Shown here one piece after another: positions 1-64,000 of a stretch of 64,000 bases of DNA (positions are counted from its first letter, which is position 1; every line of letters starts with the position of its first letter). The stretch lies in assembly GCA_017860345.1 (NCBI GenBank), contig JAFNAV010000008.1:1-64000 (forward strand). Direction: 5' to 3'. The translations under genes and the position numbers were made by a program. The DNA is from Bacteroidota bacterium (lineage in GTDB: Bacteria > Bacteroidota > Bacteroidia > Bacteroidales > Paludibacteraceae). The notes beneath the pieces were generated by a model, which saw only the letters and a list, made by a program, of their open reading frames with translations, did no database searches and was not told where the DNA came from.

Positions 1-116
1 CCAACCACGTTAACAGCCGGAATTGCGAAGCCGGTTTCTTTAGCTACTTTGAAAATATATTGCAGATCGTCGCCGGTAACTACACCGGGTTTTACTGCAT
101 CAGAGATCTTACCCAT
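1..116 (-). CDS. fba: class II fructose-bisphosphate aldolase, 5' end only
   Basis: This is the first 38 codons of a minus-strand gene that runs off the left edge. The visible N-terminus begins MGKISDAVKPGVVTGDDLQY and ends in AIPAVNVV, which I recognise as the start of the class II (zinc-dependent) fructose-1,6-bisphosphate aldolase of Bacteroidota. That enzyme interconverts fructose-1,6-bisphosphate with glyceraldehyde-3-phosphate and dihydroxyacetone phosphate in glycolysis and gluconeogenesis. The catalytic zinc ligands lie outside the window, so the call rests on N-terminal similarity alone. Confidence 0.75.
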   Translation of the reverse strand, partial: MGKISDAVKPGVVTGDDLQYIFKVAKETGFAIPAVNVV

Positions 117-219
117 AATTTTTTAAAATTTTAGTTATTGAGTAAATATAACAACTGAGCGCGAATAAAGTTTGACAACTACATTCTGAAATAATGATAA
201 AAAAACTTCCGGGTTTGGT

Positions 220-933
220 TCAGAGCTTGAGGTAGTAATCTTTAGCTAATTGAATAAATTCGGCGCTGTATTCATGTCTTGTATCTGTCTCTATGGTAAG
301 TTCAGCATTGTGGCATGGCAATTTTTCTCTTCCCAATTCTATCAGCAACCGTTTTACCTCTGCCCCGGGTTTGGGGTAAACGCTTATTATCTTATTGCAA
401 TACAAGCTCTGGGTTTGGGCGTAGTTTACACAATCATAACCTTCGTTTACAGGGAGTATCAGGCATATTTTCCCGGTATTGCTCAGTAGTTTTTCCGAGC
501 AATTTATCAATTCGGTATGGGTGAGCGTGTCGGTGTGTCGTGCTGTGTTGCGCTGAGCATCAGGTGCTTTGAGCGAATTTATAAAAAATGGAGGATTTGA
601 AACAATCAAATCAAACTTTTGTAATGAACAATCGGCATATTCCTGTACCGACATTTTTTGCGCCGAAAGACGCTCAGCCCAGGGCGAGTTCCTGAAGTTT
701 TCAGTTGCCTGCTTTACTGCGTCACTATCTATATCAATGGCAGTAATCTGAGCGTTGGTGCGCTGAGCTATCATCAGAGCTATCAGTCCGCTGCCTGTGC
801 CAATATCCAAAACAGAGCTGGCTTGGGCTGCATCGGCCCAGGCGCCCAGCAATACGCCATCGATACCTACTTTCATAGCGCACAGATGGTGGTAAACAGT
901 GAATTGCTTAAAGCTGAAATACGGATTTGGCAT
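220..933 (-). CDS. trmN6: tRNA1(Val) (adenine37-N6)-methyltransferase (TrmN6/YfiC family)
   Basis: A 237-residue class I SAM-dependent methyltransferase. It opens with MPNPYFSFKQFTVYHH and the MKVGIDGVLLGAWA segment typical of YfiC/TrmN6. The SAM-binding motif I is VLDIGTGSGLIALMIAQR and the catalytic motif is DLIVSNPPFF (N-P-P-F, as in adenine-N6 methylases). Family members methylate A37 of tRNA-Val. The frame stays open upstream to 1188, but that extension is Arg/Ala-rich and is only the other-frame reading of the Ser/Arg-rich gene next door, so the start at 933 is preferred. The gene lies 10 nt downstream of the Spy-like gene on the same strand and may be cotranscribed with it. Confidence 0.85.
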   Translation of the reverse strand: MPNPYFSFKQFTVYHHLCAMKVGIDGVLLGAWADAAQASSVLDIGTGSGLIALMIAQRTNAQITAIDIDSDAVKQATENFRNSPWAERLSAQKMSVQEYADCSLQKFDLIVSNPPFFINSLKAPDAQRNTARHTDTLTHTELINCSEKLLSNTGKICLILPVNEGYDCVNYAQTQSLYCNKIISVYPKPGAEVKRLLIELGREKLPCHNAELTIETDTRHEYSAEFIQLAKDYYLKL

Positions 934-943
934 GTTTGATTTT

Positions 944-1756
944 TTATCTGCGGCCTGAGCCCGATGTGTTCCCGGAACGTTCGCTACTACTTGTTCGTTC
1001 GTTGCTGCCCGAACTGCTACGCGAGCTACTGCGCGATGATTCATTATTACCTGAACTTTGACGCGTCGATTGCGATGGCTGAGTAGACGTACTGCGCGAC
1101 CCCGACGCACTTCTTGATCCTGAATTGTCGTTGGCGCTGCGGGTTCTTTCGGTAGTGCTGCTTTCTCTGCCCGAGCTCCCCGATGCACGGGGTGCGCTGT
1201 AAGATGGCTGGTACGGATTACGCGAAATTGTGGGAGCGCCGGTCTGGTATTGCCGATCCGACCGGGTTCTTGTCGATGGTTGTTGATTGTAGTTTCGGGC
1301 GTCGCGTGATGCGTTAGAACTGTTATCCGACTGTCTGAAGTTTTGCGATTGTGGCAGAACTCTGCTGTCGGTATTGGCTCTGCTTCCCTGCGGTGTTACA
1401 GTGTTTACATCCGAACTTCTGAACGATGATCGTTCGTAGCGTTTGTTTTGTAAACGGGTATACTGGTCGTTATTCAAAACCCTCTTTAGCTCATTGTCCT
1501 TATCTTTAATGCGTTGCATAGCTTCGCTGCGCGAGTTTGAATTTTGCCGGGCACGTGCATACTTAAGGTTTATTTCATTGATTTGCTTAGCTTGTTCCGG
1601 GCTTAAATTCAGTTCCTCCTGAAGTTTTTCGGTTTGTCGGGCTGCTTCTAATTCGGGGGTGCGTTCTGGTTGGGTGTTTGGGTTTTGTCCGGCCGTATAG
1701 TGCACCGGATATATCAGCATAATAAGAATTAACGATATGATTTTCAGAAATTTCAT
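944..1756 (-). CDS. secreted Spy/CpxP-like protein with Ser/Arg/Asn-rich tail
   Basis: A 270-residue exported protein. Residues 1-24 form a signal peptide (MKFLKIISLILIMLIYPVHY). About residues 40-105 are helical and charged, with LNLSPEQAKQINEINLKYAR and a later LKRVLNNDQYTRLQNKR, which resembles the LTxxQ repeat of the Spy/CpxP periplasmic chaperone family. From about residue 110 to the end the protein is low complexity, dominated by Ser, Arg, Asn, Gly and Gln, and would be disordered and basic. The start at 1756 is chosen because it begins the signal peptide and a good promoter lies upstream; an in-frame ATG at 1864 lies within that promoter. The function of the tail is unknown. Confidence 0.6.
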   Translation of the reverse strand: MKFLKIISLILIMLIYPVHYTAGQNPNTQPERTPELEAARQTEKLQEELNLSPEQAKQINEINLKYARARQNSNSRSEAMQRIKDKDNELKRVLNNDQYTRLQNKRYERSSFRSSDVNTVTPQGSRANTDSRVLPQSQNFRQSDNSSNASRDARNYNQQPSTRTRSDRQYQTGAPTISRNPYQPSYSAPRASGSSGRESSTTERTRSANDNSGSRSASGSRSTSTQPSQSTRQSSGNNESSRSSSRSSSGSNERTSSSERSGNTSGSGRR

Positions 1757-1834
1757 TGTAAATATAAACAAAACATTACACCATAAAAGTGCTGCAATGA
1801 TTGTGCCAGATAGCGGAAATTGAATAAATTTATA

Positions 1835-1864
1835 CAAAAATAAGAATAATGAATGATAATACAA
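1835..1864 (-). promoter_or_regulatory. Bacteroidota-type promoter for the Spy-like gene
   Basis: On the minus strand there is a TTG at 1864-1862, a 19-nt spacer, and TATTTTTG at 1842-1835, which matches the TAnnTTTG -7 box. It lies about 80 nt before the start codon at 1756. It falls in the 322-bp intergenic stretch 1757-2078, whose other feature is the terminator at 2011-2057. Confidence 0.55.
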
Positions 1865-2010
1865 TAAGGTTAAGATGATTCGCAGGTATTAATCAGATTT
1901 TTATCGGTTTAGCTAATCGTTGAGTTTGCGCGGCTTCTGTAGCGATTCGCGTAATAAAACAAAGCCGGTTTAAACGAGTAATTTTTTGACGTGTATTAAA
2001 CTGTTTGGAT

Positions 2011-2057
2011 ACAAAAAAACCTGCAAACCCGAATATTAAACTCCGGATTGCAGGTTT
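2011..2057 (-). terminator. intrinsic terminator after the thioredoxin gene
   Basis: A perfect 10-bp inverted repeat (AAACCTGCAA at 2017-2026, TTGCAGGTTT at 2048-2057) is followed on the minus strand by seven T residues. It lies 22 nt past the stop codon of the thioredoxin lipoprotein gene. Confidence 0.8.
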
Positions 2058-2078
2058 CTTATTTCCTCTTCAAAAAGG

Positions 2079-2561
2079 TTATTTCTTTTTCAGCAGCACC
2101 TCATCAATGGCTTGTTTGAAGGCATCTTTAGGCATAGCGCCTTGTGCCATCTGAGGATTTTCGCCCATCGGGCAGAAAAGCAGGGTAGGTATGCTGCGTA
2201 TCCCGAAAGCTGCGGCAAGGTCCATCTCTTCTTCGGTATTTACTTTGTAGATATAGATTTGTCCGTCGTATTCCTTAGCCAGTTCCTCAAGAATTGGCGC
2301 TATTACTTTACAAGGACCGCACCACGATGCGTAAAAGTCTATAATACAAGGTTTATCACCCAGATACTTCCATTCGGTAGGGTTGGCTTCGTAATTTGCC
2401 ACTTTAGCCATAAATTCAGCTTTAGTCAAATGTATTGTTCCCATTTTTTTTACTTCGTTAGTTTGTTTATCTTTTTCGTCATTATTATCTTTAGCTTTAC
2501 CTGCGCAGGCTGTAAACGCAACCACTACAAGCATTAATACAGCTCCAATGAGTTTTTTCAT
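2079..2561 (-). CDS. thioredoxin-fold lipoprotein
   Basis: A 160-residue protein with a lipoprotein signal peptide (lipobox VAFTAC, Cys19) and a thioredoxin domain from about residue 45. The redox site WCGPC is at residues 80-84 and the cis-proline is in IRSIPTLL. The protein should be anchored on the periplasmic side of the envelope and act in thiol-disulfide exchange. CGPC is the reducing-type dipeptide of classical thioredoxins rather than that of DsbA. It lies 40 nt downstream of the HMA gene on the same strand and may be read with the ArsR-led group of cysteine-containing proteins. The terminator at 2011-2057 closes the unit. Confidence 0.85.
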   Translation of the reverse strand: MKKLIGAVLMLVVVAFTACAGKAKDNNDEKDKQTNEVKKMGTIHLTKAEFMAKVANYEANPTEWKYLGDKPCIIDFYASWCGPCKVIAPILEELAKEYDGQIYIYKVNTEEEMDLAAAFGIRSIPTLLFCPMGENPQMAQGAMPKDAFKQAIDEVLLKKK

Positions 2562-2601
2562 ACACGATAGTCTTTATTATTGAGTTAGTTTTTATATATA
2601 T

Positions 2602-2859
2602 TTATAATTCACATCCTTTGTAATTGGGTTCCTCGTAATCAGCTTCGTTGCTGTTGGGCTGAATTTCGTTCCAACCCAACGATTCGAGTATGGCAGCTAT
2701 TTCTGCGCGGCTAACTTCATCGGTATGGTTAACCACGATACTACCGTCAATGCGATCGATTTCTGCACCAAACACGCCTCTGAGAGTTCCGATGGTTTTA
2801 AGTACCTGATTGTTGCAGGTCATACATCCGTTTTTTGATACCAAAAAATTACTGTACAT
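2602..2859 (-). CDS. small heavy-metal-associated (HMA) domain protein
   Basis: An 85-residue protein with the ferredoxin-like HMA pattern: a beta strand ending in the metal loop, then QVLKTIGTLRGVFGAEIDRIDGSIVVNH, then an amphipathic helix and ESLGW. In usual HMA domains the loop reads GMTCxxC. Here it reads GCMTCNNQ (Cys12 and Cys15 from this start), so the CxxC pair is shifted three residues upstream and the normal second Cys is Gln. The start at 2859 gives an 11-nt overlap with the preceding gene; an ATG at 2892 would add 11 residues without homology. It probably binds or transfers a soft metal for the operon's membrane proteins, but this is inference. Confidence 0.7.
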   Translation of the reverse strand: MYSNFLVSKNGCMTCNNQVLKTIGTLRGVFGAEIDRIDGSIVVNHTDEVSRAEIAAILESLGWNEIQPNSNEADYEEPNYKGCEL

Positions 2860-3112
2860 CGCTTTTTTGTTTGTTGGGTTCGTATTTGTCAAATTTCATT
2901 ACCTGTTTTTCTTTATTTTCAGGTACATTGGAGGTACAGGCACCTCCCGGGCAACCAATATTGAGCAATGCCTGAAATCCAAAAAAGGCTGCTCCAAAGG
3001 CATATAAGCTCTCCTTGGTTACGATATACCCGATAAGCAATCCCACAGCAACCACTGCCTTGATAACTCTGGCAGCATCCCAGGCTGAAAAATATTTTTT
3101 AATTGTTTCCAT
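2849..3112 (-). CDS. small membrane protein, YgaP/DUF2892-like, with GCPGGAC motif
   Basis: An 87-residue protein with an amphipathic start (METIKKYFSAWDAARVIK), two hydrophobic segments at about residues 17-31 and 36-51, and a cysteine loop IGCPGGACT at about 52-60. The tail is soluble and lysine-rich. The layout resembles the inner-membrane-domain family of YgaP-like small proteins often found beside ArsR regulators in Bacteroidota. It overlaps the upstream DUF6132-like gene by 14 nt and the downstream HMA gene by 11 nt, so the three are probably translationally coupled. The two-cysteine loop suggests metal or thiol chemistry, but no function is established. Confidence 0.55.
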   Translation of the reverse strand: METIKKYFSAWDAARVIKAVVAVGLLIGYIVTKESLYAFGAAFFGFQALLNIGCPGGACTSNVPENKEKQVMKFDKYEPNKQKSDVQ

Positions 3113-3317
3113 GTTCTTTGGTTTCTTTCTTTTTAAACAAATCGAATAATAAATAGCCTATCAAAGCGCCGTATATCACACTGATATAAGGGTTGGAGGT
3201 AATAGGGCAAGTGCCGCTCTGGCAGCCTACAAAATGATAGTACAGGTATCCTCCGATTGCCCCGGTAACTATTCCGGCTATTTTTAGCAGGTGTTTTTGC
3301 AGAAATATCTTTAGCAT
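3099..3317 (-). CDS. DUF6132-like small membrane protein
   Basis: A 72-residue protein with two transmembrane helices (about residues 9-30 and 45-61) separated by the conserved loop GCQSGTCPITSNPY. I recognise this loop from the DUF6132 family of Bacteroidota. The start at 3317 is chosen because it begins at the hydrophobic protein; the open frame extends to 3428 but that part overlaps the end of the arsR-type gene and has no recognisable content. The cysteine pair facing a membrane boundary recurs in the next gene, which suggests related roles in the same ArsR-controlled operon. Confidence 0.65.
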   Translation of the reverse strand: MLKIFLQKHLLKIAGIVTGAIGGYLYYHFVGCQSGTCPITSNPYISVIYGALIGYLLFDLFKKKETKEHGNN

Positions 3318-3381
3318 GTTGTTTCTTTTTAATTTATATGTATATTCAAACAAGTGTTCATTTGTTTCGGTAAAAAATATA

Positions 3382-3681
3382 TTATTCAGCACAGTTGCAG
3401 GTTTTAATACAATCGATAATCTGCACAATTTGTTTGTTTTTTAATGAATAATAGCAATTCTTTCCATCGCGGCGGCAATTCAATATGCCTTTAGCGCGCA
3501 TGTCGGTCAGGTGGTGAGATAGCAGGGATTGCTCGCAGCGCAACTCTTCACCAAGCTGCGATACGTTCATTTCCTCCTTTTCTGCAAGCAAGGCTATAAC
3601 ACAAAGACGCGTACCATTAGAAATGGCCTTCAGCGTATATGCTGCATTTTCCATAAGCTGTATTTGGTTTTTTAAATCCAT
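3382..3681 (-). CDS. ArsR/SmtB-family repressor
   Basis: A 99-residue winged-helix regulator: AYTLKAISNGTRLCVIALL (helices 1-2), MNVSQLGEELRCEQSLLSHHLTDMRAKGI (recognition helix with SLLSHHL), then the wing RRDGKNCYYSL. Cysteines occur at CVIALL, in the recognition region (RCEQS), in the wing, and in the C-terminal KTCNC. The exact metal-box ELCVCD is absent, so the inducer is not clear from the sequence. The start at 3681 is used because the upstream ATG at 3720 lies inside the promoter. It is the first gene of the minus-strand group running to the thioredoxin gene. Confidence 0.8.
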   Translation of the reverse strand: MDLKNQIQLMENAAYTLKAISNGTRLCVIALLAEKEEMNVSQLGEELRCEQSLLSHHLTDMRAKGILNCRRDGKNCYYSLKNKQIVQIIDCIKTCNCAE

Positions 3682-3697
3682 ATCGATAAACTTTGCA

Positions 3698-3729
3698 CAA
3701 AAGTATGAACATTTATTCATATGTGCAAA
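3698..3729 (-). promoter_or_regulatory. promoter and palindromic ArsR operator
   Basis: On the minus strand TTTG (3729-3726) is followed by a 20-nt spacer and TACTTTTG (3705-3698), a full Bacteroidota promoter. The spacer contains a perfect inverted repeat, TATGAA-N6-TTCATA (3704-3721), of the kind bound by ArsR/SmtB repressors. Binding there would block the promoter, so autoregulation of the operon is a reasonable inference. Confidence 0.7.
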
Positions 3730-3829
3730 TATTTTGAGGAATATTAATATAAATTCGTTTAAACCATATCTTATGTAAAAAAATATCAGCTTTCAGTATA
3801 ATAGCGATATGGGTTATTGAAGAAAAAAG

Positions 3830-3837
3830 TATCTTTG
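3830..3837 (+). promoter_or_regulatory. -7 promoter box for aroB
   Basis: TATCTTTG, an exact TAnnTTTG box, lies 18 nt before the aroB start codon. No clear -33 TTTG is seen at the expected distance. Confidence 0.5.
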
Positions 3838-3855
3838 TAAACCAATTGAAAAACG

Positions 3856-4908
3856 ATGAATCAACAGGTTACAAAGATATGCCGGGATTTTATACCGGAG
3901 TTGAATGAGGCTATCGGTAGTCAGAGTCCCGAAACGATATTTATACTTACCGACGACAATACGCAGAGGCTTTGCCTGCCCGGTGTACTACAGTCGGAGA
4001 AACTTGCCGGAAGCCATGTGATTAATATCCCGAGTGGCGATGAGCATAAAACCATCGATTCGGCTGTACGGATATGGCAATATCTGAGCGACCATAAGGC
4101 CACCCGAAAATCGCTGATGATCAATGTGGGAGGTGGAATGATTACGGATATAGGCGGTTTTGCAGCGTCAACATTTAAGCGCGGTATACGTTATATCAAC
4201 GTGTCAACCTCGTTACTTGGTGCTGTAGATGCGGCTACGGGAGGTAAAACGGGCATCAATTTTGCTGGGCTTAAAAACGAGATAGGTGTTTTTTCGCCTG
4301 CTTCGGATGTGCTTATTAATATCGACTTTTTCCGCACGCTCGATGACAGTAATTTGCGCTCGGGATACGCCGAAATGGTGAAACATGCCTTGATAGATAC
4401 CCGTAAGGAATGGGACGAGATTCTGAAATTTGATCTCGAAAATATCAATTTTGATGAGCTCAGAGAATTAGTGGACAGGAGCATACGTATTAAGGAGCGT
4501 GTGGTGGAGCAGGACCCTTTTGAGGCCAATATCCGCAAGGCTCTGAATCTGGGGCATACTTTCGGACATGCTTTTGAGAGTCACTCCTATAAGGTAAATC
4601 GACCGGTACTGCATGGTTATGCAGTAATGTGGGGTTTGTTGTGCGAACTGTATTTGTCGCATGCGAAGCTGAATTTCCCCAAGGATGATTTATTGAAACT
4701 CAAGTACATGATAAAAAATTATTATGGCTCGTTTTATATCGACTGCAACGATTATGATGGCTTGCTGGAACTGATGACACATGATAAAAAGAACGAATCG
4801 GCCGAAATAAATTTTACCTTGCTTTCGGATATTGGCGAAATACATATTAATCAGACTGCCACGAAAGAAGAAATTTTTGAGTGCTTTGATTTTTTCAGCG
4901 GATGTTGA
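3856..4908 (+). CDS. aroB: 3-dehydroquinate synthase
   Basis: A 350-residue enzyme of the shikimate pathway that converts DAHP to 3-dehydroquinate using NAD+ and a divalent metal. The family landmarks are present: the dinucleotide-binding segment NVGGGMITDIGGFAAST, the STSLLGAVDAATGGKTGIN segment, the SGYAEMVKHALI helix, and the metal-binding motif NLGHTFGHAFES. Length is normal. The start is supported by the -7 box 18 nt upstream. Confidence 0.93.
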   Translation: MNQQVTKICRDFIPELNEAIGSQSPETIFILTDDNTQRLCLPGVLQSEKLAGSHVINIPSGDEHKTIDSAVRIWQYLSDHKATRKSLMINVGGGMITDIGGFAASTFKRGIRYINVSTSLLGAVDAATGGKTGINFAGLKNEIGVFSPASDVLINIDFFRTLDDSNLRSGYAEMVKHALIDTRKEWDEILKFDLENINFDELRELVDRSIRIKERVVEQDPFEANIRKALNLGHTFGHAFESHSYKVNRPVLHGYAVMWGLLCELYLSHAKLNFPKDDLLKLKYMIKNYYGSFYIDCNDYDGLLELMTHDKKNESAEINFTLLSDIGEIHINQTATKEEIFECFDFFSGC

Positions 4909-4958
4909 GATAGTTGAGGCCTTTTACGGGTGTTCTTTTTGAAAATTGAATTTTTTAT

Positions 4959-5032
4959 GAAACGGGCATTTAAAGTCTAAAACAGGTTCAATGCAAGTTT
5001 TGTACGAATATAAAAAAGAAATTATTATCGTA
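4959..5032 (+). promoter_or_regulatory. structured leader, copy A, before the CoA-binding protein gene
   Basis: First copy of a leader that recurs in this window. The 5' arm is GAAAC-GG-GCATT (4959-4970) and the 3' arm is AATGC-AA-GTTTT (4990-5001). The two 5-bp helices pair fully (one G-T) around a 2x2 internal loop, with a 19-nt apical loop. The A-rich tract TAAAAAAGAAATTATT (5011-5026) ends 6 nt before ATG 5033. The other copies are at 5495, 23394, 61930-62019 (minus), 36908-36998 (minus) and 56664-56717 (minus). Confidence 0.55.
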
Positions 5033-5392
5033 ATGAAAAAGACATTAATTATTGGAGCAAGCAACAATCCTGAAAGATATGCTTATAAGGCAGCAGAAAG
5101 ACTGCTGAGTTATGGACATGAAATAGAGTTGCTCGGACTCAGAAATGATGAAATTTTTGGTAAAGTAATAGATACAGAAAGAAAACAATATACCGGAGTA
5201 GATACGGTTACGCTTTACGTTGGGCCGCAGCGCCAGCCCGATTATTATGATTATGTGCTTTCGCTCAAGCCCAGGCGAGTGATATTTAATCCCGGAACCG
5301 AGAACAATGAGTTTGAAACTCTGCTTCGCCAAAACGGCATTGAGGCCGAAGAGGCATGTACGCTGGTATTGCTGGGAACGGGACAGTTCTGA
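5033..5392 (+). CDS. CoA-binding (YccU-like) domain protein
   Basis: A 119-residue Rossmann-type protein of the CoA_binding_2/YccU family. It begins MKKTLIIGASNNPERYAYKA, a glycine-poor nucleotide-binding turn typical of this family, and contains SLKPRRVIFNPGTENNEFE, matching the family's conserved NPG element. These proteins are thought to bind CoA or a related ligand, but no reaction is established. The start at 5033 follows directly after the structured leader; the in-frame ATG at 4991 would start inside the leader's 3' arm. Confidence 0.8.
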   Translation: MKKTLIIGASNNPERYAYKAAERLLSYGHEIELLGLRNDEIFGKVIDTERKQYTGVDTVTLYVGPQRQPDYYDYVLSLKPRRVIFNPGTENNEFETLLRQNGIEAEEACTLVLLGTGQF

Positions 5393-5494
5393 GTTGTAGA
5401 AAACAGGGCTGAGATTTTTTATTGAAACAATATTTGATAAACACAAAATATAAAAAAAATAAACAGAATTTTCTTTTCAGGAAGTTTGAATTGT

Positions 5495-5584
5495 GAAGCG
5501 AGCATTAAAAACAGAGGTTAAACATCAAAGAACATGTTTGGTGCAGGTTTCACACTATATATTAAAAAAAACAATTATTCTCGG
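5495..5584 (+). promoter_or_regulatory. structured leader, copy B, before dapB
   Basis: The 5' arm is GAAGC-GA-GCATT (5495-5506) and the 3' arm is GGTGC-AG-GTTTC (5540-5551). All ten positions pair if G-T is allowed, although both arms differ from the other copies; this is compensatory change. The A-rich tract ATTAAAAAAAACAATTATT (5561-5579) ends 5 nt before the dapB ATG at 5585. Confidence 0.55.
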
Positions 5585-6162
5585 ATGAAAATAGCATTAA
5601 TTGGTTATGGTAAGATGGGCAAGGTGATTGAACGCATTGCACTGGAGAGAGGACACGAGTGGTGTCGGGTACTACAGGCTGGGTCGATGCGCTTCCCGAG
5701 CTTACAAAAGAAATTGAGACAAAAGGATATACGCTGTTTTGGTCGTCGAATTTTAGCTTGGGCGTAAATATCTTTATGGCAGTAAACAAATATCTGGCAC
5801 GGCTGATGAACAATTTTCCGGCCTACGAGGTAGCTATGACTGAGGTACATCATACGCAAAAATTAGATGCTCCCAGTGGTACGGCAATAACGCTGGCCGA
5901 AGGAATTATCGAAAATCTTGACCGGAAAAATTCGTGGGTTAGCGAAACGGCTAATAATCCGGCCGAACTGGTTATCAAGTCGATTCGCGAAGGTCAGGTT
6001 CCGGGTATTCATACCATTAGGTACGAGTCGGCCGACGATTCTATTGAAATTACGCACGATGCTAAAAGTCGCGAAGGGCTGGCATTGGGTGCTGTGATGG
6101 CTGCTGAGTTTACCGCAGGTAAAAAAGGCCTGCTCGGAATGCAGGATATGTTTAAATTCTGA
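5585..6162 (+). pseudogene. dapB: 4-hydroxy-tetrahydrodipicolinate reductase gene with out-of-frame internal deletion
   Basis: The first 25 codons from ATG 5585 read MKIALIGYGKMGKVIERIAL..GHE, the Rossmann start of DapB. At about 5657 the frame changes, and from 5659 the sequence resumes as VVSGTTGWVDALPEL and runs to the normal end, including FWSSNFSLGVN, the substrate site HHTQKLDAPSGTA and GLLGMQDMFKF. From my memory of Bacteroides DapB, about 45-47 residues (roughly 140 nt, a length of 1 mod 3) are missing between GHE and VVSGTTGW. The lost part carries the rest of the NAD(P)H-binding fold. Neither piece could be a functional reductase, and dapB is normally needed for lysine and diaminopimelate synthesis. 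Deletion in this strain and assembly error are both possible. Confidence 0.85.
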
Positions 6163-6206
6163 TTTTTCTAAAAATATTATTATCCATACAAATTATATTG
6201 ATTGAT

Positions 6207-7676
6207 ATGGCATTCGAAAACTTTTCAAACAGGCTAAAGCAGCCTGCAAAACAATGGATTAAAGCCATTATATGGAGCATTGTCTATATTTTGTTTATTA
6301 CCTGGGTAGGCAACTTTTGGTGGCTTTTGCTGTTGCCTGTGATAATTGATTCATTTGTAACTCATTATATCCCATGGACATGGTGGAAAAAATCTAAGAA
6401 CAAAAGTGTTGTCAAAGTGATGGGCTGGGTTGATGCCATCGTATTTGCGTTAGTGGCAGTCTATTTCATCAACACCTATCTGTTTCAAAACTACCAGATT
6501 CCAACTTCTTCGCTCGAAAAAACATTGCTGGTGGGCGACTTCCTTTTTGTGAGTAAAGCCAGCTACGGGCCGCGTGTACCCAATACGCCTCTTTCGTTTC
6601 CGTTGGTTCAGCACACGTTTCCTGTTATCAATACCAAATCGTATATTGAAAAACCTCAGTGGGAATATCGCCGTCTGAAAGGTTTCGACGAGATTGAACG
6701 ATATGATATTGTGGTGTTTAACTTCCCGGCCGGAGATACTGTAGCGCTTAACCGTCAGGCCGAAGATTACGAAACGATATGCTATCATGCCGGTGTGAAT
6801 CAGTTTAAGGCAAGCGGTTTACAGGTTGATGTTAATAAACTGGGTCGTTTTGCTACGCGTGATATGTATCTGGCGGTAGGGCAGGAAATTGTAAAAAACA
6901 ACCCTGCAGAGTACGGGAAAGTGATTTACCGTCCGGTAGACAGGCGCGAAAACTATGTAAAACGCTGTGTAGGCTTGCCCGGTGAATTTTTGCAGATAAA
7001 AGATCGAGAACTTTATATTAACAACAAACATATTGAAAGACCTGCTGGCGCTCAGCATTTGTGCGATGTTGAAACAAGTGAAACGTTGCCCGAGAAGGTT
7101 TTTGATGAACTGGGATTAAGTAAAGAAAACACGGCCAGCTCACTTCAGGGCAGGAGAGACGATGGTACCTACGTGTACGTAATGGCGCTGACGCAGGCCG
7201 ATCAGGCTACACTCAGAGCGAACTCTTATGTTAAAGAGGTGCGTGAAGTAAATATAAGTGATTTGAATCCTATAGAGCAAACCACTTATCCGGCAGGATA
7301 TAATCCGAAATGGACTGTTGATAATTACGGCCCTATCTGGATACCTAAGGCCGGTACAACCCTGAAACTTACGGTAGACATGCTTTCGGTTTACGAACGG
7401 CCGATACGTGTGTACGAAAACAATAAATTAGAGGTAAAGGACGGCGTAATTTACATCAACGATAAACCGGCTACCAGTTATACCTTTAAAATGAACTACT
7501 ACTGGATGATGGGCGATAACCGCCATAATTCGGCCGATTCGCGCAGTTGGGGCTTTGTTCCTGAAGACCATGTGGTAGGCCGCCCGGTATTTGTTTGGCT
7601 GTCGCTGAATAAGGATAAGGGCTTGTTCGATGGCAAAATCAGATTCAACCGTTTATTTAAAAATGCTGAACGATAA
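6207..7676 (+). CDS. lepB: signal peptidase I
   Basis: A 489-residue membrane serine protease that removes signal peptides from exported proteins. The N-terminus has two hydrophobic regions (about residues 19-50 and 70-93). The catalytic serine is Ser102 in IPTSSLEKTL, the general-base lysine is Lys252 in NYVKRCVGLPGE, and the C-terminal box is GDNRHNSADSRSWGFVPEDHV. The long stretch between catalytic boxes is usual for Bacteroidota enzymes of this family. The ATG at 6207 is preferred to the TTG at 6198. The order dapB-lepB-WbqC is conserved in related genomes, and the WbqC gene overlaps its 3' end. Confidence 0.92.
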   Translation: MAFENFSNRLKQPAKQWIKAIIWSIVYILFITWVGNFWWLLLLPVIIDSFVTHYIPWTWWKKSKNKSVVKVMGWVDAIVFALVAVYFINTYLFQNYQIPTSSLEKTLLVGDFLFVSKASYGPRVPNTPLSFPLVQHTFPVINTKSYIEKPQWEYRRLKGFDEIERYDIVVFNFPAGDTVALNRQAEDYETICYHAGVNQFKASGLQVDVNKLGRFATRDMYLAVGQEIVKNNPAEYGKVIYRPVDRRENYVKRCVGLPGEFLQIKDRELYINNKHIERPAGAQHLCDVETSETLPEKVFDELGLSKENTASSLQGRRDDGTYVYVMALTQADQATLRANSYVKEVREVNISDLNPIEQTTYPAGYNPKWTVDNYGPIWIPKAGTTLKLTVDMLSVYERPIRVYENNKLEVKDGVIYINDKPATSYTFKMNYYWMMGDNRHNSADSRSWGFVPEDHVVGRPVFVWLSLNKDKGLFDGKIRFNRLFKNAER

Positions 7677-8322
7677 TCAGAATTGCGACTCTGAGCATGA
7701 ACGTTTCTTGCTGCTTTCGTCGGCATATCTGGCACCGGTAAGTTATTTTCAGCTGATGGTTGGAAACGATAGCGCTGTTAAAATTGAAAAATACGAGTAC
7801 TATCAAAAACAAAGCTACCGCAACCGTTGCCGTATAGCTACTGCCAATAGAGTGATGGATTTGACCATACCGGTAGAGAAGTCTGACAAGCAACTGATAC
7901 GGGATGTGAGGATTTCAAGTCATGGCGACTGGCAAACGCAGCACTGGCGTACTATAGAGGCTGCTTATAATTCGAGCCCTTTTTTCGAATATTATTCTGA
8001 TGATTTAAGGCCTTTTTTTGAAAAAAAATGGGTATTTTTGTGGGAGTTCAATCAAATTATTCAGGAAAAAATTCTGGATCTGATTGATGGCGGGATAAAT
8101 ATTTGTACTACGGATTGCTATATTGAAAAGTACAATAAAAATGTAACAGACCTCAGAAACAAGATTCACCCTAAAAAAGACAGCCCAATCAGGCTAATGT
8201 CTTATTATCAGGTTTTTGAGCAAAAAAATGGATTTATTCCAGATCTCAGTATCATCGACCTGTTGTTTAATATGGGAAATGAAAGCCAGTTGATACTGAA
8301 CGAAAGACCTGAATTTGTCTGA
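7663..8322 (+). CDS. WbqC-like family protein
   Basis: A 219-residue protein with the WbqC family start (LLLSSAYLAPVSYFQLMV), the QKQSYRNRCRIATANRVMDLTIPV region, and later HWRTIEAAYNSSPFFEYY. WbqC-like proteins occur in polysaccharide gene clusters and next to lepB in Bacteroidota, but no enzyme activity is known to me. The start at 7663 overlaps the end of lepB by 14 nt in another frame, so the two are probably coupled; the ATG at 7630 would lengthen the overlap without adding homology. Confidence 0.8.
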   Translation: MLNDNQNCDSEHERFLLLSSAYLAPVSYFQLMVGNDSAVKIEKYEYYQKQSYRNRCRIATANRVMDLTIPVEKSDKQLIRDVRISSHGDWQTQHWRTIEAAYNSSPFFEYYSDDLRPFFEKKWVFLWEFNQIIQEKILDLIDGGINICTTDCYIEKYNKNVTDLRNKIHPKKDSPIRLMSYYQVFEQKNGFIPDLSIIDLLFNMGNESQLILNERPEFV

Positions 8323-8403
8323 GAAAATATGGTGCGCTAACTAAAAAACAAGAACCCTGAAGCTTGATGTCAAGCGGGGCACGACATTTAAAATATAAGA
8401 ATT

Positions 8404-9420
8404 ATGGAATTAGATTGGGGAAATTTGGGATTCGGTTATATCAAAACCGATTTCAACATTCGCTGTAACTACAGCAATGGTGCCTGGGGCGAAATAACCA
8501 TTCATCAGGACGAATATCTAACCCTTCACATGGCTGCTACAAGTTTGCATTACGGACAGGAATCGTTTGAAGGACTAAAAGCTTTTCGTGGTAAGGATGG
8601 TAAAGTGCGTATTTTCCGTATGCGCGACAACGCACTGCGTATGCAGGACTCAAGCGATGGTACAATGATGGCTCGCGTACCAGTCGAAATTTTTGAGGAG
8701 GCTGTTGTTAAAGCTGTAACGCTTAATGAGCGCTTTGTTCCTCCTTACGAATCGGGGGCTTCGCTCTATATCCGTCCGCTCTTGTTTGGTTCAGGGCCGC
8801 AGGTAGGTGTGCGTCCGTCTGCCGAATATATGTTTATCGTGTTTGTAACACCGGTAGGCCCTTATTTTAAAGGTGGTTTCCAAACTACTCCATTTGTAAT
8901 TATGCGCGAATACGACCGTTCAGCTCCATTGGGGATGGGCAAGTTCAAGGTAGGTGGCAATTACGCTGCCAGTTTGGTTGCCGGCGAAAGAGCGCACCAG
9001 TTGGGCTACTCCAATATTTTTTATCTGGATGCGAAAGAAAAGAAATACATTGACGAATGCGGGGCTGCTAACTTTTTCGGAATCAAAGATAATACCTATG
9101 TTACTCCAAAGTCAACCTCGATATTGCCCTCTATCACCAACAAAAGCTTGATGACTCTGGCAGCGGATATGGGACTGAAGGTAGAGCAACGCCATATTCC
9201 GGTTGAGGAACTGGCTACTTTTGAAGAAGCTGGCGCCTGCGGTACTGCTGCTGTAATTAGCCCCATCGAACGCATTGATGATTATGACGAAAAAAAATCC
9301 TATGTTTTTGCACCTGACGGAAAGCCCGGGCCTGTGTGCGATAAGCTTTATCATAAACTTCTGGCCATTCAGTATGGCGACGAAGCTGATCAATATGGCT
9401 GGGTAACGTTGGTAGAGTAA
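8404..9420 (+). CDS. ilvE: branched-chain-amino-acid aminotransferase
   Basis: A 338-residue fold-type IV PLP enzyme that interconverts leucine, isoleucine and valine with their 2-oxo acids. The segments SLHYGQESFEGLKAFR, YIRPLLFGSGPQVGV and FIVFVTPVGPYFKGGF belong to the eukaryote-like (type II) branch of the family. Lys182 in KFKVGGNYAAS is the predicted PLP lysine, and the cofactor phosphate loop EEAGACGTAAVISPI is present. A strong bidirectional terminator follows. Confidence 0.93.
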   Translation: MELDWGNLGFGYIKTDFNIRCNYSNGAWGEITIHQDEYLTLHMAATSLHYGQESFEGLKAFRGKDGKVRIFRMRDNALRMQDSSDGTMMARVPVEIFEEAVVKAVTLNERFVPPYESGASLYIRPLLFGSGPQVGVRPSAEYMFIVFVTPVGPYFKGGFQTTPFVIMREYDRSAPLGMGKFKVGGNYAASLVAGERAHQLGYSNIFYLDAKEKKYIDECGAANFFGIKDNTYVTPKSTSILPSITNKSLMTLAADMGLKVEQRHIPVEELATFEEAGACGTAAVISPIERIDDYDEKKSYVFAPDGKPGPVCDKLYHKLLAIQYGDEADQYGWVTLVE

Positions 9421-9445
9421 GCGCTAATCAAATTAATAATATACG

Positions 9446-9490
9446 AAAAATCCTGATTATATGCATCTTGCAAATATAATCAGGATTTTT
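9446..9490. terminator. bidirectional terminator between ilvE and recJ
   Basis: A 13-bp perfect stem (AATCCTGATTATA at 9449-9461, TATAATCAGGATT at 9475-9487) is flanked by A5 upstream and T8 downstream, so it can end transcription in both directions. It sits between the convergent ilvE and recJ stop codons. Confidence 0.9.
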
Positions 9491-9511
9491 TTTATGTGTA
9501 CAGACAGGCTT

Positions 9512-11242
9512 TTATGCCTTCTCGGTATCTATTTTTATGTCCTTAATCATCAGCTGAATAGACGTGTTTCCGTTGAATGTATTTTCCTCAATGGTGTAAC
9601 AGATGTCGAGCGGATTCAGCGCCTTGAGGTGGTCGTTGTATTCGTGCATCCTGAAAGCAATTCCATTCATTACATTTTCGGAGCTTGAATCAACCAATTC
9701 AAGTTTCAGATGTTCCTGCTCTTTTCCTACCAAACGGCTTGTGCCATAGTCAAACACTTTTTTCGACGCAAACACCGGTTTCATATTGCCGGGTCCGAAA
9801 GGGCCAAACTGTTTCAGTACACGAAAAAACTTGGGTGTAATATCTTTAAACTCAAGAACTGCATCAATGTCTATTTGCGGATAGGTTTGATCCTCAAGTA
9901 TATTGGCAGCCACAAATTGCTCAAAACGCTCCGTAAAAAGAGGAATATTCTCTTCTTTCATCGACAGTCCGGCAGCGTACATATGTCCTCCAAAGTTTTC
10001 AAGTAAGTCGCGGCACGAATCAATAGCCTTGTAAATATCAAATCCAGGAACCGAACGAGCTGAGCCTGAGGCCAAACCGTTTGACTTAGTCATTACGATA
10101 GACGGTTTGTAATACTCTTCGGATAGTCGCGAAGCCACTATACCAATAACTCCCTTGTGCCAGTCGGGCTTATATACAACAATAGATTTTCGTGAGGCAT
10201 ACGTTTCGTCGGAAGCAATCAGCGCGATGGCTTCGTCGGTAATGTTTTTATCAAGATCTTTGCGGTCGTTATTGTATTCATTGATAGTTCCGCTTTTCTC
10301 TTTGGCAAAATCCGGATTGCTCGATACCATCAGTTCCACAGCTTCGGTAGCAAGTTTCATTCTGCCCGAAGCATTAATGCGCGGTCCTATTTTAAACACA
10401 ATATCGCTGATGGTGATTTCCTTGTCGGCCAGTCCGCAAATTTCAAGAATACTTTTCAGTCCGATACTTGGGTGCGTATTGATTTGTTTCAGGCCGTAAA
10501 AAGCCAGAATGCGGTTTTCGCCCGTGATGGGTACAATGTCCGAAGCAATACTAAGCGCCAGTAAATCAAGAAGCGGTGTAAGCTCATTAAAATCAATGTT
10601 GTTGACAACGCAAAATGCCTGCATAAGCTTAAAGCCCACGCCACAGCCCGAAAGATGCTTGTAGGGATAATTACAGTCGGCCCGTTTGGGGTCGAGTACG
10701 GCCACTGCAGGAGGCAGTACCGCATCGGGAGTATGATGGTCGCAAATAACGAAATCAACCCCAAGACTGGTAGCATATTTTACTTTTTCTACGGCTTTAA
10801 TTCCGCAGTCGAGCGCCACCACCAATTTAAATCCATTTGCTGCAGCAAAATCAATTCCCTGTATTGATATTCCGTAGCCTTCGTTGTAACGATCGGGGAT
10901 GTAAAATCCCACATTGCTGTAATATTGTTTCAGAAACTTATAGACCAATGAAACAGAGGTAGTTCCGTCAACATCATAATCGCCATAAATCAATATTTTT
11001 TCATTGTGGCGCATAGCCCGTGTAAGTCTTTCCACAGCAGCCTGCATATCGGCCATTAAAAACGGGTCGTGCAGGCCGGCCAAATCCGGACGAAAAAAAC
11101 TCCGGGCATCATCAAAATTGTAGATTTCTCTCTGGACGAGCAACTGAGCTAAAACAGGACTAATACTTAATTCATCGGCTAATTTTTTCTGAATTTCTTT
11201 TTCTTTTTCTGAAAGGGATTGGTAAATCCATTTATTTATCAT
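9512..11242 (-). CDS. recJ: single-stranded-DNA-specific exonuclease RecJ
   Basis: A 576-residue DHH/DHHA1 nuclease that degrades ssDNA 5' to 3' in recombination and mismatch repair. The metal-binding motifs are visible: LIYGDYDVDGTTS, VALDCGIK and VICDHHTPD, followed by GPRINASGRM and the C-terminal nucleic-acid-binding motif GLASGSARSVPGFD. Length is normal. The ATG at 11242 (MINKWIYQSL) is preferred; the open frame to 11335 has no family similarity there. The gene is alone on its strand. Confidence 0.92.
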   Translation of the reverse strand: MINKWIYQSLSEKEKEIQKKLADELSISPVLAQLLVQREIYNFDDARSFFRPDLAGLHDPFLMADMQAAVERLTRAMRHNEKILIYGDYDVDGTTSVSLVYKFLKQYYSNVGFYIPDRYNEGYGISIQGIDFAAANGFKLVVALDCGIKAVEKVKYATSLGVDFVICDHHTPDAVLPPAVAVLDPKRADCNYPYKHLSGCGVGFKLMQAFCVVNNIDFNELTPLLDLLALSIASDIVPITGENRILAFYGLKQINTHPSIGLKSILEICGLADKEITISDIVFKIGPRINASGRMKLATEAVELMVSSNPDFAKEKSGTINEYNNDRKDLDKNITDEAIALIASDETYASRKSIVVYKPDWHKGVIGIVASRLSEEYYKPSIVMTKSNGLASGSARSVPGFDIYKAIDSCRDLLENFGGHMYAAGLSMKEENIPLFTERFEQFVAANILEDQTYPQIDIDAVLEFKDITPKFFRVLKQFGPFGPGNMKPVFASKKVFDYGTSRLVGKEQEHLKLELVDSSSENVMNGIAFRMHEYNDHLKALNPLDICYTIEENTFNGNTSIQLMIKDIKIDTEKA

Positions 11243-11388
11243 TGTATTTATTATTTTTTCCGAACAGATATTGTATCTTGCGACCCGGTTTGTTTTTTGT
11301 AAAAAAAACTCAACAGGCAAATCATCTCCAAACAAACAAGCGCGTCAACATAAAATATACGATGTTGTAAAATTACATTTTTATTTCG

Positions 11389-11428
11389 TACCTTACAAGT
11401 TAAAGAAACAACAATCGCTTGTAAGGTA
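11389..11428. repeat. 11-bp inverted repeat in the recJ/radical-SAM divergent region
   Basis: TACCTTACAAG (11389-11399) and CTTGTAAGGTA (11418-11428) are perfect reverse complements separated by 18 nt. No T-run follows on either strand, so it does not look like a terminator. It lies in the 291-bp gap 11243-11533 between two divergent genes, where an operator or leader hairpin would be plausible. I see no clear TAnnTTTG box in this gap. Confidence 0.6.
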
Positions 11429-11533
11429 AAACTAAAGCAGAAAAATGTCGGCTTGATTTTACATTTTTTATTAAAAACAGGAGTCTTCTGAAAAATAATG
11501 AACCTATTTTGCCGTTATAATTAATGTGATTGA

Positions 11534-12481
11534 ATGATTAATATCTACAAATTTCAGAAACTAAATAAAATAATTAAATCGCGTGCCGTCAGAAATATAT
11601 CGGCATGGGGATTTCATACCTTAGGCAGGCGGTATATTGCACTATATTACGATCCTGTACTGGCTTGTAATCTTCGTTGCCGTTCCTGTTTTTTTAGTAA
11701 CGAAGAAAAAAGAAAAGAGTTGAAAGGCGTTGAAGATGTTAGCAATTTACCGCAATTGGCCGATGCGCTTTTTGGTAGGGTAATGCGCTTGCAGATAGGT
11801 TGCGCTGCCGAACCTACTTTGTACAAACATAATACAGATATTATCCTCCTTGCCCGCAAACACGGCGTACAGTACATATCCATGACCACTAATGCCAATC
11901 TGCTAACGCCAGGCTCTGTGGCGGCATATCTGGAAGCCGGTTTGAGCGAAATAACCATATCGGTTCATGGCGTGCGTAGAGAAACTTATGAATATCTGAT
12001 GGTTAATGCCTCGTTTGATAAGTTGATAGAAAGTTTAGGATACATTACCGAAAGCAAGAAGCGCTTTCCTGCTTTTCGGTTGAGAATAAATTACACAATT
12101 AACCATATTAACGTGGCTGAGCTCAGCGGTTTTTTTGAAACTTTCGGGCGGTTTAGTATCGATATTTTACAGCTGAGAGCTTTGCACGATATTGGTGGTC
12201 AGATAAGTAAGGCCGATACAAGTGATGGTTTTTATACTACTCTGCAGGCATCGCTCGATAAAGTGGCATCTGAATGCAGTAAAAGAAAAATCATTTATAT
12301 AGAACCTGATGATTTTAATGAAGATGAAAGTGAGGTAAAATACGATAATCCGTATTATCTTTATAGTTCGCCAGCTCCGGTTCAGGGCGATGCATTCGAC
12401 TGGAAAAAAGAAAGCTACAACGCTTATTGTAAGCGAACCGGGTATATAAGACATTTACTCACAAATACATTCAGAAAGTAA
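11534..12481 (+). CDS. radical SAM protein
   Basis: A 315-residue protein with the radical SAM cluster motif CxxxCxxC at Cys45, Cys49 and Cys52 (ACNLRCRSC), preceded by YIALYYDP. A core barrel follows (LQIGCAAEPTLYKH, ISMTTNANLL, EITISVHGVRRETYEYLM). The C-terminal third has no SPASM-type cysteine cluster; only one Cys (NAYCKR) is near the end. The substrate cannot be told from the sequence. The stop codon overlaps the next start (TAATG), and a polyprenyl sugar-phosphate transferase lies further downstream, so a link to surface polysaccharide or to the YrdC-like neighbour is possible but unproven. Confidence 0.8.
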   Translation: MINIYKFQKLNKIIKSRAVRNISAWGFHTLGRRYIALYYDPVLACNLRCRSCFFSNEEKRKELKGVEDVSNLPQLADALFGRVMRLQIGCAAEPTLYKHNTDIILLARKHGVQYISMTTNANLLTPGSVAAYLEAGLSEITISVHGVRRETYEYLMVNASFDKLIESLGYITESKKRFPAFRLRINYTINHINVAELSGFFETFGRFSIDILQLRALHDIGGQISKADTSDGFYTTLQASLDKVASECSKRKIIYIEPDDFNEDESEVKYDNPYYLYSSPAPVQGDAFDWKKESYNAYCKRTGYIRHLLTNTFRK

Positions 12482-13014
12482 TGACCGAAGATTTAAAAAT
12501 AATAACAGATGCTTTGCGGCAGGGTAAGCTTATAGTTGTAAATACCGGCTTGGGTATGATGCTGGCTTGCGATGCTACGAATGCCGGTGCGGTGAGCCAA
12601 ATTTTAGGTATCAACAGCAGCCGGTTGCACAGTACAGTCACTTTGCTGTTTGACGAAACAAGCCGACTCACTAATTACATAGATGAGCTTTCGGATATAG
12701 CCTGGGATTTACTTGACCTGGCTGTGGAACCTCTGATACTTATCCTTTCGGGATTCAGAAATATAGATATGAGACTTACCGACGAAAACGGATTTGCCCG
12801 TGTAAGTGTGGTTGCAGAGCAGCACGATAAGGATATATGTCGCTCGCTCAGAAAGCCCCTGGCTGCATTTCCGGTAACCGACGTAGATCTTATCGGTGAA
12901 AGCGAGCATGTGGTTTATGTACAAAAGGTTGAAAGCAAGGAGCATCAGGAAAAAAAACAGAAATTCTCAGTGATAAGGCTGGAAAAGGGAAACCAGTTCA
13001 AAATAATCAGCTAA
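12481..13014 (+). CDS. Sua5/YciO/YrdC-fold protein lacking the catalytic motifs
   Basis: A 177-residue protein that aligns along its whole length with Bacteroidota TsaC/Sua5-type threonylcarbamoyl-AMP synthases: MTEDLKIITDALRQG at the start, CDATNAGAVSQI, DIAWDLLDLAVEPLILILSG, and VIRLEKGNQFKII at the end. Three signature sites are lost. The PTDT substrate loop is replaced by VNTGLG, the basic KRxxxKP loop by NSSRLHSTV, and the STSAN motif by FPVTD. The fold is probably kept but the ATP/threonine/bicarbonate chemistry is not. It starts on the last base of the radical SAM stop codon, so the two are probably coupled. Confidence 0.7.
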   Translation: MTEDLKIITDALRQGKLIVVNTGLGMMLACDATNAGAVSQILGINSSRLHSTVTLLFDETSRLTNYIDELSDIAWDLLDLAVEPLILILSGFRNIDMRLTDENGFARVSVVAEQHDKDICRSLRKPLAAFPVTDVDLIGESEHVVYVQKVESKEHQEKKQKFSVIRLEKGNQFKIIS

Positions 13015-13024
13015 TATACGGCTT

Positions 13025-14425
13025 ATGAATAAAAGAAATTTACGCCTTAGATACATAATCTTCGATTTTATAGCAGCATTGATAACATGGATTTTATTCA
13101 TGGTTTTCAGGCGTACTGTGAACGATGGTTTTGTGCTGAGCAGTATGATGATTTTCACGCCGAATTTCGATTATCTGATGGTTTTGTCTTTTTATCCATT
13201 CATTTGCTTGGTGATACATTACTTGTCAGGCTTTTACCTGCATCCTGAAAATCACACCAAAACAAAAATTCTGATGAGTACTCTGGCTTCTTCAATCATC
13301 ATATCAGTGTTCGTCTTTTTTGCTCTTTTGATTGATGACGCAGTGGTTTCTTATGAGTATTATTACTATTCGTTGTTTGCGCTGACAGCTTTGAATATCG
13401 TCATTACATTCTTTTTCAGGTTAATAACGGAGGCTTATGTAACCCGGAATTTAAAAACAGGAAGGTGGATTATAAATACCGTGATTATAGGTGCAGGCCA
13501 TAAAGCATTGAAAATGGCTGAGGATATCAAAAAGAATAACCGCCGGAATAATATTGTAGGATTTATACCGGTAGATCATTTTAATTATGTACCCAAAGAA
13601 TCGGTGCTCGGCAGTTTTTCGCAGCTCGACAAGATAATCAGCAAATACAATGTTCATGAAGCGGTTATAGCGCTGGACGACCCCGATGAACAGAATTTGT
13701 TTTCGTACATCAATAATCTGTATAAATTTAATATTGAAATAAGATTTACCCCGCGCTTATACGAAATACTTACAGGTAGTGCCCGTATGGGGATAGCCGG
13801 CATCAATCCTTTGGTAAGCATCACTACGCTACACATGCCCGATTGGCAATTTTGTGTGAAGCGGTCGTTCGATATAGTTGTTGCGTTGATGGCGCTAATA
13901 ATTCTTTCGCCGCTGTTTCTTTTTTTTGCAATACAAATTAAGCGCGACTCCAGAGGTTCGGTATTTTATTTGCAGGAAAGGATAGGGTATCTGGGTAAGC
14001 CGTTTAAAATCATTAAATTCAGAACCATGTATGTGGGATCCGAAAACGGAATGCCTAAACTAAGTAGTGCCAACGACGACAGAGTGACCCCTGTAGGAAG
14101 AATCCTGCGCAGGTACAGAATAGATGAGTTACCTCAGTTTGTTAATGTACTGAAAGGCGAAATGAGTATTGTAGGTCCGCGCCCCGAACGCCGCTATTAC
14201 ATTAACCAGATTATTGAACAGGCTCCTTATTATTGTTTGCTTTATAAAATCAGACCCGGACTTACTTCCTGGGGACCTATTAAAATTGGTTACTCTGATA
14301 GTGTTGATAAAATGATAGAACGACTGAACTACGATATTGTTTATATTGAAAATATGTCGTTGTTTAATGACTTTAAAATACTGTTACTTACACTCGAAAT
14401 CGTTTTCAGGGGCAAAGGAGTTTGA
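13025..14425 (+). CDS. polyprenyl-phosphate sugar-1-phosphate transferase (WcaJ-like)
   Basis: A 466-residue membrane enzyme that starts surface polysaccharide repeat synthesis by moving a sugar-1-phosphate from a nucleotide sugar to undecaprenyl phosphate. It has four to five N-terminal helices (within about residues 10-135), a soluble Rossmann-like middle (TVIIGAGHKALKMAEDI), a re-entrant helix at about 280-305 (RSFDIVVALMALIILSPLF), and the catalytic Bac_transf domain: YLQERIGYLGKPFKIIKFRT, RYRIDELPQFVNVLKGEMS, VGPRPER and IRPGLTSWG. The sugar is not predictable. It begins 10 nt after the YrdC-like gene; no other polysaccharide genes are nearby. Confidence 0.88.
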   Translation: MNKRNLRLRYIIFDFIAALITWILFMVFRRTVNDGFVLSSMMIFTPNFDYLMVLSFYPFICLVIHYLSGFYLHPENHTKTKILMSTLASSIIISVFVFFALLIDDAVVSYEYYYYSLFALTALNIVITFFFRLITEAYVTRNLKTGRWIINTVIIGAGHKALKMAEDIKKNNRRNNIVGFIPVDHFNYVPKESVLGSFSQLDKIISKYNVHEAVIALDDPDEQNLFSYINNLYKFNIEIRFTPRLYEILTGSARMGIAGINPLVSITTLHMPDWQFCVKRSFDIVVALMALIILSPLFLFFAIQIKRDSRGSVFYLQERIGYLGKPFKIIKFRTMYVGSENGMPKLSSANDDRVTPVGRILRRYRIDELPQFVNVLKGEMSIVGPRPERRYYINQIIEQAPYYCLLYKIRPGLTSWGPIKIGYSDSVDKMIERLNYDIVYIENMSLFNDFKILLLTLEIVFRGKGV

Positions 14426-14455
14426 AAATAATCTGACTTATCACTTATTTTTTTC

Positions 14456-14463
14456 TATCTTTG
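14456..14463 (+). promoter_or_regulatory. -7 promoter box for the ClC gene
   Basis: TATCTTTG matches TAnnTTTG and lies 21 nt before the start codon at 14485. No good -33 element is visible at the usual distance. Confidence 0.45.
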
Positions 14464-14484
14464 TGTTGGTTTTAACTTTAAGGT

Positions 14485-16266
14485 ATGGTAGATAACAATA
14501 ATTGGTATTTAAAAATGATTGCCTGGCGCGAGCTACATATAAAACAGCGCCAGTTCATACTTCTGTTGAGTTTGATAATAGGTATTTTTGCTGCTATAGC
14601 GGCATCGTTGCTAAAGTCTTCTATACACTTCATACAATCATTACTTACCGAAAGTTTCAGCAAAGAAAACGTAAACTACTGGTATCTGGTGTTTCCGGCC
14701 ATTGGTATTTTACTGGCTTCGTTGTTTGTGCGATACGTGGTTAAAGATGATATAAGCCATGGGGTTACGCGTATCCTTTATGCCATATCACAGCGAAAAA
14801 GTATTCTCAAACTTCATAATATATGGACATCGCTTGTGGGTAGTTCCATTACCATCGGCTTTGGTGGATCGGTAGGAGCCGAAGCGCCTATTGTACTTAC
14901 GGGATCGGCCATTGGTTCCAATCTCGGAAAATTCTTTAAGCTCGATCAAAAAACCCTCATGTTGCTCATTGGCTGTGGTGCAGCCGGCGCTATCGGGGGG
15001 ATTTTTAAGGCCCCCATTGCAGGACTTGTATTTACACTGGAGGTACTGATGCTCGATATGACACTTACTTCCATCGTACCATTGCTTATTTCTTCGGTTA
15101 CGGCTACGGCTATGTCGTATATTTTTTCAGGCAATGCTTTTGTGTTTAAGTTCAACGTTATCGAAGGGTTTTCTGTTGAAAGGATTCCGTTTCTGATTAT
15201 TTTAGGCATCGTGTGCGGGCTGGTATCGCTGTATTTTACGCGGGGAATTAATAAGATTGAGCAATTTTTCCGACGATTTAAAAACCCCTACAGCAAGCTG
15301 GCCATTGGAGGTGTGATGCTAAGTTTGTTGATTTTCCTTTTTCCTCCGCTATATGGTGAGGGTTATAACACAATCAATGCTTTGCTTATTGGTAATGTCG
15401 ACTCTGTGCTCGACCGAAGTTTCTTTCTTGGTTTGGGTGATAGTCCATGGATAATCGTTGTTTACCTTGTACTTATTATTGTATTCAAAATATTTGCCAC
15501 AGCAGCCACCAATGGGGCAGGAGGGGTAGGTGGAATTTTTGCTCCTTCCTTGTTTATGGGAGCATTAACTGGTTTTGTGGTAGCCGATGTATTTAATTTA
15601 CTTGGTTTTCCTGTGCCTAACGAAAACTTTGCCCTCGCTGGCATGTCGGGTCTGATGTCGGGAGTAATGCATGCACCGCTTACAGGTATATTTCTGATAG
15701 CAGAACTTACAGGTGGTTACAACCTGTTTATGACCTTAATTATTGTTTCTACGGTTTCGTATCTGACCATTATATTGTTTGAACCACATAGTTTGTACGC
15801 CATGCGTTTGGCGCAAAAGGGCGAACTGCTTACGCATCACAAGGATAAAGCGGTGTTAACCCTGCTCAAGATGGAAAACGTGATTGAAACCGACCTCACA
15901 GAGCTTGCACCGGAGATGACACTTGGCGAGCTGGTGAAGATTATTTCGCATTCTAGGAGAAATATTTTTCCGGTAGTAAATCCCGATACCAAAGTGCTAA
16001 TGGGCGTAGTGTTGCTGGATGAAGTGAGAAATATCATGTTTCGTCCTGAACTTTATAACCGGTTTACGGTTAAGAAACTGATGATATCTCCGCCGGCCAC
16101 CATTAATCAGAATTTGCCTATGGAAAAAGTGATGGAAATTTTTGAGGATACCGGGGCGTGGAATTTACCGGTGGTGGATGATCATAAAAAATATATTGGC
16201 TATGTGTCTAAATCAAAGATTTTTAGTTCGTATCGGCACGTACTCGTGCACTTCTCGGATGAGTAA
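14485..16266 (+). CDS. ClC-family chloride channel or transporter with C-terminal CBS pair
   Basis: A 593-residue inner-membrane protein. The ClC core (about residues 20-445) has GGSVGAEAP with the gating glutamate at Glu133, GAAGAIGGIFKAPIAGLVFTLEVL, and GAGGVGGIFAPSLFMGA. The C-terminal cytosolic part (about 455-590) contains two CBS domains that usually bind adenine nucleotides. The position matching the internal proton glutamate of E. coli ClC (Glu203, in IIEEM) is Val here (TLEVL), as in ClC channels, so passive chloride conduction is at least as likely as chloride/proton exchange. It has its own promoter. Confidence 0.85.
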   Translation: MVDNNNWYLKMIAWRELHIKQRQFILLLSLIIGIFAAIAASLLKSSIHFIQSLLTESFSKENVNYWYLVFPAIGILLASLFVRYVVKDDISHGVTRILYAISQRKSILKLHNIWTSLVGSSITIGFGGSVGAEAPIVLTGSAIGSNLGKFFKLDQKTLMLLIGCGAAGAIGGIFKAPIAGLVFTLEVLMLDMTLTSIVPLLISSVTATAMSYIFSGNAFVFKFNVIEGFSVERIPFLIILGIVCGLVSLYFTRGINKIEQFFRRFKNPYSKLAIGGVMLSLLIFLFPPLYGEGYNTINALLIGNVDSVLDRSFFLGLGDSPWIIVVYLVLIIVFKIFATAATNGAGGVGGIFAPSLFMGALTGFVVADVFNLLGFPVPNENFALAGMSGLMSGVMHAPLTGIFLIAELTGGYNLFMTLIIVSTVSYLTIILFEPHSLYAMRLAQKGELLTHHKDKAVLTLLKMENVIETDLTELAPEMTLGELVKIISHSRRNIFPVVNPDTKVLMGVVLLDEVRNIMFRPELYNRFTVKKLMISPPATINQNLPMEKVMEIFEDTGAWNLPVVDDHKKYIGYVSKSKIFSSYRHVLVHFSDE

Positions 16267-16332
16267 TTGACACAATAGCTTAAAAATAAACAGAACGCAT
16301 CTATAAAAAAACGTATAAACCTGAATTAAAAA

Positions 16333-16536
16333 ATGGCAAAACAAAAACAAACATATACCGAAGCGACTGCAGAGCTTGAAAAAATACTGGCCGAACTGGA
16401 AAACTCAACCGAGGTAAATATGGATGTGATTTCGGAAAAAGTGAAACGTGCTGCCGAACTGATGGATTTCTGCAAAAAACAGTTGCACGAACTGGATAAG
16501 GATATTGAAAAAATGATGAGCGAACTGGATAGTTAA
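16333..16536 (+). CDS. xseB: exodeoxyribonuclease VII small subunit
   Basis: A 67-residue helical protein with the XseB pattern: YTEATAELEKILAELENSTEVNMDVISEKVKRAAELMDFCKKQL. It pairs with XseA to degrade ssDNA from both ends. XseA is usually adjacent but is not present in this window. The stop codon overlaps the stop of the convergent B3/4 gene within the palindrome TTAA (16533-16536). Confidence 0.88.
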   Translation: MAKQKQTYTEATAELEKILAELENSTEVNMDVISEKVKRAAELMDFCKKQLHELDKDIEKMMSELDS

Positions 16537-17195
16537 GCCTGGATATACTCCACTTGCCAGTTAGTCATCCCTGCATATTTTTTCAGAAGTTCTTCGACGT
16601 GTTCTACGCTTTTTTCCAATCCCTCAGCGCCGCTGTACCCGTTTATAATCAGTAGCAAATCGGTAGTATTGTCCGATATTTTAGTTCTTTCGTTGTCGCT
16701 GGTTGGTGTGCCTATACCTCCTGCACTGTCGCGGTAAAGTGGTAGTCCTTCAACATTAAGCAACCCGCGTCCGATAGCTTCAAACACATCTTCATGCGTA
16801 CCTACTCCAAGTTCCACATCGCCCTGTATTTTAGCGGCATCAAAGCCCCCAATGGAATATCCGCTGCGAACGGACACCAGATTAATAACATCGACCAATG
16901 TGCTGACTTTGTAAATATCGATACCCCTGACAATACGTCGGCAAAGCGCCTCGGCCGATGGTCGGTAGCGGTTCGGGTCTTTTCCTAACTGCTTGTAAAC
17001 CTTGCGTGTGGCGGCAATGGCAGGTCGCTTATTGATATCTTCGATGGAAAATGCAGATGCTATTTGCAGCATTTCGGCCTCCATCTCTTTCCAGAATTCG
17101 CTGCCGGTGGCGCTGTTGTACACGTGGCAACGAATAATGCCCAGCTGTAGTTGAGGACACACTTCGCGGATTTTGTCGGAAATTGAAATTTTCAT
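16533..17195 (-). CDS. B3/B4 tRNA-binding-domain protein
   Basis: A 220-residue stand-alone protein built on the B3/B4 domain of the phenylalanyl-tRNA synthetase beta subunit, where that domain hydrolyses mischarged Tyr-tRNA-Phe. Landmarks are RPAIAATRKVYKQLGKDPNRYRPSAEALCRRI and SVRSGYSIGGFDAAKIQGDVELGVGTH. The free-standing forms may edit or sense amino acids, but their substrate is unproven. It is the last gene of the hpt-adk-obgE-pgeF run, 55 nt after pgeF. Confidence 0.82.
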   Translation of the reverse strand: MKISISDKIREVCPQLQLGIIRCHVYNSATGSEFWKEMEAEMLQIASAFSIEDINKRPAIAATRKVYKQLGKDPNRYRPSAEALCRRIVRGIDIYKVSTLVDVINLVSVRSGYSIGGFDAAKIQGDVELGVGTHEDVFEAIGRGLLNVEGLPLYRDSAGGIGTPTSDNERTKISDNTTDLLLIINGYSGAEGLEKSVEHVEELLKKYAGMTNWQVEYIQA

Positions 17196-17250
17196 GCAGA
17201 ACTCAAGTTTTAATGTGCTGTAAAAGCCAGTGTTAGGATATTACTGCAAG

Positions 17251-18042
17251 TTATCTCAGCATAATTCCACTTAGCAATCGACCAGATTTGATGCCAAGTC
17301 TGCGTGCCGAAAAGAACTGTTCGTGTTCAGTATATGTGCAATGACCAGATACTTCAATTTGGTCGGATGGAATGCCCACCTGCTCAAGCAGCCAGCGGTT
17401 GGCCAGCCATAAATCGAGCAACAGATTACCGGACTCGGCACTAAAAATCAGCTCAATCGGAAAGCCTGCGCTGGAAAATGCTCCCAGTACTTCAGTGCCT
17501 ACATTATATACCTTGCCAGATATGGAAGGCCCTATAACAGCCTCAATATCGGTAGGTTGGCAGCCAAACTTATCTATCATTTCAGTTACTGTAATCTCCG
17601 TAATTTTACTACAGGTTCCCCGCCATCCGGCATGTGCGGCAGCCACCACTTTTTTCTTTTGATCGTAAAAGAGTATAGGCACACAGTCGGCTGTGGTAAC
17701 CCCGATGCATATACCGGGTTGATTCGTTACAAGTGCATCCACGCCATTCAGTTTTATATGTCGTTTGTCAGGCGGGCAATCTAAAAAGCTCTTGTTGACA
17801 ATTAAAACATGATTGCTATGTGTCTGATATGGAACAATGAACTGTTCGGGTTCAATCCCAACCAGATTGGCAAGTAGCTTATAGTTTTGTTTTACGGCTT
17901 CATCAGTGTCGCCGGCATATGCACCAAGATTAAACGAAGCGTAATTGCCCACGCTCACACCCCCGTATCGGGTAGTGCAAAAGTGGGCAATTTCGTTGTG
18001 TTGGCTTAGCGAATCATATTTGATTATGCCTGGATTTTTCAT
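17251..18042 (-). CDS. pgeF: peptidoglycan editing factor PgeF (YfiH, multicopper-oxidase-like fold)
   Basis: A 263-residue protein of the YfiH/LACC1 family. It has FCTTRYGGVSVGNYASFNLG near the start, the VGVTTADCVPILFYD metal/active-site segment, AAAHAGWRGTCSKI with the conserved histidine, and HCTYTEHEQFFSARR near the end. E. coli YfiH removes peptidoglycan precursors carrying L-Ser in place of L-Ala, and relatives have purine nucleoside phosphorylase activity. It starts 3 nt after the obgE stop codon. Confidence 0.88.
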   Translation of the reverse strand: MKNPGIIKYDSLSQHNEIAHFCTTRYGGVSVGNYASFNLGAYAGDTDEAVKQNYKLLANLVGIEPEQFIVPYQTHSNHVLIVNKSFLDCPPDKRHIKLNGVDALVTNQPGICIGVTTADCVPILFYDQKKKVVAAAHAGWRGTCSKITEITVTEMIDKFGCQPTDIEAVIGPSISGKVYNVGTEVLGAFSSAGFPIELIFSAESGNLLLDLWLANRWLLEQVGIPSDQIEVSGHCTYTEHEQFFSARRLGIKSGRLLSGIMLR

Positions 18043-18045
18043 ATA

Positions 18046-19200
18046 TTATAAATCATCCCAACCGATACCTTTGTATTTACTGATGTCATCATCATCGTCG
18101 TCGTCGTAAAAATCATCATCTTCAGGGTCATCCTCATCTTCATCGTCGGTTTCTTCTACAGGCAGCAGCTCCATAGGCCGATGCGATATTTCCACCAATT
18201 TGTTCGACTCGTTGTTTATTTCTTTCCAAATCAGGTCTTTCAGGTCGGCAATACCCATTCCTGTAACCGACGAAATCATAACCGTTTGTATTCCCTTAGG
18301 TAACTCTTTTTTGAGCTCAGCTATCAGTTCCGCATCCAGCATGTCACATTTAGTAATAGCCAATATGCGCTGTTTGTCAGCCAGTTCCGGGTTGTATTGC
18401 TTGAGTTCATTGAGTAGTATGTTATACTCGCGAACTATATCATCTGTATCGGCCGGAATCATAAACAACAGAATCGAGTTTCGTTCAATATGTCGCAGGA
18501 ATCGCAATCCCAGTCCGCGACCTTCCGATGCTCCTTCAATAATTCCGGGAATGTCAGCCATTACAAACGAACGGTTATCGCGATACTCAACGATGCCCAG
18601 ATTAGGTACCAGAGTGGTAAACGGATAATCCGCAATTTCAGGTTTAGCAGCCGAAACTACCGAGAGTAATGTTGATTTTCCTGCATTAGGAAAGCCTACC
18701 AAACCAACATCGGCCAGCACTTTGAGCTGAAGAATTACCGTTTTTTCGATGCGTGGTTCACCGGGTTGCGAAAAACGTGGAGTTTGGTTTGTAGCTGTGC
18801 GAAAATGCCAGTTCCCCTGTCCGCCGCGACCACCTTTCATCAATATCAACTCCTGTCCATCCTCGGTGATATCGCACATAAATTCGCCTGTTTCGGCATC
18901 ATACACCACAGTGCCACACGGTACTTCTATCACTTTATCCTCACCATCTTTACCAAAACTACGGCTTCCGCTTCCTCCCTCGCCATCGCCGGCATATATA
19001 TGTCGCGCATATTTGAGGTGAATCAATGTCCAGTAATTTTTGTTGCCGCGCAGAATTATATGTCCGCCCCTACCGCCGTCGCCCCCATCGGGACCACCTT
19101 TGGGGATGAACTTTTCGCGGTGAAAGTGTGTCGAACCTGCGCCACCTTTTCCTGAGCGACAATAAATTTTTACGTAATCAACAAAATTAGAACCTGCCAT
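18046..19200 (-). CDS. obgE: GTPase ObgE/CgtA
   Basis: A 384-residue essential GTPase of ribosome maturation. The glycine-rich Obg fold spans residues 1-160 ([23 protein letters not shown]). The G domain shows G1 [10 protein letters not shown]2 YPFTT, G3 [10 protein letters not shown]4 TKCD and G5 SSVTG. The C-terminus is a long acidic tail of Asp and Glu ending in YKGIGWDDL. The ATG at 19200 ([17 protein letters not shown]) is the family start; the frame upstream to 19257 is not homologous. Confidence 0.95.
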
Positions 19201-19336
19201 TTTTTTTGTTTTAAATAATAGAGCTGACGGAGGATAGGTAAATTGTCTGTAAATCAAATCCTTGTTTAGAGAACATCTACCAATATCAATTTGTTTACCG
19301 TTTTCCGGTATTTACTCCTTGTAAAAGTTTTCCGAA

Positions 19337-19912
19337 TTATTTATTCGAATCAAGTACGGAAGCAATTCTGCCAAAGATTTCGTCAATGGTTCCCATGCCA
19401 TCTACCGAAGCATATTTGCCTAATGATTTATAAAAGTCGCTTACAGGCGCAGTTTTCGCTTCGTAAACTTCAAGGCGTTTTTTGATAGTTTCCATGTTAT
19501 CATCGCTACGTCCCGATGTTTCACCACGTTTCAGTAAACGATTGATTAATTCGCGACGATCTACCTGAAGATCAAGCAGTACCGATGTTGACATGCCGCG
19601 TTCCTGAAGCATTTGTTCCAGGGCTTCGGCCTGAGCTACGGTACGGGGAAAGCCATCCAGAATTACACCGTTTTTTTCTTTGTCCTGAGCATCAATTGCT
19701 TTGGTCAGAATGCTGATAATCATCTGATCAGGAACCAGATTTCCTTTGGAAATATAGCTTTCGGCTTCTTTGCCAAGCTCAGTTTTCGACTCAATTTCTT
19801 TGCGCAATAAGTCGCCTGTCGAAAGATGATTAAGTTTATACTTTTCAACAATAAGTTCACTTTGCGTTCCTTTGCCACAGCCTGGAGCGCCACAAATAAT
19901 AATGTTCAACAT
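19337..19912 (-). CDS. adk: adenylate kinase
   Basis: A 191-residue kinase catalysing ATP + AMP = 2 ADP. The P-loop is GAPGCGKGT, the AMP site is LSTGDLLRKE, and the DGFPRTVAQ and RLLKRGETSGRSDDN segments follow. The LID is the short form without a zinc finger. It lies between hpt (56 nt upstream) and obgE (136 nt downstream). Confidence 0.95.
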   Translation of the reverse strand: MLNIIICGAPGCGKGTQSELIVEKYKLNHLSTGDLLRKEIESKTELGKEAESYISKGNLVPDQMIISILTKAIDAQDKEKNGVILDGFPRTVAQAEALEQMLQERGMSTSVLLDLQVDRRELINRLLKRGETSGRSDDNMETIKKRLEVYEAKTAPVSDFYKSLGKYASVDGMGTIDEIFGRIASVLDSNK

Positions 19913-19968
19913 TTTACTAATACCTTAGTTATATAATAAATAAAAAAACAATCCGGGTTGCAGGACAT

Positions 19969-20505
19969 TTACTTCACAACCGTGTAAATGTCTTTCAGGT
20001 TACGCCCGTAACCATCGTAATCGAGCCCGTAACCAACAATAAAGTCGTTAGGGATGCGCATAGCCACGTAATCAATCTGTATGTCGCGTTGCAAAGCGTC
20101 GGGTTTTTGCAAAAAAGTAGCTACTTTGATGCTTTTGGCGCCTTTTGCTTTGAGCGAGTCCAAAATGCGTTCCATGGTGATGCCGGTGTCAACAATATCC
20201 TCAACTACCACCACGTTGCGTCCTACAACACTTTCGTTCAGACCAATAATTTCTTTTACAGTTCCCGAGGTATACAATCCATCGTATGACGATAGTTTGA
20301 CAAATGTAATTTCGCAGGGAATGCTGATTGTTTTCATCAAATCGCCGGCAAACATAAAAGCGCCATTGAGTACGCATATAAAAAGCGGGTTGGTATCACC
20401 CAAATCGCGGTTAATTTCTTCGGCTACTACTTTTACGGCTTTTTGTATTTCTACATCAGGGATGGATAAAGTGAACTGTTTATCTTTGATCTGGATTACG
20501 CTCAT
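19969..20505 (-). CDS. hpt: hypoxanthine phosphoribosyltransferase
   Basis: A 178-residue purine salvage enzyme that makes IMP or GMP from the base and PRPP. The PRPP-binding motif is VVVVEDIVDTGITME, the flexible loop region contains SSYDGLYTSGTV, and the base-recognition end reads NDFIVGYGLDYDGYGRNL. It is the first gene of the minus-strand hpt-adk-obgE-pgeF-B3/4 run, with a promoter about 65 nt upstream. Confidence 0.93.
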   Translation of the reverse strand: MSVIQIKDKQFTLSIPDVEIQKAVKVVAEEINRDLGDTNPLFICVLNGAFMFAGDLMKTISIPCEITFVKLSSYDGLYTSGTVKEIIGLNESVVGRNVVVVEDIVDTGITMERILDSLKAKGAKSIKVATFLQKPDALQRDIQIDYVAMRIPNDFIVGYGLDYDGYGRNLKDIYTVVK

Positions 20506-20567
20506 GTTGTATTTTCTGTTTTTGCGTTATAAAAATTCATGCCGGCACTCGCCGGTGATTTTTGCCG

Positions 20568-20575
20568 CAAAAGTA
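20568..20575 (-). promoter_or_regulatory. -7 promoter box for the hpt operon
   Basis: The minus strand reads TACTTTTG, an exact TAnnTTTG box, with a weak TTTC 19 nt further upstream in place of TTTG. The 368-bp gap 20506-20873 otherwise holds the nnr promoter; the rest, including GCCGGCACTCGCCGGTG around 20541-20557, shows no gene. Confidence 0.5.
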
Positions 20576-20742
20576 CAAAAAAACATTTGTTCCCGAAAGT
20601 GATTGCTGCTCAATTGTTTCAACAGAAACATGATCTTATAATCTGTTACAGTTCAGTAGTATTGCTATATCCCGGCCTGTTTCCATGTCGGTGTTTTTTT
20701 TAATAACACAGGATATGTGCCGGATTATCTTTTATTAAGCCA

Positions 20743-20771
20743 TTGTTTAATACTTAAAATTAATAAATTTG
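20743..20771 (+). promoter_or_regulatory. promoter for nnr
   Basis: TTG at 20743-20745, an 18-nt spacer and TAAATTTG at 20764-20771 form a reasonable Bacteroidota promoter. It would give a leader of about 95 nt before the start at 20874. Confidence 0.4.
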
Positions 20772-20873
20772 CATAGATAATGAATTGCGCCGCCGGAAAC
20801 ATCCGTAGTTTTAAAATATTCATTACCGTGTTTTCTTCTCATACCATTAATATCGTATTTTCAAAGTGTTTTT

Positions 20874-22379
20874 ATGAAAATCTTCACTACTTCGCAGGTT
20901 CGCTCTCTCGACCAATATACCATTGAACATGAACCCGTGGCTTCTATCCATTTGATGGAAAGAGCGGCCGATGCGCTTGCTGAGGCTTATACCGAAACTT
21001 TTGCATTGGGCAGCCCGGTGCTCATATTGGCTGGTCCGGGCAATAATGGTGGCGATGCACTGGCTCTGGCGCGCAAGTTGATGAAATTTAGAATAGATGT
21101 TAAGGTTATATTGTTGTACAGTAGTCGTTTATCGCCCGATTGTGCTGAGAATAAGCTCAGGCTATTACAGCAGTATCCGGCTATAATCACCGAGCTGACT
21201 GATGGTTTTGTGGCGCCGGAGCTTACTTCGGATACTATCATTATCGATGGGCTTTTTGGTTCCGGATTGACCCGACCGCTTACCGGTATTTTTGCCGATG
21301 CTGTAGGCTGGATGAATGCTTGTAGCAACGAAGTCTTGGCTGTAGATATACCGTCGGGATTGCAGGGTGAACGTAACCCCGACCTGACAGTTCCCATAGT
21401 TAGGGCTAACCATACTTTTACGCTGCAATTCCCCAAATTAGCTTTTATGTTGCCCGATACTGCACCCTATGTAGGCGACTGGACGGTTTTGAATATCGGT
21501 ATTCATCCGGATGCTGTTTTAAGTACAGATAGTCCGTTCAGTATGTTAACCAAGTCGGACGTGCAGCCTTTGCTCAGGAAACGGGAAAAGTTTTCGCACA
21601 AAGGTACTTACGGGGATGTACTTATCCTGGCCGGCAGCCGGGATATGGCTGGTGCGGCTATTCTTGCAGCCAGAGCGGCTTTACGCTCAGGGGCAGGACT
21701 TGTAACAGTGCATAGCGCAGCGTGCAACCGCATAATACTTCAAACAGCAGTTCCCGAGGCCATTTTTCATTCGGATCAGGACGAGGCTCAGATTAGCCTG
21801 CACGATGGTGCAATGGCCTATGCGGCTGTAGCTGTTGGGCCCGGTATCGGTACTTCGGAAACCACCATGCTTTTTCTTGAACGCCTTTTGCGCGAGGCAA
21901 ATAAGCCTTGCTTGCTCGATGCCGATGCATTGAATATCATCTCACAACGCAAGCATTTGTTGGAGCTGATTCCCCAAATGAGTATTCTTACCCCACATCC
22001 CGGAGAGTTTGAAAGGCTTTTCGGAAGTTCAGCCAGCAGTTATGATAGGATGATTCTTGCATCGGACATGGCTCGTAAGTACCAAATTATTATTGTACTT
22101 AAAGGCGCTCATTCACTGATAGCTTTGCCCGATGGACAAATGATTTTTAATAGTACAGGCAATGCCGGTATGGCTACAGCCGGTATGGGCGACGTGCTTA
22201 CCGGAATTATAGCCGGCTTGTTGGCTCAGGGGTACGTACCTGCCCATGCAGCAGTTACAGGGGTATATCTGCACGGATTGGCAGGTGATAAAGCCCTTAA
22301 CCAGCAAAGCAAGGAATCGCTGCTGGCTGGTGATATTGTTGATTATCTGAGCGATGCTTACAAAATCTTACAGAAATAA
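20874..22379 (+). CDS. nnr: bifunctional NAD(P)H-hydrate epimerase/dehydratase
   Basis: A 501-residue fusion that repairs hydrated NAD(P)H. The N-terminal YjeF epimerase half (about 1-215) has LAGPGNNGGDALALARKL and ALAVDIPSGLQG-type residues (EVLAVDIPSGL). The C-terminal ribokinase-like dehydratase half (about 225-500) has SHKGTYGDVLILAGS, LTPHPGEFERLFG and GNAGMATAGMGDVLTGIIAGLLAQG. Both halves are complete and the length is normal for the fused form. Confidence 0.93.
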   Translation: MKIFTTSQVRSLDQYTIEHEPVASIHLMERAADALAEAYTETFALGSPVLILAGPGNNGGDALALARKLMKFRIDVKVILLYSSRLSPDCAENKLRLLQQYPAIITELTDGFVAPELTSDTIIIDGLFGSGLTRPLTGIFADAVGWMNACSNEVLAVDIPSGLQGERNPDLTVPIVRANHTFTLQFPKLAFMLPDTAPYVGDWTVLNIGIHPDAVLSTDSPFSMLTKSDVQPLLRKREKFSHKGTYGDVLILAGSRDMAGAAILAARAALRSGAGLVTVHSAACNRIILQTAVPEAIFHSDQDEAQISLHDGAMAYAAVAVGPGIGTSETTMLFLERLLREANKPCLLDADALNIISQRKHLLELIPQMSILTPHPGEFERLFGSSASSYDRMILASDMARKYQIIIVLKGAHSLIALPDGQMIFNSTGNAGMATAGMGDVLTGIIAGLLAQGYVPAHAAVTGVYLHGLAGDKALNQQSKESLLAGDIVDYLSDAYKILQK

Positions 22380-22553
22380 AACTCATAAAAGCATAGCGGT
22401 TATACAAATTTTAGGATAACTGAGTGAGTGTGGTTTCATGAAGAGTGGAGAAGAAATCCTTTTTTTTTGTTATAATGTTGCAAAAAGGTAGAATAGTTTA
22501 TTACATTCCGTACTTTCGCAATTAATTATTTATACAAATATTAATGCTTTACC

Positions 22554-22587
22554 AATCCTCACCGTTGTATCCGGTGAGGATTTTTTT
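22554..22587 (+). terminator. intrinsic terminator (nnr or a short RNA)
   Basis: AATCCTCACCG (22554-22564) pairs perfectly with CGGTGAGGATT (22572-22582) around a 7-nt loop and runs into T7. It lies 175 nt after the nnr stop, which is far for a simple operon terminator. A TACTTTCG box sits upstream at 22511-22518. The rest of the 354-bp gap 22380-22733 is AT-rich and shows no gene. Confidence 0.8.
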
Positions 22588-22733
22588 GTTGTACAAAATT
22601 GAGCTTGCGCTTATTCATACATATTACAAAGCTATTATTTTTTTTATTTTTTTTTGAAAAAAATATCGTTATTCCAAAAAAAATATATTTCTTTGCATTC
22701 AATTAATAGAGCTATTAAACAAACTTATTAAAT

Positions 22734-23360
22734 ATGGATATTAATCCGGAACAAAATATGGAAAAATCAATTCTGAAAGCAGCTGAAATAATGTTTTTGG
22801 AAAAAGGATTTGAGGCCACATCCACCACGCAGATAGCTAAGGCGGTGGGATGCAACCAGGCTTTGGTACATTATTATTTCAGAACAAAAGACAATTTGTT
22901 CAATACAATTTTTGAATCAAAGTTCAAGAGTTTTTTTAAGAATATTTTTGATACCACTCAATTGGTTAACTTGAGTTTTCTGGATAAAATTAAGCATATT
23001 GCTGACACGCACTTTGATTTGTTGTACGAAAATCCGCAGATACCTAAGTTGATTTTAAATGAGCTGGCGCGTAAGCCCGAGCATCTTAAAGTGCTTAGAG
23101 ATAAGCTGTATGTGCTTCCGGAGCAGTTGTTTTCGATGATGAGTGCAGAGTTGGAAAAAGAAATTGAAGCTGGTAGGGTTAAGAATGTTACATTCGTGGA
23201 TATTATCATCACAATCGTCTCGCTGAATGTAGCTATGTTTGTTATGGAGCCGGTGGTTCGCGGTGTGTTGCAATTGACTGAAGAACAGAAGAAGTTTTTG
23301 TTGCTTCACCGAAAAAAAGAAAATCTGAACGTTATACTTAGTTACCTTAAACCTGAATAG
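22734..23360 (+). CDS. TetR-family transcriptional regulator
   Basis: A 208-residue regulator. The N-terminal helix-turn-helix is classic: ILKAAEIMFLEKGFEATSTTQIAKAVGCNQALVHYYFRTKDNLF. The C-terminal ligand domain is all-helical and diverged. It is the first gene of a plus-strand run with TolC, HlyD, two ABC ATPases and two permeases, so it most likely represses or senses substrates of that exporter. The ATG at 22734 is used; MEKSILK (residue 9) is an alternative start. Confidence 0.88.
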   Translation: MDINPEQNMEKSILKAAEIMFLEKGFEATSTTQIAKAVGCNQALVHYYFRTKDNLFNTIFESKFKSFFKNIFDTTQLVNLSFLDKIKHIADTHFDLLYENPQIPKLILNELARKPEHLKVLRDKLYVLPEQLFSMMSAELEKEIEAGRVKNVTFVDIIITIVSLNVAMFVMEPVVRGVLQLTEEQKKFLLLHRKKENLNVILSYLKPE

Positions 23361-23393
23361 AAAATTTGTTTTACTCAGAAATATTCGGCGTAC

Positions 23394-23469
23394 GAAACGA
23401 GCATTGCTGAAACTTTCGGTCTTTGTAATGTATGTTCCTTACAACCATTAAAAAAACAATTATTACCTT
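23394..23469 (+). promoter_or_regulatory. structured leader, copy C, before the TolC gene
   Basis: The 5' arm is GAAAC-GA-GCATT (23394-23405) and the 3' arm is AATGT-AT-GTTCC (23427-23438), with a 21-nt loop; nine of ten positions pair (two by G-T or terminal match, one A-C mismatch). The A-rich tract TTAAAAAAACAATTATT (23448-23464) ends 5 nt before ATG 23470 and is identical to the tract in copy D. Confidence 0.55.
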
Positions 23470-24759
23470 ATGAAACTATTTTCAAAATTGTTGTTTTTAC
23501 TAACATTTTCCCCTGCTCTCATCTGGGGACAGTCGCTTTCGCTCGATACTTGTTTAGTCAGAGCGCGATTAAACTATCCGCTGCTCAGGCAGTACGGACT
23601 GATTGAGAAAACGGCAGAGTTTAATCTGTCGAATGCCGGAAAGGCGTTTCTGCCTCAGGTAAATCTGGCTGTTAAAGCTACATATCAGTCGGCTGTTACT
23701 GAAATACCGTCGGCTTTGTCCGATGTGATTTCTCAAATGAGCGGCCATCCATTTTCGTTTCCCTCGCTCAGCAAAGATCAGTATCAGGCGGCTTTGGAAG
23801 TGAACCAGCTTATTTGGGACGGAGGGCTTACCGGTGCGCAAAAGAAAAATATCAGGGCATCGGCCGAAACCGAAAAGCAAAAACTTGAAGTAGATATGTA
23901 TGCGCTCAATGAACGCATTTATAACCTGTATTTTGGAATTTTGCTTATTAACGAACAGCTGAAACAGAATGAGATACTGAAAGAAGAGCTTGCCGAGAAT
24001 TTCAGGAAGATAGAAGCATATATGCAAAACGGTGTAGCCCGGCAGTCGGACCTTGATGCTATAAAAATAGAGCAGATTAACGCTCGTCAGCGTGAGTCGG
24101 ATCTGATGATTACGCGCAAAAGTTACCTGCAAATTTTGGAGGCATTTACGGGACTTCAGACTACTGCCGGAGTTGAATTACAGAAACCTCAACTGCCTGC
24201 TGTTAGCCTGAGTGCTGAGAATAAACGACCGGAATTGATGATGCTTAGGGCTCAGAGTAACGCTCTGCAATCGCAGCGTGAAGTGATATATGCCGGAAAC
24301 CTGCCGAAAATCAGTGCGTTTGTACAGGGCGGATACGGTAGACCCGGGTTGAATATGTTTTCGGGAGCGTTTGAACCTTTTTATATCGGGGGCTTGCGTT
24401 TGTCGTGGAACCTGAGCGGGTTTTATACACAGAAAAACAACCTGAGTAAAATTGAAAGTGCTATGAAAAGTGTTGATGTACAGAAGGAAACATTTATTTT
24501 TAATAATGATATGGGAAGTAAGCAACAATGGAACGATATAGAAAAACTTAAAGTTTCGCTGAAAAACGACGAAGAGATTATAGCGCTACGCAGTAGCATA
24601 AAAAAAGCCTCGGAAGCCCGGGTGGCTCATGGCGCCATGACGGTAACTGATTTATTGCGCGACATTAATGCCGAAAGCATGGCTCGTCAGACTAAGGCAT
24701 TGCACGAAATTCAACTTTATATGGTTACTTATCAATTGAAAAATAATATCAATAATTAA
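23470..24759 (+). CDS. TolC-family outer-membrane efflux protein
   Basis: A 429-residue outer-membrane factor with a signal peptide (MKLFSKLLFLLTFSPALIWGQ). It has the TolC repeats: long helical pairs around SLDTCLVRARLNYPLLRQ and EAFTGLQ, and a strand-rich segment GGLRLSWNLSGFYTQKNNL. It forms the exit duct for the HlyD/ABC exporter encoded just downstream (33-nt gap). Its leader is one of the repeated structured elements. Confidence 0.88.
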   Translation: MKLFSKLLFLLTFSPALIWGQSLSLDTCLVRARLNYPLLRQYGLIEKTAEFNLSNAGKAFLPQVNLAVKATYQSAVTEIPSALSDVISQMSGHPFSFPSLSKDQYQAALEVNQLIWDGGLTGAQKKNIRASAETEKQKLEVDMYALNERIYNLYFGILLINEQLKQNEILKEELAENFRKIEAYMQNGVARQSDLDAIKIEQINARQRESDLMITRKSYLQILEAFTGLQTTAGVELQKPQLPAVSLSAENKRPELMMLRAQSNALQSQREVIYAGNLPKISAFVQGGYGRPGLNMFSGAFEPFYIGGLRLSWNLSGFYTQKNNLSKIESAMKSVDVQKETFIFNNDMGSKQQWNDIEKLKVSLKNDEEIIALRSSIKKASEARVAHGAMTVTDLLRDINAESMARQTKALHEIQLYMVTYQLKNNINN

Positions 24760-24791
24760 CTACAGCTTTCAGCCTAATAGACAATAAACGT

Positions 24792-25703
24792 ATGACAACA
24801 AAAGCAATTTTAAATTACAAATTAATACTGGCTTGCCTGTTTTTTGTAAGCCTTGTTTCCTGTGGAAATCGGGATAACGACTATGATGCCACAGGCACTT
24901 TTGAAACTACCGAAGTGATTGTTTCGGCCGAGGTGATGGGCGAAATCACATCTTTTGATGTTCAGGAAGGGCAGGATATAGTGGCAGGACAGGTGCTTGG
25001 GTGCATTGACAGCACGCAACTTTATCTGAAAAAATTACAAATAGAAGCTTCGCAAAAAGCTTTGCTTAGTCGTAGACCCGATGTCAGGAAGCAGATAGCG
25101 GCACTTGAGCAACAAATAGCTACTGCTTACACCGAGAAAAAGCGCGTTGAGAGCTTGGTGAAAGCGAATGCTGCCACTACCAAGCAGTTGGACGATGCCA
25201 ATGCTCAGATAGCTGTGCTTGAAAAACAACTGATAGCAAGCAAAACTACGCTGCAATCCACTGATGCCGGGATGACGAACGACAACAGCGCACTTCAGGC
25301 TCAGATTGGGCAGATTGACGACCAGCTCAGAAAATGCCGCATTACAAGTCCTGTTTCGGGTGTGCTGTTGGTGAAATATGCCGAGAAAGGAGAACTGGCA
25401 GCTGCGGGTAAAGCCTTGTTTAAAGCCGGAAATATGGATGAACTAATTTTGAGGGCTTACGTTACGGCCGATCAGCTTGGGAAGGTAAAAGCGGGTCAAA
25501 AGGTGAAAGTTTTTGCCGACTATGGTAAAGATCAACCAAAGGAATACTCAGGAACAGTCAACTGGATTTCGGCAAAAGCAGAATTTACACCCAAAACCAT
25601 TCAGACCAAAGACGAAAGAGCCAATCTGGTATACGCCGTAAAAATTGGGGTAAAGAATGATGGTTATCTGAAAATTGGGATGTACGGCGACATCAAATTT
25701 TAA
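24792..25703 (+). CDS. HlyD-family periplasmic adaptor lipoprotein
   Basis: A 303-residue membrane-fusion protein with a lipobox (SLVSC, cysteine about residue 24). The lipoyl half EVMGEITSFDVQEGQDIVAGQVLG is followed by a coiled-coil hairpin with QIAALEQQIATAYTEKKRVE and the second lipoyl half ITSPVSGVLLVKYAEKGELAAAGKALF. It would bridge the ABC permeases in the inner membrane to the TolC protein encoded upstream. The gene organisation is like YbhG of the YbhFSR exporter. Confidence 0.88.
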   Translation: MTTKAILNYKLILACLFFVSLVSCGNRDNDYDATGTFETTEVIVSAEVMGEITSFDVQEGQDIVAGQVLGCIDSTQLYLKKLQIEASQKALLSRRPDVRKQIAALEQQIATAYTEKKRVESLVKANAATTKQLDDANAQIAVLEKQLIASKTTLQSTDAGMTNDNSALQAQIGQIDDQLRKCRITSPVSGVLLVKYAEKGELAAAGKALFKAGNMDELILRAYVTADQLGKVKAGQKVKVFADYGKDQPKEYSGTVNWISAKAEFTPKTIQTKDERANLVYAVKIGVKNDGYLKIGMYGDIKF

Positions 25704-25754
25704 TTCCGGGTGTACAATTATCAGTCAACACCCCTCAATTCCCCCGATATTGTC

Positions 25755-26696
25755 ATGAATGAAAATCAAAACAGAAATGATATAGCGGTTTCGTGCACGA
25801 ATATTCGCAAGCATTACAAAGATGTACAGGCACTGAAATCGGTAAGTATGGAAGTGCCGCGTGGAGAAATTTTTGGCATAATCGGTCCTGATGGTTCGGG
25901 CAAAACATCGCTCTTCAGGATTCTGACTACCCTCATTCTTGCCGACGAAGGTACGGCAAATGTGGATGGTTTTGATGTTGTCAAAGATTATGAGGAAATT
26001 CGTAAACGTGTAGGTTATATGCCGGGTCGATTCTCTCTTTATCAGGATTTGACAGTGGAGGAAAATCTGAATTTTTTTGCTACGGTTTTTAATACCACAA
26101 TTGCCGAAAACTATGATCTGGTAAAGGATATATACGCACAGATTGAGCCATTTAAAGACCGACGGGCCGGAAAGCTGTCCGGTGGAATGAAGCAGAAACT
26201 GGCATTGAGTTGTGCACTGATACATAGGCCCAGCGTATTGTTTCTGGACGAGCCCACCACGGGAGTCGATCCGGTTTCGCGTAAAGAATTCTGGGGAATG
26301 CTCAAGAAACTTAAAATGCAGGGTATCACCATTATCGTATCCACTCCGTATATGGACGAAGCCAGCTTGTGCGACAGGATAGCGCTGATACAAAACGGTG
26401 AGTTTCTGACTATAGATACGCCTCGCGGAATTGTAGCCGGTTATCCCAACAAATTATTGGCTGCTGAGGCCGACAATATGCAACAGCTACTTGCTGATTT
26501 GCGTAAAAATGCTGTCAGCAAATCCTGTTTCGCTTTCGGAGATAAAATACACATCAGTGTTTCAGATGATATTGAAAGCAGGTTGATTGTAAGCGGTTTA
26601 ACCGAATATCTTGTGGATAAGGGGCATAAAAATCTGCTCATACATGAAATTGTACCTGAAATAGAAGATTGCTTTATGCAATTATCTCAAAAATAA
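25755..26696 (+). CDS. ABC exporter ATPase 1
   Basis: A 313-residue ATPase with Walker A GPDGSGKTS, signature LSGGMKQKL, Walker B VLFLDEPTTGVDP and the switch region STPYMDEA. About 80 residues of extra C-terminal domain follow the ATPase core. The ATG at 25755 (MNENQNRN) is preferred to the in-frame GTG at 25710, which follows the HlyD stop too closely and adds no similarity. It pairs with ATPase 2, the two corresponding to the two halves of YbhF. Confidence 0.88.
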   Translation: MNENQNRNDIAVSCTNIRKHYKDVQALKSVSMEVPRGEIFGIIGPDGSGKTSLFRILTTLILADEGTANVDGFDVVKDYEEIRKRVGYMPGRFSLYQDLTVEENLNFFATVFNTTIAENYDLVKDIYAQIEPFKDRRAGKLSGGMKQKLALSCALIHRPSVLFLDEPTTGVDPVSRKEFWGMLKKLKMQGITIIVSTPYMDEASLCDRIALIQNGEFLTIDTPRGIVAGYPNKLLAAEADNMQQLLADLRKNAVSKSCFAFGDKIHISVSDDIESRLIVSGLTEYLVDKGHKNLLIHEIVPEIEDCFMQLSQK

Positions 26697-26701
26697 AAAA
26701 T

Positions 26702-27469
26702 ATGCAACAAGTAAAGCCTGAGTCGAAATCAGATAGCGTTATTGTGGCCGAAAATCTGACCAAAAAATTTGGTTCGTTCACCGCTGTGGATCGAATTTCG
26801 TTTGACGTAAAACGAGGAGAAATATTTGGTTTTTTGGGAGCTAACGGTGCCGGCAAAACCACCGCCATGCGTATGCTCAGCGGATTAAGCATTCCTACCA
26901 GCGGACGGGGTGTTGTAGCCGGCTTTGATATTGGCACTGAAACTGAGATGGTGAAAAAAAATATCGGCTATATGAGTCAAAAATTTTCGCTTTACGACGA
27001 CCTGAAAGTGTGGGAAAATATCGAGCTTTTTGGAGGAATCTACGGATTGAAGAAAACTGAGATTGAAACAAAAACCGACGAACTGATGCGTGCGCTCAAT
27101 TTTGAAAGCGAGAGGAATAAGTTAGTAGGTGAACTACCGCTTGGGTTTAAACAAAAGTTAGCCTTTTCGGTCTCCATATTTCATAATCCGCAGGTAGTAT
27201 TTCTCGACGAGCCTACGGGCGGAGTCGACCCAATTACGCGCCGTCAGTTCTGGGAGCTGATTTACGATGCTACTTCGCGGGGTATCACTGTTTTTGTTAC
27301 TACCCATTATATGGACGAAGCCGAATACTGCGACCGGGTTTCTATCATGGTGGACGGGAAAATTGAGGCTTTGGATACGCCTGCCATACTCAAGAGACAA
27401 TTTAATGCCGATAGCATGGATGGGGTTTTTCAGCAATTAGCCCGTAAAGCCACAAGGGGCGATATTTAG
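26702..27469 (+). CDS. ABC exporter ATPase 2
   Basis: A 255-residue ATPase 5 nt after ATPase 1. Walker A is GANGAGKTT and Walker B is VVFLDEPTGGVDP with VTTHYMDEAEYCDR after it. The signature motif reads LPLGFKQKL rather than LSGGxxQ, a deviation I associate with one half of YbhF-type two-ATPase exporters. The start at 26702 (MQQVKPESKSD) avoids overlap with ATPase 1. Confidence 0.88.
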   Translation: MQQVKPESKSDSVIVAENLTKKFGSFTAVDRISFDVKRGEIFGFLGANGAGKTTAMRMLSGLSIPTSGRGVVAGFDIGTETEMVKKNIGYMSQKFSLYDDLKVWENIELFGGIYGLKKTEIETKTDELMRALNFESERNKLVGELPLGFKQKLAFSVSIFHNPQVVFLDEPTGGVDPITRRQFWELIYDATSRGITVFVTTHYMDEAEYCDRVSIMVDGKIEALDTPAILKRQFNADSMDGVFQQLARKATRGDI

Positions 27470-27563
27470 GTGTAAATACAAAGTAACCTGGTATAAACAG
27501 ATATTTTTTTATAACGAAAAGTGGCGATGTAAAAACAGGTATTAAAACAAATATAATGAAGCT

Positions 27564-28670
27564 ATGAAGCAATTAATGTCATTTGTCCGTAAGGAATTTT
27601 ATCATATTTTCAGAGATAAAACCACTATGATGATTTTGTTGGGGATACCTGTTATACAGATGATTTTGTTTGGTTTTGCACTAACTACCGAGGTGAAAAA
27701 CACCCGGATTGTGGTACTTGCTCCAACTTATGATGAAGCATCGGAACGGATTATAAGCCGATTGAATAATAGCGCTTATTTCGATGTAGCAGACCGCATC
27801 AACAGCGACGACGAGATTGAAACTGTATTCAGAAATGGAACAGCCCGCCTTGTAGTGGTTTTTGAAGAGCGGTTTGGCGAAAAATTGCGTCACGAGGGTA
27901 AAGCGCATGTACAGTTAATTGCCGATGCAACTGACCCGAATGCTGCAACTACCTTCAGTTTTTATGCTTCCAACATCATCAACGATTACCAGCAGGATTT
28001 GATGGGCGCAACATCGAACCCTTACCGGATTACTCCCGAAGTAAAAATGCTGTATAATCCGCAAATGATTGGAGCTTACAACTTTGTGCCGGGTGTATTG
28101 GGGATGATTATAATTCTGATTTGTGCCATGATGACATCCATAGCCATTGTGCGCGAAAAAGAAAAAGGTACGATGGAAATACTGCTTGTGTCGCCTATGA
28201 AGCCCATATACAGCATATTGTCCAAAATTACACCCTATTTTGTATTGTCCTGTATCAATTTTGCATCCATCATACTGTTGTCGGTATTTGTGCTGAAAGT
28301 ACCTGTAACAGGCAGTTTTGCTACACTAACGTTTATTTCGTTGCTCTATATATTTGTATCCTTAGCATTAGGACTGCTAATTTCTACTTTTGCCAGTACG
28401 CAACTTGCTGCCATGTTGATGTCTGGTATGGGGCTCATGATGCCTGTGTTGTTGCTTTCGGGTATGATATTTCCGGTCGAAAGTATGCCATACTGGCTTC
28501 AGCTTATTTCCAATATCATCCCGGCTCGCTGGTATATTGAGGCAGTAAAAGCCATTATGATTCAGGGTCTTGGTTTTATGGCTGTTTGGAAAGAAATCGC
28601 AATTCTCACTGCTATGGCTTTTGTGCTGGTAGCTGTAAGTCTTAAAAACTTCAAGGTAAGGCTTGAATAA
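27564..28670 (+). CDS. ABC-2 exporter permease 1
   Basis: A 368-residue permease of the YbhS/YbhR type. One N-terminal helix (about 22-42, TMMILLGIPVIQMILFGFAL) is followed by a large periplasmic domain to about 170, then five helices within about 175-365. The motif REKEKGTMEILLVSPMKP before the second core helix is the conserved ABC-2 coupling segment, and MIFPVESMPYWLQLISNIIPARWYIEA is typical near the end. Confidence 0.88.
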   Translation: MKQLMSFVRKEFYHIFRDKTTMMILLGIPVIQMILFGFALTTEVKNTRIVVLAPTYDEASERIISRLNNSAYFDVADRINSDDEIETVFRNGTARLVVVFEERFGEKLRHEGKAHVQLIADATDPNAATTFSFYASNIINDYQQDLMGATSNPYRITPEVKMLYNPQMIGAYNFVPGVLGMIIILICAMMTSIAIVREKEKGTMEILLVSPMKPIYSILSKITPYFVLSCINFASIILLSVFVLKVPVTGSFATLTFISLLYIFVSLALGLLISTFASTQLAAMLMSGMGLMMPVLLLSGMIFPVESMPYWLQLISNIIPARWYIEAVKAIMIQGLGFMAVWKEIAILTAMAFVLVAVSLKNFKVRLE

Positions 28671-28676
28671 AGAGCA

Positions 28677-28778
28677 ATGGATAACGAAGGACAAAAATTA
28701 AAAATTACAGATTGTATCGAAGCATTGCCGCTCAAATTAATTTTTGACGAATCAATCACTAACCATGAATTAAAATGA
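28677..28778 (+). CDS. 33-codon ORF between the two permease genes
   Basis: ATG at 28677 opens a 33-residue frame starting MDNEGQKLKITDC and ending SITNHELK. Its stop codon overlaps the next permease start in ATGA (28775-28778), and it begins 6 nt after the preceding stop. The spacing is that of a translationally coupled gene, but the product matches no family I know, has no membrane segment, and could be chance. It could be a coupling peptide that passes ribosomes to the second permease. Confidence 0.3.
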   Translation: MDNEGQKLKITDCIEALPLKLIFDESITNHELK

Positions 28779-29893
28779 TAAGATATCTTTTACGAAAAGA
28801 ATTTAAACAACTGATGCGGAATCCGTTTATCCCAAAAATGTTGATTGGTTTTCCGCTGATGGTTTTACTCGTTTTGCCCTGGGCAGCCAGTTACGAGATT
28901 AAAAATCTCAATCTGAGTGTGGTGGATAACGACCACAGCCCTTATTCGCGCCGCCTTACTGAGAAAATTACTTCCTCAGGTTATTTTCTTCTCACCGACA
29001 AGTCGGCCGGGTTTAAACAGGCTTTAGAGGCTGTTGAAGAAAACAGAGCAGATATTATTCTAGAAATTCCCCCGCGTTTTGAAAAAGACCTTGTGACCGG
29101 TCGTGGAACTAAGTTAATGATAGCACCCAATGCTGTGAATGGAATGAAAGCAGGAGTAGGTATGACTTATCTGGCCAGTATTGTGGGCGATTTCAATAGC
29201 GAGCTTGTTAGGGAAATTGCTCCTGCAGGCTCTTCTACAGCCTCGGTACCCACAATTCAGATCGACTCGCAGTTCAAATTCAATCCTCATCTCAATTATC
29301 GGGTATATATGGTGCCGGCACTTATCGTGTTGATACTAACCCTGCTTTGCGGCTTTTTGCCCGGAGTGTCTATCGTTATGGAAAAAGAAATAGGCACCAT
29401 GGAGCAAATTAATGTAAGTCCGGTACCTAAAGCGATGTTTATTTTGGCCAAACTTATACCGTTCTGGATAATAGGCTTTTTTATCCTTACTGTAGGAAGT
29501 ATTATAGCCTGGGCAGCATACGGGCTTGTTCCGGCCGGGCATTATTACACCATATATCTGTTTGCAACAGTATATATTATTACAGTTTCCGGCTTGGGAC
29601 TTATTATATCCAACTATGCCCAAACCATGCAACAGGCCATGTTTATTGTGTTTTTCTTTATGTTGATATTTATAATGTTGAGTGGCTTATATACTCCGGT
29701 AGAGAGTATGCCCGAGTGGGCTAAATGGGTAGCCGCATTCAATCCGTTGAAACATTTCATGGTGGTGATGCGGTCGGTGTTTCTAAAAGGTAGCAGCCTT
29801 GCCGATTTATCGGTAGAAATGTATGCCTTGTTGGGCTTTGCTGTTTTTTTCAATAGTTGGGCTGTAATTAGTTATCGTAAAACAAATAATTAA
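28775..29893 (+). CDS. ABC-2 exporter permease 2
   Basis: A 372-residue permease, paralogous to permease 1: N-terminal helix about 24-43, periplasmic domain to about 175, and five helices after it. The coupling motif is MEKEIGTMEQINVSPVPKAMF, and GLYTPVESMPEWAKWVAAFNPLKHFMVVMR is near the end. It completes a TetR-TolC-HlyD-ABC-ABC-permease-permease cassette for export of drugs or other amphiphiles; the substrate is not predictable. Confidence 0.88.
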   Translation: MIRYLLRKEFKQLMRNPFIPKMLIGFPLMVLLVLPWAASYEIKNLNLSVVDNDHSPYSRRLTEKITSSGYFLLTDKSAGFKQALEAVEENRADIILEIPPRFEKDLVTGRGTKLMIAPNAVNGMKAGVGMTYLASIVGDFNSELVREIAPAGSSTASVPTIQIDSQFKFNPHLNYRVYMVPALIVLILTLLCGFLPGVSIVMEKEIGTMEQINVSPVPKAMFILAKLIPFWIIGFFILTVGSIIAWAAYGLVPAGHYYTIYLFATVYIITVSGLGLIISNYAQTMQQAMFIVFFFMLIFIMLSGLYTPVESMPEWAKWVAAFNPLKHFMVVMRSVFLKGSSLADLSVEMYALLGFAVFFNSWAVISYRKTNN

Positions 29894-29927
29894 GTTAATA
29901 AGATGGTTTTTATCAAAACAACATGCT

Positions 29928-29935
29928 TATCTTTG
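29928..29935 (+). promoter_or_regulatory. -7 promoter box for the activase-like gene
   Basis: TATCTTTG, an exact TAnnTTTG box, lies 38 nt before ATG 29974. No clear -33 element is seen. Confidence 0.45.
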
Positions 29936-29973
29936 TGTGTTAATAAAAAACCTTAATTGAAACAATAGGTATT

Positions 29974-32900
29974 ATGTTTCAGGATATAAGTATAGGCATA
30001 GATGCAGGGTCGACAACGGTAAAGATTGTGGCCACAGATAAAGAGAATAACATCATATTCAAAGACTACCGGCGGCACATGGCCGATATCTCAGGTACAG
30101 TTATCAGAAGTCTTGAGCTGCTGAGCAGCCATTTGGGCGATTTGGAGTGCAGGCTTAGTGTAACCGGTTCAGCGGGAATGGGTATTTCCGAAAGATGCGG
30201 AATCCCGTTTGTTCAGGAAGTGGTAGCTGCCTGCGAAGTCATCCGTTCAAAATTTCCAACCATCAAAACACTGGTTGATATAGGCGGCGAAGATGCCAAA
30301 ATGATATTTTTCAGAGAAAATTTATCGCCCGATATACGTATGAACGGAAGTTGTGCGGGAGGTACCGGCGCTTTTATTGATCAAATGGCAGCCTTGCTCG
30401 ACGTGGATCTTAGCCGGTTGAATTTGCTGGCGCAAAATGCCCAGAATATCTATCCGATTGCATCGCGGTGTGGCGTATTTTCAAAAACCGATGTGCAAAA
30501 TCTGCTGAGCCGAAATGTGTGTAAGGAGGACATTGCTGCATCGGTGTTTCATGCTGTAAGTATGCAGGTGATTACCTCCCTGTCCAGAGGCTGCGAAGTA
30601 ACTCCCGGCCTTTTTTTATGTGGTGGTCCGTTTATGTTTATTCCCGCCCTGCGTCAGGCTTTTGTTCGTCAGGCAGGATTGTCCGAACATCAAATTATTC
30701 TATCGGAAAATGCCGGGGTAATCCCGGCCTGGGGAGCTGCCATTGATAACAGGAGTGAGCAGAAGAAAACTATTTCGGCATATATTGCATTAATAAAGAA
30801 CTCAAAATACAGCTTTATTAGGAAAAATGGGCTAAAACCTTTGTTTGTCGACAAAGATGAATTTAGTGCTTGGGAACAATCCAAACAAAAATACAAATTA
30901 CCCGATATAAACATCCGGAATCTTGAAACTGATACTTGCTTTGTAGGGATCGACAGTGGCTCAACTACCACTAAAATTGTTGCTACCGATTACAAAGGGC
31001 GAATTTTTTACCGCTTTTATGAGCGCAATAAAGGAAATGTTTTACAAACGGTTTCGGATGGACTAAACGGACTCCGGCAATTAGCCGATAATAATGGCAA
31101 AGAACTAAAGGTAATGGCCGGCTGTGTAACCGGCTATGGCGAAGATCTGGTAAAAACGGCCTTTGGTCTGCCATTTGGAATGGTCGAAACCATTGCACAC
31201 TATCAGGCGGCCTGTTTTTTTAATCCTAAGGTAAGTTTTATTTTAGATATTGGCGGGCAGGATATGAAAGCCACTTTCATTGAAAATGGTTCAATTAAGC
31301 GGCTCGAAATCAATGAGGCCTGCTCTTCGGGCTGTGGTTCGTTTATCGAGACTTTTGCCCAATCGCTGAATTACAACGCAGCTTCGTTTTCGGAAGTCGC
31401 GCTTTATGCTAAGCATCCGGCCGATTTGGGAACACGATGTACCGTTTTTATGAACTCCAAGGTAAAACAATCGTTGCGCGAAGGCGCGAGCATTTCCGAT
31501 ATTTCAGCCGGGTTGGGTTACTCGGTTATCAAAAACTGCCTGGTAAAGGTACTCAAACTAAAAGATGTATCGCAACTGGGCGAGTACATCATGGTGCAGG
31601 GAGGTACCTTTAGAAACAGAGCGGTACTCCGTGCGCTCGAAACAGAAACGGGACGGGAGGTAATGATTACAGACTATCCTGAATTGATGGGAGCTTATGG
31701 GGCGGCATTGTTTGCAGTTGAAAATCAGTTGTCCGGACAAAATAAGCCTGTCGATTTGGCTCATTTTGTGACCATGAAGTCCTTCTCGTCAAAAGTTACC
31801 GTTTGTAAAGGTTGCGAAAATTTGTGTACGGTTACAGGCTACCGGTTCGATGATGGAAATCGTTATTATACAGGCAACAAGTGCGAAAAAGTATTCAGTA
31901 ACCGGGGCGATAACAGCCGAACCGGAGCAAATATCTACACCGAAAAACACAAACTGCTTTTCGACCGGAAAAGTGAGCCCGATGCTAAACTTACCATCGG
32001 TATACCTCGTGCGCTTGGCATTTACGAGAATTATCCGTTTTGGCATACTTTGTTTACCGAGTGTGGTTTCAATGTAGTGCTGTCCGATACATCTACCATG
32101 CAACTTTATGAGCGGGGTATAGGAACTGTAATGGCCGATAATATATGCTTCCCGGCTAAGCTTGCTAACGGACATATACTTAACCTGATAGATAGGAAGG
32201 TCGACCGGATTTTTATGCCTTTTGTGGTACATGATAAAAAAGAAGACAGCAAAACGCCCAATAGCTATAACTGCCCCATAGTAAGTGGCTATTCCGAGGT
32301 AATTCAGAGTGCTATCGACCCGGATAAGAACCATAACACGCCGTTTGATGCGCCCACATTTACATTCAGAAATGAACGCTTGCTTAGCAAAGCCTGCCTG
32401 AAGTATTTACTTACCGTAGAGCCGGGTATAAGTGGTGGTTTGTTTAAAAAAGCTTTTGCCAAGGCGCTCAGTGCCCAAGCCGATTACGAGAATGCCTTAA
32501 ATAGACGTTGCAAAGAAATTCTGGATCAAGCTGTGCTGAGCAACCGCATGGTAGTGCTTCTGGCAGGCAGGCCGTACCATTCCGACCCGCTTATACAGCA
32601 TAAAATATCCGAAACAATTGCTGCTTTTGATGTGGATGTAATTTCGGAAGATATAGTCAGAGACTGGCAGCCCGATACTACTTCAGTGCAAACTATCATG
32701 CAGTGGGCTTATACCAACCGTATTCTGAAATCGGCTTTGTGGGCTTCGCAAAATACGGAGAATATTGAGTTTGTAGAGTTGACCTCATTTGGCTGCGGTC
32801 CCGATGCTTTTATTCTGGACGAGGTAACCGACCTGCTCAAACGCCGTGGTAAAAATGCTACATTACTTAAGATAGACGATATTAATAATGTTGGCTCTGC

Positions 32901-34230
32901 CCGATTGCGAATTCGCTCGCTCATCGAAAGTCTGAAATTTAAACGCGAACAAAACAGCAAGGCAGAATTGTACAAACCGCTGAAAACACCGGCATACGAG
33001 GTAAAAGACCGGAAACGTAAATTGCTGATTCCGTGGTTTGCCGATTTTTATTCGCCTTTTATACCACCGGCATTTTCGTTGCTGGGTTACGATGCGGAAA
33101 ACCTGCCGCCAAGCGACGAATCATCTGTAGAGTACGGTTTAAAATATTCCAATAATGAAATCTGCTATCCGGCCACGCTTATTGTGGGCGATTTTATGAA
33201 AGCACTCGAAAGCGGACAATATAATCAGGATGAGATTGCTTTAGGCATTACCCAAACTGGCGGCCAATGCCGGGCTACCAGTTATATATCGCTGATGAAA
33301 AAAGCCATGCTTTCGGCTGGTTTCGATCGTATTCCGGTGGTTTCAGCTTCGTATGGCGATGGCACCATCAATGAGCAGCCGGGTTTTACCATCCAATGGC
33401 GCAAGGTGATTAAGGCTGTAATTTGCAGCATGGCTTATGCCGACTGCCTGTCGCAACTTTATTATGCCACTGCTCCCCGCGAAAAAGTAAGTGGAATGGC
33501 TAATGTGCTGAAAGATAAATATCTGAGATTGGGTGTGGAGGCATTGCTGAAAAATGACATCAATCTTTTTTACAAACTTATTGAACAAGCCTCAGCAGAG
33601 TTTCTTTTGGCCAACAACTTGGCTCAAATTCCACAGGTAGGTATTGTAGGAGAGATATTTGTGAAATACAATAATTTCGGACATAAAAATATTGTTAACT
33701 GGCTTATTGCACAGCAGGTAGAACCGATACTCCCTCCTTTGAGCAATTTTTTTACGGCAGAGTTTGTAAGTATGGTGGCCCGTCAGGTGGGAAATATCAC
33801 TCAGCGTAAGAATATTGGAGAAAAGATGGTAGCTAAGTTTGCCGAAAAATATATTTACGACATAATTCATAAAATGCAAAGTCGTATTCAGAATTTTCCT
33901 TATTTCCGACCGGTAAGCAATTTGTATCACGATGCTAACAATGCCTCAAAGATAATCAACCTGAATGCGCAGTTTGGCGAAGGCTGGGGTATTGCAGCCG
34001 AATTTGCTCATTTTGCAGCCACAGGAGTTAATAATGTGGTAAGTCTTCAGCCTTTTGGTTGTATAGCCAATCATGTTATTTCCAAAGGAATAGAAAAACG
34101 CACACGTGAGCTGTTTCCTGCGCTCAACTTGCTGTTTCTGGACTTTGACAGTGGTATGGCCGAGGCCAACATATTCAACCGGCTACATTTTATGATTAGG
34201 AATGCCCAAAGCGAATTAGTGGCTGTGTAA
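29974..34230 (+). CDS. giant acyl-CoA dehydratase activase-related protein (two ASKHA domains plus DUF2229/HgdB-like region)
   Basis: A 1418-residue protein. Residues 1-265 form a BadF/HgdC-type ATPase (IGIDAGSTTVKIVATD, DIGGEDAKMIFF, NGSCAGGTGAFIDQMA, SRCGVFSKTDV). Residues about 320-590 repeat the same domain (VGIDSGSTTTKIVATD, DIGGQDMKATF, NEACSSGCGSFIETFA, TRCTVFMNSKV). Cysteines after the GSCAGGTG and ACSSGCG motifs match the cluster ligands of HgdC. A DUF2229 region follows (IGIPRALGIYENYPFWHTLF, about 675) and then a long HgdB-like part (LAGRPYHSDPLIQHKI, QTGGQCRATSYISLM). Known relatives activate 2-hydroxyacyl-CoA dehydratases with ATP-driven one-electron transfer; the substrate of this fused form is not known to me. 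It probably has its own promoter. Confidence 0.82.
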   Translation: MFQDISIGIDAGSTTVKIVATDKENNIIFKDYRRHMADISGTVIRSLELLSSHLGDLECRLSVTGSAGMGISERCGIPFVQEVVAACEVIRSKFPTIKTLVDIGGEDAKMIFFRENLSPDIRMNGSCAGGTGAFIDQMAALLDVDLSRLNLLAQNAQNIYPIASRCGVFSKTDVQNLLSRNVCKEDIAASVFHAVSMQVITSLSRGCEVTPGLFLCGGPFMFIPALRQAFVRQAGLSEHQIILSENAGVIPAWGAAIDNRSEQKKTISAYIALIKNSKYSFIRKNGLKPLFVDKDEFSAWEQSKQKYKLPDINIRNLETDTCFVGIDSGSTTTKIVATDYKGRIFYRFYERNKGNVLQTVSDGLNGLRQLADNNGKELKVMAGCVTGYGEDLVKTAFGLPFGMVETIAHYQAACFFNPKVSFILDIGGQDMKATFIENGSIKRLEINEACSSGCGSFIETFAQSLNYNAASFSEVALYAKHPADLGTRCTVFMNSKVKQSLREGASISDISAGLGYSVIKNCLVKVLKLKDVSQLGEYIMVQGGTFRNRAVLRALETETGREVMITDYPELMGAYGAALFAVENQLSGQNKPVDLAHFVTMKSFSSKVTVCKGCENLCTVTGYRFDDGNRYYTGNKCEKVFSNRGDNSRTGANIYTEKHKLLFDRKSEPDAKLTIGIPRALGIYENYPFWHTLFTECGFNVVLSDTSTMQLYERGIGTVMADNICFPAKLANGHILNLIDRKVDRIFMPFVVHDKKEDSKTPNSYNCPIVSGYSEVIQSAIDPDKNHNTPFDAPTFTFRNERLLSKACLKYLLTVEPGISGGLFKKAFAKALSAQADYENALNRRCKEILDQAVLSNRMVVLLAGRPYHSDPLIQHKISETIAAFDVDVISEDIVRDWQPDTTSVQTIMQWAYTNRILKSALWASQNTENIEFVELTSFGCGPDAFILDEVTDLLKRRGKNATLLKIDDINNVGSARLRIRSLIESLKFKREQNSKAELYKPLKTPAYEVKDRKRKLLIPWFADFYSPFIPPAFSLLGYDAENLPPSDESSVEYGLKYSNNEICYPATLIVGDFMKALESGQYNQDEIALGITQTGGQCRATSYISLMKKAMLSAGFDRIPVVSASYGDGTINEQPGFTIQWRKVIKAVICSMAYADCLSQLYYATAPREKVSGMANVLKDKYLRLGVEALLKNDINLFYKLIEQASAEFLLANNLAQIPQVGIVGEIFVKYNNFGHKNIVNWLIAQQVEPILPPLSNFFTAEFVSMVARQVGNITQRKNIGEKMVAKFAEKYIYDIIHKMQSRIQNFPYFRPVSNLYHDANNASKIINLNAQFGEGWGIAAEFAHFAATGVNNVVSLQPFGCIANHVISKGIEKRTRELFPALNLLFLDFDSGMAEANIFNRLHFMIRNAQSELVAV

Positions 34231-34275
34231 AGTTTTTTTTTGATGAGTGGTTGTGTGGATGCACTATTGACTTTC

Positions 34276-35559
34276 TTATCTAATTTTCAGACGGATGTAT
34301 ATGTCAGCCGAGAAAGGCTCTACTTGTAAAAGCTTTTGAGATGAAGAGTTTCGTAAAGGAAGCCTGATCTCAGCTCCTATGTTGCCGCTTTTAAACTGAT
34401 AATCAAGTCCGGCTTTAAAATCAAGGATATTTGGGTTGAATATAGACATGAGCGAGTCGCTCTTGTGTATGCTTATTAAAGTGTTGTGTATGCTGTCTCC
34501 GGCATTAACAGTGCCGGTTAGGAATTCCTTCTTTTCGACTAATGCGCCATTAGCAACCCCCCAATCTAAACCCGCGCTTGCACTCAAATTTTCGTAGAAT
34601 CTGTAACTTAGCTTAACGTTTAGCTGCATACTGCGTAATTTTATAAGATGTATATTGGTGGCTGATTTGCTGTTTGTTGATGTCCTGCCATTGCTGAGTT
34701 TGTAGGGGTCATATTCAAAAGTAAGTTGAGTTGTTTTGTGCCACGTTTTACTTATCCAGATAGTTGGTATCAGACTTATCCACTTATTTTCTTTTCCAGA
34801 AATATCATACCAGTAATATGGGGAATTATTTACAGGTATATACATATTCCAGCCTATACCGAAGTGTACATCATCTGGTACAGTTAGCTTTTTCCGCAAT
34901 TTAGTTTTTTTGAAGTCTTTTTCTGATTTGTCGTTTTCATCGGTTTTTAATTTTGAATAATCCGCCTTCGATTCTTCATTTCTGCTTTCGTTTATGAGTA
35001 AAGTATAGTTGTTGTTCGTGTTTTTAGTCTGATTTATAGAGCTTGAAGTTTTATCTTCTGCCTGATTTATTGTATCGGCTTTACAAATGTTAGAAGAATA
35101 AATTTTCGCTGTATCGTAAAAGTTTTCATGTTTGCTTTCTGGTTGTGTCAAGGTTTGATTGTTGGCAATACCGGTATTGTTTTGTTGGGTTTCTGTAGTT
35201 TGTTTTTGGGCTTGTAAATTGTTAGTTGTTACATTTGCTTGTGTATTTTCTTTGTCGTTCAAGTCTCTTACCGTCAAATAATTGCTATTCATTTTTTTTG
35301 TTGTTGTAACTGACATTCTATCGTGATTTTTTTTATTTTTATCAAAATTCAGCACAGTGATGGTAAGTGTAGCTAATGTACAGGCTGCTGCTATGATTGG
35401 AACAATTACTGATGATAAGGAAAATTTTGGATGTTTTTGAGTTATGTTTTCCGGCATTTGTGCATCAAGCAGTTTTAGCATAGTTTCCCATGCTTGATCT
35501 GCTTGAAAATCAGTATCAGAAGCAGTATTGTTTGATATATTCATTTGTTTATCTGACAT
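34276..35559 (-). CDS. anti-sigma-like N-terminus, one TM helix, long linker and C-terminal outer-membrane beta-barrel in one chain
   Basis: A 427-residue protein. Residues 1-48 are soluble with an acidic, Trp-containing helix (DFQADQAWETMLKLLDAQ) that resembles the cytosolic start of ECF anti-sigma proteins. Residues 49-71 are a clear membrane helix. Residues 72-225 are polar and Asn/Thr/Gln/Lys-rich. From about residue 230 the chain alternates as beta strands (VHFGIGWNMYIPV, QLTFEYDPYKL, LRSMQLNVKLSYRFYENLSASAGLDWG) and ends SADIYIRLKIR, with a terminal pattern like an outer-membrane barrel. It starts 7 nt after the ECF sigma gene. I infer a regulator joined to an envelope-spanning sensor. 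The barrel call is by pattern only. Confidence 0.6.
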   Translation of the reverse strand: MSDKQMNISNNTASDTDFQADQAWETMLKLLDAQMPENITQKHPKFSLSSVIVPIIAAACTLATLTITVLNFDKNKKNHDRMSVTTTKKMNSNYLTVRDLNDKENTQANVTTNNLQAQKQTTETQQNNTGIANNQTLTQPESKHENFYDTAKIYSSNICKADTINQAEDKTSSSINQTKNTNNNYTLLINESRNEESKADYSKLKTDENDKSEKDFKKTKLRKKLTVPDDVHFGIGWNMYIPVNNSPYYWYDISGKENKWISLIPTIWISKTWHKTTQLTFEYDPYKLSNGRTSTNSKSATNIHLIKLRSMQLNVKLSYRFYENLSASAGLDWGVANGALVEKKEFLTGTVNAGDSIHNTLISIHKSDSLMSIFNPNILDFKAGLDYQFKSGNIGAEIRLPLRNSSSQKLLQVEPFSADIYIRLKIR

Positions 35560-35566
35560 GGTGCGA

Positions 35567-36100
35567 TTATTTTTGTTTGTCGAGCAAAGTTTTCAATCTG
35601 TTTCGGGCATCGCTAAGATACCATTTTACTGTGCCCTCTTTCATTGTGAGTTCATCGCAAATTTCTTTGATAGAATAATCTTCAAGATAAAATAGTTGGC
35701 ACACGGTACGGCAAGTCAGTGGCAGAAGAATGAGCAAATTGCTAATGAGGCTTACATCTTCATCAAGTGATAAATTGTAGTAAGAAGTCTCATCAGCAAT
35801 TTGCGAATCAAACTCGGTTACAGGTAGCGTATTCACATTTTTTTTAATGATTGATAATGCTGCATGTCTTATAATTGTGTACCCCCAATTGTAAAACTCA
35901 CCTTTTTGTGGATCGAAGCTTTCGATATTTTTAAAGATGTTGAGCATTCCATTATTTAAGGCTGTAAGAGCTTCGTGTTTGTCGTTGAAGAATCGTTTAC
36001 ACAGAGCATAATATGGTTGAAAAAAAAGTTTATACAGTTTTTCCTGACTACAGCGGTCGTTGCTACGGCAACCGTTTATCAAATCGGTTAAATTATTCAA
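35567..36100 (-). CDS. ECF-type RNA polymerase sigma factor
   Basis: A 177-residue sigma-70 factor with region 2 (QEKLYKLFFQPYYALCKRFFNDKHEALTALNNGMLNIFKNIESFD, then FYNWGYTIIRHAALSIIKK) and region 4 (LPLTCRTVCQLFYLEDYSIKEICDELTMKEGTVKWYLSDARNRLKTLL). The length and lack of region 3 fit the ECF class found in Bacteroidota. The downstream gene, 7 nt away, encodes the likely anti-sigma/barrel fusion. The lipoprotein gene is 69 nt upstream on the same strand. Confidence 0.85.
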   Translation of the reverse strand: MNNLTDLINGCRSNDRCSQEKLYKLFFQPYYALCKRFFNDKHEALTALNNGMLNIFKNIESFDPQKGEFYNWGYTIIRHAALSIIKKNVNTLPVTEFDSQIADETSYYNLSLDEDVSLISNLLILLPLTCRTVCQLFYLEDYSIKEICDELTMKEGTVKWYLSDARNRLKTLLDKQK

Positions 36101-36169
36101 AGGAGCAAGGTTCTGTTCTAAATAGGAGTTATAAGAATAAAAATGTTTCCAATTCCGATTTAAGTTTTT

Positions 36170-36907
36170 TTACTCAATCTTTAGTGGAGATATTACAATC
36201 TCTTTGGTGTCCGGCCAGGTAAAAGTGAATTTTTTATTGCTATAATTCAGCAATCCTGAATATGAATTTCCGTTTGTATGAACCTTAATCTGATAATCTC
36301 CTTCGGTTATCGATTGTATAAATAAGTATGCTATTGCTGTTTTTTGTTCTGCTGAGTTGCATGATTCCGGAACATACACACCCGAAAAAGAAATGGTGAT
36401 AACCTTATTACTAAAATCAGTTGTTGAAATCAGATAATTCCCGAAGCAATCATATTTTTTTGTTGTAACTGCCATCAGGGAAAGAGCCCGAGTGCCTAAA
36501 GAGTCGACAGCAGAGGGAATAATGGTAATGACATCACCTGTAAGTGCTTTTGGAGTAAGGTTTTGAGAGCCACTTCCTGGATTGAATAATGAATCAATGA
36601 CAGATACTTTTACCGAAACACTTTCTGTTTTTGAAACGGCTGCAATCTCGTAAGTGCCTTTGGCGCCAAAAGTGACTGATGCTGTTAGTTTTCCAGCTGT
36701 TAACAAAGTGTTTGTGGCCGGTGTTACTTTCCATGTTACTGAGTCGGTTTCCGAACTGTTGACTTTAAATACTACAGGCTCACCCTTTTTTATGCGACTT
36801 GTTTTTGATGCTTCGATTAAACCTGAAGCTGAATTATTCTCAGAGCATGAATATAAAACTGATACAATAACAGTGATGCATAATGCATATAAAACTTTTA
36901 CTTTCAT
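36170..36907 (-). CDS. lipoprotein with Ig/PKD-like domain
   Basis: A 245-residue lipoprotein: signal peptide with lipobox LYSC (about residue 20), then Ser/Thr-rich beta sequence with KGEPVVFKVNSSETDSVTWKV and TFGAKGTYEIAAVSKTESVSVKVSV, which resembles a PKD or bacterial Ig domain. The remaining half (about 115-245) is also beta-rich and I do not recognise it. It is the first gene of a three-gene minus-strand unit with the sigma factor, so it may be a surface ligand or target of that system. Its leader is one of the repeated structured elements. Confidence 0.55.
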   Translation of the reverse strand: MKVKVLYALCITVIVSVLYSCSENNSASGLIEASKTSRIKKGEPVVFKVNSSETDSVTWKVTPATNTLLTAGKLTASVTFGAKGTYEIAAVSKTESVSVKVSVIDSLFNPGSGSQNLTPKALTGDVITIIPSAVDSLGTRALSLMAVTTKKYDCFGNYLISTTDFSNKVITISFSGVYVPESCNSAEQKTAIAYLFIQSITEGDYQIKVHTNGNSYSGLLNYSNKKFTFTWPDTKEIVISPLKIE

Positions 36908-36998
36908 AATGGTAATTTTTATATTTCAATTTTTCAAAATAAACATTTGCATATCAATGTTTTTTAGTTAGTAACATAAACGAATATGCTCGTTTTTC
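36908..36998 (-). promoter_or_regulatory. structured leader, copy F, before the lipoprotein gene
   Basis: On the minus strand the 5' arm is GAAAAAC-GA-GCATAT (36998-36984) and the 3' arm is ATATGC-AAA-TGTTT (36954-36941). GCATAT/ATATGC pairs fully and AAAC/GTTT pairs, with a slightly asymmetric internal loop and a 29-nt apical loop. The distance to ATG (about 90 nt) matches copies B and D, but the A-rich tract is less well kept (ATATAAAAATTACCATT). The rest of the gap to 37256 is AT-rich, with a weak A/T-only inverted repeat near 37093-37135. Confidence 0.4.
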
Positions 36999-37256
36999 TG
37001 CAAATGATTGATACGTGTTTTCCGGAATTTTATGTCAATCAATACTTCTGATTATATATACTACAGAAGAGTTGCAAAAGGTTGGTGGAGAGTATCATTT
37101 TTTTATTTAAAAATAGAATAAAAATAAAAAATGATATCCTATTGTAATTAAAACTAATTGAAAAACAGATAGATAAGATAATAAAAAAGTGTTCTCTTTT
37201 TGAAATATAATATACCTGTAAAAAACAGAAAAAGAAATCAAAAGAATCTTCAGGCT

Positions 37257-38162
37257 CTAAGCCTCTTTTTGTCCGTAATAAGGCTCGGTGTGTATGTTGG
37301 TTATTGTCTTGTCTCCAAATCTGTTGCGCAGGGCTATTTCAAGCTGCGTGGCAATGTCGTGCGAATGCACAAAACTGATGTCCCGGTCTAATTTTATGTG
37401 TACATCTATAGCGATGAGGTTTCCTATCTTTCGGGTTTTCAGGTTATGAAATGCGAGTATCCGCGTATCGGAATTGATAATGTCTGCTATTTCGTTTTCG
37501 GTAGCCTCGGGTAGCGAGCGCTCAAGCAGTTCGTGTATACTTGGCATAGCCAAATCAATAGCCACTTTAGCAATAAAAATACTGACAATAATTCCGGCTA
37601 TGGGGTCCAGTATCCGCCATTCTTCACCCAAAAACATAGCTCCGGATATTCCCAAAGCCGTACCTACCGACGAAAACGCATCTGAGCGATGGTGCCAGCC
37701 ATTAGCTATCACTGCCTGACTGTTGATGCGGATGCCTGCTTTTTTTGTATACCAGAATAATAATTCCTTTGTTACAATAGATATTAAAGCTGCAATAAGG
37801 GCTATTAATGTGGGCTGTTCGATAGACTTACCCTGAATAACCTCTATTACTTTAGATAATCCGCTCCAGAAAATACCCACGCCCACAGCCAGTAGTACCA
37901 GACTGATAATCAGAGTTGCAAAGGTCTCGTACTTTCCATGACCATAGCGGTGATCATTATCCTTATCCTTGCCCGATACGCCTATAAAAACCAGCACAAT
38001 AAGGTCGGTGATAAAGTCGGACAAAGAATGTATTCCATCGGCCAGCATAGCGGTACTTTTCCCAAAAATACCGGCTAATAGTTTAAAAGTAGTCAGAACC
38101 AGATTCACAAAAAAGCCCACCCAGGTTACTTTTTGTGCCGTTTTTGTGCGTTCGTCTATCAT
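37257..38162 (-). CDS. cation diffusion facilitator (CDF) metal exporter
   Basis: A 301-residue inner-membrane exporter. Six helices lie in about residues 12-200. Metal-site motifs are STAMLADGIHSLSDFITDL (helix 2, Asp/His), KDNDHRYGHGKYE (loop) and NGWHHRSDAFSSVGTA (helix 5, His/Asp). The cytosolic tail (about 210-301) has the usual dimerising domain with HNLKTRKIGNLIAIDVHIKLD. The likely substrates are Zn, Fe, Mn or Co; the motif H..SD plus HH..D does not decide between them. No metal regulator is adjacent. Confidence 0.88.
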   Translation of the reverse strand: MIDERTKTAQKVTWVGFFVNLVLTTFKLLAGIFGKSTAMLADGIHSLSDFITDLIVLVFIGVSGKDKDNDHRYGHGKYETFATLIISLVLLAVGVGIFWSGLSKVIEVIQGKSIEQPTLIALIAALISIVTKELLFWYTKKAGIRINSQAVIANGWHHRSDAFSSVGTALGISGAMFLGEEWRILDPIAGIIVSIFIAKVAIDLAMPSIHELLERSLPEATENEIADIINSDTRILAFHNLKTRKIGNLIAIDVHIKLDRDISFVHSHDIATQLEIALRNRFGDKTITNIHTEPYYGQKEA

Positions 38163-38284
38163 GTTCGGAATGGTATTATGATTTACGTTTTTTTTTGATA
38201 GCTACAAAAATATCAATAAATTTTAGTTATCAATAAATTTTTCTGTTAAAGAGTGTAGTCCATTTCAAATTACAGAGAAAGCTG

Positions 38285-38343
38285 TTCTGCGACAAGTATT
38301 TCTTTTGTAAACATCTGATACAGTTTTCTGAGACAAAATATTT
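38285..38343. repeat. two direct repeats upstream of the phosphodiester SusCD locus
   Basis: TTCTGCGACAAGTATTT (38285-38301) and TTCTGAGACAAAATATTT (38326-38343) differ by a few bases and one insertion, and their starts are 41 nt apart, close to four helical turns. They lie about 110-170 nt upstream of the promoter box at 38455 in the 413-bp gap 38163-38575, which otherwise holds no gene. Confidence 0.45.
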
Positions 38344-38454
38344 AGTAGCGCTGTATTTAGCAATAGAATTAAAATATTAAAAAAAATACAAGAACTTAAA
38401 AAAATCATAACGGCGCTGTAACATATCCGCTATTCGTTTGTAATGATTGAACTA

Positions 38455-38462
38455 TACTTTTG
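38455..38462 (+). promoter_or_regulatory. -7 promoter box for the phosphodiesterase-susCD genes
   Basis: TACTTTTG matches TAnnTTTG. It lies about 114 nt before ATG 38576, leaving a fairly long untranslated leader. A TTTG at 38437-38440 is too close (14 nt) to be a normal -33 element. Confidence 0.45.
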
Positions 38463-38575
38463 CCTCGGTTTTCAAGTTTGGTGTGGCCACTTATATACCT
38501 TGGTCTATTCAATACACACCACTCCCACGTTAAATGGCTTATAAATCACATATTTACAAATTTATTCAAAAAAAG

Positions 38576-39703
38576 ATGAAAAAACTAACTATCACTTGCA
38601 TGCTTGCTTGCAGCGTTTTATTGTTGAATGCTCAGCATCTGACAAAACATAAAAAAACATTTCCTGATGTTAACGGATTTAAGGTATTGAAGTGCGATTT
38701 TCACATGCACACAGTTTTTTCGGATGGAAATGTATGGCCCACCGAAAGAGTAATTGAAGCGTACAACGAAGATTTGGATGTAATAGCTATCACAGATCAT
38801 TTAGAAATTCAACGTCAGAAACAAGACATTACAAGCTCCGGTGATTTGAACAGATCATTTGTGCTTGCATCCGAAGTAGCCCGAAAACACAATATATTAG
38901 TAATAAAAGGAACTGAGATTACGCGTGTGGTACCTCCGGGGCATTCAAATGCCATTTTTATTAAAGATGCTAATCCACTTTTCAATCCGACAAAAAATGA
39001 AAAACCGGCAGCAGCCGAAGGTTATGATACAGCAGTTAATCTGGCTGTGGAACAGGGAGGTTTTGTGTTTTATAATCACCCATTCCACAATCTGGCAGAT
39101 GATAAAGTAGTAATGCCCGAAATGGTTGATAAACTGATCAAGGAAGGAAAAATAAAAGGATTGGAAGTTATTAATGGCGACCGCTTTTCCAGAGAAGGAT
39201 TTAATTGGGCTATAGCGCGTAATCTGACACTTATTTCGAACAGCGATGTGCATACCTCCATGCCGCTTGCATTGTCCAACCACGATGCAGACCACCGGGC
39301 CATGACCCTGGTTCTGGCAAAAGATCGCTCGCTCGATGCCGTGCGTGAAGCTTTAGATAATAAACGAACCCTAATGTGGTGGAGAGATAACGTTATTGGA
39401 CGAAAAAATTTGCTGGAACCATTTGTAAAGGCTTGTTTGCCGGTTACGAATTATTCGTTCGACAAAAATCAGCTTACATTTTTTATTGCCAACACTTCGT
39501 CACAACGTTTTGTGATGGAACCGATAAGTACAGACAATTATTTTATAGCCCATCCCATAGTACTTCCCGTTTCATCCGAAGCTGCTGTAAGTGTAGGTAT
39601 AAAAGGAATCAGTGCAGGAGATGTAACCATTCGGTTCAGGGTTATGAACGCATGGACAAATTACGAGGAGCCGTTAATTGTAGAATATACATTCAAGAAA
39701 TAA
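38576..39703 (+). CDS. secreted PHP-domain phosphoesterase (Sb-PDE-like)
   Basis: A 375-residue exported protein: signal peptide MKKLTITCMLACSVLLLNAQ, then a PHP metal-dependent phosphoesterase domain to about residue 260 (DFHMHTVFSDG, AITDHLE, IKGTEITR, FYNHPFHN, SNSDVHT), which has the histidines and aspartates for a multi-metal site. The last 110 residues are beta-rich and probably a small C-terminal domain. Similar exported PHP proteins in Bacteroidota are annotated as phosphodiesterases. The start at 38576 begins the signal peptide. It is the first gene before susC, 50 nt upstream, and in the same direction. Confidence 0.75.
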   Translation: MKKLTITCMLACSVLLLNAQHLTKHKKTFPDVNGFKVLKCDFHMHTVFSDGNVWPTERVIEAYNEDLDVIAITDHLEIQRQKQDITSSGDLNRSFVLASEVARKHNILVIKGTEITRVVPPGHSNAIFIKDANPLFNPTKNEKPAAAEGYDTAVNLAVEQGGFVFYNHPFHNLADDKVVMPEMVDKLIKEGKIKGLEVINGDRFSREGFNWAIARNLTLISNSDVHTSMPLALSNHDADHRAMTLVLAKDRSLDAVREALDNKRTLMWWRDNVIGRKNLLEPFVKACLPVTNYSFDKNQLTFFIANTSSQRFVMEPISTDNYFIAHPIVLPVSSEAAVSVGIKGISAGDVTIRFRVMNAWTNYEEPLIVEYTFKK

Positions 39704-39753
39704 TATCTAAGAAGGTAAGTCTTAAGAAAAAAACAATAATCATATAAAAATAA

Positions 39754-42700
39754 ATGAAAAAAATAATTGAAATCCAGGCTGTTCAAATACCACTTCGCAG
39801 ATGGCTTTTGCTGACTTTAAGCGCTTTTATAATCGGATTTGCATCAGCAGCAGAGGGAACTAAAGTAAAGGGAGTGATAACGGATAAAGCGGGTTCTCCA
39901 TTAATTGGGGCAACTATATTGGAAAAAGGTGCAGGCAATGGAACTGTTTCGGATTATAACGGATCGTTTTCAATCAACATGAAAAAAAGCTCAAATGCCC
40001 TTGTAATTTCGTATGTTGGTTATTTAACTGCTGAAATATATTATAAAGGAGAAAGTGAGCTCAGGATACAACTTACCGAAGACACTAAACTGATGAAAGA
40101 AGTGGTGGTGGTTGGATATCAGACGATGCGAAAAAGTGATATTACCGGCGCTATTGCCAGCGTAAAAGCTGAGGAGTTAAATCTGTCGGCACCCACCATT
40201 GGTCAGGGTCTTGTAGGCAAAGTTTCGGGCGTGCAAATTTCGCAGGTGAGTGGAGCTCCTTACAAAAGTACAAAAATCCGTGTACGTGGTACAAGCTCTA
40301 TTAATGCAAGTTCCGATCCGCTTTATGTAATCGATGGTTATCCTTCTAATGGCGATATTTTCATCAATCCTGAAGATGTGGAATCGATAGAAGTGCTTAA
40401 AGATGCAGCTTCGGCGGCCATTTATGGTTCGAGAGCTGCCGGAGGAGTAATCCTTATCACTACAAAAAAAGGTAAAGAAGGTAAAACCCATGTAACTTAT
40501 GATTTTCAGTTCGGAATAGATCAACTGGCACGTAAAGTGAAATTGCTTAATGCAAAAGAGTTTACAGAGCTTTTTGTTGATGCGCATAACAATACTTATA
40601 AAGACGAATTAATAAGTCGTGGAAAAGTAACGCAGGCTGATTGGACAGATGACTATTTTAAGGACGATAATGATCAAAGAACTACAAGATTGGGCACAAG
40701 TTTAAGTTCAGTCAAAATTCCGGATTCGATGTACGACTTTATGACCGGAGCAGTAAAAAACCCCGAATATGATACCGACTGGCAGGATGAATTGTACCGC
40801 AATGCCCTTAATACCCGACATAACATATCTATTACCGGTGGTAAACCCGGAATACGTTATGCCCTGTCGGGTGGATATCAGAATCAGGAAGGTATCATGC
40901 TGGGTACCGATTTGGAAAAATTTAATCTACGTTCAAGCATCGATATTGACATTAATTCAAGATTAACCATAGGAGCCAATTTTGCCTATACCGATACCAA
41001 GTCGAATGAAATTGGCGAAGGTAGATTTCATGGAAGCCCAGTGATGGCAGCGCTGATTTATCTTCCAATTTTTAAGGCTTATAATGAAGATGGAACTCCA
41101 TCGAAATATGAAATGTCATCCTTGTCTTCAACTTACGCTTTTCAAAGCGATATCGAAAATCCAATTGCTTATGCGCAGGAAGTGAAGAACTTCCGCAAAA
41201 CAACCCGATCGACTTATAATACTTATGGACAGTTCAAAATTATTGAACCACTTGTGGCAAAACTCTCGTTTGGAACTTACAACTACACCAATAATTACGA
41301 ATATTATCGTCCAACAAGTCTTACATCGGGCACTTATGCTCCCTATTCTTCAACGGCAATAGCAGCCGCTAATGCGCGCAGTATCAGAAGAAACGAAAGA
41401 GATTATCTGACTGAATTTACGCTGAACTATAATCAAACTTTCGACCACTTAAACATAAGCGGTGTGGCCGGAGCATCAACCCAATCCAATACAAAGGATA
41501 TTGTTGACGTTACTGCCAATGGATTTACCGATGATAAGATACCATACATTACTGGCGGTGGTGCCGAGGCAAGCAACTTTACACGCAATAGCGGAACTCA
41601 GATTACAAAATACACCATGGCATCGGGTTTCTCCCGAATCAATGCCAACTATTTAGACCGCTACCACCTAACAGGGTCATTTCGTGGTGATGGCTCGTCA
41701 TTGTTTGGACCCAAAAACCGTTGGGCATATTTCCCATCAATCTCGGGAGGATGGACCGTATCCAACGAAAACTTTTATAAAAACATTTTCAGCGAAAATT
41801 CTAAATTAAAATTCAGAGCAAGCTGGGGATTAAGTGGTAACGATGGTATAGGTACCTATAATTTTCAGCAAGTAATGGGAAAAACGGGTGTTGTAATAGG
41901 CAATAATGTACTTACAGCTATGTATCCGTCCACTTTCCGCGATGAGAATCTGGGCTGGGAATCTACTTCGCAAACAAACGTCGGATTTGATCTGACCCTG
42001 TTGAGCGGACGCCTTTCAATAATCGCAAATTATTACGACAGTTATACTTTTAATCTTTTGTTCGAGAAATCCATTACAGCCTTATCAGGTTCTACATCCA
42101 TGCTGACTAATCTTCCTGATTCGAAGATTAATAACAGAGGATTCGATATCCAGGTGGATGGAATCCTGATTTCGAGCAAAGATTTCGACTTGAAACTAAG
42201 TGGCAATTTTTCGCTCAATAGAAACAAAGTGCTTGATTTGGGAGGTGCATCAACCATCATTACTAATGGTGCCGAACGTTCGTACAAAACGCATATCACC
42301 ATGGAAGGGCAACCTATTGGCATGTTTTACGGATTCAAAGTGGCCGGAATGATTAATGAAGAAGATATGGCTAATTTGGCCATAGATGATCAGTATTACA
42401 ATTCATCCACAAAATCATTCCCTGCAGGATATGAGTTGCAGGGTCCTGCACGTTCTTTGGCCTCTACCACCAAATTCCAGTTAGGCGATTTATATTTTGT
42501 GGATAAAGATGGAAATGGTGTAGTGGACGATAACGATAAAGACATTATTGGTAATCCGCATCCTGATTTTATTTATGCGTTCAACCTGTCGGCGCGTTAC
42601 AAAAACTTTGATTTATCAGCTTCTTTTAATGGTGTGTATGGTAATGAAGTGCTTGATGGGCAGAATTATTATAATCTGAATATGGAAGGATCAGGGAATC

Positions 42701-43071
42701 AATACAAAGATGTGGTTGACAGGTATCGCAATGCGGCCAATCCCGGAAAAGGCGAAATATATCGCGCAGCACGCGGAGGAACTCAGAGCAACAGTACCCG
42801 TTTATCTACATTTTATCTGAATGACGGATCATACTTACGTGTCAACAACATAACCATAGGTTATAACTGGAACACTGCGCAGCTGACCCATAGCATAATA
42901 TCGGGAGTTCGCTTCTATGTATCTACAGATAATCCCATTACATTCCAGAGTTACAGAGGTTACAATCCCGAAGTGGACTATAATGATGGTGCCAACCTAA
43001 CCCCGGGGGTCGATTACGGGAAATATCCGCTTATGAAATCGTTTAATGCCGGAGTAAAAGTTCAATTTTAA
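39754..43071 (+). CDS. susC: SusC-family TonB-dependent outer-membrane transporter
   Basis: A 1105-residue outer-membrane importer. After a signal peptide (to about residue 33) come a carboxypeptidase-regulatory-like domain (GVITDKAGSPLIGATILEKG..GTVSDYNGSFSI), the TonB box and plug (VVVVGYQTMRKSDITGAIASV, IRVRGTSSINASSDPLYVIDGYP, EVLKDAASAAIYGSRAAGGVILITTKKG), then a 22-strand barrel ending GVKVQF. There is no STN domain, so direct trans-envelope signalling to a sigma factor is not expected. It is paired with SusD 15 nt downstream. Confidence 0.92.
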   Translation: MKKIIEIQAVQIPLRRWLLLTLSAFIIGFASAAEGTKVKGVITDKAGSPLIGATILEKGAGNGTVSDYNGSFSINMKKSSNALVISYVGYLTAEIYYKGESELRIQLTEDTKLMKEVVVVGYQTMRKSDITGAIASVKAEELNLSAPTIGQGLVGKVSGVQISQVSGAPYKSTKIRVRGTSSINASSDPLYVIDGYPSNGDIFINPEDVESIEVLKDAASAAIYGSRAAGGVILITTKKGKEGKTHVTYDFQFGIDQLARKVKLLNAKEFTELFVDAHNNTYKDELISRGKVTQADWTDDYFKDDNDQRTTRLGTSLSSVKIPDSMYDFMTGAVKNPEYDTDWQDELYRNALNTRHNISITGGKPGIRYALSGGYQNQEGIMLGTDLEKFNLRSSIDIDINSRLTIGANFAYTDTKSNEIGEGRFHGSPVMAALIYLPIFKAYNEDGTPSKYEMSSLSSTYAFQSDIENPIAYAQEVKNFRKTTRSTYNTYGQFKIIEPLVAKLSFGTYNYTNNYEYYRPTSLTSGTYAPYSSTAIAAANARSIRRNERDYLTEFTLNYNQTFDHLNISGVAGASTQSNTKDIVDVTANGFTDDKIPYITGGGAEASNFTRNSGTQITKYTMASGFSRINANYLDRYHLTGSFRGDGSSLFGPKNRWAYFPSISGGWTVSNENFYKNIFSENSKLKFRASWGLSGNDGIGTYNFQQVMGKTGVVIGNNVLTAMYPSTFRDENLGWESTSQTNVGFDLTLLSGRLSIIANYYDSYTFNLLFEKSITALSGSTSMLTNLPDSKINNRGFDIQVDGILISSKDFDLKLSGNFSLNRNKVLDLGGASTIITNGAERSYKTHITMEGQPIGMFYGFKVAGMINEEDMANLAIDDQYYNSSTKSFPAGYELQGPARSLASTTKFQLGDLYFVDKDGNGVVDDNDKDIIGNPHPDFIYAFNLSARYKNFDLSASFNGVYGNEVLDGQNYYNLNMEGSGNQYKDVVDRYRNAANPGKGEIYRAARGGTQSNSTRLSTFYLNDGSYLRVNNITIGYNWNTAQLTHSIISGVRFYVSTDNPITFQSYRGYNPEVDYNDGANLTPGVDYGKYPLMKSFNAGVKVQF

Positions 43072-43086
43072 TTATCACACAGAAAA

Positions 43087-44613
43087 ATGAAAAAAATACA
43101 TATCATAATATTGTTCTTAGCAGTAATTTTTACATCATGTAATGATTTGCTAAATGTTGAGAACCCAAATGCTATTCCGTCCGACGAGTATTTTACGCTT
43201 GAAAGCGATGTGGAAAAAGCCGTTTCGGGCGTGTATAGTGCTATCCGTAGCAATAGCTGCCTGGGCGAAACGAGTGATTTATATTCTGAAGAACGTTCGG
43301 ATAATGCTGGAAGACTTGATGCACAATCAAATGCTGGAGAACCTTTTCAGTTTACCAACTTTTCGCTGCTTCCAAGTAATACATATATCAAAACACACTG
43401 GAGCGCTTTATACAATGCAGTTTCCAGAGCCAATTATGTATTGTCCAATATTGATAATACGGCCATCGTTTTTTCTAACGAGAAACAGCGTGCCATTTAT
43501 AAGTCGGAAGCGCTCTTTTTACGTGCGTTGGTTTATTTTCACTTAGTCAGAAAATGGGGCGATGTGCCAATGGTTACAGAATATATGACTTCATACGACA
43601 ACATATCAACACATACTTATCGGGTTAAAAAGGAATTGGTTTACGAACAGATTGTAACCGATCTGAAAAATGCTCTGGACTCTGAAATTCCCAATATACA
43701 GGGAGCCGATGCCAAAGGCAGAACCTGCAAGGCGGCCATCAACGGATTACTCGGACAAGTATACTTAACCATGGGAACCACATTAGCCGACAACAAGCAA
43801 GCCAACTTTACAAACGCAAAAAAATACCTGACCGATGCCTATACCATGCGTAGTTTTGGTCAACTGTCAGAAGTTCTTTATGCGGATGTGTTCAATGTTG
43901 ATAAGAAAAATACCTGTCCGGAGATAATTTTTCAAATTGTTTACAAACAGGGCGATCTGAATTATTATTCGAGTGTTGCTTCCCGGAATCAGTCCATTGG
44001 CGAAACAATCAACTCTAAAAAATCAGCTTCGGGACAGGGCACGTACGTGAATACAGATCTTGTAAATGATTTTGAAACGAACGATATACGAAAAGATTTA
44101 TCGGTTAAGTATGCCAACAATGCCAAAGCAAAAGCCTGGTTTATCACAAAATATCGCGACACAAGCGATGCTGCCGGTGTAAACGGTTACGGGGGAAATA
44201 ACTTCATTTTAATGCGTTATGCTGATATTATACTGATGCTTGCCGAGGTAAATATGTATCTCGAAAACGACAACGAGGCCATCGGCTATCTTAATCAGGT
44301 GCGCGCCCGTGCAGGTTTGCCCGACTATGCTACTTCCATGCTCAACAACGATTATAAAACCAAGTATCCTACGTTAAAATTAGCTATTTTGCACGAAAGA
44401 CGGGTGGAGTTGGCTTTTGAAAACCATCGCTTGTTCGATTTGTTACGCACCTTTACAGCTCAGGAATTTGTTGATTATATTAAAAGTAAAAAACAAGACG
44501 ACTACGGTGCATCGCAGTTATCAAATGTAGGAACAAAAGACATTTATTATCCCATTCCTTATGATGAATGGAAACTTGATCCGGAAAAAATGTATCAGAA
44601 TCCAAATTATTGA
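43087..44613 (+). CDS. susD: SusD-family ligand-binding lipoprotein
   Basis: A 508-residue surface lipoprotein (lipobox VIFTSC, Cys18) that caps the SusC pore and binds ligand. Family traits are VSGVYSAIRSN near the start, TPR-like helices such as EALFLRALVYFHLVRKWGDVPMV, and YLNQVRARAGL with LAILHERRVELAFENHRLFDLLR near the end. The neighbouring enzymes are phosphoesterases, not glycosidases, so the ligand may be a phosphodiester compound. Confidence 0.92.
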   Translation: MKKIHIIILFLAVIFTSCNDLLNVENPNAIPSDEYFTLESDVEKAVSGVYSAIRSNSCLGETSDLYSEERSDNAGRLDAQSNAGEPFQFTNFSLLPSNTYIKTHWSALYNAVSRANYVLSNIDNTAIVFSNEKQRAIYKSEALFLRALVYFHLVRKWGDVPMVTEYMTSYDNISTHTYRVKKELVYEQIVTDLKNALDSEIPNIQGADAKGRTCKAAINGLLGQVYLTMGTTLADNKQANFTNAKKYLTDAYTMRSFGQLSEVLYADVFNVDKKNTCPEIIFQIVYKQGDLNYYSSVASRNQSIGETINSKKSASGQGTYVNTDLVNDFETNDIRKDLSVKYANNAKAKAWFITKYRDTSDAAGVNGYGGNNFILMRYADIILMLAEVNMYLENDNEAIGYLNQVRARAGLPDYATSMLNNDYKTKYPTLKLAILHERRVELAFENHRLFDLLRTFTAQEFVDYIKSKKQDDYGASQLSNVGTKDIYYPIPYDEWKLDPEKMYQNPNY

Positions 44614-44624
44614 TTGACTAAATA

Positions 44625-44698
44625 AATCACGAAGACATTGTGGAATGTAGGAATCTTATTTTAAGAAAACACTTCACCCACTGTCTTCGTGATTTTTG
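44625..44698 (+). terminator. long-stem terminator after susD
   Basis: AATCACGAAGACA (44625-44637) pairs with TGTCTTCGTGATT (44682-44694), a perfect 13-bp stem with a GTGG/CCAC extension inside and a 44-nt loop, followed by T5. It ends the susCD transcript or at least reduces read-through. Confidence 0.65.
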
Positions 44699-44727
44699 CT
44701 CTATCATCTAAGTATATGACAAAAAAA

Positions 44728-44958
44728 GAATAGAAACGCGGATATAGCGGATTTGGCTGATATACACTGATTTATTGTAGTAATAAAACGGATTTTAATT
44801 CTGATTTATTTACTACGTAAATGGCGGATTAGTATTCGCAGCTAAAAATCAGCCGATTTCACTTGTGAAGTCTAAAATCTGTCATGTAATCCGTATTAGG
44901 AAAACTTTTGAGTTTACAGCGAAAATCTGTTTAATCCGCTATATCCGCGTTTCTATTC
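44728..44958. mobile_element. 231-bp MITE-like element with perfect 26-bp terminal inverted repeats
   Basis: The first 26 nt (44728-44753, starting GAATAGAAACGCGG) and the last 26 nt (44933-44958, ending CGCGTTTCTATTC) are perfect reverse complements. Inside are further nested pairs: GGCTGAT (44755-44761) with ATCAGCC (44848-44854), and GTAGTAATAAA with TTTATTTACTAC. There is no ORF. I know similar ATCCGCG/ATCTGTG intergenic repeats from other Bacteroidota. No target-site duplication is obvious. It lies in the 409-bp gap 44614-45022. Confidence 0.75.
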
Positions 44959-45022
44959 ACATCCATGAATTATAGGTAAAATAGATTTTTTATCATGTAC
45001 TAAAAATAAACACCCAAATATT

Positions 45023-46297
45023 ATGCGAAATACTTATTTAAAATATCTCTTCCTGTTTGCATTGTTGCTGGTCATTTCAATATCACAAAATATAAATGCT
45101 CAGGGTTACAATAGCAGTTATAAATTTTTGCAGTCGAGTGATAAGGTAGTAGATAAAAACTTTTATATACTGACTGTAATAGATCAATCTCCCGACGTAA
45201 AATCAATTCTATCCAATAATGTTGTATTGAAAGATTTTCTCGTCAGAAAAACAAAAATGATTAATAGTCACGTTACGGATAGTTGTTACATGCCGGTAAG
45301 TTTGCTGAACGATTTTTTGTGGGTACAAGATTCGGCATTTATTTCAAAAGAGCTTTCAAAAATCTATGTTGAGAATAAAAAAACATTTGATCAAATAGTT
45401 GATAATCATTTGAGACCATCGGGGTATTACCAACGATATGTAAAACTATCGAATAAAGAAATATTGAACAAGGCATGGAATCAATGCTTTTATGGTATGG
45501 ATTATATTATCAACCAGTTTGGGCTTGGCAAGAAAATGCGTTATCCGCATATCGATTCGGCAAGTTATGTGGTAACATCCCGCATGTACAAAACTGTTCT
45601 TAAGGATATGATGGCTTCACTCGATGAAGTGAGTGGCAGTTTTGATTTATTTTATAAACCTTCACTGGTTATAGCCATGCAATTGATGGCGGCCAATGAT
45701 AGAGATGAACCTGCCCGACTTGAACCGTTGCACGAAGGAGTCAATAAGGAGGCTTATGAACAAATCCGAAAAACAAATTGGTCGAAATATAAATATGCCG
45801 CCATCATCTTACCCGGAGCAGGACCTGAGTTGGCAACTACGCCTGTAAGTCCGGAGGGTAAAATCCATTGCGATGTTGCTGCCCGCAGATATTTGGCCGG
45901 CATGGCTCCATTTATAATTCCATCCGGCGGATACTGCTATCCCTTTCAAGGCCCATTTTGCGAAGCTGTAGAAATGAAAAAATATTTAATGGAAAAATAT
46001 GGAATTCCAGCTTCAGCCATTATTGCCGAACCGCAGGCACGACATACTACAACCAATATCCGGAATGCAAATCGTTTGATTATACGCTACGGAATACCTG
46101 CTGATATGCCATTGTTATTTGTGACTTCGATGTCGCAAACAAGCTATTCTGCTAATGTGAAATTTGACGAAAGAAATCAAAGGGAGTTGGGATATTTACC
46201 TTATCGCAATAAAAAACAACTCTCAAAGCACGAAATCGAATTTTATCCGGTGTTGGAATCGCTGCACATGGATCCTCTCGATCCTCTTGACCCTTAA
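45023..46297 (+). CDS. exported DUF218/YdcF-type protein
   Basis: A 424-residue exported protein (signal peptide MRNTYLKYLFLFALLLVISISQNINAQ). Residues about 30-245 have no family that I recognise. The C-terminal domain from about 255 is DUF218 (YdcF-like): AAIILPGAGPELATTPVSPEGKIHCDVAARRYLAGMAPFIIPSGG, then EAVEMKKYLMEKYGIPASAIIAEPQARHTTTNIRNANRLI. DUF218 proteins bind nucleotides or S-adenosylmethionine, or act in envelope biogenesis; the exact role is unknown. The end is DPLDPLDP. It lies between the susD terminator and the GDPD gene. Confidence 0.75.
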   Translation: MRNTYLKYLFLFALLLVISISQNINAQGYNSSYKFLQSSDKVVDKNFYILTVIDQSPDVKSILSNNVVLKDFLVRKTKMINSHVTDSCYMPVSLLNDFLWVQDSAFISKELSKIYVENKKTFDQIVDNHLRPSGYYQRYVKLSNKEILNKAWNQCFYGMDYIINQFGLGKKMRYPHIDSASYVVTSRMYKTVLKDMMASLDEVSGSFDLFYKPSLVIAMQLMAANDRDEPARLEPLHEGVNKEAYEQIRKTNWSKYKYAAIILPGAGPELATTPVSPEGKIHCDVAARRYLAGMAPFIIPSGGYCYPFQGPFCEAVEMKKYLMEKYGIPASAIIAEPQARHTTTNIRNANRLIIRYGIPADMPLLFVTSMSQTSYSANVKFDERNQRELGYLPYRNKKQLSKHEIEFYPVLESLHMDPLDPLDP

Positions 46298-46347
46298 TAC
46301 GTATATAATTTAAAGCTTATTTTACACTGTAATAATTCAAAATTAAA

Positions 46348-47274
46348 ATGAGAAAATTATTCTTTTTAATATCCATTGTTTTAATATCAGTAACATTAAA
46401 TGCTCAAAAGTGGAACTCAAAGCCTACCGACGAACAGGTAAAAAAGCATTTAAACTGGGTAAAACAAGAGTTACGAAAACCGGAAAGCAGGAATATCTTG
46501 GTAGCTGCTCACCGTGGCGATTGGCGCAATGCGCCCGAAAACTCCATTCAGGGATTGAACAATGCTATAACGATGGGAGTAGATATAGTAGAAATTGACC
46601 TGAAAATGACTAAGGATAGCTGTTTGGTTTTAATGCATGATAAAACAATAGATCGCACTACCAATGGAAAAGGAGCTGTTTCGGATTTTACATTAGATTC
46701 CATAAAAAAATTCAGACTTAAAAGTGGTATCAGCGGAAGCACCAATCATAGCATCCCGACATTGGAGGAATATATGTGGGCTGCTAAAGATAAAATGTAT
46801 ATTTGTATCGATAAAGGGTATCCCTATCTGAAACAAATACTCCAAATACTAAAGAAAACTGGTACACTACAGCAGGTAATGTTGAACAGCGAAAAAACTC
46901 CTGAACAAAACCTGAAAGATTATGGTAAATTATTAAATGAAATAAACTATAAAGCGGTAGTAAGTCTTGACAATCCATCTAATGTGGAATCTTATATAAA
47001 TGTATTCCATCCACAGGTAATGGAACTTGTTTTCAGCAATGATAGTTCATCGTATTTGTCTAACCCAAAATCAATAACAACCCGTGGTGTTAAAATATGG
47101 CACAATGCTCTGTGGGCATCGCTCTGTGCCGGACATGAGGATGATATTGCTGTGGAGCAAAACAGACCACAGGATAGCTGGGAATGGCTTATTAACCGTG
47201 GTGCTACTATTATTCAAACAGATAGGCCTGAAAAGCTGTTAATGTATCTGAAAGATAACGGGAGACATATGTAA
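46348..47274 (+). CDS. exported glycerophosphodiester phosphodiesterase
   Basis: A 308-residue GDPD enzyme with a signal peptide (MRKLFFLISIVLISVTLNAQ). The catalytic TIM barrel starts AAHRGDWRNAPENS (His55, Arg56), then EIDLKMTKD (Glu/Asp metal ligands) and LMHDKTIDRTTNGKGAVSD with the second catalytic histidine. It splits glycerophosphodiesters into an alcohol and glycerol-3-phosphate, on the outer side of the cell. It is the last gene of the locus, 51 nt after the DUF218 gene. Confidence 0.85.
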   Translation: MRKLFFLISIVLISVTLNAQKWNSKPTDEQVKKHLNWVKQELRKPESRNILVAAHRGDWRNAPENSIQGLNNAITMGVDIVEIDLKMTKDSCLVLMHDKTIDRTTNGKGAVSDFTLDSIKKFRLKSGISGSTNHSIPTLEEYMWAAKDKMYICIDKGYPYLKQILQILKKTGTLQQVMLNSEKTPEQNLKDYGKLLNEINYKAVVSLDNPSNVESYINVFHPQVMELVFSNDSSSYLSNPKSITTRGVKIWHNALWASLCAGHEDDIAVEQNRPQDSWEWLINRGATIIQTDRPEKLLMYLKDNGRHM

Positions 47275-47281
47275 TTTCGCG

Positions 47282-48127
47282 TTATTCGTTGTCGAGTTGG
47301 GCGCTTTCCCAGCCTATGATGGCGGCTTTACGGGTAGTTCCCCAACGGTAGCCACTGATGTGTCCCGACGACTGAATCACCCGGTGGCATGGAATGAGAA
47401 AGGCGATAGGATTGCTGCCAATAGCGGTTCCTACAGCGCGCGAAGCATTAGCATGGCCAATAGTTTCGGCAATAGTTCCATAGGTAGTAAGCTTCCCAAA
47501 TGGTATTTTTAGCAAGGCTTCCCATACTTTTAATTGGAAATCAGAGCCTTTCAGATGTAACTTAATTTTGGGGAGCAGATTCAGGTCGTTTTTGAAAATA
47601 GCCAGCGCGCTTTGCTGAATCGGGTCGGTATGAGGACGAAACTCTGCCAGCGGGAAATCTTCCTTTAAGTTTTCAAATGCCTTTTTTTCATCTTCCTCAA
47701 ATGCCATGTGGCATACTCCTTTTTTTGTCGATGCTATGAGTAAGTTTCCGAAAGGACTTGGAGCAAAGCTATAGTTTATTACAAGCGATTTTCCTCCGTT
47801 CTTGTATTCAGCAGGAGTCATTCCTTCGATGTTAATAAAAAGGTCGTGTAATCTTCCTGTACCCGAAAGGCCGGTTTCCATGGTAGTTTCAAAAAGGGTT
47901 GCACGGTTTTCCTTCAGCAGATTTTTGGCATGTTCAATACTAATATATTGTAAAAATTTTTTAGGACTTGTACCTGCCCAGTCGCTGAAAAGTCGCTGAA
48001 AGTGAAAAGGACTCAGGTGTACATGTCTGGCCATTTCATCCAGAGTAGGCTGCGTTTTAAAGTTGGCTTTTATATATTCAATAGCTTCAGCAATTCTCGT
48101 ATAATTCAGTTCGTGCTTGTTGTACAT
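47282..48127 (-). CDS. AraC-type HTH plus O6-alkylguanine-DNA methyltransferase (Ada-like)
   Basis: A 281-residue protein. The N-terminal AraC helix-turn-helix pair spans about residues 8-100 (LDEMARHVHLSPFHFQRLFSDWAGTSPKKFLQYI, GLSGTGRLHDLFINIEGMTPAEYKN). The C-terminal methyltransferase (about 115-275) has FQLKVWEALLKIPFGKLTTYG and the alkyl-acceptor Cys247 in IPCHRV. It repairs O6-methylguanine and may activate its own gene. It lacks the N-terminal phosphotriester-repair domain of E. coli Ada. It converges on the GDPD gene with a 7-nt gap. Confidence 0.9.
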   Translation of the reverse strand: MYNKHELNYTRIAEAIEYIKANFKTQPTLDEMARHVHLSPFHFQRLFSDWAGTSPKKFLQYISIEHAKNLLKENRATLFETTMETGLSGTGRLHDLFINIEGMTPAEYKNGGKSLVINYSFAPSPFGNLLIASTKKGVCHMAFEEDEKKAFENLKEDFPLAEFRPHTDPIQQSALAIFKNDLNLLPKIKLHLKGSDFQLKVWEALLKIPFGKLTTYGTIAETIGHANASRAVGTAIGSNPIAFLIPCHRVIQSSGHISGYRWGTTRKAAIIGWESAQLDNE

Positions 48128-48420
48128 GGATGTTTTTTTTGCAAATATAGAATATTGTATGGGTGTTTTTAAACCCGAAACTTGCTATTTTTATAGAAAA
48201 AACTATTTTTAAGTACTTGCGATGGTTATTTTTTAAGATGCGAAACATACGAGATGCTACCAAACAGATTCAACACCCCGAAAAAAGGAATATAAAAAAT
48301 ATATGTTGATGTAATGTTTTTTGAAAAGCGGTTTTTGTTGTTAAAAATAATAAAACATAGCTACAGTTTTGTATCAAAAGTTCCTTAAAACAATAAAAAA
48401 CAAAAATAATGTTCTGAAAA

Positions 48421-48453
48421 TTTGGCTCGTACCTATTAGATTTTGTTATTTTG
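48421..48453 (+). promoter_or_regulatory. candidate promoter for topA
   Basis: TTTG (48421-48424) is followed 22 nt later by TATTTTG (48447-48453), one base short of TAnnTTTG. The rest of the 368-bp gap 48128-48495 is AT-rich and I see nothing else in it. Confidence 0.35.
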
Positions 48454-48495
48454 CAGCCGATTACAACAAGCTATCGAATTAACTACACTTGAAAT

Positions 48496-50847
48496 ATGTT
48501 GAAAAACCTCATTATCGTAGAGTCACCCTCTAAAGCCAAAACCATTGAGAAATTTCTTGGAAAAGATTATCATGTGATGTCTAGTTTCGGACATATACGT
48601 GATTTGGCTGAGAAAGGCATCGGCATTGATTTTGAAAATGATTATCAGCCTCAGTACATTGTTTCGTCCGACAAGAAAAAAATCGTTTCGGAACTGAAAA
48701 AGGCTACCAAAGATGCTGAAGTTATTTGGCTTGCTTCCGATGAAGACCGTGAAGGAGAGGCTATTGCCTGGCATTTGTTTGATGAGCTGAAGCTCAATAA
48801 AGATAATACCAAACGTATTGTTTTTCATGAAATAACGAAAGATGCAATCGTTAACGCCATTGAGAATCCGCGTACTATCGACATCAATCTGGTTGATGCT
48901 CAGCAGGCACGCCGGGTGCTCGACCGCATTGTGGGTTTTGAACTTTCGCCCGTATTATGGCGCAAAGTGCGTCCATCGCTTTCGGCCGGCCGTGTGCAGT
49001 CGGTGGCTGTACGCCTCATAGTGGAGCGCGAACGCGAAATTAATCAGTTTATTCCCGAAAGCTCTTACAGGGTATCGGCCATTTTTAATACTAAAGATGT
49101 TAATGGTCAGCCGGTTGAACTTAAAGCTGAACTGTCGCAGCGTTTCTCGTCCAAAGATGAAGCTAATGCTTTTCTTGAGAAATGCAGAAATGCAAATTTT
49201 AGTGTAGATAGCATTGTTACCAAACCAACCCGTAAATCGCCCGCGCCGCCATTTACCACTTCGACGCTGCAACAGGAGGCTGCCCGTAAATTGGGATTTT
49301 CCGTATCGCAAACCATGATGGTGGCTCAGCGACTGTACGAATCGGGAAAGATTACCTACATGCGTACCGATTCGGTAAACCTTTCGGAACTGGCGCTGAA
49401 TACTTCCAAGGCCGAAATTATAAGTATGGCAGGGCAAAATTATGTGCATACTCGCCGTTTTAATACTAAGACTAAAGGTGCGCAGGAAGCTCACGAGGCT
49501 ATACGTCCTACTTACATGAATGCGCATACGGTAGAAGGTACAGCGCAGGAAAAGAAACTCTACGAGCTGATATGGAAACGTACCATCGCATCGCAAATGG
49601 CTGATGCCGAGTTGGAAAAAACATCGGTTTATATCCATGTCTCTGGTAGTCAGTATCAGTTTGTGGCTACAGGCGAAGTCATTGTTTTCGATGGTTTCCT
49701 GAAAGTATATCTTGAGTCGACCGACGATGAATCTGATGCAGAAAGCGAAGGCCTTTTGCCTGCATTGCTTCAGGGAGAAGGGCTTGCTCCTATCGAAATT
49801 ACCGCTCAACAACGGTTTAGCCAAAAGCCTCCCCGTTACAGCGAAGCAAGTTTGGTACGCAAGCTGGAGGAGCTGGGTATCGGGCGTCCATCAACTTATG
49901 CGCCTACCATTTCTACCATTCAAAACAGAAATTATGTAGAAAAAGGTGACCGCGTAGCTGATAAAAGAGACTATAATGTACTTAAACTCAAAGGCGATAA
50001 AATAACCGACCAAATAAAATCGGAGAACACGGGTGCGGAAAAATCCAAACTTTTTCCTACAGATATTGGCATGGTGGTGAACGATTTTCTTCTGGAATAT
50101 TTTCCGGATATTATGAATTATAATTTCACCGCCGATGTTGAAAAGGAATTTGATAACATTGCCGAAGGTAAAATAAAATGGACCAGCTCCATTGATAAGT
50201 TTTACAAACATTTCCATCCTATCGTGGAAGATACGATGAAAAATTCGGAGCGACAGGTTGGAGAGCGTATTCTGGGTACCGATCCGGTTAGCGGGCGCCA
50301 GTTGGCTGTGAAGATTGGTCGTTTTGGTCCGATAGCGCAAATTGGTACTGCCGAGGAGGAGGAAAAACCTGTGTTTGCATCGCTGCGCAGAGACCAGTCT
50401 ATCGAGAGCATTACGCTTGAAGAGGCTCTCGAACTCTTTAAATTGCCCCGCAATGTGGGCGATTACGAAGGTAAGGATATGACGGTTGCCATTGGTCGTT
50501 TCGGCCCTTACATCCGTCACAACGGCGCTTTTTATTCGTTACCAAAAACAGACGACCCTATGGAGGTTACAGCCGAGCGGGCTATCGAAATTATTGTTGC
50601 CAAACGTGAAGAAGAAAAGAACCGGATTATTTCCACATTGGGAGAAAATGCCGAAATTCAGGTGCTTAACGGCCGTTTTGGACCATACTTTACCTGCGAT
50701 AAGGTAAACTATAAAATACCAAAAGGAACCGACCCGGCCACGCTCACTTTTGAAAAATGTCAGGAGCTGATGGCTGCGCAGCCTGAGGCCGGAACTAAGA
50801 AAAAAGCTTTTGGGGGCAAAGGAGCCAAAGCCAAAGCTAAAAAATAA
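48496..50847 (+). CDS. topA: DNA topoisomerase I
   Basis: A 783-residue type IA topoisomerase that relaxes negative supercoils. The TOPRIM domain shows LIIVESPSKAKTIEKFLG and WLASDEDREGEAIAWHL. The active-site tyrosine is Tyr288 in ITYMRTDSVNLS. Typical QEAARKLGFSVSQTMMVAQRLYE and RYSEASLVRKLEELGIGRPSTYAPT are present. The C-terminal part has repeats of a GRFGPY(I/F) element (GRFGPIAQIG, GRFGPYIRH, GRFGPYFTC) in place of zinc fingers, and ends in a Lys/Ala/Gly-rich tail. Confidence 0.95.
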   Translation: MLKNLIIVESPSKAKTIEKFLGKDYHVMSSFGHIRDLAEKGIGIDFENDYQPQYIVSSDKKKIVSELKKATKDAEVIWLASDEDREGEAIAWHLFDELKLNKDNTKRIVFHEITKDAIVNAIENPRTIDINLVDAQQARRVLDRIVGFELSPVLWRKVRPSLSAGRVQSVAVRLIVEREREINQFIPESSYRVSAIFNTKDVNGQPVELKAELSQRFSSKDEANAFLEKCRNANFSVDSIVTKPTRKSPAPPFTTSTLQQEAARKLGFSVSQTMMVAQRLYESGKITYMRTDSVNLSELALNTSKAEIISMAGQNYVHTRRFNTKTKGAQEAHEAIRPTYMNAHTVEGTAQEKKLYELIWKRTIASQMADAELEKTSVYIHVSGSQYQFVATGEVIVFDGFLKVYLESTDDESDAESEGLLPALLQGEGLAPIEITAQQRFSQKPPRYSEASLVRKLEELGIGRPSTYAPTISTIQNRNYVEKGDRVADKRDYNVLKLKGDKITDQIKSENTGAEKSKLFPTDIGMVVNDFLLEYFPDIMNYNFTADVEKEFDNIAEGKIKWTSSIDKFYKHFHPIVEDTMKNSERQVGERILGTDPVSGRQLAVKIGRFGPIAQIGTAEEEEKPVFASLRRDQSIESITLEEALELFKLPRNVGDYEGKDMTVAIGRFGPYIRHNGAFYSLPKTDDPMEVTAERAIEIIVAKREEEKNRIISTLGENAEIQVLNGRFGPYFTCDKVNYKIPKGTDPATLTFEKCQELMAAQPEAGTKKKAFGGKGAKAKAKK

Positions 50848-50888
50848 CAAACTACTGTATATCAAAACTATAATTAAACGATTTGTAT

Positions 50889-51926
50889 ATGAAAAAATTG
50901 TTTTTGGTTTTAGTGGCTTCAATGCCTTTGATACAGGCCATGCCACAGAGCAGAATTACTGTTGCCGAAGGACAGCCCACAGCTGTATACTCGCTTCCTA
51001 AAACAGTGCTTACTATTGAGGTCGAAACAGAAAGAACCTTGCGGAAGCCAGGAGTGTATTTTCAGTATTCGGAGCGGTATCTGGCTGCTAACCAGGTAAT
51101 AACGGAAGAAAAAACTACCTACAAGCTGAAAAGTGTTGTGGTGAAAACTTCTGCCATTCCTGATATAAAGCGTACTTTTATTGTGCCATTGTCAAAAAAC
51201 TCTTTGCTCAATAGAGTGTCGCTTACTCCCGATGGTATCCTTTGTGGCATTAATGTGCCGTCTGTTGCTACGGCTAACACTTCTTTTGCAACACCGCCTG
51301 CTGATAAAGATGGTAAAGCTGACGAGCCTGCTTTGTTGCCGCTTGGGGAAGAATATATGCTTGCCGGATCTACTGCTAAGCTTGCCGAAGGGGTAGCCAA
51401 GCAAATTTATCGTTTGCGCGAAAGCCGGTTAGGGCTTCTTACCGGCGATATGGAGCATACACCCGATGATGTAACGGGCATGTTGGCCGGCATTGATAAA
51501 ATGGAGAAGGAGTTAACATCGCTTTTTGTGGGTAAAACCATTGTGGATGTACAGAAATTTACGCTAACAGTTTCGCCCGATTCGGTAGCCAATAATAAGG
51601 TGCTGTTTCGTATGTCGGCTTTCAAAGGACTGGTAACTCCCAACGACCTGAGCGGCAGTCCGTATTATATCAATATCGTGCCTGAAACAACGAGCGATGT
51701 AATTTCCGATTCGAAGACCAAAAGCCCTGCAGATGCCCTGTATACGGTTTTACCTTTGGTAGCCACAATAAGTATTGGCGATGGAAATAATACTTTTTAT
51801 ACCGGAAAAATTCAGTTGCCGCAATATGGTGCACTGGTGCCGCTTACGTCCGAATCTTTAGGAGGACAGGGTGTAAAAGTATCTGTTGATCCATCCACAG
51901 GAAGATTGCTGTCTATAGAGAAATAA
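50889..51926 (+). CDS. DUF4831-family exported protein
   Basis: A 345-residue exported protein (signal peptide MKKLFLVLVASMPLIQAMPQ). The PKTVLTIEVETERTLRKPGVYFQYSERYL stretch and IYRLRESRLGLLTGDMEHTPDDVTGMLAGIDKMEKELTSLFVG fit the DUF4831 family of Bacteroidales, whose function is unknown. The start at 50889 is the ATG before the signal peptide, not the TTG at 50883. It is 41 nt after topA and is closed by a good terminator. Confidence 0.7.
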   Translation: MKKLFLVLVASMPLIQAMPQSRITVAEGQPTAVYSLPKTVLTIEVETERTLRKPGVYFQYSERYLAANQVITEEKTTYKLKSVVVKTSAIPDIKRTFIVPLSKNSLLNRVSLTPDGILCGINVPSVATANTSFATPPADKDGKADEPALLPLGEEYMLAGSTAKLAEGVAKQIYRLRESRLGLLTGDMEHTPDDVTGMLAGIDKMEKELTSLFVGKTIVDVQKFTLTVSPDSVANNKVLFRMSAFKGLVTPNDLSGSPYYINIVPETTSDVISDSKTKSPADALYTVLPLVATISIGDGNNTFYTGKIQLPQYGALVPLTSESLGGQGVKVSVDPSTGRLLSIEK

Positions 51927-51948
51927 AAGGCCGAAATGCCGATATAGA

Positions 51949-51979
51949 AAAAGGAGACTGGTTATCAGTCTCCTTTTTT
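51949..51979 (+). terminator. intrinsic terminator after the DUF4831 gene
   Basis: AAAAGGAGACTG (51949-51960), a 5-nt loop, and CAGTCTCCTTTTTT (51966-51979) form a perfect stem ending in a T run, 22 nt after the stop codon. Confidence 0.9.
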
Positions 51980-52050
51980 ATTGCAAGAATATCTCTTGTT
52001 ATTTTTACCGAAGTATTTGAGTTGCTCTTTTTTTATAAAAAGATATTTTT

Positions 52051-53070
52051 TTAATAAGCAGAATCAAATTGCTTTAAAAACCGCACATCGTTTTCGGAGA
52101 ACATGCGCAGGTCTTTTACCTGATATTTCAGGTTGGTGATACGTTCTACCCCCATCCCAAAAGCATAGCCCGAGTATATTTTAGAGTCGATGCCACAGTT
52201 TTCAAGCACGTTAGGATCTACCATCCCACAACCCAGAATTTCGACCCAGCCGGTGTGTTTACAGAACGGGCATCCTTTGCCACCGCAGATATGGCACGAA
52301 ATGTCCATCTCGGCACTTGGTTCGGTGAAAGGGAAATATGACGGACGCAGACGTATCTTGGTGTCCTCGCCAAACATTTCTTTGGCAAAATATAGCAAGG
52401 CCTGCTTCAGGTCGGCAAACGAAACGTCTTTGTCAATATATAACCCTTCTACCTGATGGAAAAAACAGTGTGCGCGGTACGAGATAGCCTCGTTGCGGAA
52501 CACGCGGCCCGGGAAAAGCATGCGAATCGGTGGTTTTTGCTCAGCCATCACGCGCGACTGCACCGACGAAGTGTGCGTACGTAGCAGAATATCAGGATTT
52601 TGTTCAATGAAAAAAGTATCCTGCATATCGCGCGCCGGATGTTCGGGCGGAAAATTGAGCGCTCCGAAAACATGCCAGTCATCTTCAATTTCGGGTCCTT
52701 CGGCAATGGTAAATCCAATGCGCGAAAAAATATCTATAATCTCGTTTTTGGTCAATGACAAGGGATGGCGCGTACCCAGCGTAAGCGGATCGGCCGAACG
52801 GGTCAGGTCGGCTTGCTGTGTGTTGCTATTCGAGTTGGCCACAGCGTCTTTCAGCTCGTTAATCTTGTCTTGAGCTTTGTTTTTCAACTCGTTCAGCAAT
52901 TGTCCCACTTCACGTTTTTCTTCGTTGGCTACGTTTCTGAAATCGTTGAATAATTCAGAAATTTGTCCCTTTTTACTGAGGTATTTGATGCGGAGTGTTT
53001 CAAGTTCGTCGGCATTGGCAGCAGCCATCCGGTTTACCTCTTCCAGTAATTCGTTGATACGACTTTTCAT
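52051..53070 (-). CDS. pheS: phenylalanyl-tRNA synthetase alpha subunit
   Basis: A 339-residue class II synthetase subunit charging tRNA-Phe. The N-terminal coiled coil (about 1-90) is followed by the catalytic core with HPLSLTKNEIIDIFSRIGF, TSSVQSRVM, RVFRNEAISYRAHCFFHQVEGL (motif 2) and GYAFGMGVERITNLKYQVKDLR (motif 3). CHICGGKGCPFCKHTGW carries four cysteines, a common insertion in this family. pheT is not in this window. Confidence 0.95.
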   Translation of the reverse strand: MKSRINELLEEVNRMAAANADELETLRIKYLSKKGQISELFNDFRNVANEEKREVGQLLNELKNKAQDKINELKDAVANSNSNTQQADLTRSADPLTLGTRHPLSLTKNEIIDIFSRIGFTIAEGPEIEDDWHVFGALNFPPEHPARDMQDTFFIEQNPDILLRTHTSSVQSRVMAEQKPPIRMLFPGRVFRNEAISYRAHCFFHQVEGLYIDKDVSFADLKQALLYFAKEMFGEDTKIRLRPSYFPFTEPSAEMDISCHICGGKGCPFCKHTGWVEILGCGMVDPNVLENCGIDSKIYSGYAFGMGVERITNLKYQVKDLRMFSENDVRFLKQFDSAY

Positions 53071-53161
53071 TTTTTCTGTATAATCATTTAAAGTTGTAAG
53101 TTGCTGTTGTGTAAAAACTTACATCTTTGCCGGTAAGCTATTTCTATTTGGGTTTGAATTG

Positions 53162-53169
53162 CAAAAGTA
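53162..53169 (-). promoter_or_regulatory. -7 promoter box for pheS
   Basis: The minus strand reads TACTTTTG (TAnnTTTG), 92 nt before the pheS start. The -33 element is not clear. It is divergent from the DUF2461 promoter. Confidence 0.45.
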
Positions 53170-53242
53170 ATGAAAAATCCCCAAAAATCAGAGTTAATAA
53201 AAAAAATATCCTGATAAACCAAATTTTGTCTGATTTTTAGAT

Positions 53243-53250
53243 TATATTTG
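53243..53250 (+). promoter_or_regulatory. -7 promoter box for the DUF2461 gene
   Basis: TATATTTG matches TAnnTTTG and lies 24 nt before ATG 53275. This box overlaps the upstream in-frame ATG-like start at 53248, which is one reason for choosing 53275. Confidence 0.5.
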
Positions 53251-53274
53251 TCAATCGCAAACCCTGATACGATT

Positions 53275-53946
53275 ATGGATATTCAAAAAATATTGCTTTT
53301 TTTAAAAGATTTAAAAGCAAACAACAACCGGGAATGGTTTACAGTTAATAAAGAGCGCTACGAAGTGGTTCGGGCCGATTTTGAAGAAATAAGTAAAAAT
53401 CTTATTTTTGAAATAGCAAAGTTTGACGAAGATATTCGGAATGTAGATGTAAAAGAATGTGTATTCAGAATTTACAGAGATATTCGTTTTTCGCACGATA
53501 AAACGCCGTACAAAACGCATTTCGGCGTGTTTATAGCCTCTGCCGGCGGACGAAAAAGTCAGCGGGGAGGTTACTACCTGCATTTAGACCCCGATGGTTG
53601 CTTTATAGGCCTTGGTGTATGGTGTCCGCCTCCGCCACTGCTCAAAGCATTGCGTCAGAGCGTGTACGACAATATCGACGAACTCAACGAGATACGCCAC
53701 TCGGCCGGTTTTAGCAAGTACTTTGATACGTTTTATGAAGAAGATAAGCTCAAAACGGTGCCGGCAGGATTTCCTAAAGATTTTCCGGATGCCGAATTGC
53801 TTAAATTGAAACACTATCTGGTAGAATACAAACTAAGTGAAGATGAGCTTAAATCTCCCAATTTTATAACAGACATAGCATCCATAGCCAAATCGGGCTA
53901 TCCGCTGAATAAATTCCTGAATTACACGGTAGACGAAGTGATTTAG
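53275..53946 (+). CDS. DUF2461-domain protein
   Basis: A 223-residue protein of the DUF2461 family: LLFLKDLKANNNREWFTVNKERYE at the start, VFRIYRDIRFSHDKTPYKTHFGVFIASAGG in the centre, and YYLHLDPDGCFIGLGVWCPPPP. No function is established for the family. There is no signal peptide. It stands alone between the divergent pheS and the YhcH-type gene. Confidence 0.85.
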   Translation: MDIQKILLFLKDLKANNNREWFTVNKERYEVVRADFEEISKNLIFEIAKFDEDIRNVDVKECVFRIYRDIRFSHDKTPYKTHFGVFIASAGGRKSQRGGYYLHLDPDGCFIGLGVWCPPPPLLKALRQSVYDNIDELNEIRHSAGFSKYFDTFYEEDKLKTVPAGFPKDFPDAELLKLKHYLVEYKLSEDELKSPNFITDIASIAKSGYPLNKFLNYTVDEVI

Positions 53947-54051
53947 ATAACTGTTTTAGACCCGAAGGCGCTTAAAAAAACATCGACTAAGGGTTTAAAC
54001 ACGGAAACATTATTAGCAACACATATAACTAAATATATATTTTTTTTTGAT

Positions 54052-54498
54052 ATGATTCTTGATACACTCGAAAATGGAGGAAAGTACGCATCGGTACATC
54101 CCTTGTTTAAAAAAGCTTTTGATTACCTGCAAAATAACGACCTGAAAGCTTTACCTGCCGGAAAAGTTGAACTTCAGGGTGCTGATCTTGTAGTAAATGT
54201 GGTGGATGTTACAGGTAAAACCGAAGAGGCTGCCCGCATGGAAACGCATAAAAATTTTATTGATATTCAGATTCCCGTTGGCGCTGTTGAGGTTATGGGA
54301 TGGAAATCGTTGAGTACGCTAACTGAAATTACCGACCCGTATAACCCGGAAAAAGATTTGACATTCTATGCTGATAAAGCTACTACATTTCTGAATGTAT
54401 TGCCCTATGAATTTGCAATTTTCTTTCCTGAAGATGGTCATCAGCCAGGAATTGGAGAAGGTGTCTTTCGTAAGATTATCGTAAAAGTAAGAGTCTGA
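54052..54498 (+). CDS. YhcH/YjgK/YiaL-family (DUF386) protein
   Basis: A 148-residue cupin-like protein with ARMETHKNFIDIQIPVGAVEVMGW (Glu and His metal ligands), FAIFFPEDGHQPGIG (second histidine) and FRKIIVKV at the end. Family members are small beta-sandwich proteins with a metal site, found with sialic-acid and sugar-acid genes; EbgC is a relative. The substrate is unclear here. It lies about 110 nt before glgB. Confidence 0.85.
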   Translation: MILDTLENGGKYASVHPLFKKAFDYLQNNDLKALPAGKVELQGADLVVNVVDVTGKTEEAARMETHKNFIDIQIPVGAVEVMGWKSLSTLTEITDPYNPEKDLTFYADKATTFLNVLPYEFAIFFPEDGHQPGIGEGVFRKIIVKVRV

Positions 54499-54607
54499 TT
54501 TTTTTAGATTTTTGAGCTGTTGACCTAATGATTTAAAATGAAGTTATGAAAAAACAGGGTAGAAAATCCGTGAAGATTGAATGTTTAACCTATAGAATAA
54601 TAAGTGT

Positions 54608-56608
54608 ATGGAAATATTGCCGATTGTAAAATCCGATCCTTATCTTGAACCTTATGCAGGCGCTATTTATGGCAGATACGAATATTTCAGACAGGTAGAG
54701 GCGAAAATTACGGGAGGAACGCAAACGCTTTCCGATTTTGCAACCGGTTATTTATATTTCGGATTACACAGACTTACCGATGGCTGGGTTTTCAGAGAAT
54801 GGGCACCCAATGCAACGGCTATATTCTTAATAGGCGACTTTAATAACTGGCAAAAACATACTGATTATCAGTTGAAAAAGCTGCAGAACGGAATTTGGGA
54901 AGTTCGATTGCCGGATTATGCCATGACGCACACTCAACTGTATAAACTGCTTGTAGAGTGGGAAGGTGGTGGTGGCGAACGTATACCGGCATGGGCTCGC
55001 AGGGTGGTGCAGGATGAGCAAACCAAAATTTTTAGCGCTCAGGTTTGGAATCCTCTTCAACCCTATAATTTTAAAGTTAAAAAATTTGTGCCTCAGAATG
55101 ATCCATTGCTGATATATGAGTGTCACATTGGCATGTCGGGTAGCGAAGAAAAGGTGTCGACTTACGACGAATTTCGCACCAAAGTATTGCCCCGTATAGC
55201 CAAAGCTGGATACAATTGTATTCAGATTATGGCTATTCAGGAACATCCTTATTACGGTTCGTTCGGTTATCATGTATCAAGTTTTTTTGCAGCCTCGTCG
55301 CGTTTCGGAACGCCCGACGAGCTAAAGCATCTTATCGATGAAGCTCACAGCATGGGTATTGCCGTAATTATGGATATTGTACATTCGCATGCCGTACGCA
55401 ACGAAGTGGAAGGGCTTGGACGTTTTGACGGAACGCCCTACCAGTATTTTCACGGAGGTTCGCGCAGAGAACACCCTGCCTGGGATTCGCTCTGTTTCGA
55501 CTATGCCAAACCGGCTGTGCTCCATTTCCTGCTATCCAATTGCAAGTTCTGGCTCGAAGAGTATAAGTTCGACGGTTTCCGTTTTGATGGAGTAACCTCT
55601 ATGCTTTACCGCAGTCACGGACTGGGCGAGGCATTTACCGGATACGATTCTTATTACAATCTGAATCAGGATGGAGACGCCATTTGCTACCTTACGATAG
55701 CCAATAAACTGATTCACGAAGTAAACCCCCATGCCATATCTATTGCTGAGGAGATGAGCGGTATGCCCGGACTGGCATCTAAAGTTGACGATGGAGGTAT
55801 TGGGTTCGATTACCGCATGGCCATGGGTATACCTGACTTTTGGATAAAATATATCAAAGAAGTGAAGGATGAGGACTGGAAAGCTGGTCATATTTTGTGG
55901 GAAGTAACCAACCGCCGTGCCGACGAAAAAACCATCAGCTATGCCGAAAGCCATGATCAGGCTCTTGTAGGCGATAAAACAATAATTTTCCGTCTGATAG
56001 ACTCTGATATGTACTGGCACATGCAACGGGGCGATAGTACTTTGATGGTGGACAGGGGCATTGCTCTGCACAAAATGATACGCCTGATAACAGCCACTAC
56101 AATAAATGGCGGTTATCTGAACTTTATGGGAAATGAGTTTGGACATCCGGAGTGGATTGACTTTCCGCGCGAAGGTAACGGGTGGTCGTACAAGTATGCT
56201 CGTCGCCAATGGGAACTGGTTGATAATGAGAAATATCTTTACCATGCTTTGGGTGCTTTTGACCAAAAAATGATTGAGCTTATAAAATCGGTACCGAATT
56301 ACAATGAGCAGCCTGTGGAGGGTCTTTGGGATAATGAGCGTGATCAGGTTGTGGCTTATAAACGGGGTAATCTGCTTTTTGTATTCAACTTTAATGGTGC
56401 CGAATCGTTTAGCGATTATGGAATTCTGGCCGATAAGGGAGCTTACACCACGGTGTTGAATACTGATAATCTTGATTTTGGAGGTTACGGACGGGTTGAC
56501 GAAGCAGTAGAACATCTGACACTTCCCGAACCTGAGAACAGCTTTGGTAAAGAATGGCTTAAGCTTTATTTGCCGGCACGTTCGGCTATGGTTCTGAAGA
56601 GAAAATAG
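54608..56608 (+). CDS. glgB: 1,4-alpha-glucan branching enzyme (GH13_8-like)
   Basis: A 666-residue glycogen-branching enzyme. The CBM48 domain spans about 45-155 (GWVFREWAPNATAIFLIGDFNNW). The GH13 barrel has DIVHSHAVRNEVEGLGRFDGT, GFRFDGVTSM (nucleophile Asp327), SIAEEMSGMPG (acid/base Glu381) and YAESHDQALVGDKT. These motifs match the eukaryote-like GH13_8 subfamily rather than the usual bacterial GH13_9. No other glycogen genes are in the window. Confidence 0.92.
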   Translation: MEILPIVKSDPYLEPYAGAIYGRYEYFRQVEAKITGGTQTLSDFATGYLYFGLHRLTDGWVFREWAPNATAIFLIGDFNNWQKHTDYQLKKLQNGIWEVRLPDYAMTHTQLYKLLVEWEGGGGERIPAWARRVVQDEQTKIFSAQVWNPLQPYNFKVKKFVPQNDPLLIYECHIGMSGSEEKVSTYDEFRTKVLPRIAKAGYNCIQIMAIQEHPYYGSFGYHVSSFFAASSRFGTPDELKHLIDEAHSMGIAVIMDIVHSHAVRNEVEGLGRFDGTPYQYFHGGSRREHPAWDSLCFDYAKPAVLHFLLSNCKFWLEEYKFDGFRFDGVTSMLYRSHGLGEAFTGYDSYYNLNQDGDAICYLTIANKLIHEVNPHAISIAEEMSGMPGLASKVDDGGIGFDYRMAMGIPDFWIKYIKEVKDEDWKAGHILWEVTNRRADEKTISYAESHDQALVGDKTIIFRLIDSDMYWHMQRGDSTLMVDRGIALHKMIRLITATTINGGYLNFMGNEFGHPEWIDFPREGNGWSYKYARRQWELVDNEKYLYHALGAFDQKMIELIKSVPNYNEQPVEGLWDNERDQVVAYKRGNLLFVFNFNGAESFSDYGILADKGAYTTVLNTDNLDFGGYGRVDEAVEHLTLPEPENSFGKEWLKLYLPARSAMVLKRK

Positions 56609-56640
56609 TTTTCAGCAATATGCTATGATGGATTCATTTT

Positions 56641-56717
56641 TCTTTTTTAATAAGTTGTCGTATGGAAGTCGCATCCGGTATCTATCGGGATATGGCCTTT
56701 GCTTTAATGCTCGTTTC
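56641..56717 (-). promoter_or_regulatory. structured leader-like element, copy E, at the end of the response-regulator gene
   Basis: On the minus strand the 5' arm GAAAC-GA-GCATT (56717-56706) forms the last codons and stop of the response-regulator gene, and the 3' arm is GATGC-GA-CTTCC (56675-56664), followed by CATACGAC as in copy D and an A-rich TTATTAAAAAAGA. Pairing is weaker (eight of ten). The next ATG (about 56637) opens only four codons. No gene follows on this strand; glgB ends convergently at 56608. Confidence 0.4.
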
Positions 56718-57429
56718 GCGCTATAAATTTCTCAAAATCTTCTTTGTACGAGTCGGAAACCGGAATGTAGGTTTTCCCAAAAACAATGCGGTTTCGTTCT
56801 ACAATACTGATTTTGTCCTTTTGTACAATGAAGGAGCGGTGAACGCGCAAAAACTTACCGCGAGGTAACATTTCTTCCATAGCTTTCATGGTGATATGGC
56901 TGATGATGGGCTGCGAAGTCATTTCGGTGTATATTTTCAGGTAATCTTTTAACCCTTCGATGTACAGGATGTCTCCGGTTTTAATTCTTACAAGCCGGTA
57001 ATCGGCTTTTACAAAGATAGCGTCATCCACAGCCTTTTCAGGTATGCTTTCGGCGGCTTTTCGGCTGATATTTACCCAATCCAGTGCTTTGTTGGCAGCC
57101 TGCATAAATTCAGCGTAACTAAATGGTTTGAGCAAATAATCCAGCGCATTTACTTTGTAGCTTTCCAGTGCATATTGTTGGAAAGCGGTAGTGAAAATAA
57201 TTCTCGTTTTTTCGGGAATAATACGGGAGAACTCCATACCGCTCAATTCGGCCATCTGAATATCTAAAAAAATAACATCGGGCGGATTGTCGCTTATGGC
57301 CGAAGCGCAAGCCAGCGCCGACGGAAATTTTCCGGTAAGTTTCAGAAACGGTGTTTTACTCACATAGCTCTCTACCAAAGCTAAAGCTAAAGGCTCGTCG
57401 TCAACAATAAAGCAGGTGATTGATGTCAT
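56704..57429 (-). CDS. LytTR-family response regulator
   Basis: A 241-residue response regulator. The receiver domain (1-120) has FIVDDEPLA, the phosphoacceptor Asp56 in VIFLDIQM, TTAFQ and LLKPF. The LytTR DNA-binding domain (about 138-235) has IFVKADYRLVRIKTGDILYIEGLKDYLKIYT and MKAMEEMLPRGKFLRVHRSFIV. Its start overlaps the sensor kinase stop by 4 nt (ATGA). The last codons are part of repeat copy E. Confidence 0.92.
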   Translation of the reverse strand: MTSITCFIVDDEPLALALVESYVSKTPFLKLTGKFPSALACASAISDNPPDVIFLDIQMAELSGMEFSRIIPEKTRIIFTTAFQQYALESYKVNALDYLLKPFSYAEFMQAANKALDWVNISRKAAESIPEKAVDDAIFVKADYRLVRIKTGDILYIEGLKDYLKIYTEMTSQPIISHITMKAMEEMLPRGKFLRVHRSFIVQKDKISIVERNRIVFGKTYIPVSDSYKEDFEKFIARNEH

Positions 57430-58487
57430 ATAGCCAATTCGGGTTTAAGCGGTAAAACCAATTTTGAATAATAAATACCATCCAGTTCGCCACTATGAAA
57501 CTCGTGGTTGTCAGGATAGATAATTTCCAGTCGCCTTTTCAGATTTTCAAGACCGATACCTGAGCCTGCCAGGTCGTTTTCCGTTTTTGGGAAAAAGGTA
57601 TTGCTTACCGAGCAGGTTAGTTTGTTGCCTTCCACAATGTTGAACGTAATGTGAATAAAAGATTTCTGTGTAGGGCTTATTCCGTGTTTAAAGGCATTTT
57701 CTATCAGTGTGATATACAGCATGGGGGCAACTTGCCAGTTGTTTTCGTGCGAGATGTTGTTTTTGAACTGCACTTCGGTGTCGCTTGAGAGTCGGATTTT
57801 CATCAGGCTCACATAATTCTCGATGAAGGTTATTTCTTTGTTAAGCGGCACTATTTCACTTTCATTTTCGTATAGCACGTAGCGCATCAGTTTACTTAGT
57901 TCCAGCACAGTATTTTGTGCTTTCTCAGGACTTATTTCAATCAGGGCATAAATATTATTGAGGGTATTGAACAAAAAATGCGGATTAATTTGCTGACGCA
58001 GAGCAAGCAGTTCGGCTTCCGTTCTTTTTTTCTCTTCTTCTTTGCGATTAGCTTCTAATTTGTACCATTTGGCTGTAGTTTTAAGAGCCACACTCAGTCC
58101 GGCCACCATAATCAGCGAAACCAGATCCCGGATCATAAACGCAATAGTACGTGAAAATCCCGGGTCGGGCATTTTTTTTATTGATGGCGGAAGGCTGGCC
58201 TCGTTCCAGTAATGTACACTTACTCCCAGAATCAAAATAATCAAAATATTATAAAGAAAATACTTACCCAGTTTCTTTGAAAAAAGATATTCCTCGATAA
58301 GATATAGGTAGTTAGCGTAGAAAATAGTAACTAAGGTTAGCACCACTACGGCATGGTGTAGGAGTCTTTGCCAAACTTCAGAATCGCCGTTTTTCCAGGT
58401 GATCAGAAATGGAAGTGCGTATACCAACATCCACACTCCGATATGTAATAAAAGCTCCAGATTTTTTTTGCGATTGACCGATGACAT
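57426..58487 (-). CDS. LytS-like sensor histidine kinase
   Basis: A 353-residue kinase with four membrane helices (about 13-30, 43-65, 74-95, 113-135) and no large outer domain. A coiled coil (about 142-163) leads to LRQQINPHFLFNTLNNIYAL with the phosphoacceptor His170, and the ATPase domain has LIENAFKHGI and GSGIGLENLKRRLEIIYP. The absence of a sensory loop suggests that it senses a membrane state or partner. It pairs with the LytTR regulator and follows the MacAB-TolC genes on the same strand. Confidence 0.92.
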   Translation of the reverse strand: MSSVNRKKNLELLLHIGVWMLVYALPFLITWKNGDSEVWQRLLHHAVVVLTLVTIFYANYLYLIEEYLFSKKLGKYFLYNILIILILGVSVHYWNEASLPPSIKKMPDPGFSRTIAFMIRDLVSLIMVAGLSVALKTTAKWYKLEANRKEEEKKRTEAELLALRQQINPHFLFNTLNNIYALIEISPEKAQNTVLELSKLMRYVLYENESEIVPLNKEITFIENYVSLMKIRLSSDTEVQFKNNISHENNWQVAPMLYITLIENAFKHGISPTQKSFIHITFNIVEGNKLTCSVSNTFFPKTENDLAGSGIGLENLKRRLEIIYPDNHEFHSGELDGIYYSKLVLPLKPELAI

Positions 58488-58500
58488 GATGTTCTGTTAA

Positions 58501-58565
58501 AACCGCATAAAGTTTCGGTTGATGAAACTTATGCGGTTCGATTAATTTTTTTAAGTGCAAATATA
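58501..58565 (-). promoter_or_regulatory. promoter and leader hairpin before the sensor kinase
   Basis: The minus strand has TATATTTG (58565-58558), an exact -7 box. Downstream, AACCGCATAAGTTTC (58538-58524) pairs with GAAACTTTATGCGGTT (58516-58501), a stem of about 15 bp with one bulged base, then TTTTAAC and the start codon 13 nt later. The hairpin could end the macB transcript, or act as an attenuator within the kinase leader. Confidence 0.55.
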
Positions 58566-58600
58566 AATTATTAAGTCCGAAAAAACGGTGTTTTACAGAA

Positions 58601-59821
58601 TTATTCGTATCGAAGCGCTTCAATCGGATCGAGCTCCGAAGCATTCTTAGCCGGATACCATCCGAAGAATACGCCGGTAACCGTACATACCAAAAATGAT
58701 AAAACGACTGAGTAAACCTGCACCGACACCGGCCATGATAAAATCATTTTCACAAAAAATGCAGCTCCGGTTCCCAGTATTACCCCGATAATTCCTCCGG
58801 TGACGCTAATGATTACAGCTTCGATCAAAAACTGGCTCAATATATCGCGGCTTTTGGCGCCGATAGACATTCGCAGGCCTATCTCGCGGGTACGTTCCTT
58901 AACCGAAACATACATGATGTTCATAATACCAATACCGCCAACGAGTAATGATATGCCGGCTATACAGGCCAGTAATATCGTCATCAGGTCGGTAGTAGAA
59001 GTAAGCATGGTGCTTAGTTCTTCCTGAGAACGTACACTGAAATCGTCTTCAGCGCCATCTTTAATTTTATGATTAGTACGTAGTATGTTTTCAACTTCGG
59101 CTGTAGCTTTTTCAGTTATTCCTTCGGATATGGCCGAAGCGTAGATGCCCTGAATATATGTGATGGACAAAACCCGTTTCTGCACTGTAGTGTATGGTGC
59201 CAGCACTATATCGTCCTGATCCATCCCCATGCTGTTGTAGCCTTTTTCTTTTAATGTTCCAATAATTGTAAAAGGAATTTTATTGAAACGAATTACCTTA
59301 CCTACCGGATCTTCGCCATTAGGAAACAGGTTGTCGATAACGGTTTTGCCAACCAGACATACTTTGGCCGAGGTTTGAATCTGCATTTCGGTAAAGCAGG
59401 TACCTTCGTCAACTGTAAGTTTTCGTATATCAAGATACTCCGGCGTAACTCCAGTGATGGATGATGGGTAATTGTTGGTAGCATAAATAAACTGTCCGCC
59501 ACTGCTTACATTGGGCGATACGGCCGATATATAAGTGGTTTTGTCGCGTATGTCGGTATAGTCCTTGAGTTTGATCGATTGCATGTCGTCGCTGCTTTGG
59601 CGCACTCCACCCATTTTGTCGGCTCCCGGTCTGATCATTATCATGTTCGATCCCATTTCTGAGATTTGTTCCTGAATGCTGATTTTCGATCCCTGACCAA
59701 TAGCCAGCATGGTAATAACCGATGCCACCCCAATGATGATTCCCAACATGGTGAGAAAAGCTCTCATTTTGTTGTTGGTAAGCGCCCTGAGCGATATTTT
59801 TATTGCATTTGAGATGTTCAT
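58601..59821 (-). CDS. MacB-like ABC permease
   Basis: A 406-residue permease: one N-terminal helix (about 19-41, MRAFLTMLGIIIGVASVITMLA), a large periplasmic MacB_PCD domain (about 45-280), then three helices with LLVGGIGIMNIMYVSVKERTREIGLRMSIGA (FtsX core) and WYPAKNASELDPIEALRYE at the end. It lacks the fused ATPase of E. coli MacB, which is encoded separately just upstream. Likely substrates are macrolide-like or peptide molecules; none is proven. Confidence 0.9.
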   Translation of the reverse strand: MNISNAIKISLRALTNNKMRAFLTMLGIIIGVASVITMLAIGQGSKISIQEQISEMGSNMIMIRPGADKMGGVRQSSDDMQSIKLKDYTDIRDKTTYISAVSPNVSSGGQFIYATNNYPSSITGVTPEYLDIRKLTVDEGTCFTEMQIQTSAKVCLVGKTVIDNLFPNGEDPVGKVIRFNKIPFTIIGTLKEKGYNSMGMDQDDIVLAPYTTVQKRVLSITYIQGIYASAISEGITEKATAEVENILRTNHKIKDGAEDDFSVRSQEELSTMLTSTTDLMTILLACIAGISLLVGGIGIMNIMYVSVKERTREIGLRMSIGAKSRDILSQFLIEAVIISVTGGIIGVILGTGAAFFVKMILSWPVSVQVYSVVLSFLVCTVTGVFFGWYPAKNASELDPIEALRYE

Positions 59822-59902
59822 ATTTTTATAAATTACGATTGTTTTGTGGTACGGGGTGTTAAAGAAATAAATACATGTAAAACTGTAGTAATTCAGATGT
59901 TT

Positions 59903-60646
59903 TTAATCTTCAGGTATTGGCATTTTTTCCAATACAGCCCGTGCTGAATGAATATCAGCATTTTTTTCGTCGGAAATAACTTTTCCATCTTTCAGCACAA
60001 TATTTCTGCTTGAAAAATGCGCCAGTTCCGGGTTGTGAGTTACGAAAATAATTGTACGCCCCCGGGTATAAAGTTCCTGAAACAATACAAGAATTTCGTA
60101 AGCAGTACGCGAGTCGAGGTTACCGGTAGCTTCGTCGGCCAGTAGTAATACGGGATCGTTTACCAGGGCACGCGCTATGGCTACACGCTGCATTTGTCCG
60201 CCCGACATTTGGTTCGATTTGTGAAACAGCCTATCGGCCAACCCGACAGATGTAAGTGCCTGCTCCGATTTTTCGCGACGCATTTTTGCACTGTAGGCCG
60301 GATTGTAAAGGAGTGGTAGCTCCACATTTTCTAAGGCTGTTGTTTTTGGCAGCAGGTTGTACGACTGAAAGACAAAGCCAATTTTGCTGTTCCGGATTTC
60401 TGAACGTTCGTTTTTATTCATAGAGCTAACAGGGATGTTGTCCAGGAAATATTCTCCTTCGCTGGGTGTGTCCAGGCATCCCAGCAGGTTTAGCAATGTT
60501 GATTTTCCTGATCCGCTGGCGCCCATAATGGTTACAAATTCACCTTCGTGTATACTGAACGAAACTCCGCGTAACGCATGTACGGTTTCGTCGCCTACCA
60601 AAAAGTTGCGTTTGATATTTTCCAGTCGTATAATGGTTTTACTCAT
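59903..60646 (-). CDS. MacB-like ABC ATPase
   Basis: A 247-residue ATPase of the LolD/MacB type: Walker [11 protein letters not shown]-loop [22 protein letters not shown], signature [15 protein letters not shown], Walker [17 protein letters not shown] and FVTHNPE. About 30 extra residues follow the core. It works with the permease encoded downstream (81-nt gap). Confidence 0.92.
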
Positions 60647-60726
60647 TGTTGTTGATTTAATTTAAAAAATTGAGAAATTAGTTGCCTCGTTTTTTGCGAT
60701 GCTTCATTTTCATTTTTCACTCTTCA

Positions 60727-61929
60727 TTACTTTGTCTTATTACCTCCCGGTCGGGCTGGCATAAACGGACTGCTGTTAGCCGAAGCTTTGGCGTTTGTAG
60801 CTTGCATATCCGCAGATATGTCTTCTACCACACTGTCATTGGCATTTAGTCCGTTTACTATTTCGGTATTTATTCCATCTGTGTCGCCCATTGTAGCTAA
60901 CTTTCGAGTAATTCTATTGCCCTGAAGCACCCATACGGCTTTTTGATTTTCGCCCGGTTTGAGCTGACTTTCGTTATCATCAACAGTATATCCGTTTTGT
61001 TCCAGCAATGCAAGGTCTGGTTTTAAGTTCAGCGCTTTATTGGGTAGTGTTTCAATACCTTCTTTTTCCATTGTAAATATGGTGATATTAGCTGTGAGCC
61101 CCGGTTTAAGTTTCAGCGATGGATTGGGGGCGTTAACTACCACTTCGTAAGTAACCACATTGGAAGTGGTGGTGGCCTGTAACCTGACCTGAGTTACTTC
61201 GCCCTGAAACAAATCGTTAGGATAAGCATCAACCGAAAAGCTAACATGCTGACCTTCTTTTACCTGACCTATATCAGCTTCGTCTACATTGGCAATTACG
61301 CGCATCTTGGTAAGGTCGTTGGCGATGGTAAACAGCGTAGGGGTGTTGAAACTGGCAGCCACCGTTTGCCCTTCTTCCACAGCACGCGACAAAACTACTC
61401 CATCGATAGGCGATGATATGGTAGCATATCCTAAATTGGTTTTTACCTTGGTAAGGTCGGATAGGTTCTTTTTGTAAGTAGCTTCCGATTTTTCGTAGGT
61501 GTATTTTGCCGTTTCGTAGTCGGTGTCGCTAATCAGATTTTTATTATGTAAATCTTTGGAACGTTCAAAATTCTTTTTCTGATATTCGTATTCAGTCTGA
61601 CTTGATTTTAATTCAAGTTCTTTCGATTTAAGATCAGAAAGTAGCGTTGTTTTGTCAATTTCGGCCAAAATCTGACCTTTTTTTACTACCGAATTATAAT
61701 CTACATATATTTTGGAGATAATACCGGATACCTGAGTACCTACTTCTACTTCGGTAACAGGTTCGATAGTTCCTGTGGCAGTAACGCTGGTACTCAGTTT
61801 GTTTTTAGTGAGCTGAACAGTTTTTACTTCAAATTTGCTTTTGGGCGAACCGTGAATAATAAGTGGCAACAAGAGTATAACGGCAACTACCACCACACTG
61901 CTTAAGATGATTATTGTTTTCTTTTTCAT
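60727..61929 (-). CDS. MacA-like periplasmic adaptor
   Basis: A 400-residue membrane-fusion protein with an N-terminal anchor (about 5-27, IIILSSVVVVAVILLLPLII). The lipoyl halves (ATGTIEPVTEVEVGTQVSGIISKIYVDYNSVVKKGQILAEID and ATISSPIDGVVLSRAVEEGQTVAASF) flank a long coiled coil (about 90-165), followed by a beta-barrel domain and a Pro/Gly-rich end. It links the MacB-like permease to TolC. Its start codon follows structured leader copy D. Confidence 0.9.
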   Translation of the reverse strand: MKKKTIIILSSVVVVAVILLLPLIIHGSPKSKFEVKTVQLTKNKLSTSVTATGTIEPVTEVEVGTQVSGIISKIYVDYNSVVKKGQILAEIDKTTLLSDLKSKELELKSSQTEYEYQKKNFERSKDLHNKNLISDTDYETAKYTYEKSEATYKKNLSDLTKVKTNLGYATISSPIDGVVLSRAVEEGQTVAASFNTPTLFTIANDLTKMRVIANVDEADIGQVKEGQHVSFSVDAYPNDLFQGEVTQVRLQATTTSNVVTYEVVVNAPNPSLKLKPGLTANITIFTMEKEGIETLPNKALNLKPDLALLEQNGYTVDDNESQLKPGENQKAVWVLQGNRITRKLATMGDTDGINTEIVNGLNANDSVVEDISADMQATNAKASANSSPFMPARPGGNKTK

Positions 61930-62019
61930 ACGTAAATAATTGTTTTTTTAAAGGTCGTATGGAACTCGCATGTCAAATTTTCACTGTCTTTGGTGAATAC
62001 TCGTATTCATGCTCGTTTC
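61930..62019 (-). promoter_or_regulatory. structured leader, copy D, before the MacA-like gene
   Basis: On the minus strand the 5' arm is GAAAC-GA-GCATG (62019-62008) and the 3' arm is CATGC-GA-GTTCC (61972-61961); nine of ten positions pair, with GCATG/CATGC fully complementary and a GA/GA internal loop. The A-rich tract TTAAAAAAACAATTATT (61951-61935) ends 5 nt before ATG 61929. A second partial 3' arm, ATGCCAGTTCCATAC, lies further upstream at 62040-62026. Confidence 0.6.
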
Positions 62020-62082
62020 AATGGAGTATGGAACTGGCATTGAATATATCTTTTGGTTTAAATACCTGCTCCAGATTGTTAA

Positions 62083-63387
62083 TTATTTTATTTCTAATGT
62101 TTTATTTTGATATAGATTGAGAAGTTGCGCGTTCATGATACTCAGGTATTTAGCCTGTATAACATTTTGTTGCGCAGCCAGATAGTTGTTTTTCTCGGTA
62201 AGCAGGTCGAGGGTGTTTTTCATACCCAGTTCAAACTGCTGCTGAATAAGTTCGTAGCTGCTTTTCAATGATTTTTGTTTTTCGAGTGCGGCGTAATACT
62301 GACTTTGAGCCGACACCGCCGACTGGTAAACAGACTCGATTTCCTGTAGTAGTTCTTTCTGTGCACTTACGAGTTGCAGCTGGCTGTTTTTCTCTGAAAG
62401 TTGGGCTTTTTCTACAGCCGATTTGTTTTCGCGATTACTGAAAACAGGTACGCTTACAGTGATACCAATGCCATTGTTCCAGTTATTTTTGAATTGTTCG
62501 CTAAGCGAAAAATTAGTCCCTGAACCATGTCCTGTTGATATGCCGGCATTGAGCGAAAGTTTAGGGTAGTACCCGGTTTTAGCTTTTGCTGTTTCGAGGT
62601 TGGCAATTTTCACGCTTAATTCACTGCTTTTAACCTGTGGCATCACGTTGAGCGCTTGTTCGTAAACGCTTGCGAGGCTTGGTAGCGGATGTAGCACATC
62701 CGTTGAGTTTATTTCAGGAATAGCCATGTTGATAGTTTCGTTCAGCGGGAGTTCAAGCAGTTGTTTGAGCTGTAGCTTATAGGTGCTGAGCGAATTTTCA
62801 GATACGGTAAGCTGATATTTATCTGAGCTGTATTGCGATTCCAATTGTGCTACATCCACTTTGGATATACTGCCTGCTTTTTGTAGCTCTTGTCCACGTT
62901 TCATCTGAAATTCAGATACTTCTACAGTTGACTTATTGATTTTTACAGCTTCGTCGGCATATAAAATCTGAAGATAAGTTTGCAAAATAGACATTTGAAT
63001 ATTCTTCTCGGCTTCGAGTACAGCATATTGCCCGGCTTGTTCATTCAGCTTTTGTTGTTCTATGTTTTTCAGCGTTTTTCCGGCATCAAACAGCGTCATC
63101 GAACTACTAATGCTATACGATCCGGTATAAACATTAGATGGTGTGAACGGGTTGTTACTGTAATTCTGGTTAATGCCTCCGGTGAGCGAAGGGAAAAGAG
63201 CAGCCTTGGCTAATTTGGTGTTTACCTGATTTTGTTCCAGACTGATTTTTGATTGCTGAATCTGAATATTGTTGACCAAAGCATAATTTATGCAACCATT
63301 CAGATCCCATTGTTCCGGTTTTTCCTGCGCATAAACTGTAGTTGCAGCAGCCAGAACGAGTATTGGTAATAAATTTCGTATTCTCAT
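62083..63387 (-). CDS. TolC-family outer-membrane efflux protein
   Basis: A 434-residue outer-membrane factor with a signal peptide (MRIRNLLPILVLAAATTVYAQ). The TolC repeats are visible: WDLNGCINYALVNNIQIQQSKI, PSLTGGINQNYSNNPF, SISSSMTLFDAGKT, then PKLSLNAGISTGHG and GIGITVSVPVFSNRENKSAVEKA. It is the first gene of the minus-strand TolC-MacA-ATPase-permease-LytS-LytTR group and has a strong promoter. Confidence 0.9.
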   Translation of the reverse strand: MRIRNLLPILVLAAATTVYAQEKPEQWDLNGCINYALVNNIQIQQSKISLEQNQVNTKLAKAALFPSLTGGINQNYSNNPFTPSNVYTGSYSISSSMTLFDAGKTLKNIEQQKLNEQAGQYAVLEAEKNIQMSILQTYLQILYADEAVKINKSTVEVSEFQMKRGQELQKAGSISKVDVAQLESQYSSDKYQLTVSENSLSTYKLQLKQLLELPLNETINMAIPEINSTDVLHPLPSLASVYEQALNVMPQVKSSELSVKIANLETAKAKTGYYPKLSLNAGISTGHGSGTNFSLSEQFKNNWNNGIGITVSVPVFSNRENKSAVEKAQLSEKNSQLQLVSAQKELLQEIESVYQSAVSAQSQYYAALEKQKSLKSSYELIQQQFELGMKNTLDLLTEKNNYLAAQQNVIQAKYLSIMNAQLLNLYQNKTLEIK

Positions 63388-63410
63388 ATTTGTATTCTGT
63401 TAATCTGGTT

Positions 63411-63442
63411 CAAAAGTAGAATACAAAATACGTCGGCACAAA
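63411..63442 (-). promoter_or_regulatory. promoter of the TolC-MacAB operon
   Basis: On the minus strand TTTG (63442-63439), a 20-nt spacer, and TACTTTTG (63418-63411) form a complete Bacteroidota promoter, 24 nt before the TolC start codon. Confidence 0.7.
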
Positions 63443-63558
63443 AGATTTAGACGAATGGCGGGTTTTCTTCGACGAATAGTCAGTTTTACAAACAATAATT
63501 TCTGATTGGGGAGGATGGTAAAAGTAATTATCGGTCAAAGAAAGGGTAGGTAAAAATG

Positions 63559-63603
63559 AAAAAACCGACAGTCTTACCTTTTCGGGTAAGCGCAAATCGG
63601 TTT
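63559..63603 (-). terminator. terminator after the 58-residue HTH gene
   Basis: On the minus strand AAACCGA pairs with TCGGTTT and an inner CTTACC (63573-63578) pairs with GGTAAG (63585-63590) around TTTTCG; a run of six T follows. It lies 26 nt after the stop codon at 63629. Confidence 0.7.
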
Positions 63604-63628
63604 CTGTAATGTCAGGATGCCGGAAGAA

Positions 63629-63805
63629 TTAAGCCGGCTGCCAGTAGCACATTTTAGGCGACACGATAGCACCTTCGGTTTTCAGTTGTTTCATAGCTTT
63701 GTCCACGTCTTTGCGGTCGAGCCCGGTTAGTTCAACTAATTTACCGGCATTCAACGGAGTTCCGGCCTTTTTCATGGCTTCCAGTACAAGTTCTTTTGCT
63801 TCCAT
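63629..63805 (-). CDS. 58-residue winged-helix-like small protein
   Basis: A short gene reading [20 protein letters not shown] at the start, then [17 protein letters not shown] and KMCYWQPA at the end. Helix 1, a helix-turn-helix ([23 protein letters not shown]) and a short beta-wing ([11 protein letters not shown]) make a minimal winged helix. I have seen close relatives annotated as hypothetical in Bacteroides. It is probably a small DNA-binding or adaptor protein. It has its own terminator. Confidence 0.65.
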
Positions 63806-64000
63806 AAAAATGTAAATGTGTTTTTTAACCCTTAAATTTTTTAAAAGGTTGGTTTTTGAATTAATATTTTTTTAATTATGTATTTATCTAATGCTTATCC
63901 ACCTGAAAAAGTTTATATCCGGATAAGAATTTTTATTTCCGTTCAGAGTCAGGAGGTAAAATATTCTTCCTTACTTTTTTCAGAAAACTCTGCATGCGTT
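63806..64000. other. right-edge intergenic region with possible gene end
   Basis: These 195 bp are AT-rich. A minus-strand frame entering from the right edge reads MQSFLKKVRKNILPPDSERK before stopping at 63933; it could be the C-terminus of a gene beyond the window, but nothing confirms it. Confidence 0.25.

Follow-up and report, generated by a model that had tools for sequence, protein, structure and literature searches.

Several genes in the window, by which we mean the whole 64-kb (64,000-nucleotide) stretch of DNA analysed here, begin directly behind variants of one short sequence, in which two arms with the potential to pair are followed by an A-rich tract and an ATG codon. What kind of sequence can precede genes that look unrelated in this way? 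The first-pass annotation described it as a recurrent paired leader in five copies (A, B, C, D and F) and offered three readings, namely a riboregulator, a translation-enhancing leader, or a repeat family that landed upstream of genes. Direct reading finds the described arms, A-rich tract and ATG in copies A, B, C and D (Table 1), and tract and ATG are separated, as claimed, by 6 nt in A and by 5 nt in each of B, C and D. In this report, we examine the family to which these copies belong. We conclude with considerable confidence that it is a non-autonomous insertion element with the target AT|GAAA, which favours start codons and restores them.

Copies of the element in the window and the genome

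The supposed leader is a dispersed element. In the source assembly (G000; 3,272,060 bases in 113 contigs, 86% complete), the exact tract AAAAAAACAATTATT occurs 22 times against none for the reversed control, and GAAACGAGCAT occurs 37 times against a single reversed match. Inspection by eye places 20 of the 22 occurrences of AAAAAAACAATTATT in a unit of the element, and 15 of these 20 tract-bearing units are near-identical over about 92 nt (sequence GAAACGAGCATGAATACGAGTATTCACCAAAGACAGTGAAAATTTGACATGCGAGTTCCATACGACCTTTAAAAAAACAATTATTTACGTAT); such units usually have AT before them and, where the contig continues, the G of an ATG after them. A covariance model (R1), trained on 12 units from this assembly with two helices, P1 and P2, as its structure, finds at least 75 matches at E <= 1 in the 3.27-Mb genome (150 of 3666 candidates scored). 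Five of the 75 lie at contig edges, which fits repeats that break assembly. Unit length ranges from 66 to 134 nt with a median of 91 (223 distinct units). A palindrome, CCCGATAGCTATCGGG or a variant of it, occurs at varying places in the P1 loop of several subfamilies (L129, L133, L140, L168, L172, L208), as if it were itself mobile.

Known families offer no name for the element. A comparison with Rfam, proposed in the first-pass annotation, gave no match for the window at the gathering threshold, and four unit-bearing loci searched at E <= 1 gave just a tRNA outside the unit. In 39 relatives the exact tract is hardly enriched (43 forward and 33 reversed matches), as the subfamilies of other species differ; these were found by R1.

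Within the window, R1 matches copies A to D and a further, degenerate copy (Table 1). The training set of the model holds A, B and D, which therefore match by construction, and copy C and the degenerate copy are independent matches; a loose regular-expression scan of the window was dominated by chance matches. The degenerate copy starts within the 3′ end of a gene for a LytTR response regulator, the last codons of which may have been altered by the unit, and no gene start follows it. Directly upstream of copy D lies the remnant of an older unit. Copy F could not be upheld as a member of the family, and may be a decayed copy. Elsewhere in the window, a 42-nt pair of inverted arms (44728-44769 and 44917-44958) is 83% complementary, with the arms 147 nt apart.

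Pfam agrees with most of the gene names first given, finding CoA-binding, DapB (C-terminal domain), outer-membrane efflux and HlyD-type adaptor domains; for the proposed lipoprotein it gives no match at E <= 0.001. The dapB gene of the window is interrupted, as the frame from the regenerated ATG at 5585 ends after 60 codons, and another frame encodes the C-terminal domain from 5659. Among the other dapB matches in the same genus, 41 of 42 have an uninterrupted frame of at least 238 aa. The interruption in the window reflects either an assembly error or a pseudogene.

Table 1. Copies of the element and associated features in the window, and loci grouped in the comparisons with other sequences.
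Feature	Position or loci	Strand	Basis or remark
Copy A (GAAACGG...GTAAT)	4959..5034	+	R1 57.2 bits, E = 7.7e-9
Copy A, left target AT	4957-4958	+	Read from sequence
Copy A, P1 5′ arm	4959..4970	+	Sequence and R1
Copy A, P1 3′ arm	4990..5001	+	Sequence and R1
Copy A, A-rich tract	5012..5026	+	2 mismatches against consensus tract
Copy A, regenerated ATG	5033-5035	+	Opens CoA-binding gene
Gene for CoA_binding_2 domain protein, 3′ of copy A	5033..5392	+	Pfam E 6.1e-22
Copy B	5495..5586	+	R1 64.7 bits, E = 2.7e-10
Copy B, left target GT	5493-5494	+	Read from sequence
Copy B, A-rich tract	5565..5579	+	Exact match to consensus tract
Copy B, regenerated ATG	5585-5587	+	Opens dapB
dapB, interrupted	5585..6162	+	Pfam DapB C-terminal domain
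Copy C	23394..23471	+	R1 40.4 bits, E = 1.4e-5
Copy C, regenerated ATG	23470	+	Opens outer-membrane efflux protein gene (Pfam)
Candidate copy F	36908..36998	-	Family-like arms; R1 11 bits, E = 7.3; unsupported
Further degenerate copy	56632..56717 (R1 match 56722-56631)	-	R1 33.4 bits, E = 3.2e-4
Copy D	61928..62019	-	R1 108.7 bits, E = 7.6e-19; near-identical to young subfamily
Copy D, regenerated ATG	61929-61927	-	Opens HlyD-type adaptor gene (Pfam)
Young copies with older remnant upstream	C34, C46, C110:29841, D		All by eye; C34 and C46 also by R1
Empty copies of Anaerophaga repeat of about 140 nt	L224, L226, L229, L241, L274, L305, L309, L315		Joined-flank alignments
Anaerophaga units with tail TTAATAGATTAT...	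L249, L251, L280, L306, L309, L323, L334
Anaerophaga units with tail ...AGATTCTTCGTCGTTACCTCCTCAGAATGA	L229, L240, L297, L305, L306, L323

Ends, target and empty sites

The ends of the element, GAAACG...NNNAT, and its target, AT|GAAA, were defined by empty sites and by 222 distinct junctions. To the left of the unit, position -2 is A in 202 and position -1 is T in 207 of these junctions; to the right, positions +1 to +4 are G in 215, A in 216, A in 214 and A in 195. The start codon is split between T and G, and the terminal AT of the element restores ATG behind the A-rich tract. Some left flanks differ from AT (TT in L240 and AC in L210, for example), and the right end of such units nevertheless reads AT and fits P2. 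The AT on the right is hence part of the element, and that on the left is part of the target. Duplication of the target amounts to GAA at most.

Empty sites were sought by comparing the joined flanks of each unit with the sequences of the unit and Y1 transposase loci, a search in which many of the other rows are tandem units and not empty sites. In Anaerophaga thermohalophila DSM 12881, two units (L240 and L249:4609) lie inside another repeat of about 140 nt, and their joined flanks give 22 alignments to empty copies of that repeat (Table 1), with the junction spanned and 0-3 gaps. In the own genome, the gene at the unit C15:140376 has a relative in genome G001 (L062; 73% identity over 574 columns), which starts CAT|GAAACTTTACG without a unit.

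The Anaerophaga repeat of about 140 nt is itself dispersed (L240, L249, L224, L309, L274, L226, L241) and has served twice as the landing place of a unit. Anaerophaga also carries shortened units, in which a common 5′ part is followed by one of two shared tails (Table 1); L306 and L323 hold both kinds of tail or variants of them. These tail-sharing units are either chimeras or a related element.

The dapB locus allows a comparison across the genus. A dapB match is present in 43 of the 48 same-genus genomes, and in all 30 loci examined the gene begins ATGAA, with a unit in the window's copy alone. By eye, the unit is absent from 29/29 other loci (two of which, L448 and L449, have an identical 5′ region and are not independent), and R1 finds nothing there beyond one match of 16.5 bits (E = 0.94). 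The 5′ flanks are too diverged to align, and the comparison therefore gives presence or absence and not the exact cut. The element is not a conserved leader at dapB, but is lineage-specific.

The helices P1 and P2

P1 and P2 are both real helices. P1 is formed by GAAAC-GA-GCAT and ATGC-GA-GTTCC, with a 2x2 internal loop that is mostly tandem GA, and its second pair is A.C in 108/111 units of other genera, 33/37 units of a wider sample and 57/77 units of the own genus. The proposal of a conserved stem interrupted by a 2x2 internal loop is thus supported, and P2 adds a second helix, one that includes the start codon: CATNNN just after P1 is paired with NNNATG at the right end, which places the start codon in the 3′ strand.

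Covariation was scored in three alignments fitted to R1, comprising 77 distinct rows from the own genus (A3), 111 units of other genera (A4) and 37 units from the order and phylum (A5). The score is 0.191 against 0.122 for shuffled versions in A3, 0.170 against 0.056 in A4, where 89.0% of cells are paired, and 0.365 against 0.115 in A5. It was reached by 0/500 shuffles in each of the three alignments, and slid versions scored at most 0.058. For two weaker measures some shuffles did reach the observed value: for the number of pairs changed on both sides, 3 of 500 in A3 and 18 in A5, and for the number of further pair types, 7 and 31, respectively. P1 covaries in the more distant units of A5, with one pair being C-G in 30 and U-A in 7, and another G-C in 28, A-U in 3 and C-G in 3.

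Alignments fitted to R1 lean towards its structure, and P2 was therefore tested without the model too. The pattern GAAACGAGCATN{15,45}TGCGAGTTCCAT fixes P1 and CAT and leaves P2 free, and 127 of its 128 distinct matches have enough tail. In 79 of these 127 units, the three bases that follow CAT have their complement directly before an ATG within 56 nt, and in 48 they do not; re-dealing the three bases among the units gave a mean of 17.5 and a maximum of 30 in 2000 trials. Together with the covariation counts, this test establishes that the paired changes of the arms, first noticed in a few copies, are real across the whole family. Individual copies can depart from the pattern, and P2 is broken in copies B and C (2/5 pairs each). 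The helix also sets position -3, where A favours initiation; most units have C there (G-C at that pair in 84/111).

Start codons and downstream genes

Three of the 75 own-genome matches end at a contig edge and are uninformative. Of the 72 that remain, 58 have at their right end an ATG that begins an ORF of 50 or more codons, so that the genome-wide scatter regardless of start codons, which the first-pass annotation had named as evidence against its proposal, was not found. The other 14 lack a 50-codon ORF, and two of them are followed by another unit. A baseline was taken from the window, where 16 ATGAA sites at gene starts compare with about 26 further ones in non-coding sequence outside units; it is rough, and some of the non-coding sites probably lie in unlisted genes. 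The expected share at starts without preference is 0.38 to 0.5, and the preference for starts has a P of 1.4e-13 to 7.9e-8 on a tally of 60/75, which counts two contig-edge copies. In other genera, 69/111 units stand before an ORF of at least this length (P 2.5e-7, or 0.0066 against the 0.5 baseline), and there are many exceptions away from starts in Anaerophaga and its kin. The preference at the right-hand junction exceeds the frequency of ATGAA starts in the window, which is 16/50 genes when starts are taken mechanically as the upstream-most of each ORF, a figure that is probably too low.

Translations from the unit starts look like ordinary proteins. By eye, the genes downstream look unrelated to one another, and several appear to encode AroQ, PurE, DnaN, ArgC and DNA polymerase I.

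The surroundings of young copies bear on the order of insertion. Remnants of older units lie directly upstream, on the 5′ side, in at least four of 14 young copies (Table 1), and in none of the 11 (of 14) whose 3′ side is not interrupted by a contig edge does an older unit separate the young copy from the next ATG. New copies therefore seem to enter the gene-proximal ATG. These few cases suggest that, where an older copy is present, a later one goes into the ATG on its gene side, although the upstream junction of the older copy also reads ATGAAA; selection could produce the same pattern.

Distribution across Bacteroidota

The element is widespread in its own genus, with matches at E <= 0.01 in 44/48 genomes (own included). 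Under the stricter filter of E <= 1e-4, matches were found in 22/119 genomes of the order and 11/198 genomes of the phylum. High copy number in single genomes beside many genomes without a match is the pattern of a mobile element. A pattern scan of genome contigs found at least 117 stretches, all in groups of Bacteroidota save two of bacterium BMS3Abin03 (phylum unstated); Marinilabilia, Anaerophaga, Thermophagus, Draconibacterium, Paludibacter, Proteiniphilum, Dysgonomonadaceae, Parabacteroides and others are among the stretches listed. One young unit used as a query found no match in plasmid and phage records. A viral contig (L327, IMGVR_UViG_3300011323_000053) carries one unit with an untypical tail, and viral carriage is a possible route between hosts.

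Related systems and candidate mobilising enzymes

A scan for arm pairs 200-4000 nt apart, in sequence near units and Y1 genes, revealed no extended copy that encloses a gene, and no mobilising enzyme was found in this sequence. The scan gave a single long arm pair, at L301, in which the 5′ arm is poor and the 3′ arm has no 5′ arm of its own. A mobilising enzyme would act in trans, and a Y1 transposase of subclass 2.6 is one candidate, compatible with the insertion reading. The imperfect hairpin, the lack of a target duplication and the resemblance of the element's end to its target would suit such an enzyme, Y1 genes are present in 11/14 named unit-bearing genomes (four in the own genome), and the available part of PMC6006769 describes atypical secondary structures adjoining subclass 2.6 genes in Bacteroidetes. 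Against this candidate, none of the four own-genome Y1 genes has a unit nearby, and a unit lies within about 1.5 kb of a Y1 gene at only 2/64 loci (64 of 106 Y1 matches). Four loci (L336, L407, L409, L421) contain Y1 ORFs with motifs similar to subclass 2.6, none of them beside a unit. Nor does the presence of Y1 separate unit-rich genomes (10/12) from those without a match at the threshold used (7/12; Fisher P 0.37), and no Y1 match was found in G053 (41 units) or G003 (22 units), both of which are incomplete assemblies. REP hairpins carry a 5′ GT[AG]G guide at their foot (PMC6006769, in the part available), and the bases before P1 in our element are instead A (202/222) and T (207/222). A different, longer palindrome lies just before one of the own-genome Y1 transposase genes (L082, 1301-1376) and is perhaps the REP of that gene. 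On balance, we regard a Y1 enzyme of this subclass as a rather doubtful candidate.

The element nevertheless shares features with several known systems. Like REP and REPIN sequences, which are associated with RAYT (TnpA-REP) proteins, it is short and non-autonomous, forms imperfect hairpins, reaches tens of copies per genome, and is probably moved in trans. It differs from them in lacking the GT[AG]G foot, in having two helices instead of one and in its fixed AT|GAAA target at starts. The high copy number and the dispersed, mostly non-coding positions that define REPtrons are found here (at least 75 matches), but the copies are not beside the Y1 genes examined. Palindrome-associated derivatives of IS200/IS605 elements exist. 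The element resembles IS200/IS605-type elements in that the target is not duplicated, the right end repeats the left target flank, and an internal trinucleotide able to pair with both is guide-like; guide pairing has been described for IS200/IS605 (PMC6006769, in the part available). Unlike those elements, no Y1 gene lies inside the copies scanned, and the target is a start codon of which the ATG is restored.

Two other comparisons were rejected. MITEs of the DDE type, such as that of Porphyromonas gingivalis (PMC4596501, in the part available), are likewise small, non-autonomous and dispersed in Bacteroidota, but the ends of our element, GAAACG and NNNAT, are not inverted repeats, and no duplication extends beyond GAA. 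A further resemblance is to the attC sites of integrons, where a hairpin of single-strand type has conserved mismatches and units form tandem arrays. The consensus of attC contains R and L boxes (GTTRRRY and RYYYAAC), which by eye are lacking from the P1 arms GAAAC...GTTCCAT, and no cassette genes were seen.

Alternative explanations

The most substantial rival is a cis-regulatory RNA, a riboregulator or thermosensor-like leader in which P2 would hide the start codon until a signal opens it, and which would control a regulon of unrelated genes. Much of the structural evidence is what such an RNA would lead one to expect: P2 pairs the start codon and covaries, structure is conserved through compensatory change, P1 has a fixed non-canonical A.C position, as a recognised RNA motif would, and own-genome copies are mostly leaders. 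Structured 5′ leaders of Bacteroidales in Rfam likewise have covarying helices before genes, but the element matches none of these families and is not tied to orthologous genes. Mobility on single-stranded DNA could, however, explain both helices, and the genomic positions do not favour regulation. Near-identical copies precede genes that look neither orthologous nor functionally linked, others lie in gene-free intergenic repeats, the unit at dapB is lineage-specific (1/30 loci), and P2 is broken in copies B and C. A riboregulator, one of the readings first offered, is thus not borne out by the unrelated downstream genes and the lineage-specific unit at dapB, and we consider a cis-regulatory RNA quite unlikely. 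The reading of a repeat that landed upstream of genes is the best supported of the three, on account of the empty sites, the near-identical dispersed copies, the absence of the unit from the other dapB loci and the fixed AT|GAAA.

An ancestral leader might also have been copied between genes by gene conversion or segmental duplication, that is, by recombination and not by transposition, and some copies are indeed near-identical over the whole unit. This identity stops at both junctions, beyond which the flanks are unrelated, empty sites lack precisely the unit, and AT|GAAA is fixed on both sides, all of which makes copying by recombination very improbable. The same low standing applies to a translated leader, in which the left ATG and the native initiation region would drive a small ORF that ends over the new ATG and couples its translation to that of the gene. 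In copy B and others, an uninterrupted frame runs from the left start into a TGA overlapping the right ATG (27/219 with that offset), but just 44/219 distinct units stay open as far as their right end, unit length is not conserved modulo 3, and the frame of the young subfamily stops after four codons; we see hardly any prospect for this explanation. A variant of the insertion reading, which we think unlikely, is that the element recognises functional translation starts and not only AT|GAAA. An RNA or single-stranded intermediate, with the CAT guide reading AUG, would enter a working start, supply an initiation region and control the gene, and older copies would be displaced upstream.

Mechanism and implications

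The evidence thus argues for insertion at AT|GAAA, and insertion with regeneration of the start codon is the part of this reading that we hold most firmly, as very likely. The target would most often be the start and second codons, ATG AAA (Met-Lys). The left AT comes from the target and the right AT from the element, so that an ATG is regenerated behind the A-rich tract of the element, and translation would begin there, judging from the ORF structure. Insertions into start codons normally destroy a gene. If the new ATG is used for translation, insertion would cost the host little, and copies could accumulate at starts; the native initiation region, left upstream, may then decay and lock the copy in. 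Bacteroidota lack Shine-Dalgarno sequences, and mRNA structure and the nucleotides before the start tune initiation (PMC6847099, in the part available). The A-rich stretch before the regenerated ATG suits such a phylum; P2 covers this ATG, however.

How the element moves can be proposed tentatively. P1, with its A.C and tandem-GA mismatches, may be the hairpin that the mobilising enzyme recognises. The internal CAT may act as a guide, pairing either with the AT of the left target or, as P2, with the right end, in the manner of single-strand transposition of the HUH type. Both helices are kept through compensatory change. The absence of a duplication, the hairpin with fixed mismatches and the ability of CAT to pair with the left AT|G or the right end all fit single-strand transposition. 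We regard this guide mechanism as possible, but would not call it probable.

The family is real, widespread and of a known kind, that of non-autonomous dispersed repeats. New are its target and the possible sparing of the gene, which are apparently undescribed: a survey of open-access literature at the level of titles, which took in papers that contain one of four arm sequences, gave no description of such an element, and Rfam searches gave no match. If this interpretation is correct, a parasite has spread at little cost through the most sensitive part of genes, including dapB, dnaN and polA (the last two assigned by eye). The element would complicate the annotation of start sites. In a phylum without Shine-Dalgarno sequences (PMC6847099, in the part available), it would naturally give rise to new 5′ leaders as well. 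It offers a testable system, in which the ends, the target and the empty sites are defined by sequence and some copies appear to be recent.
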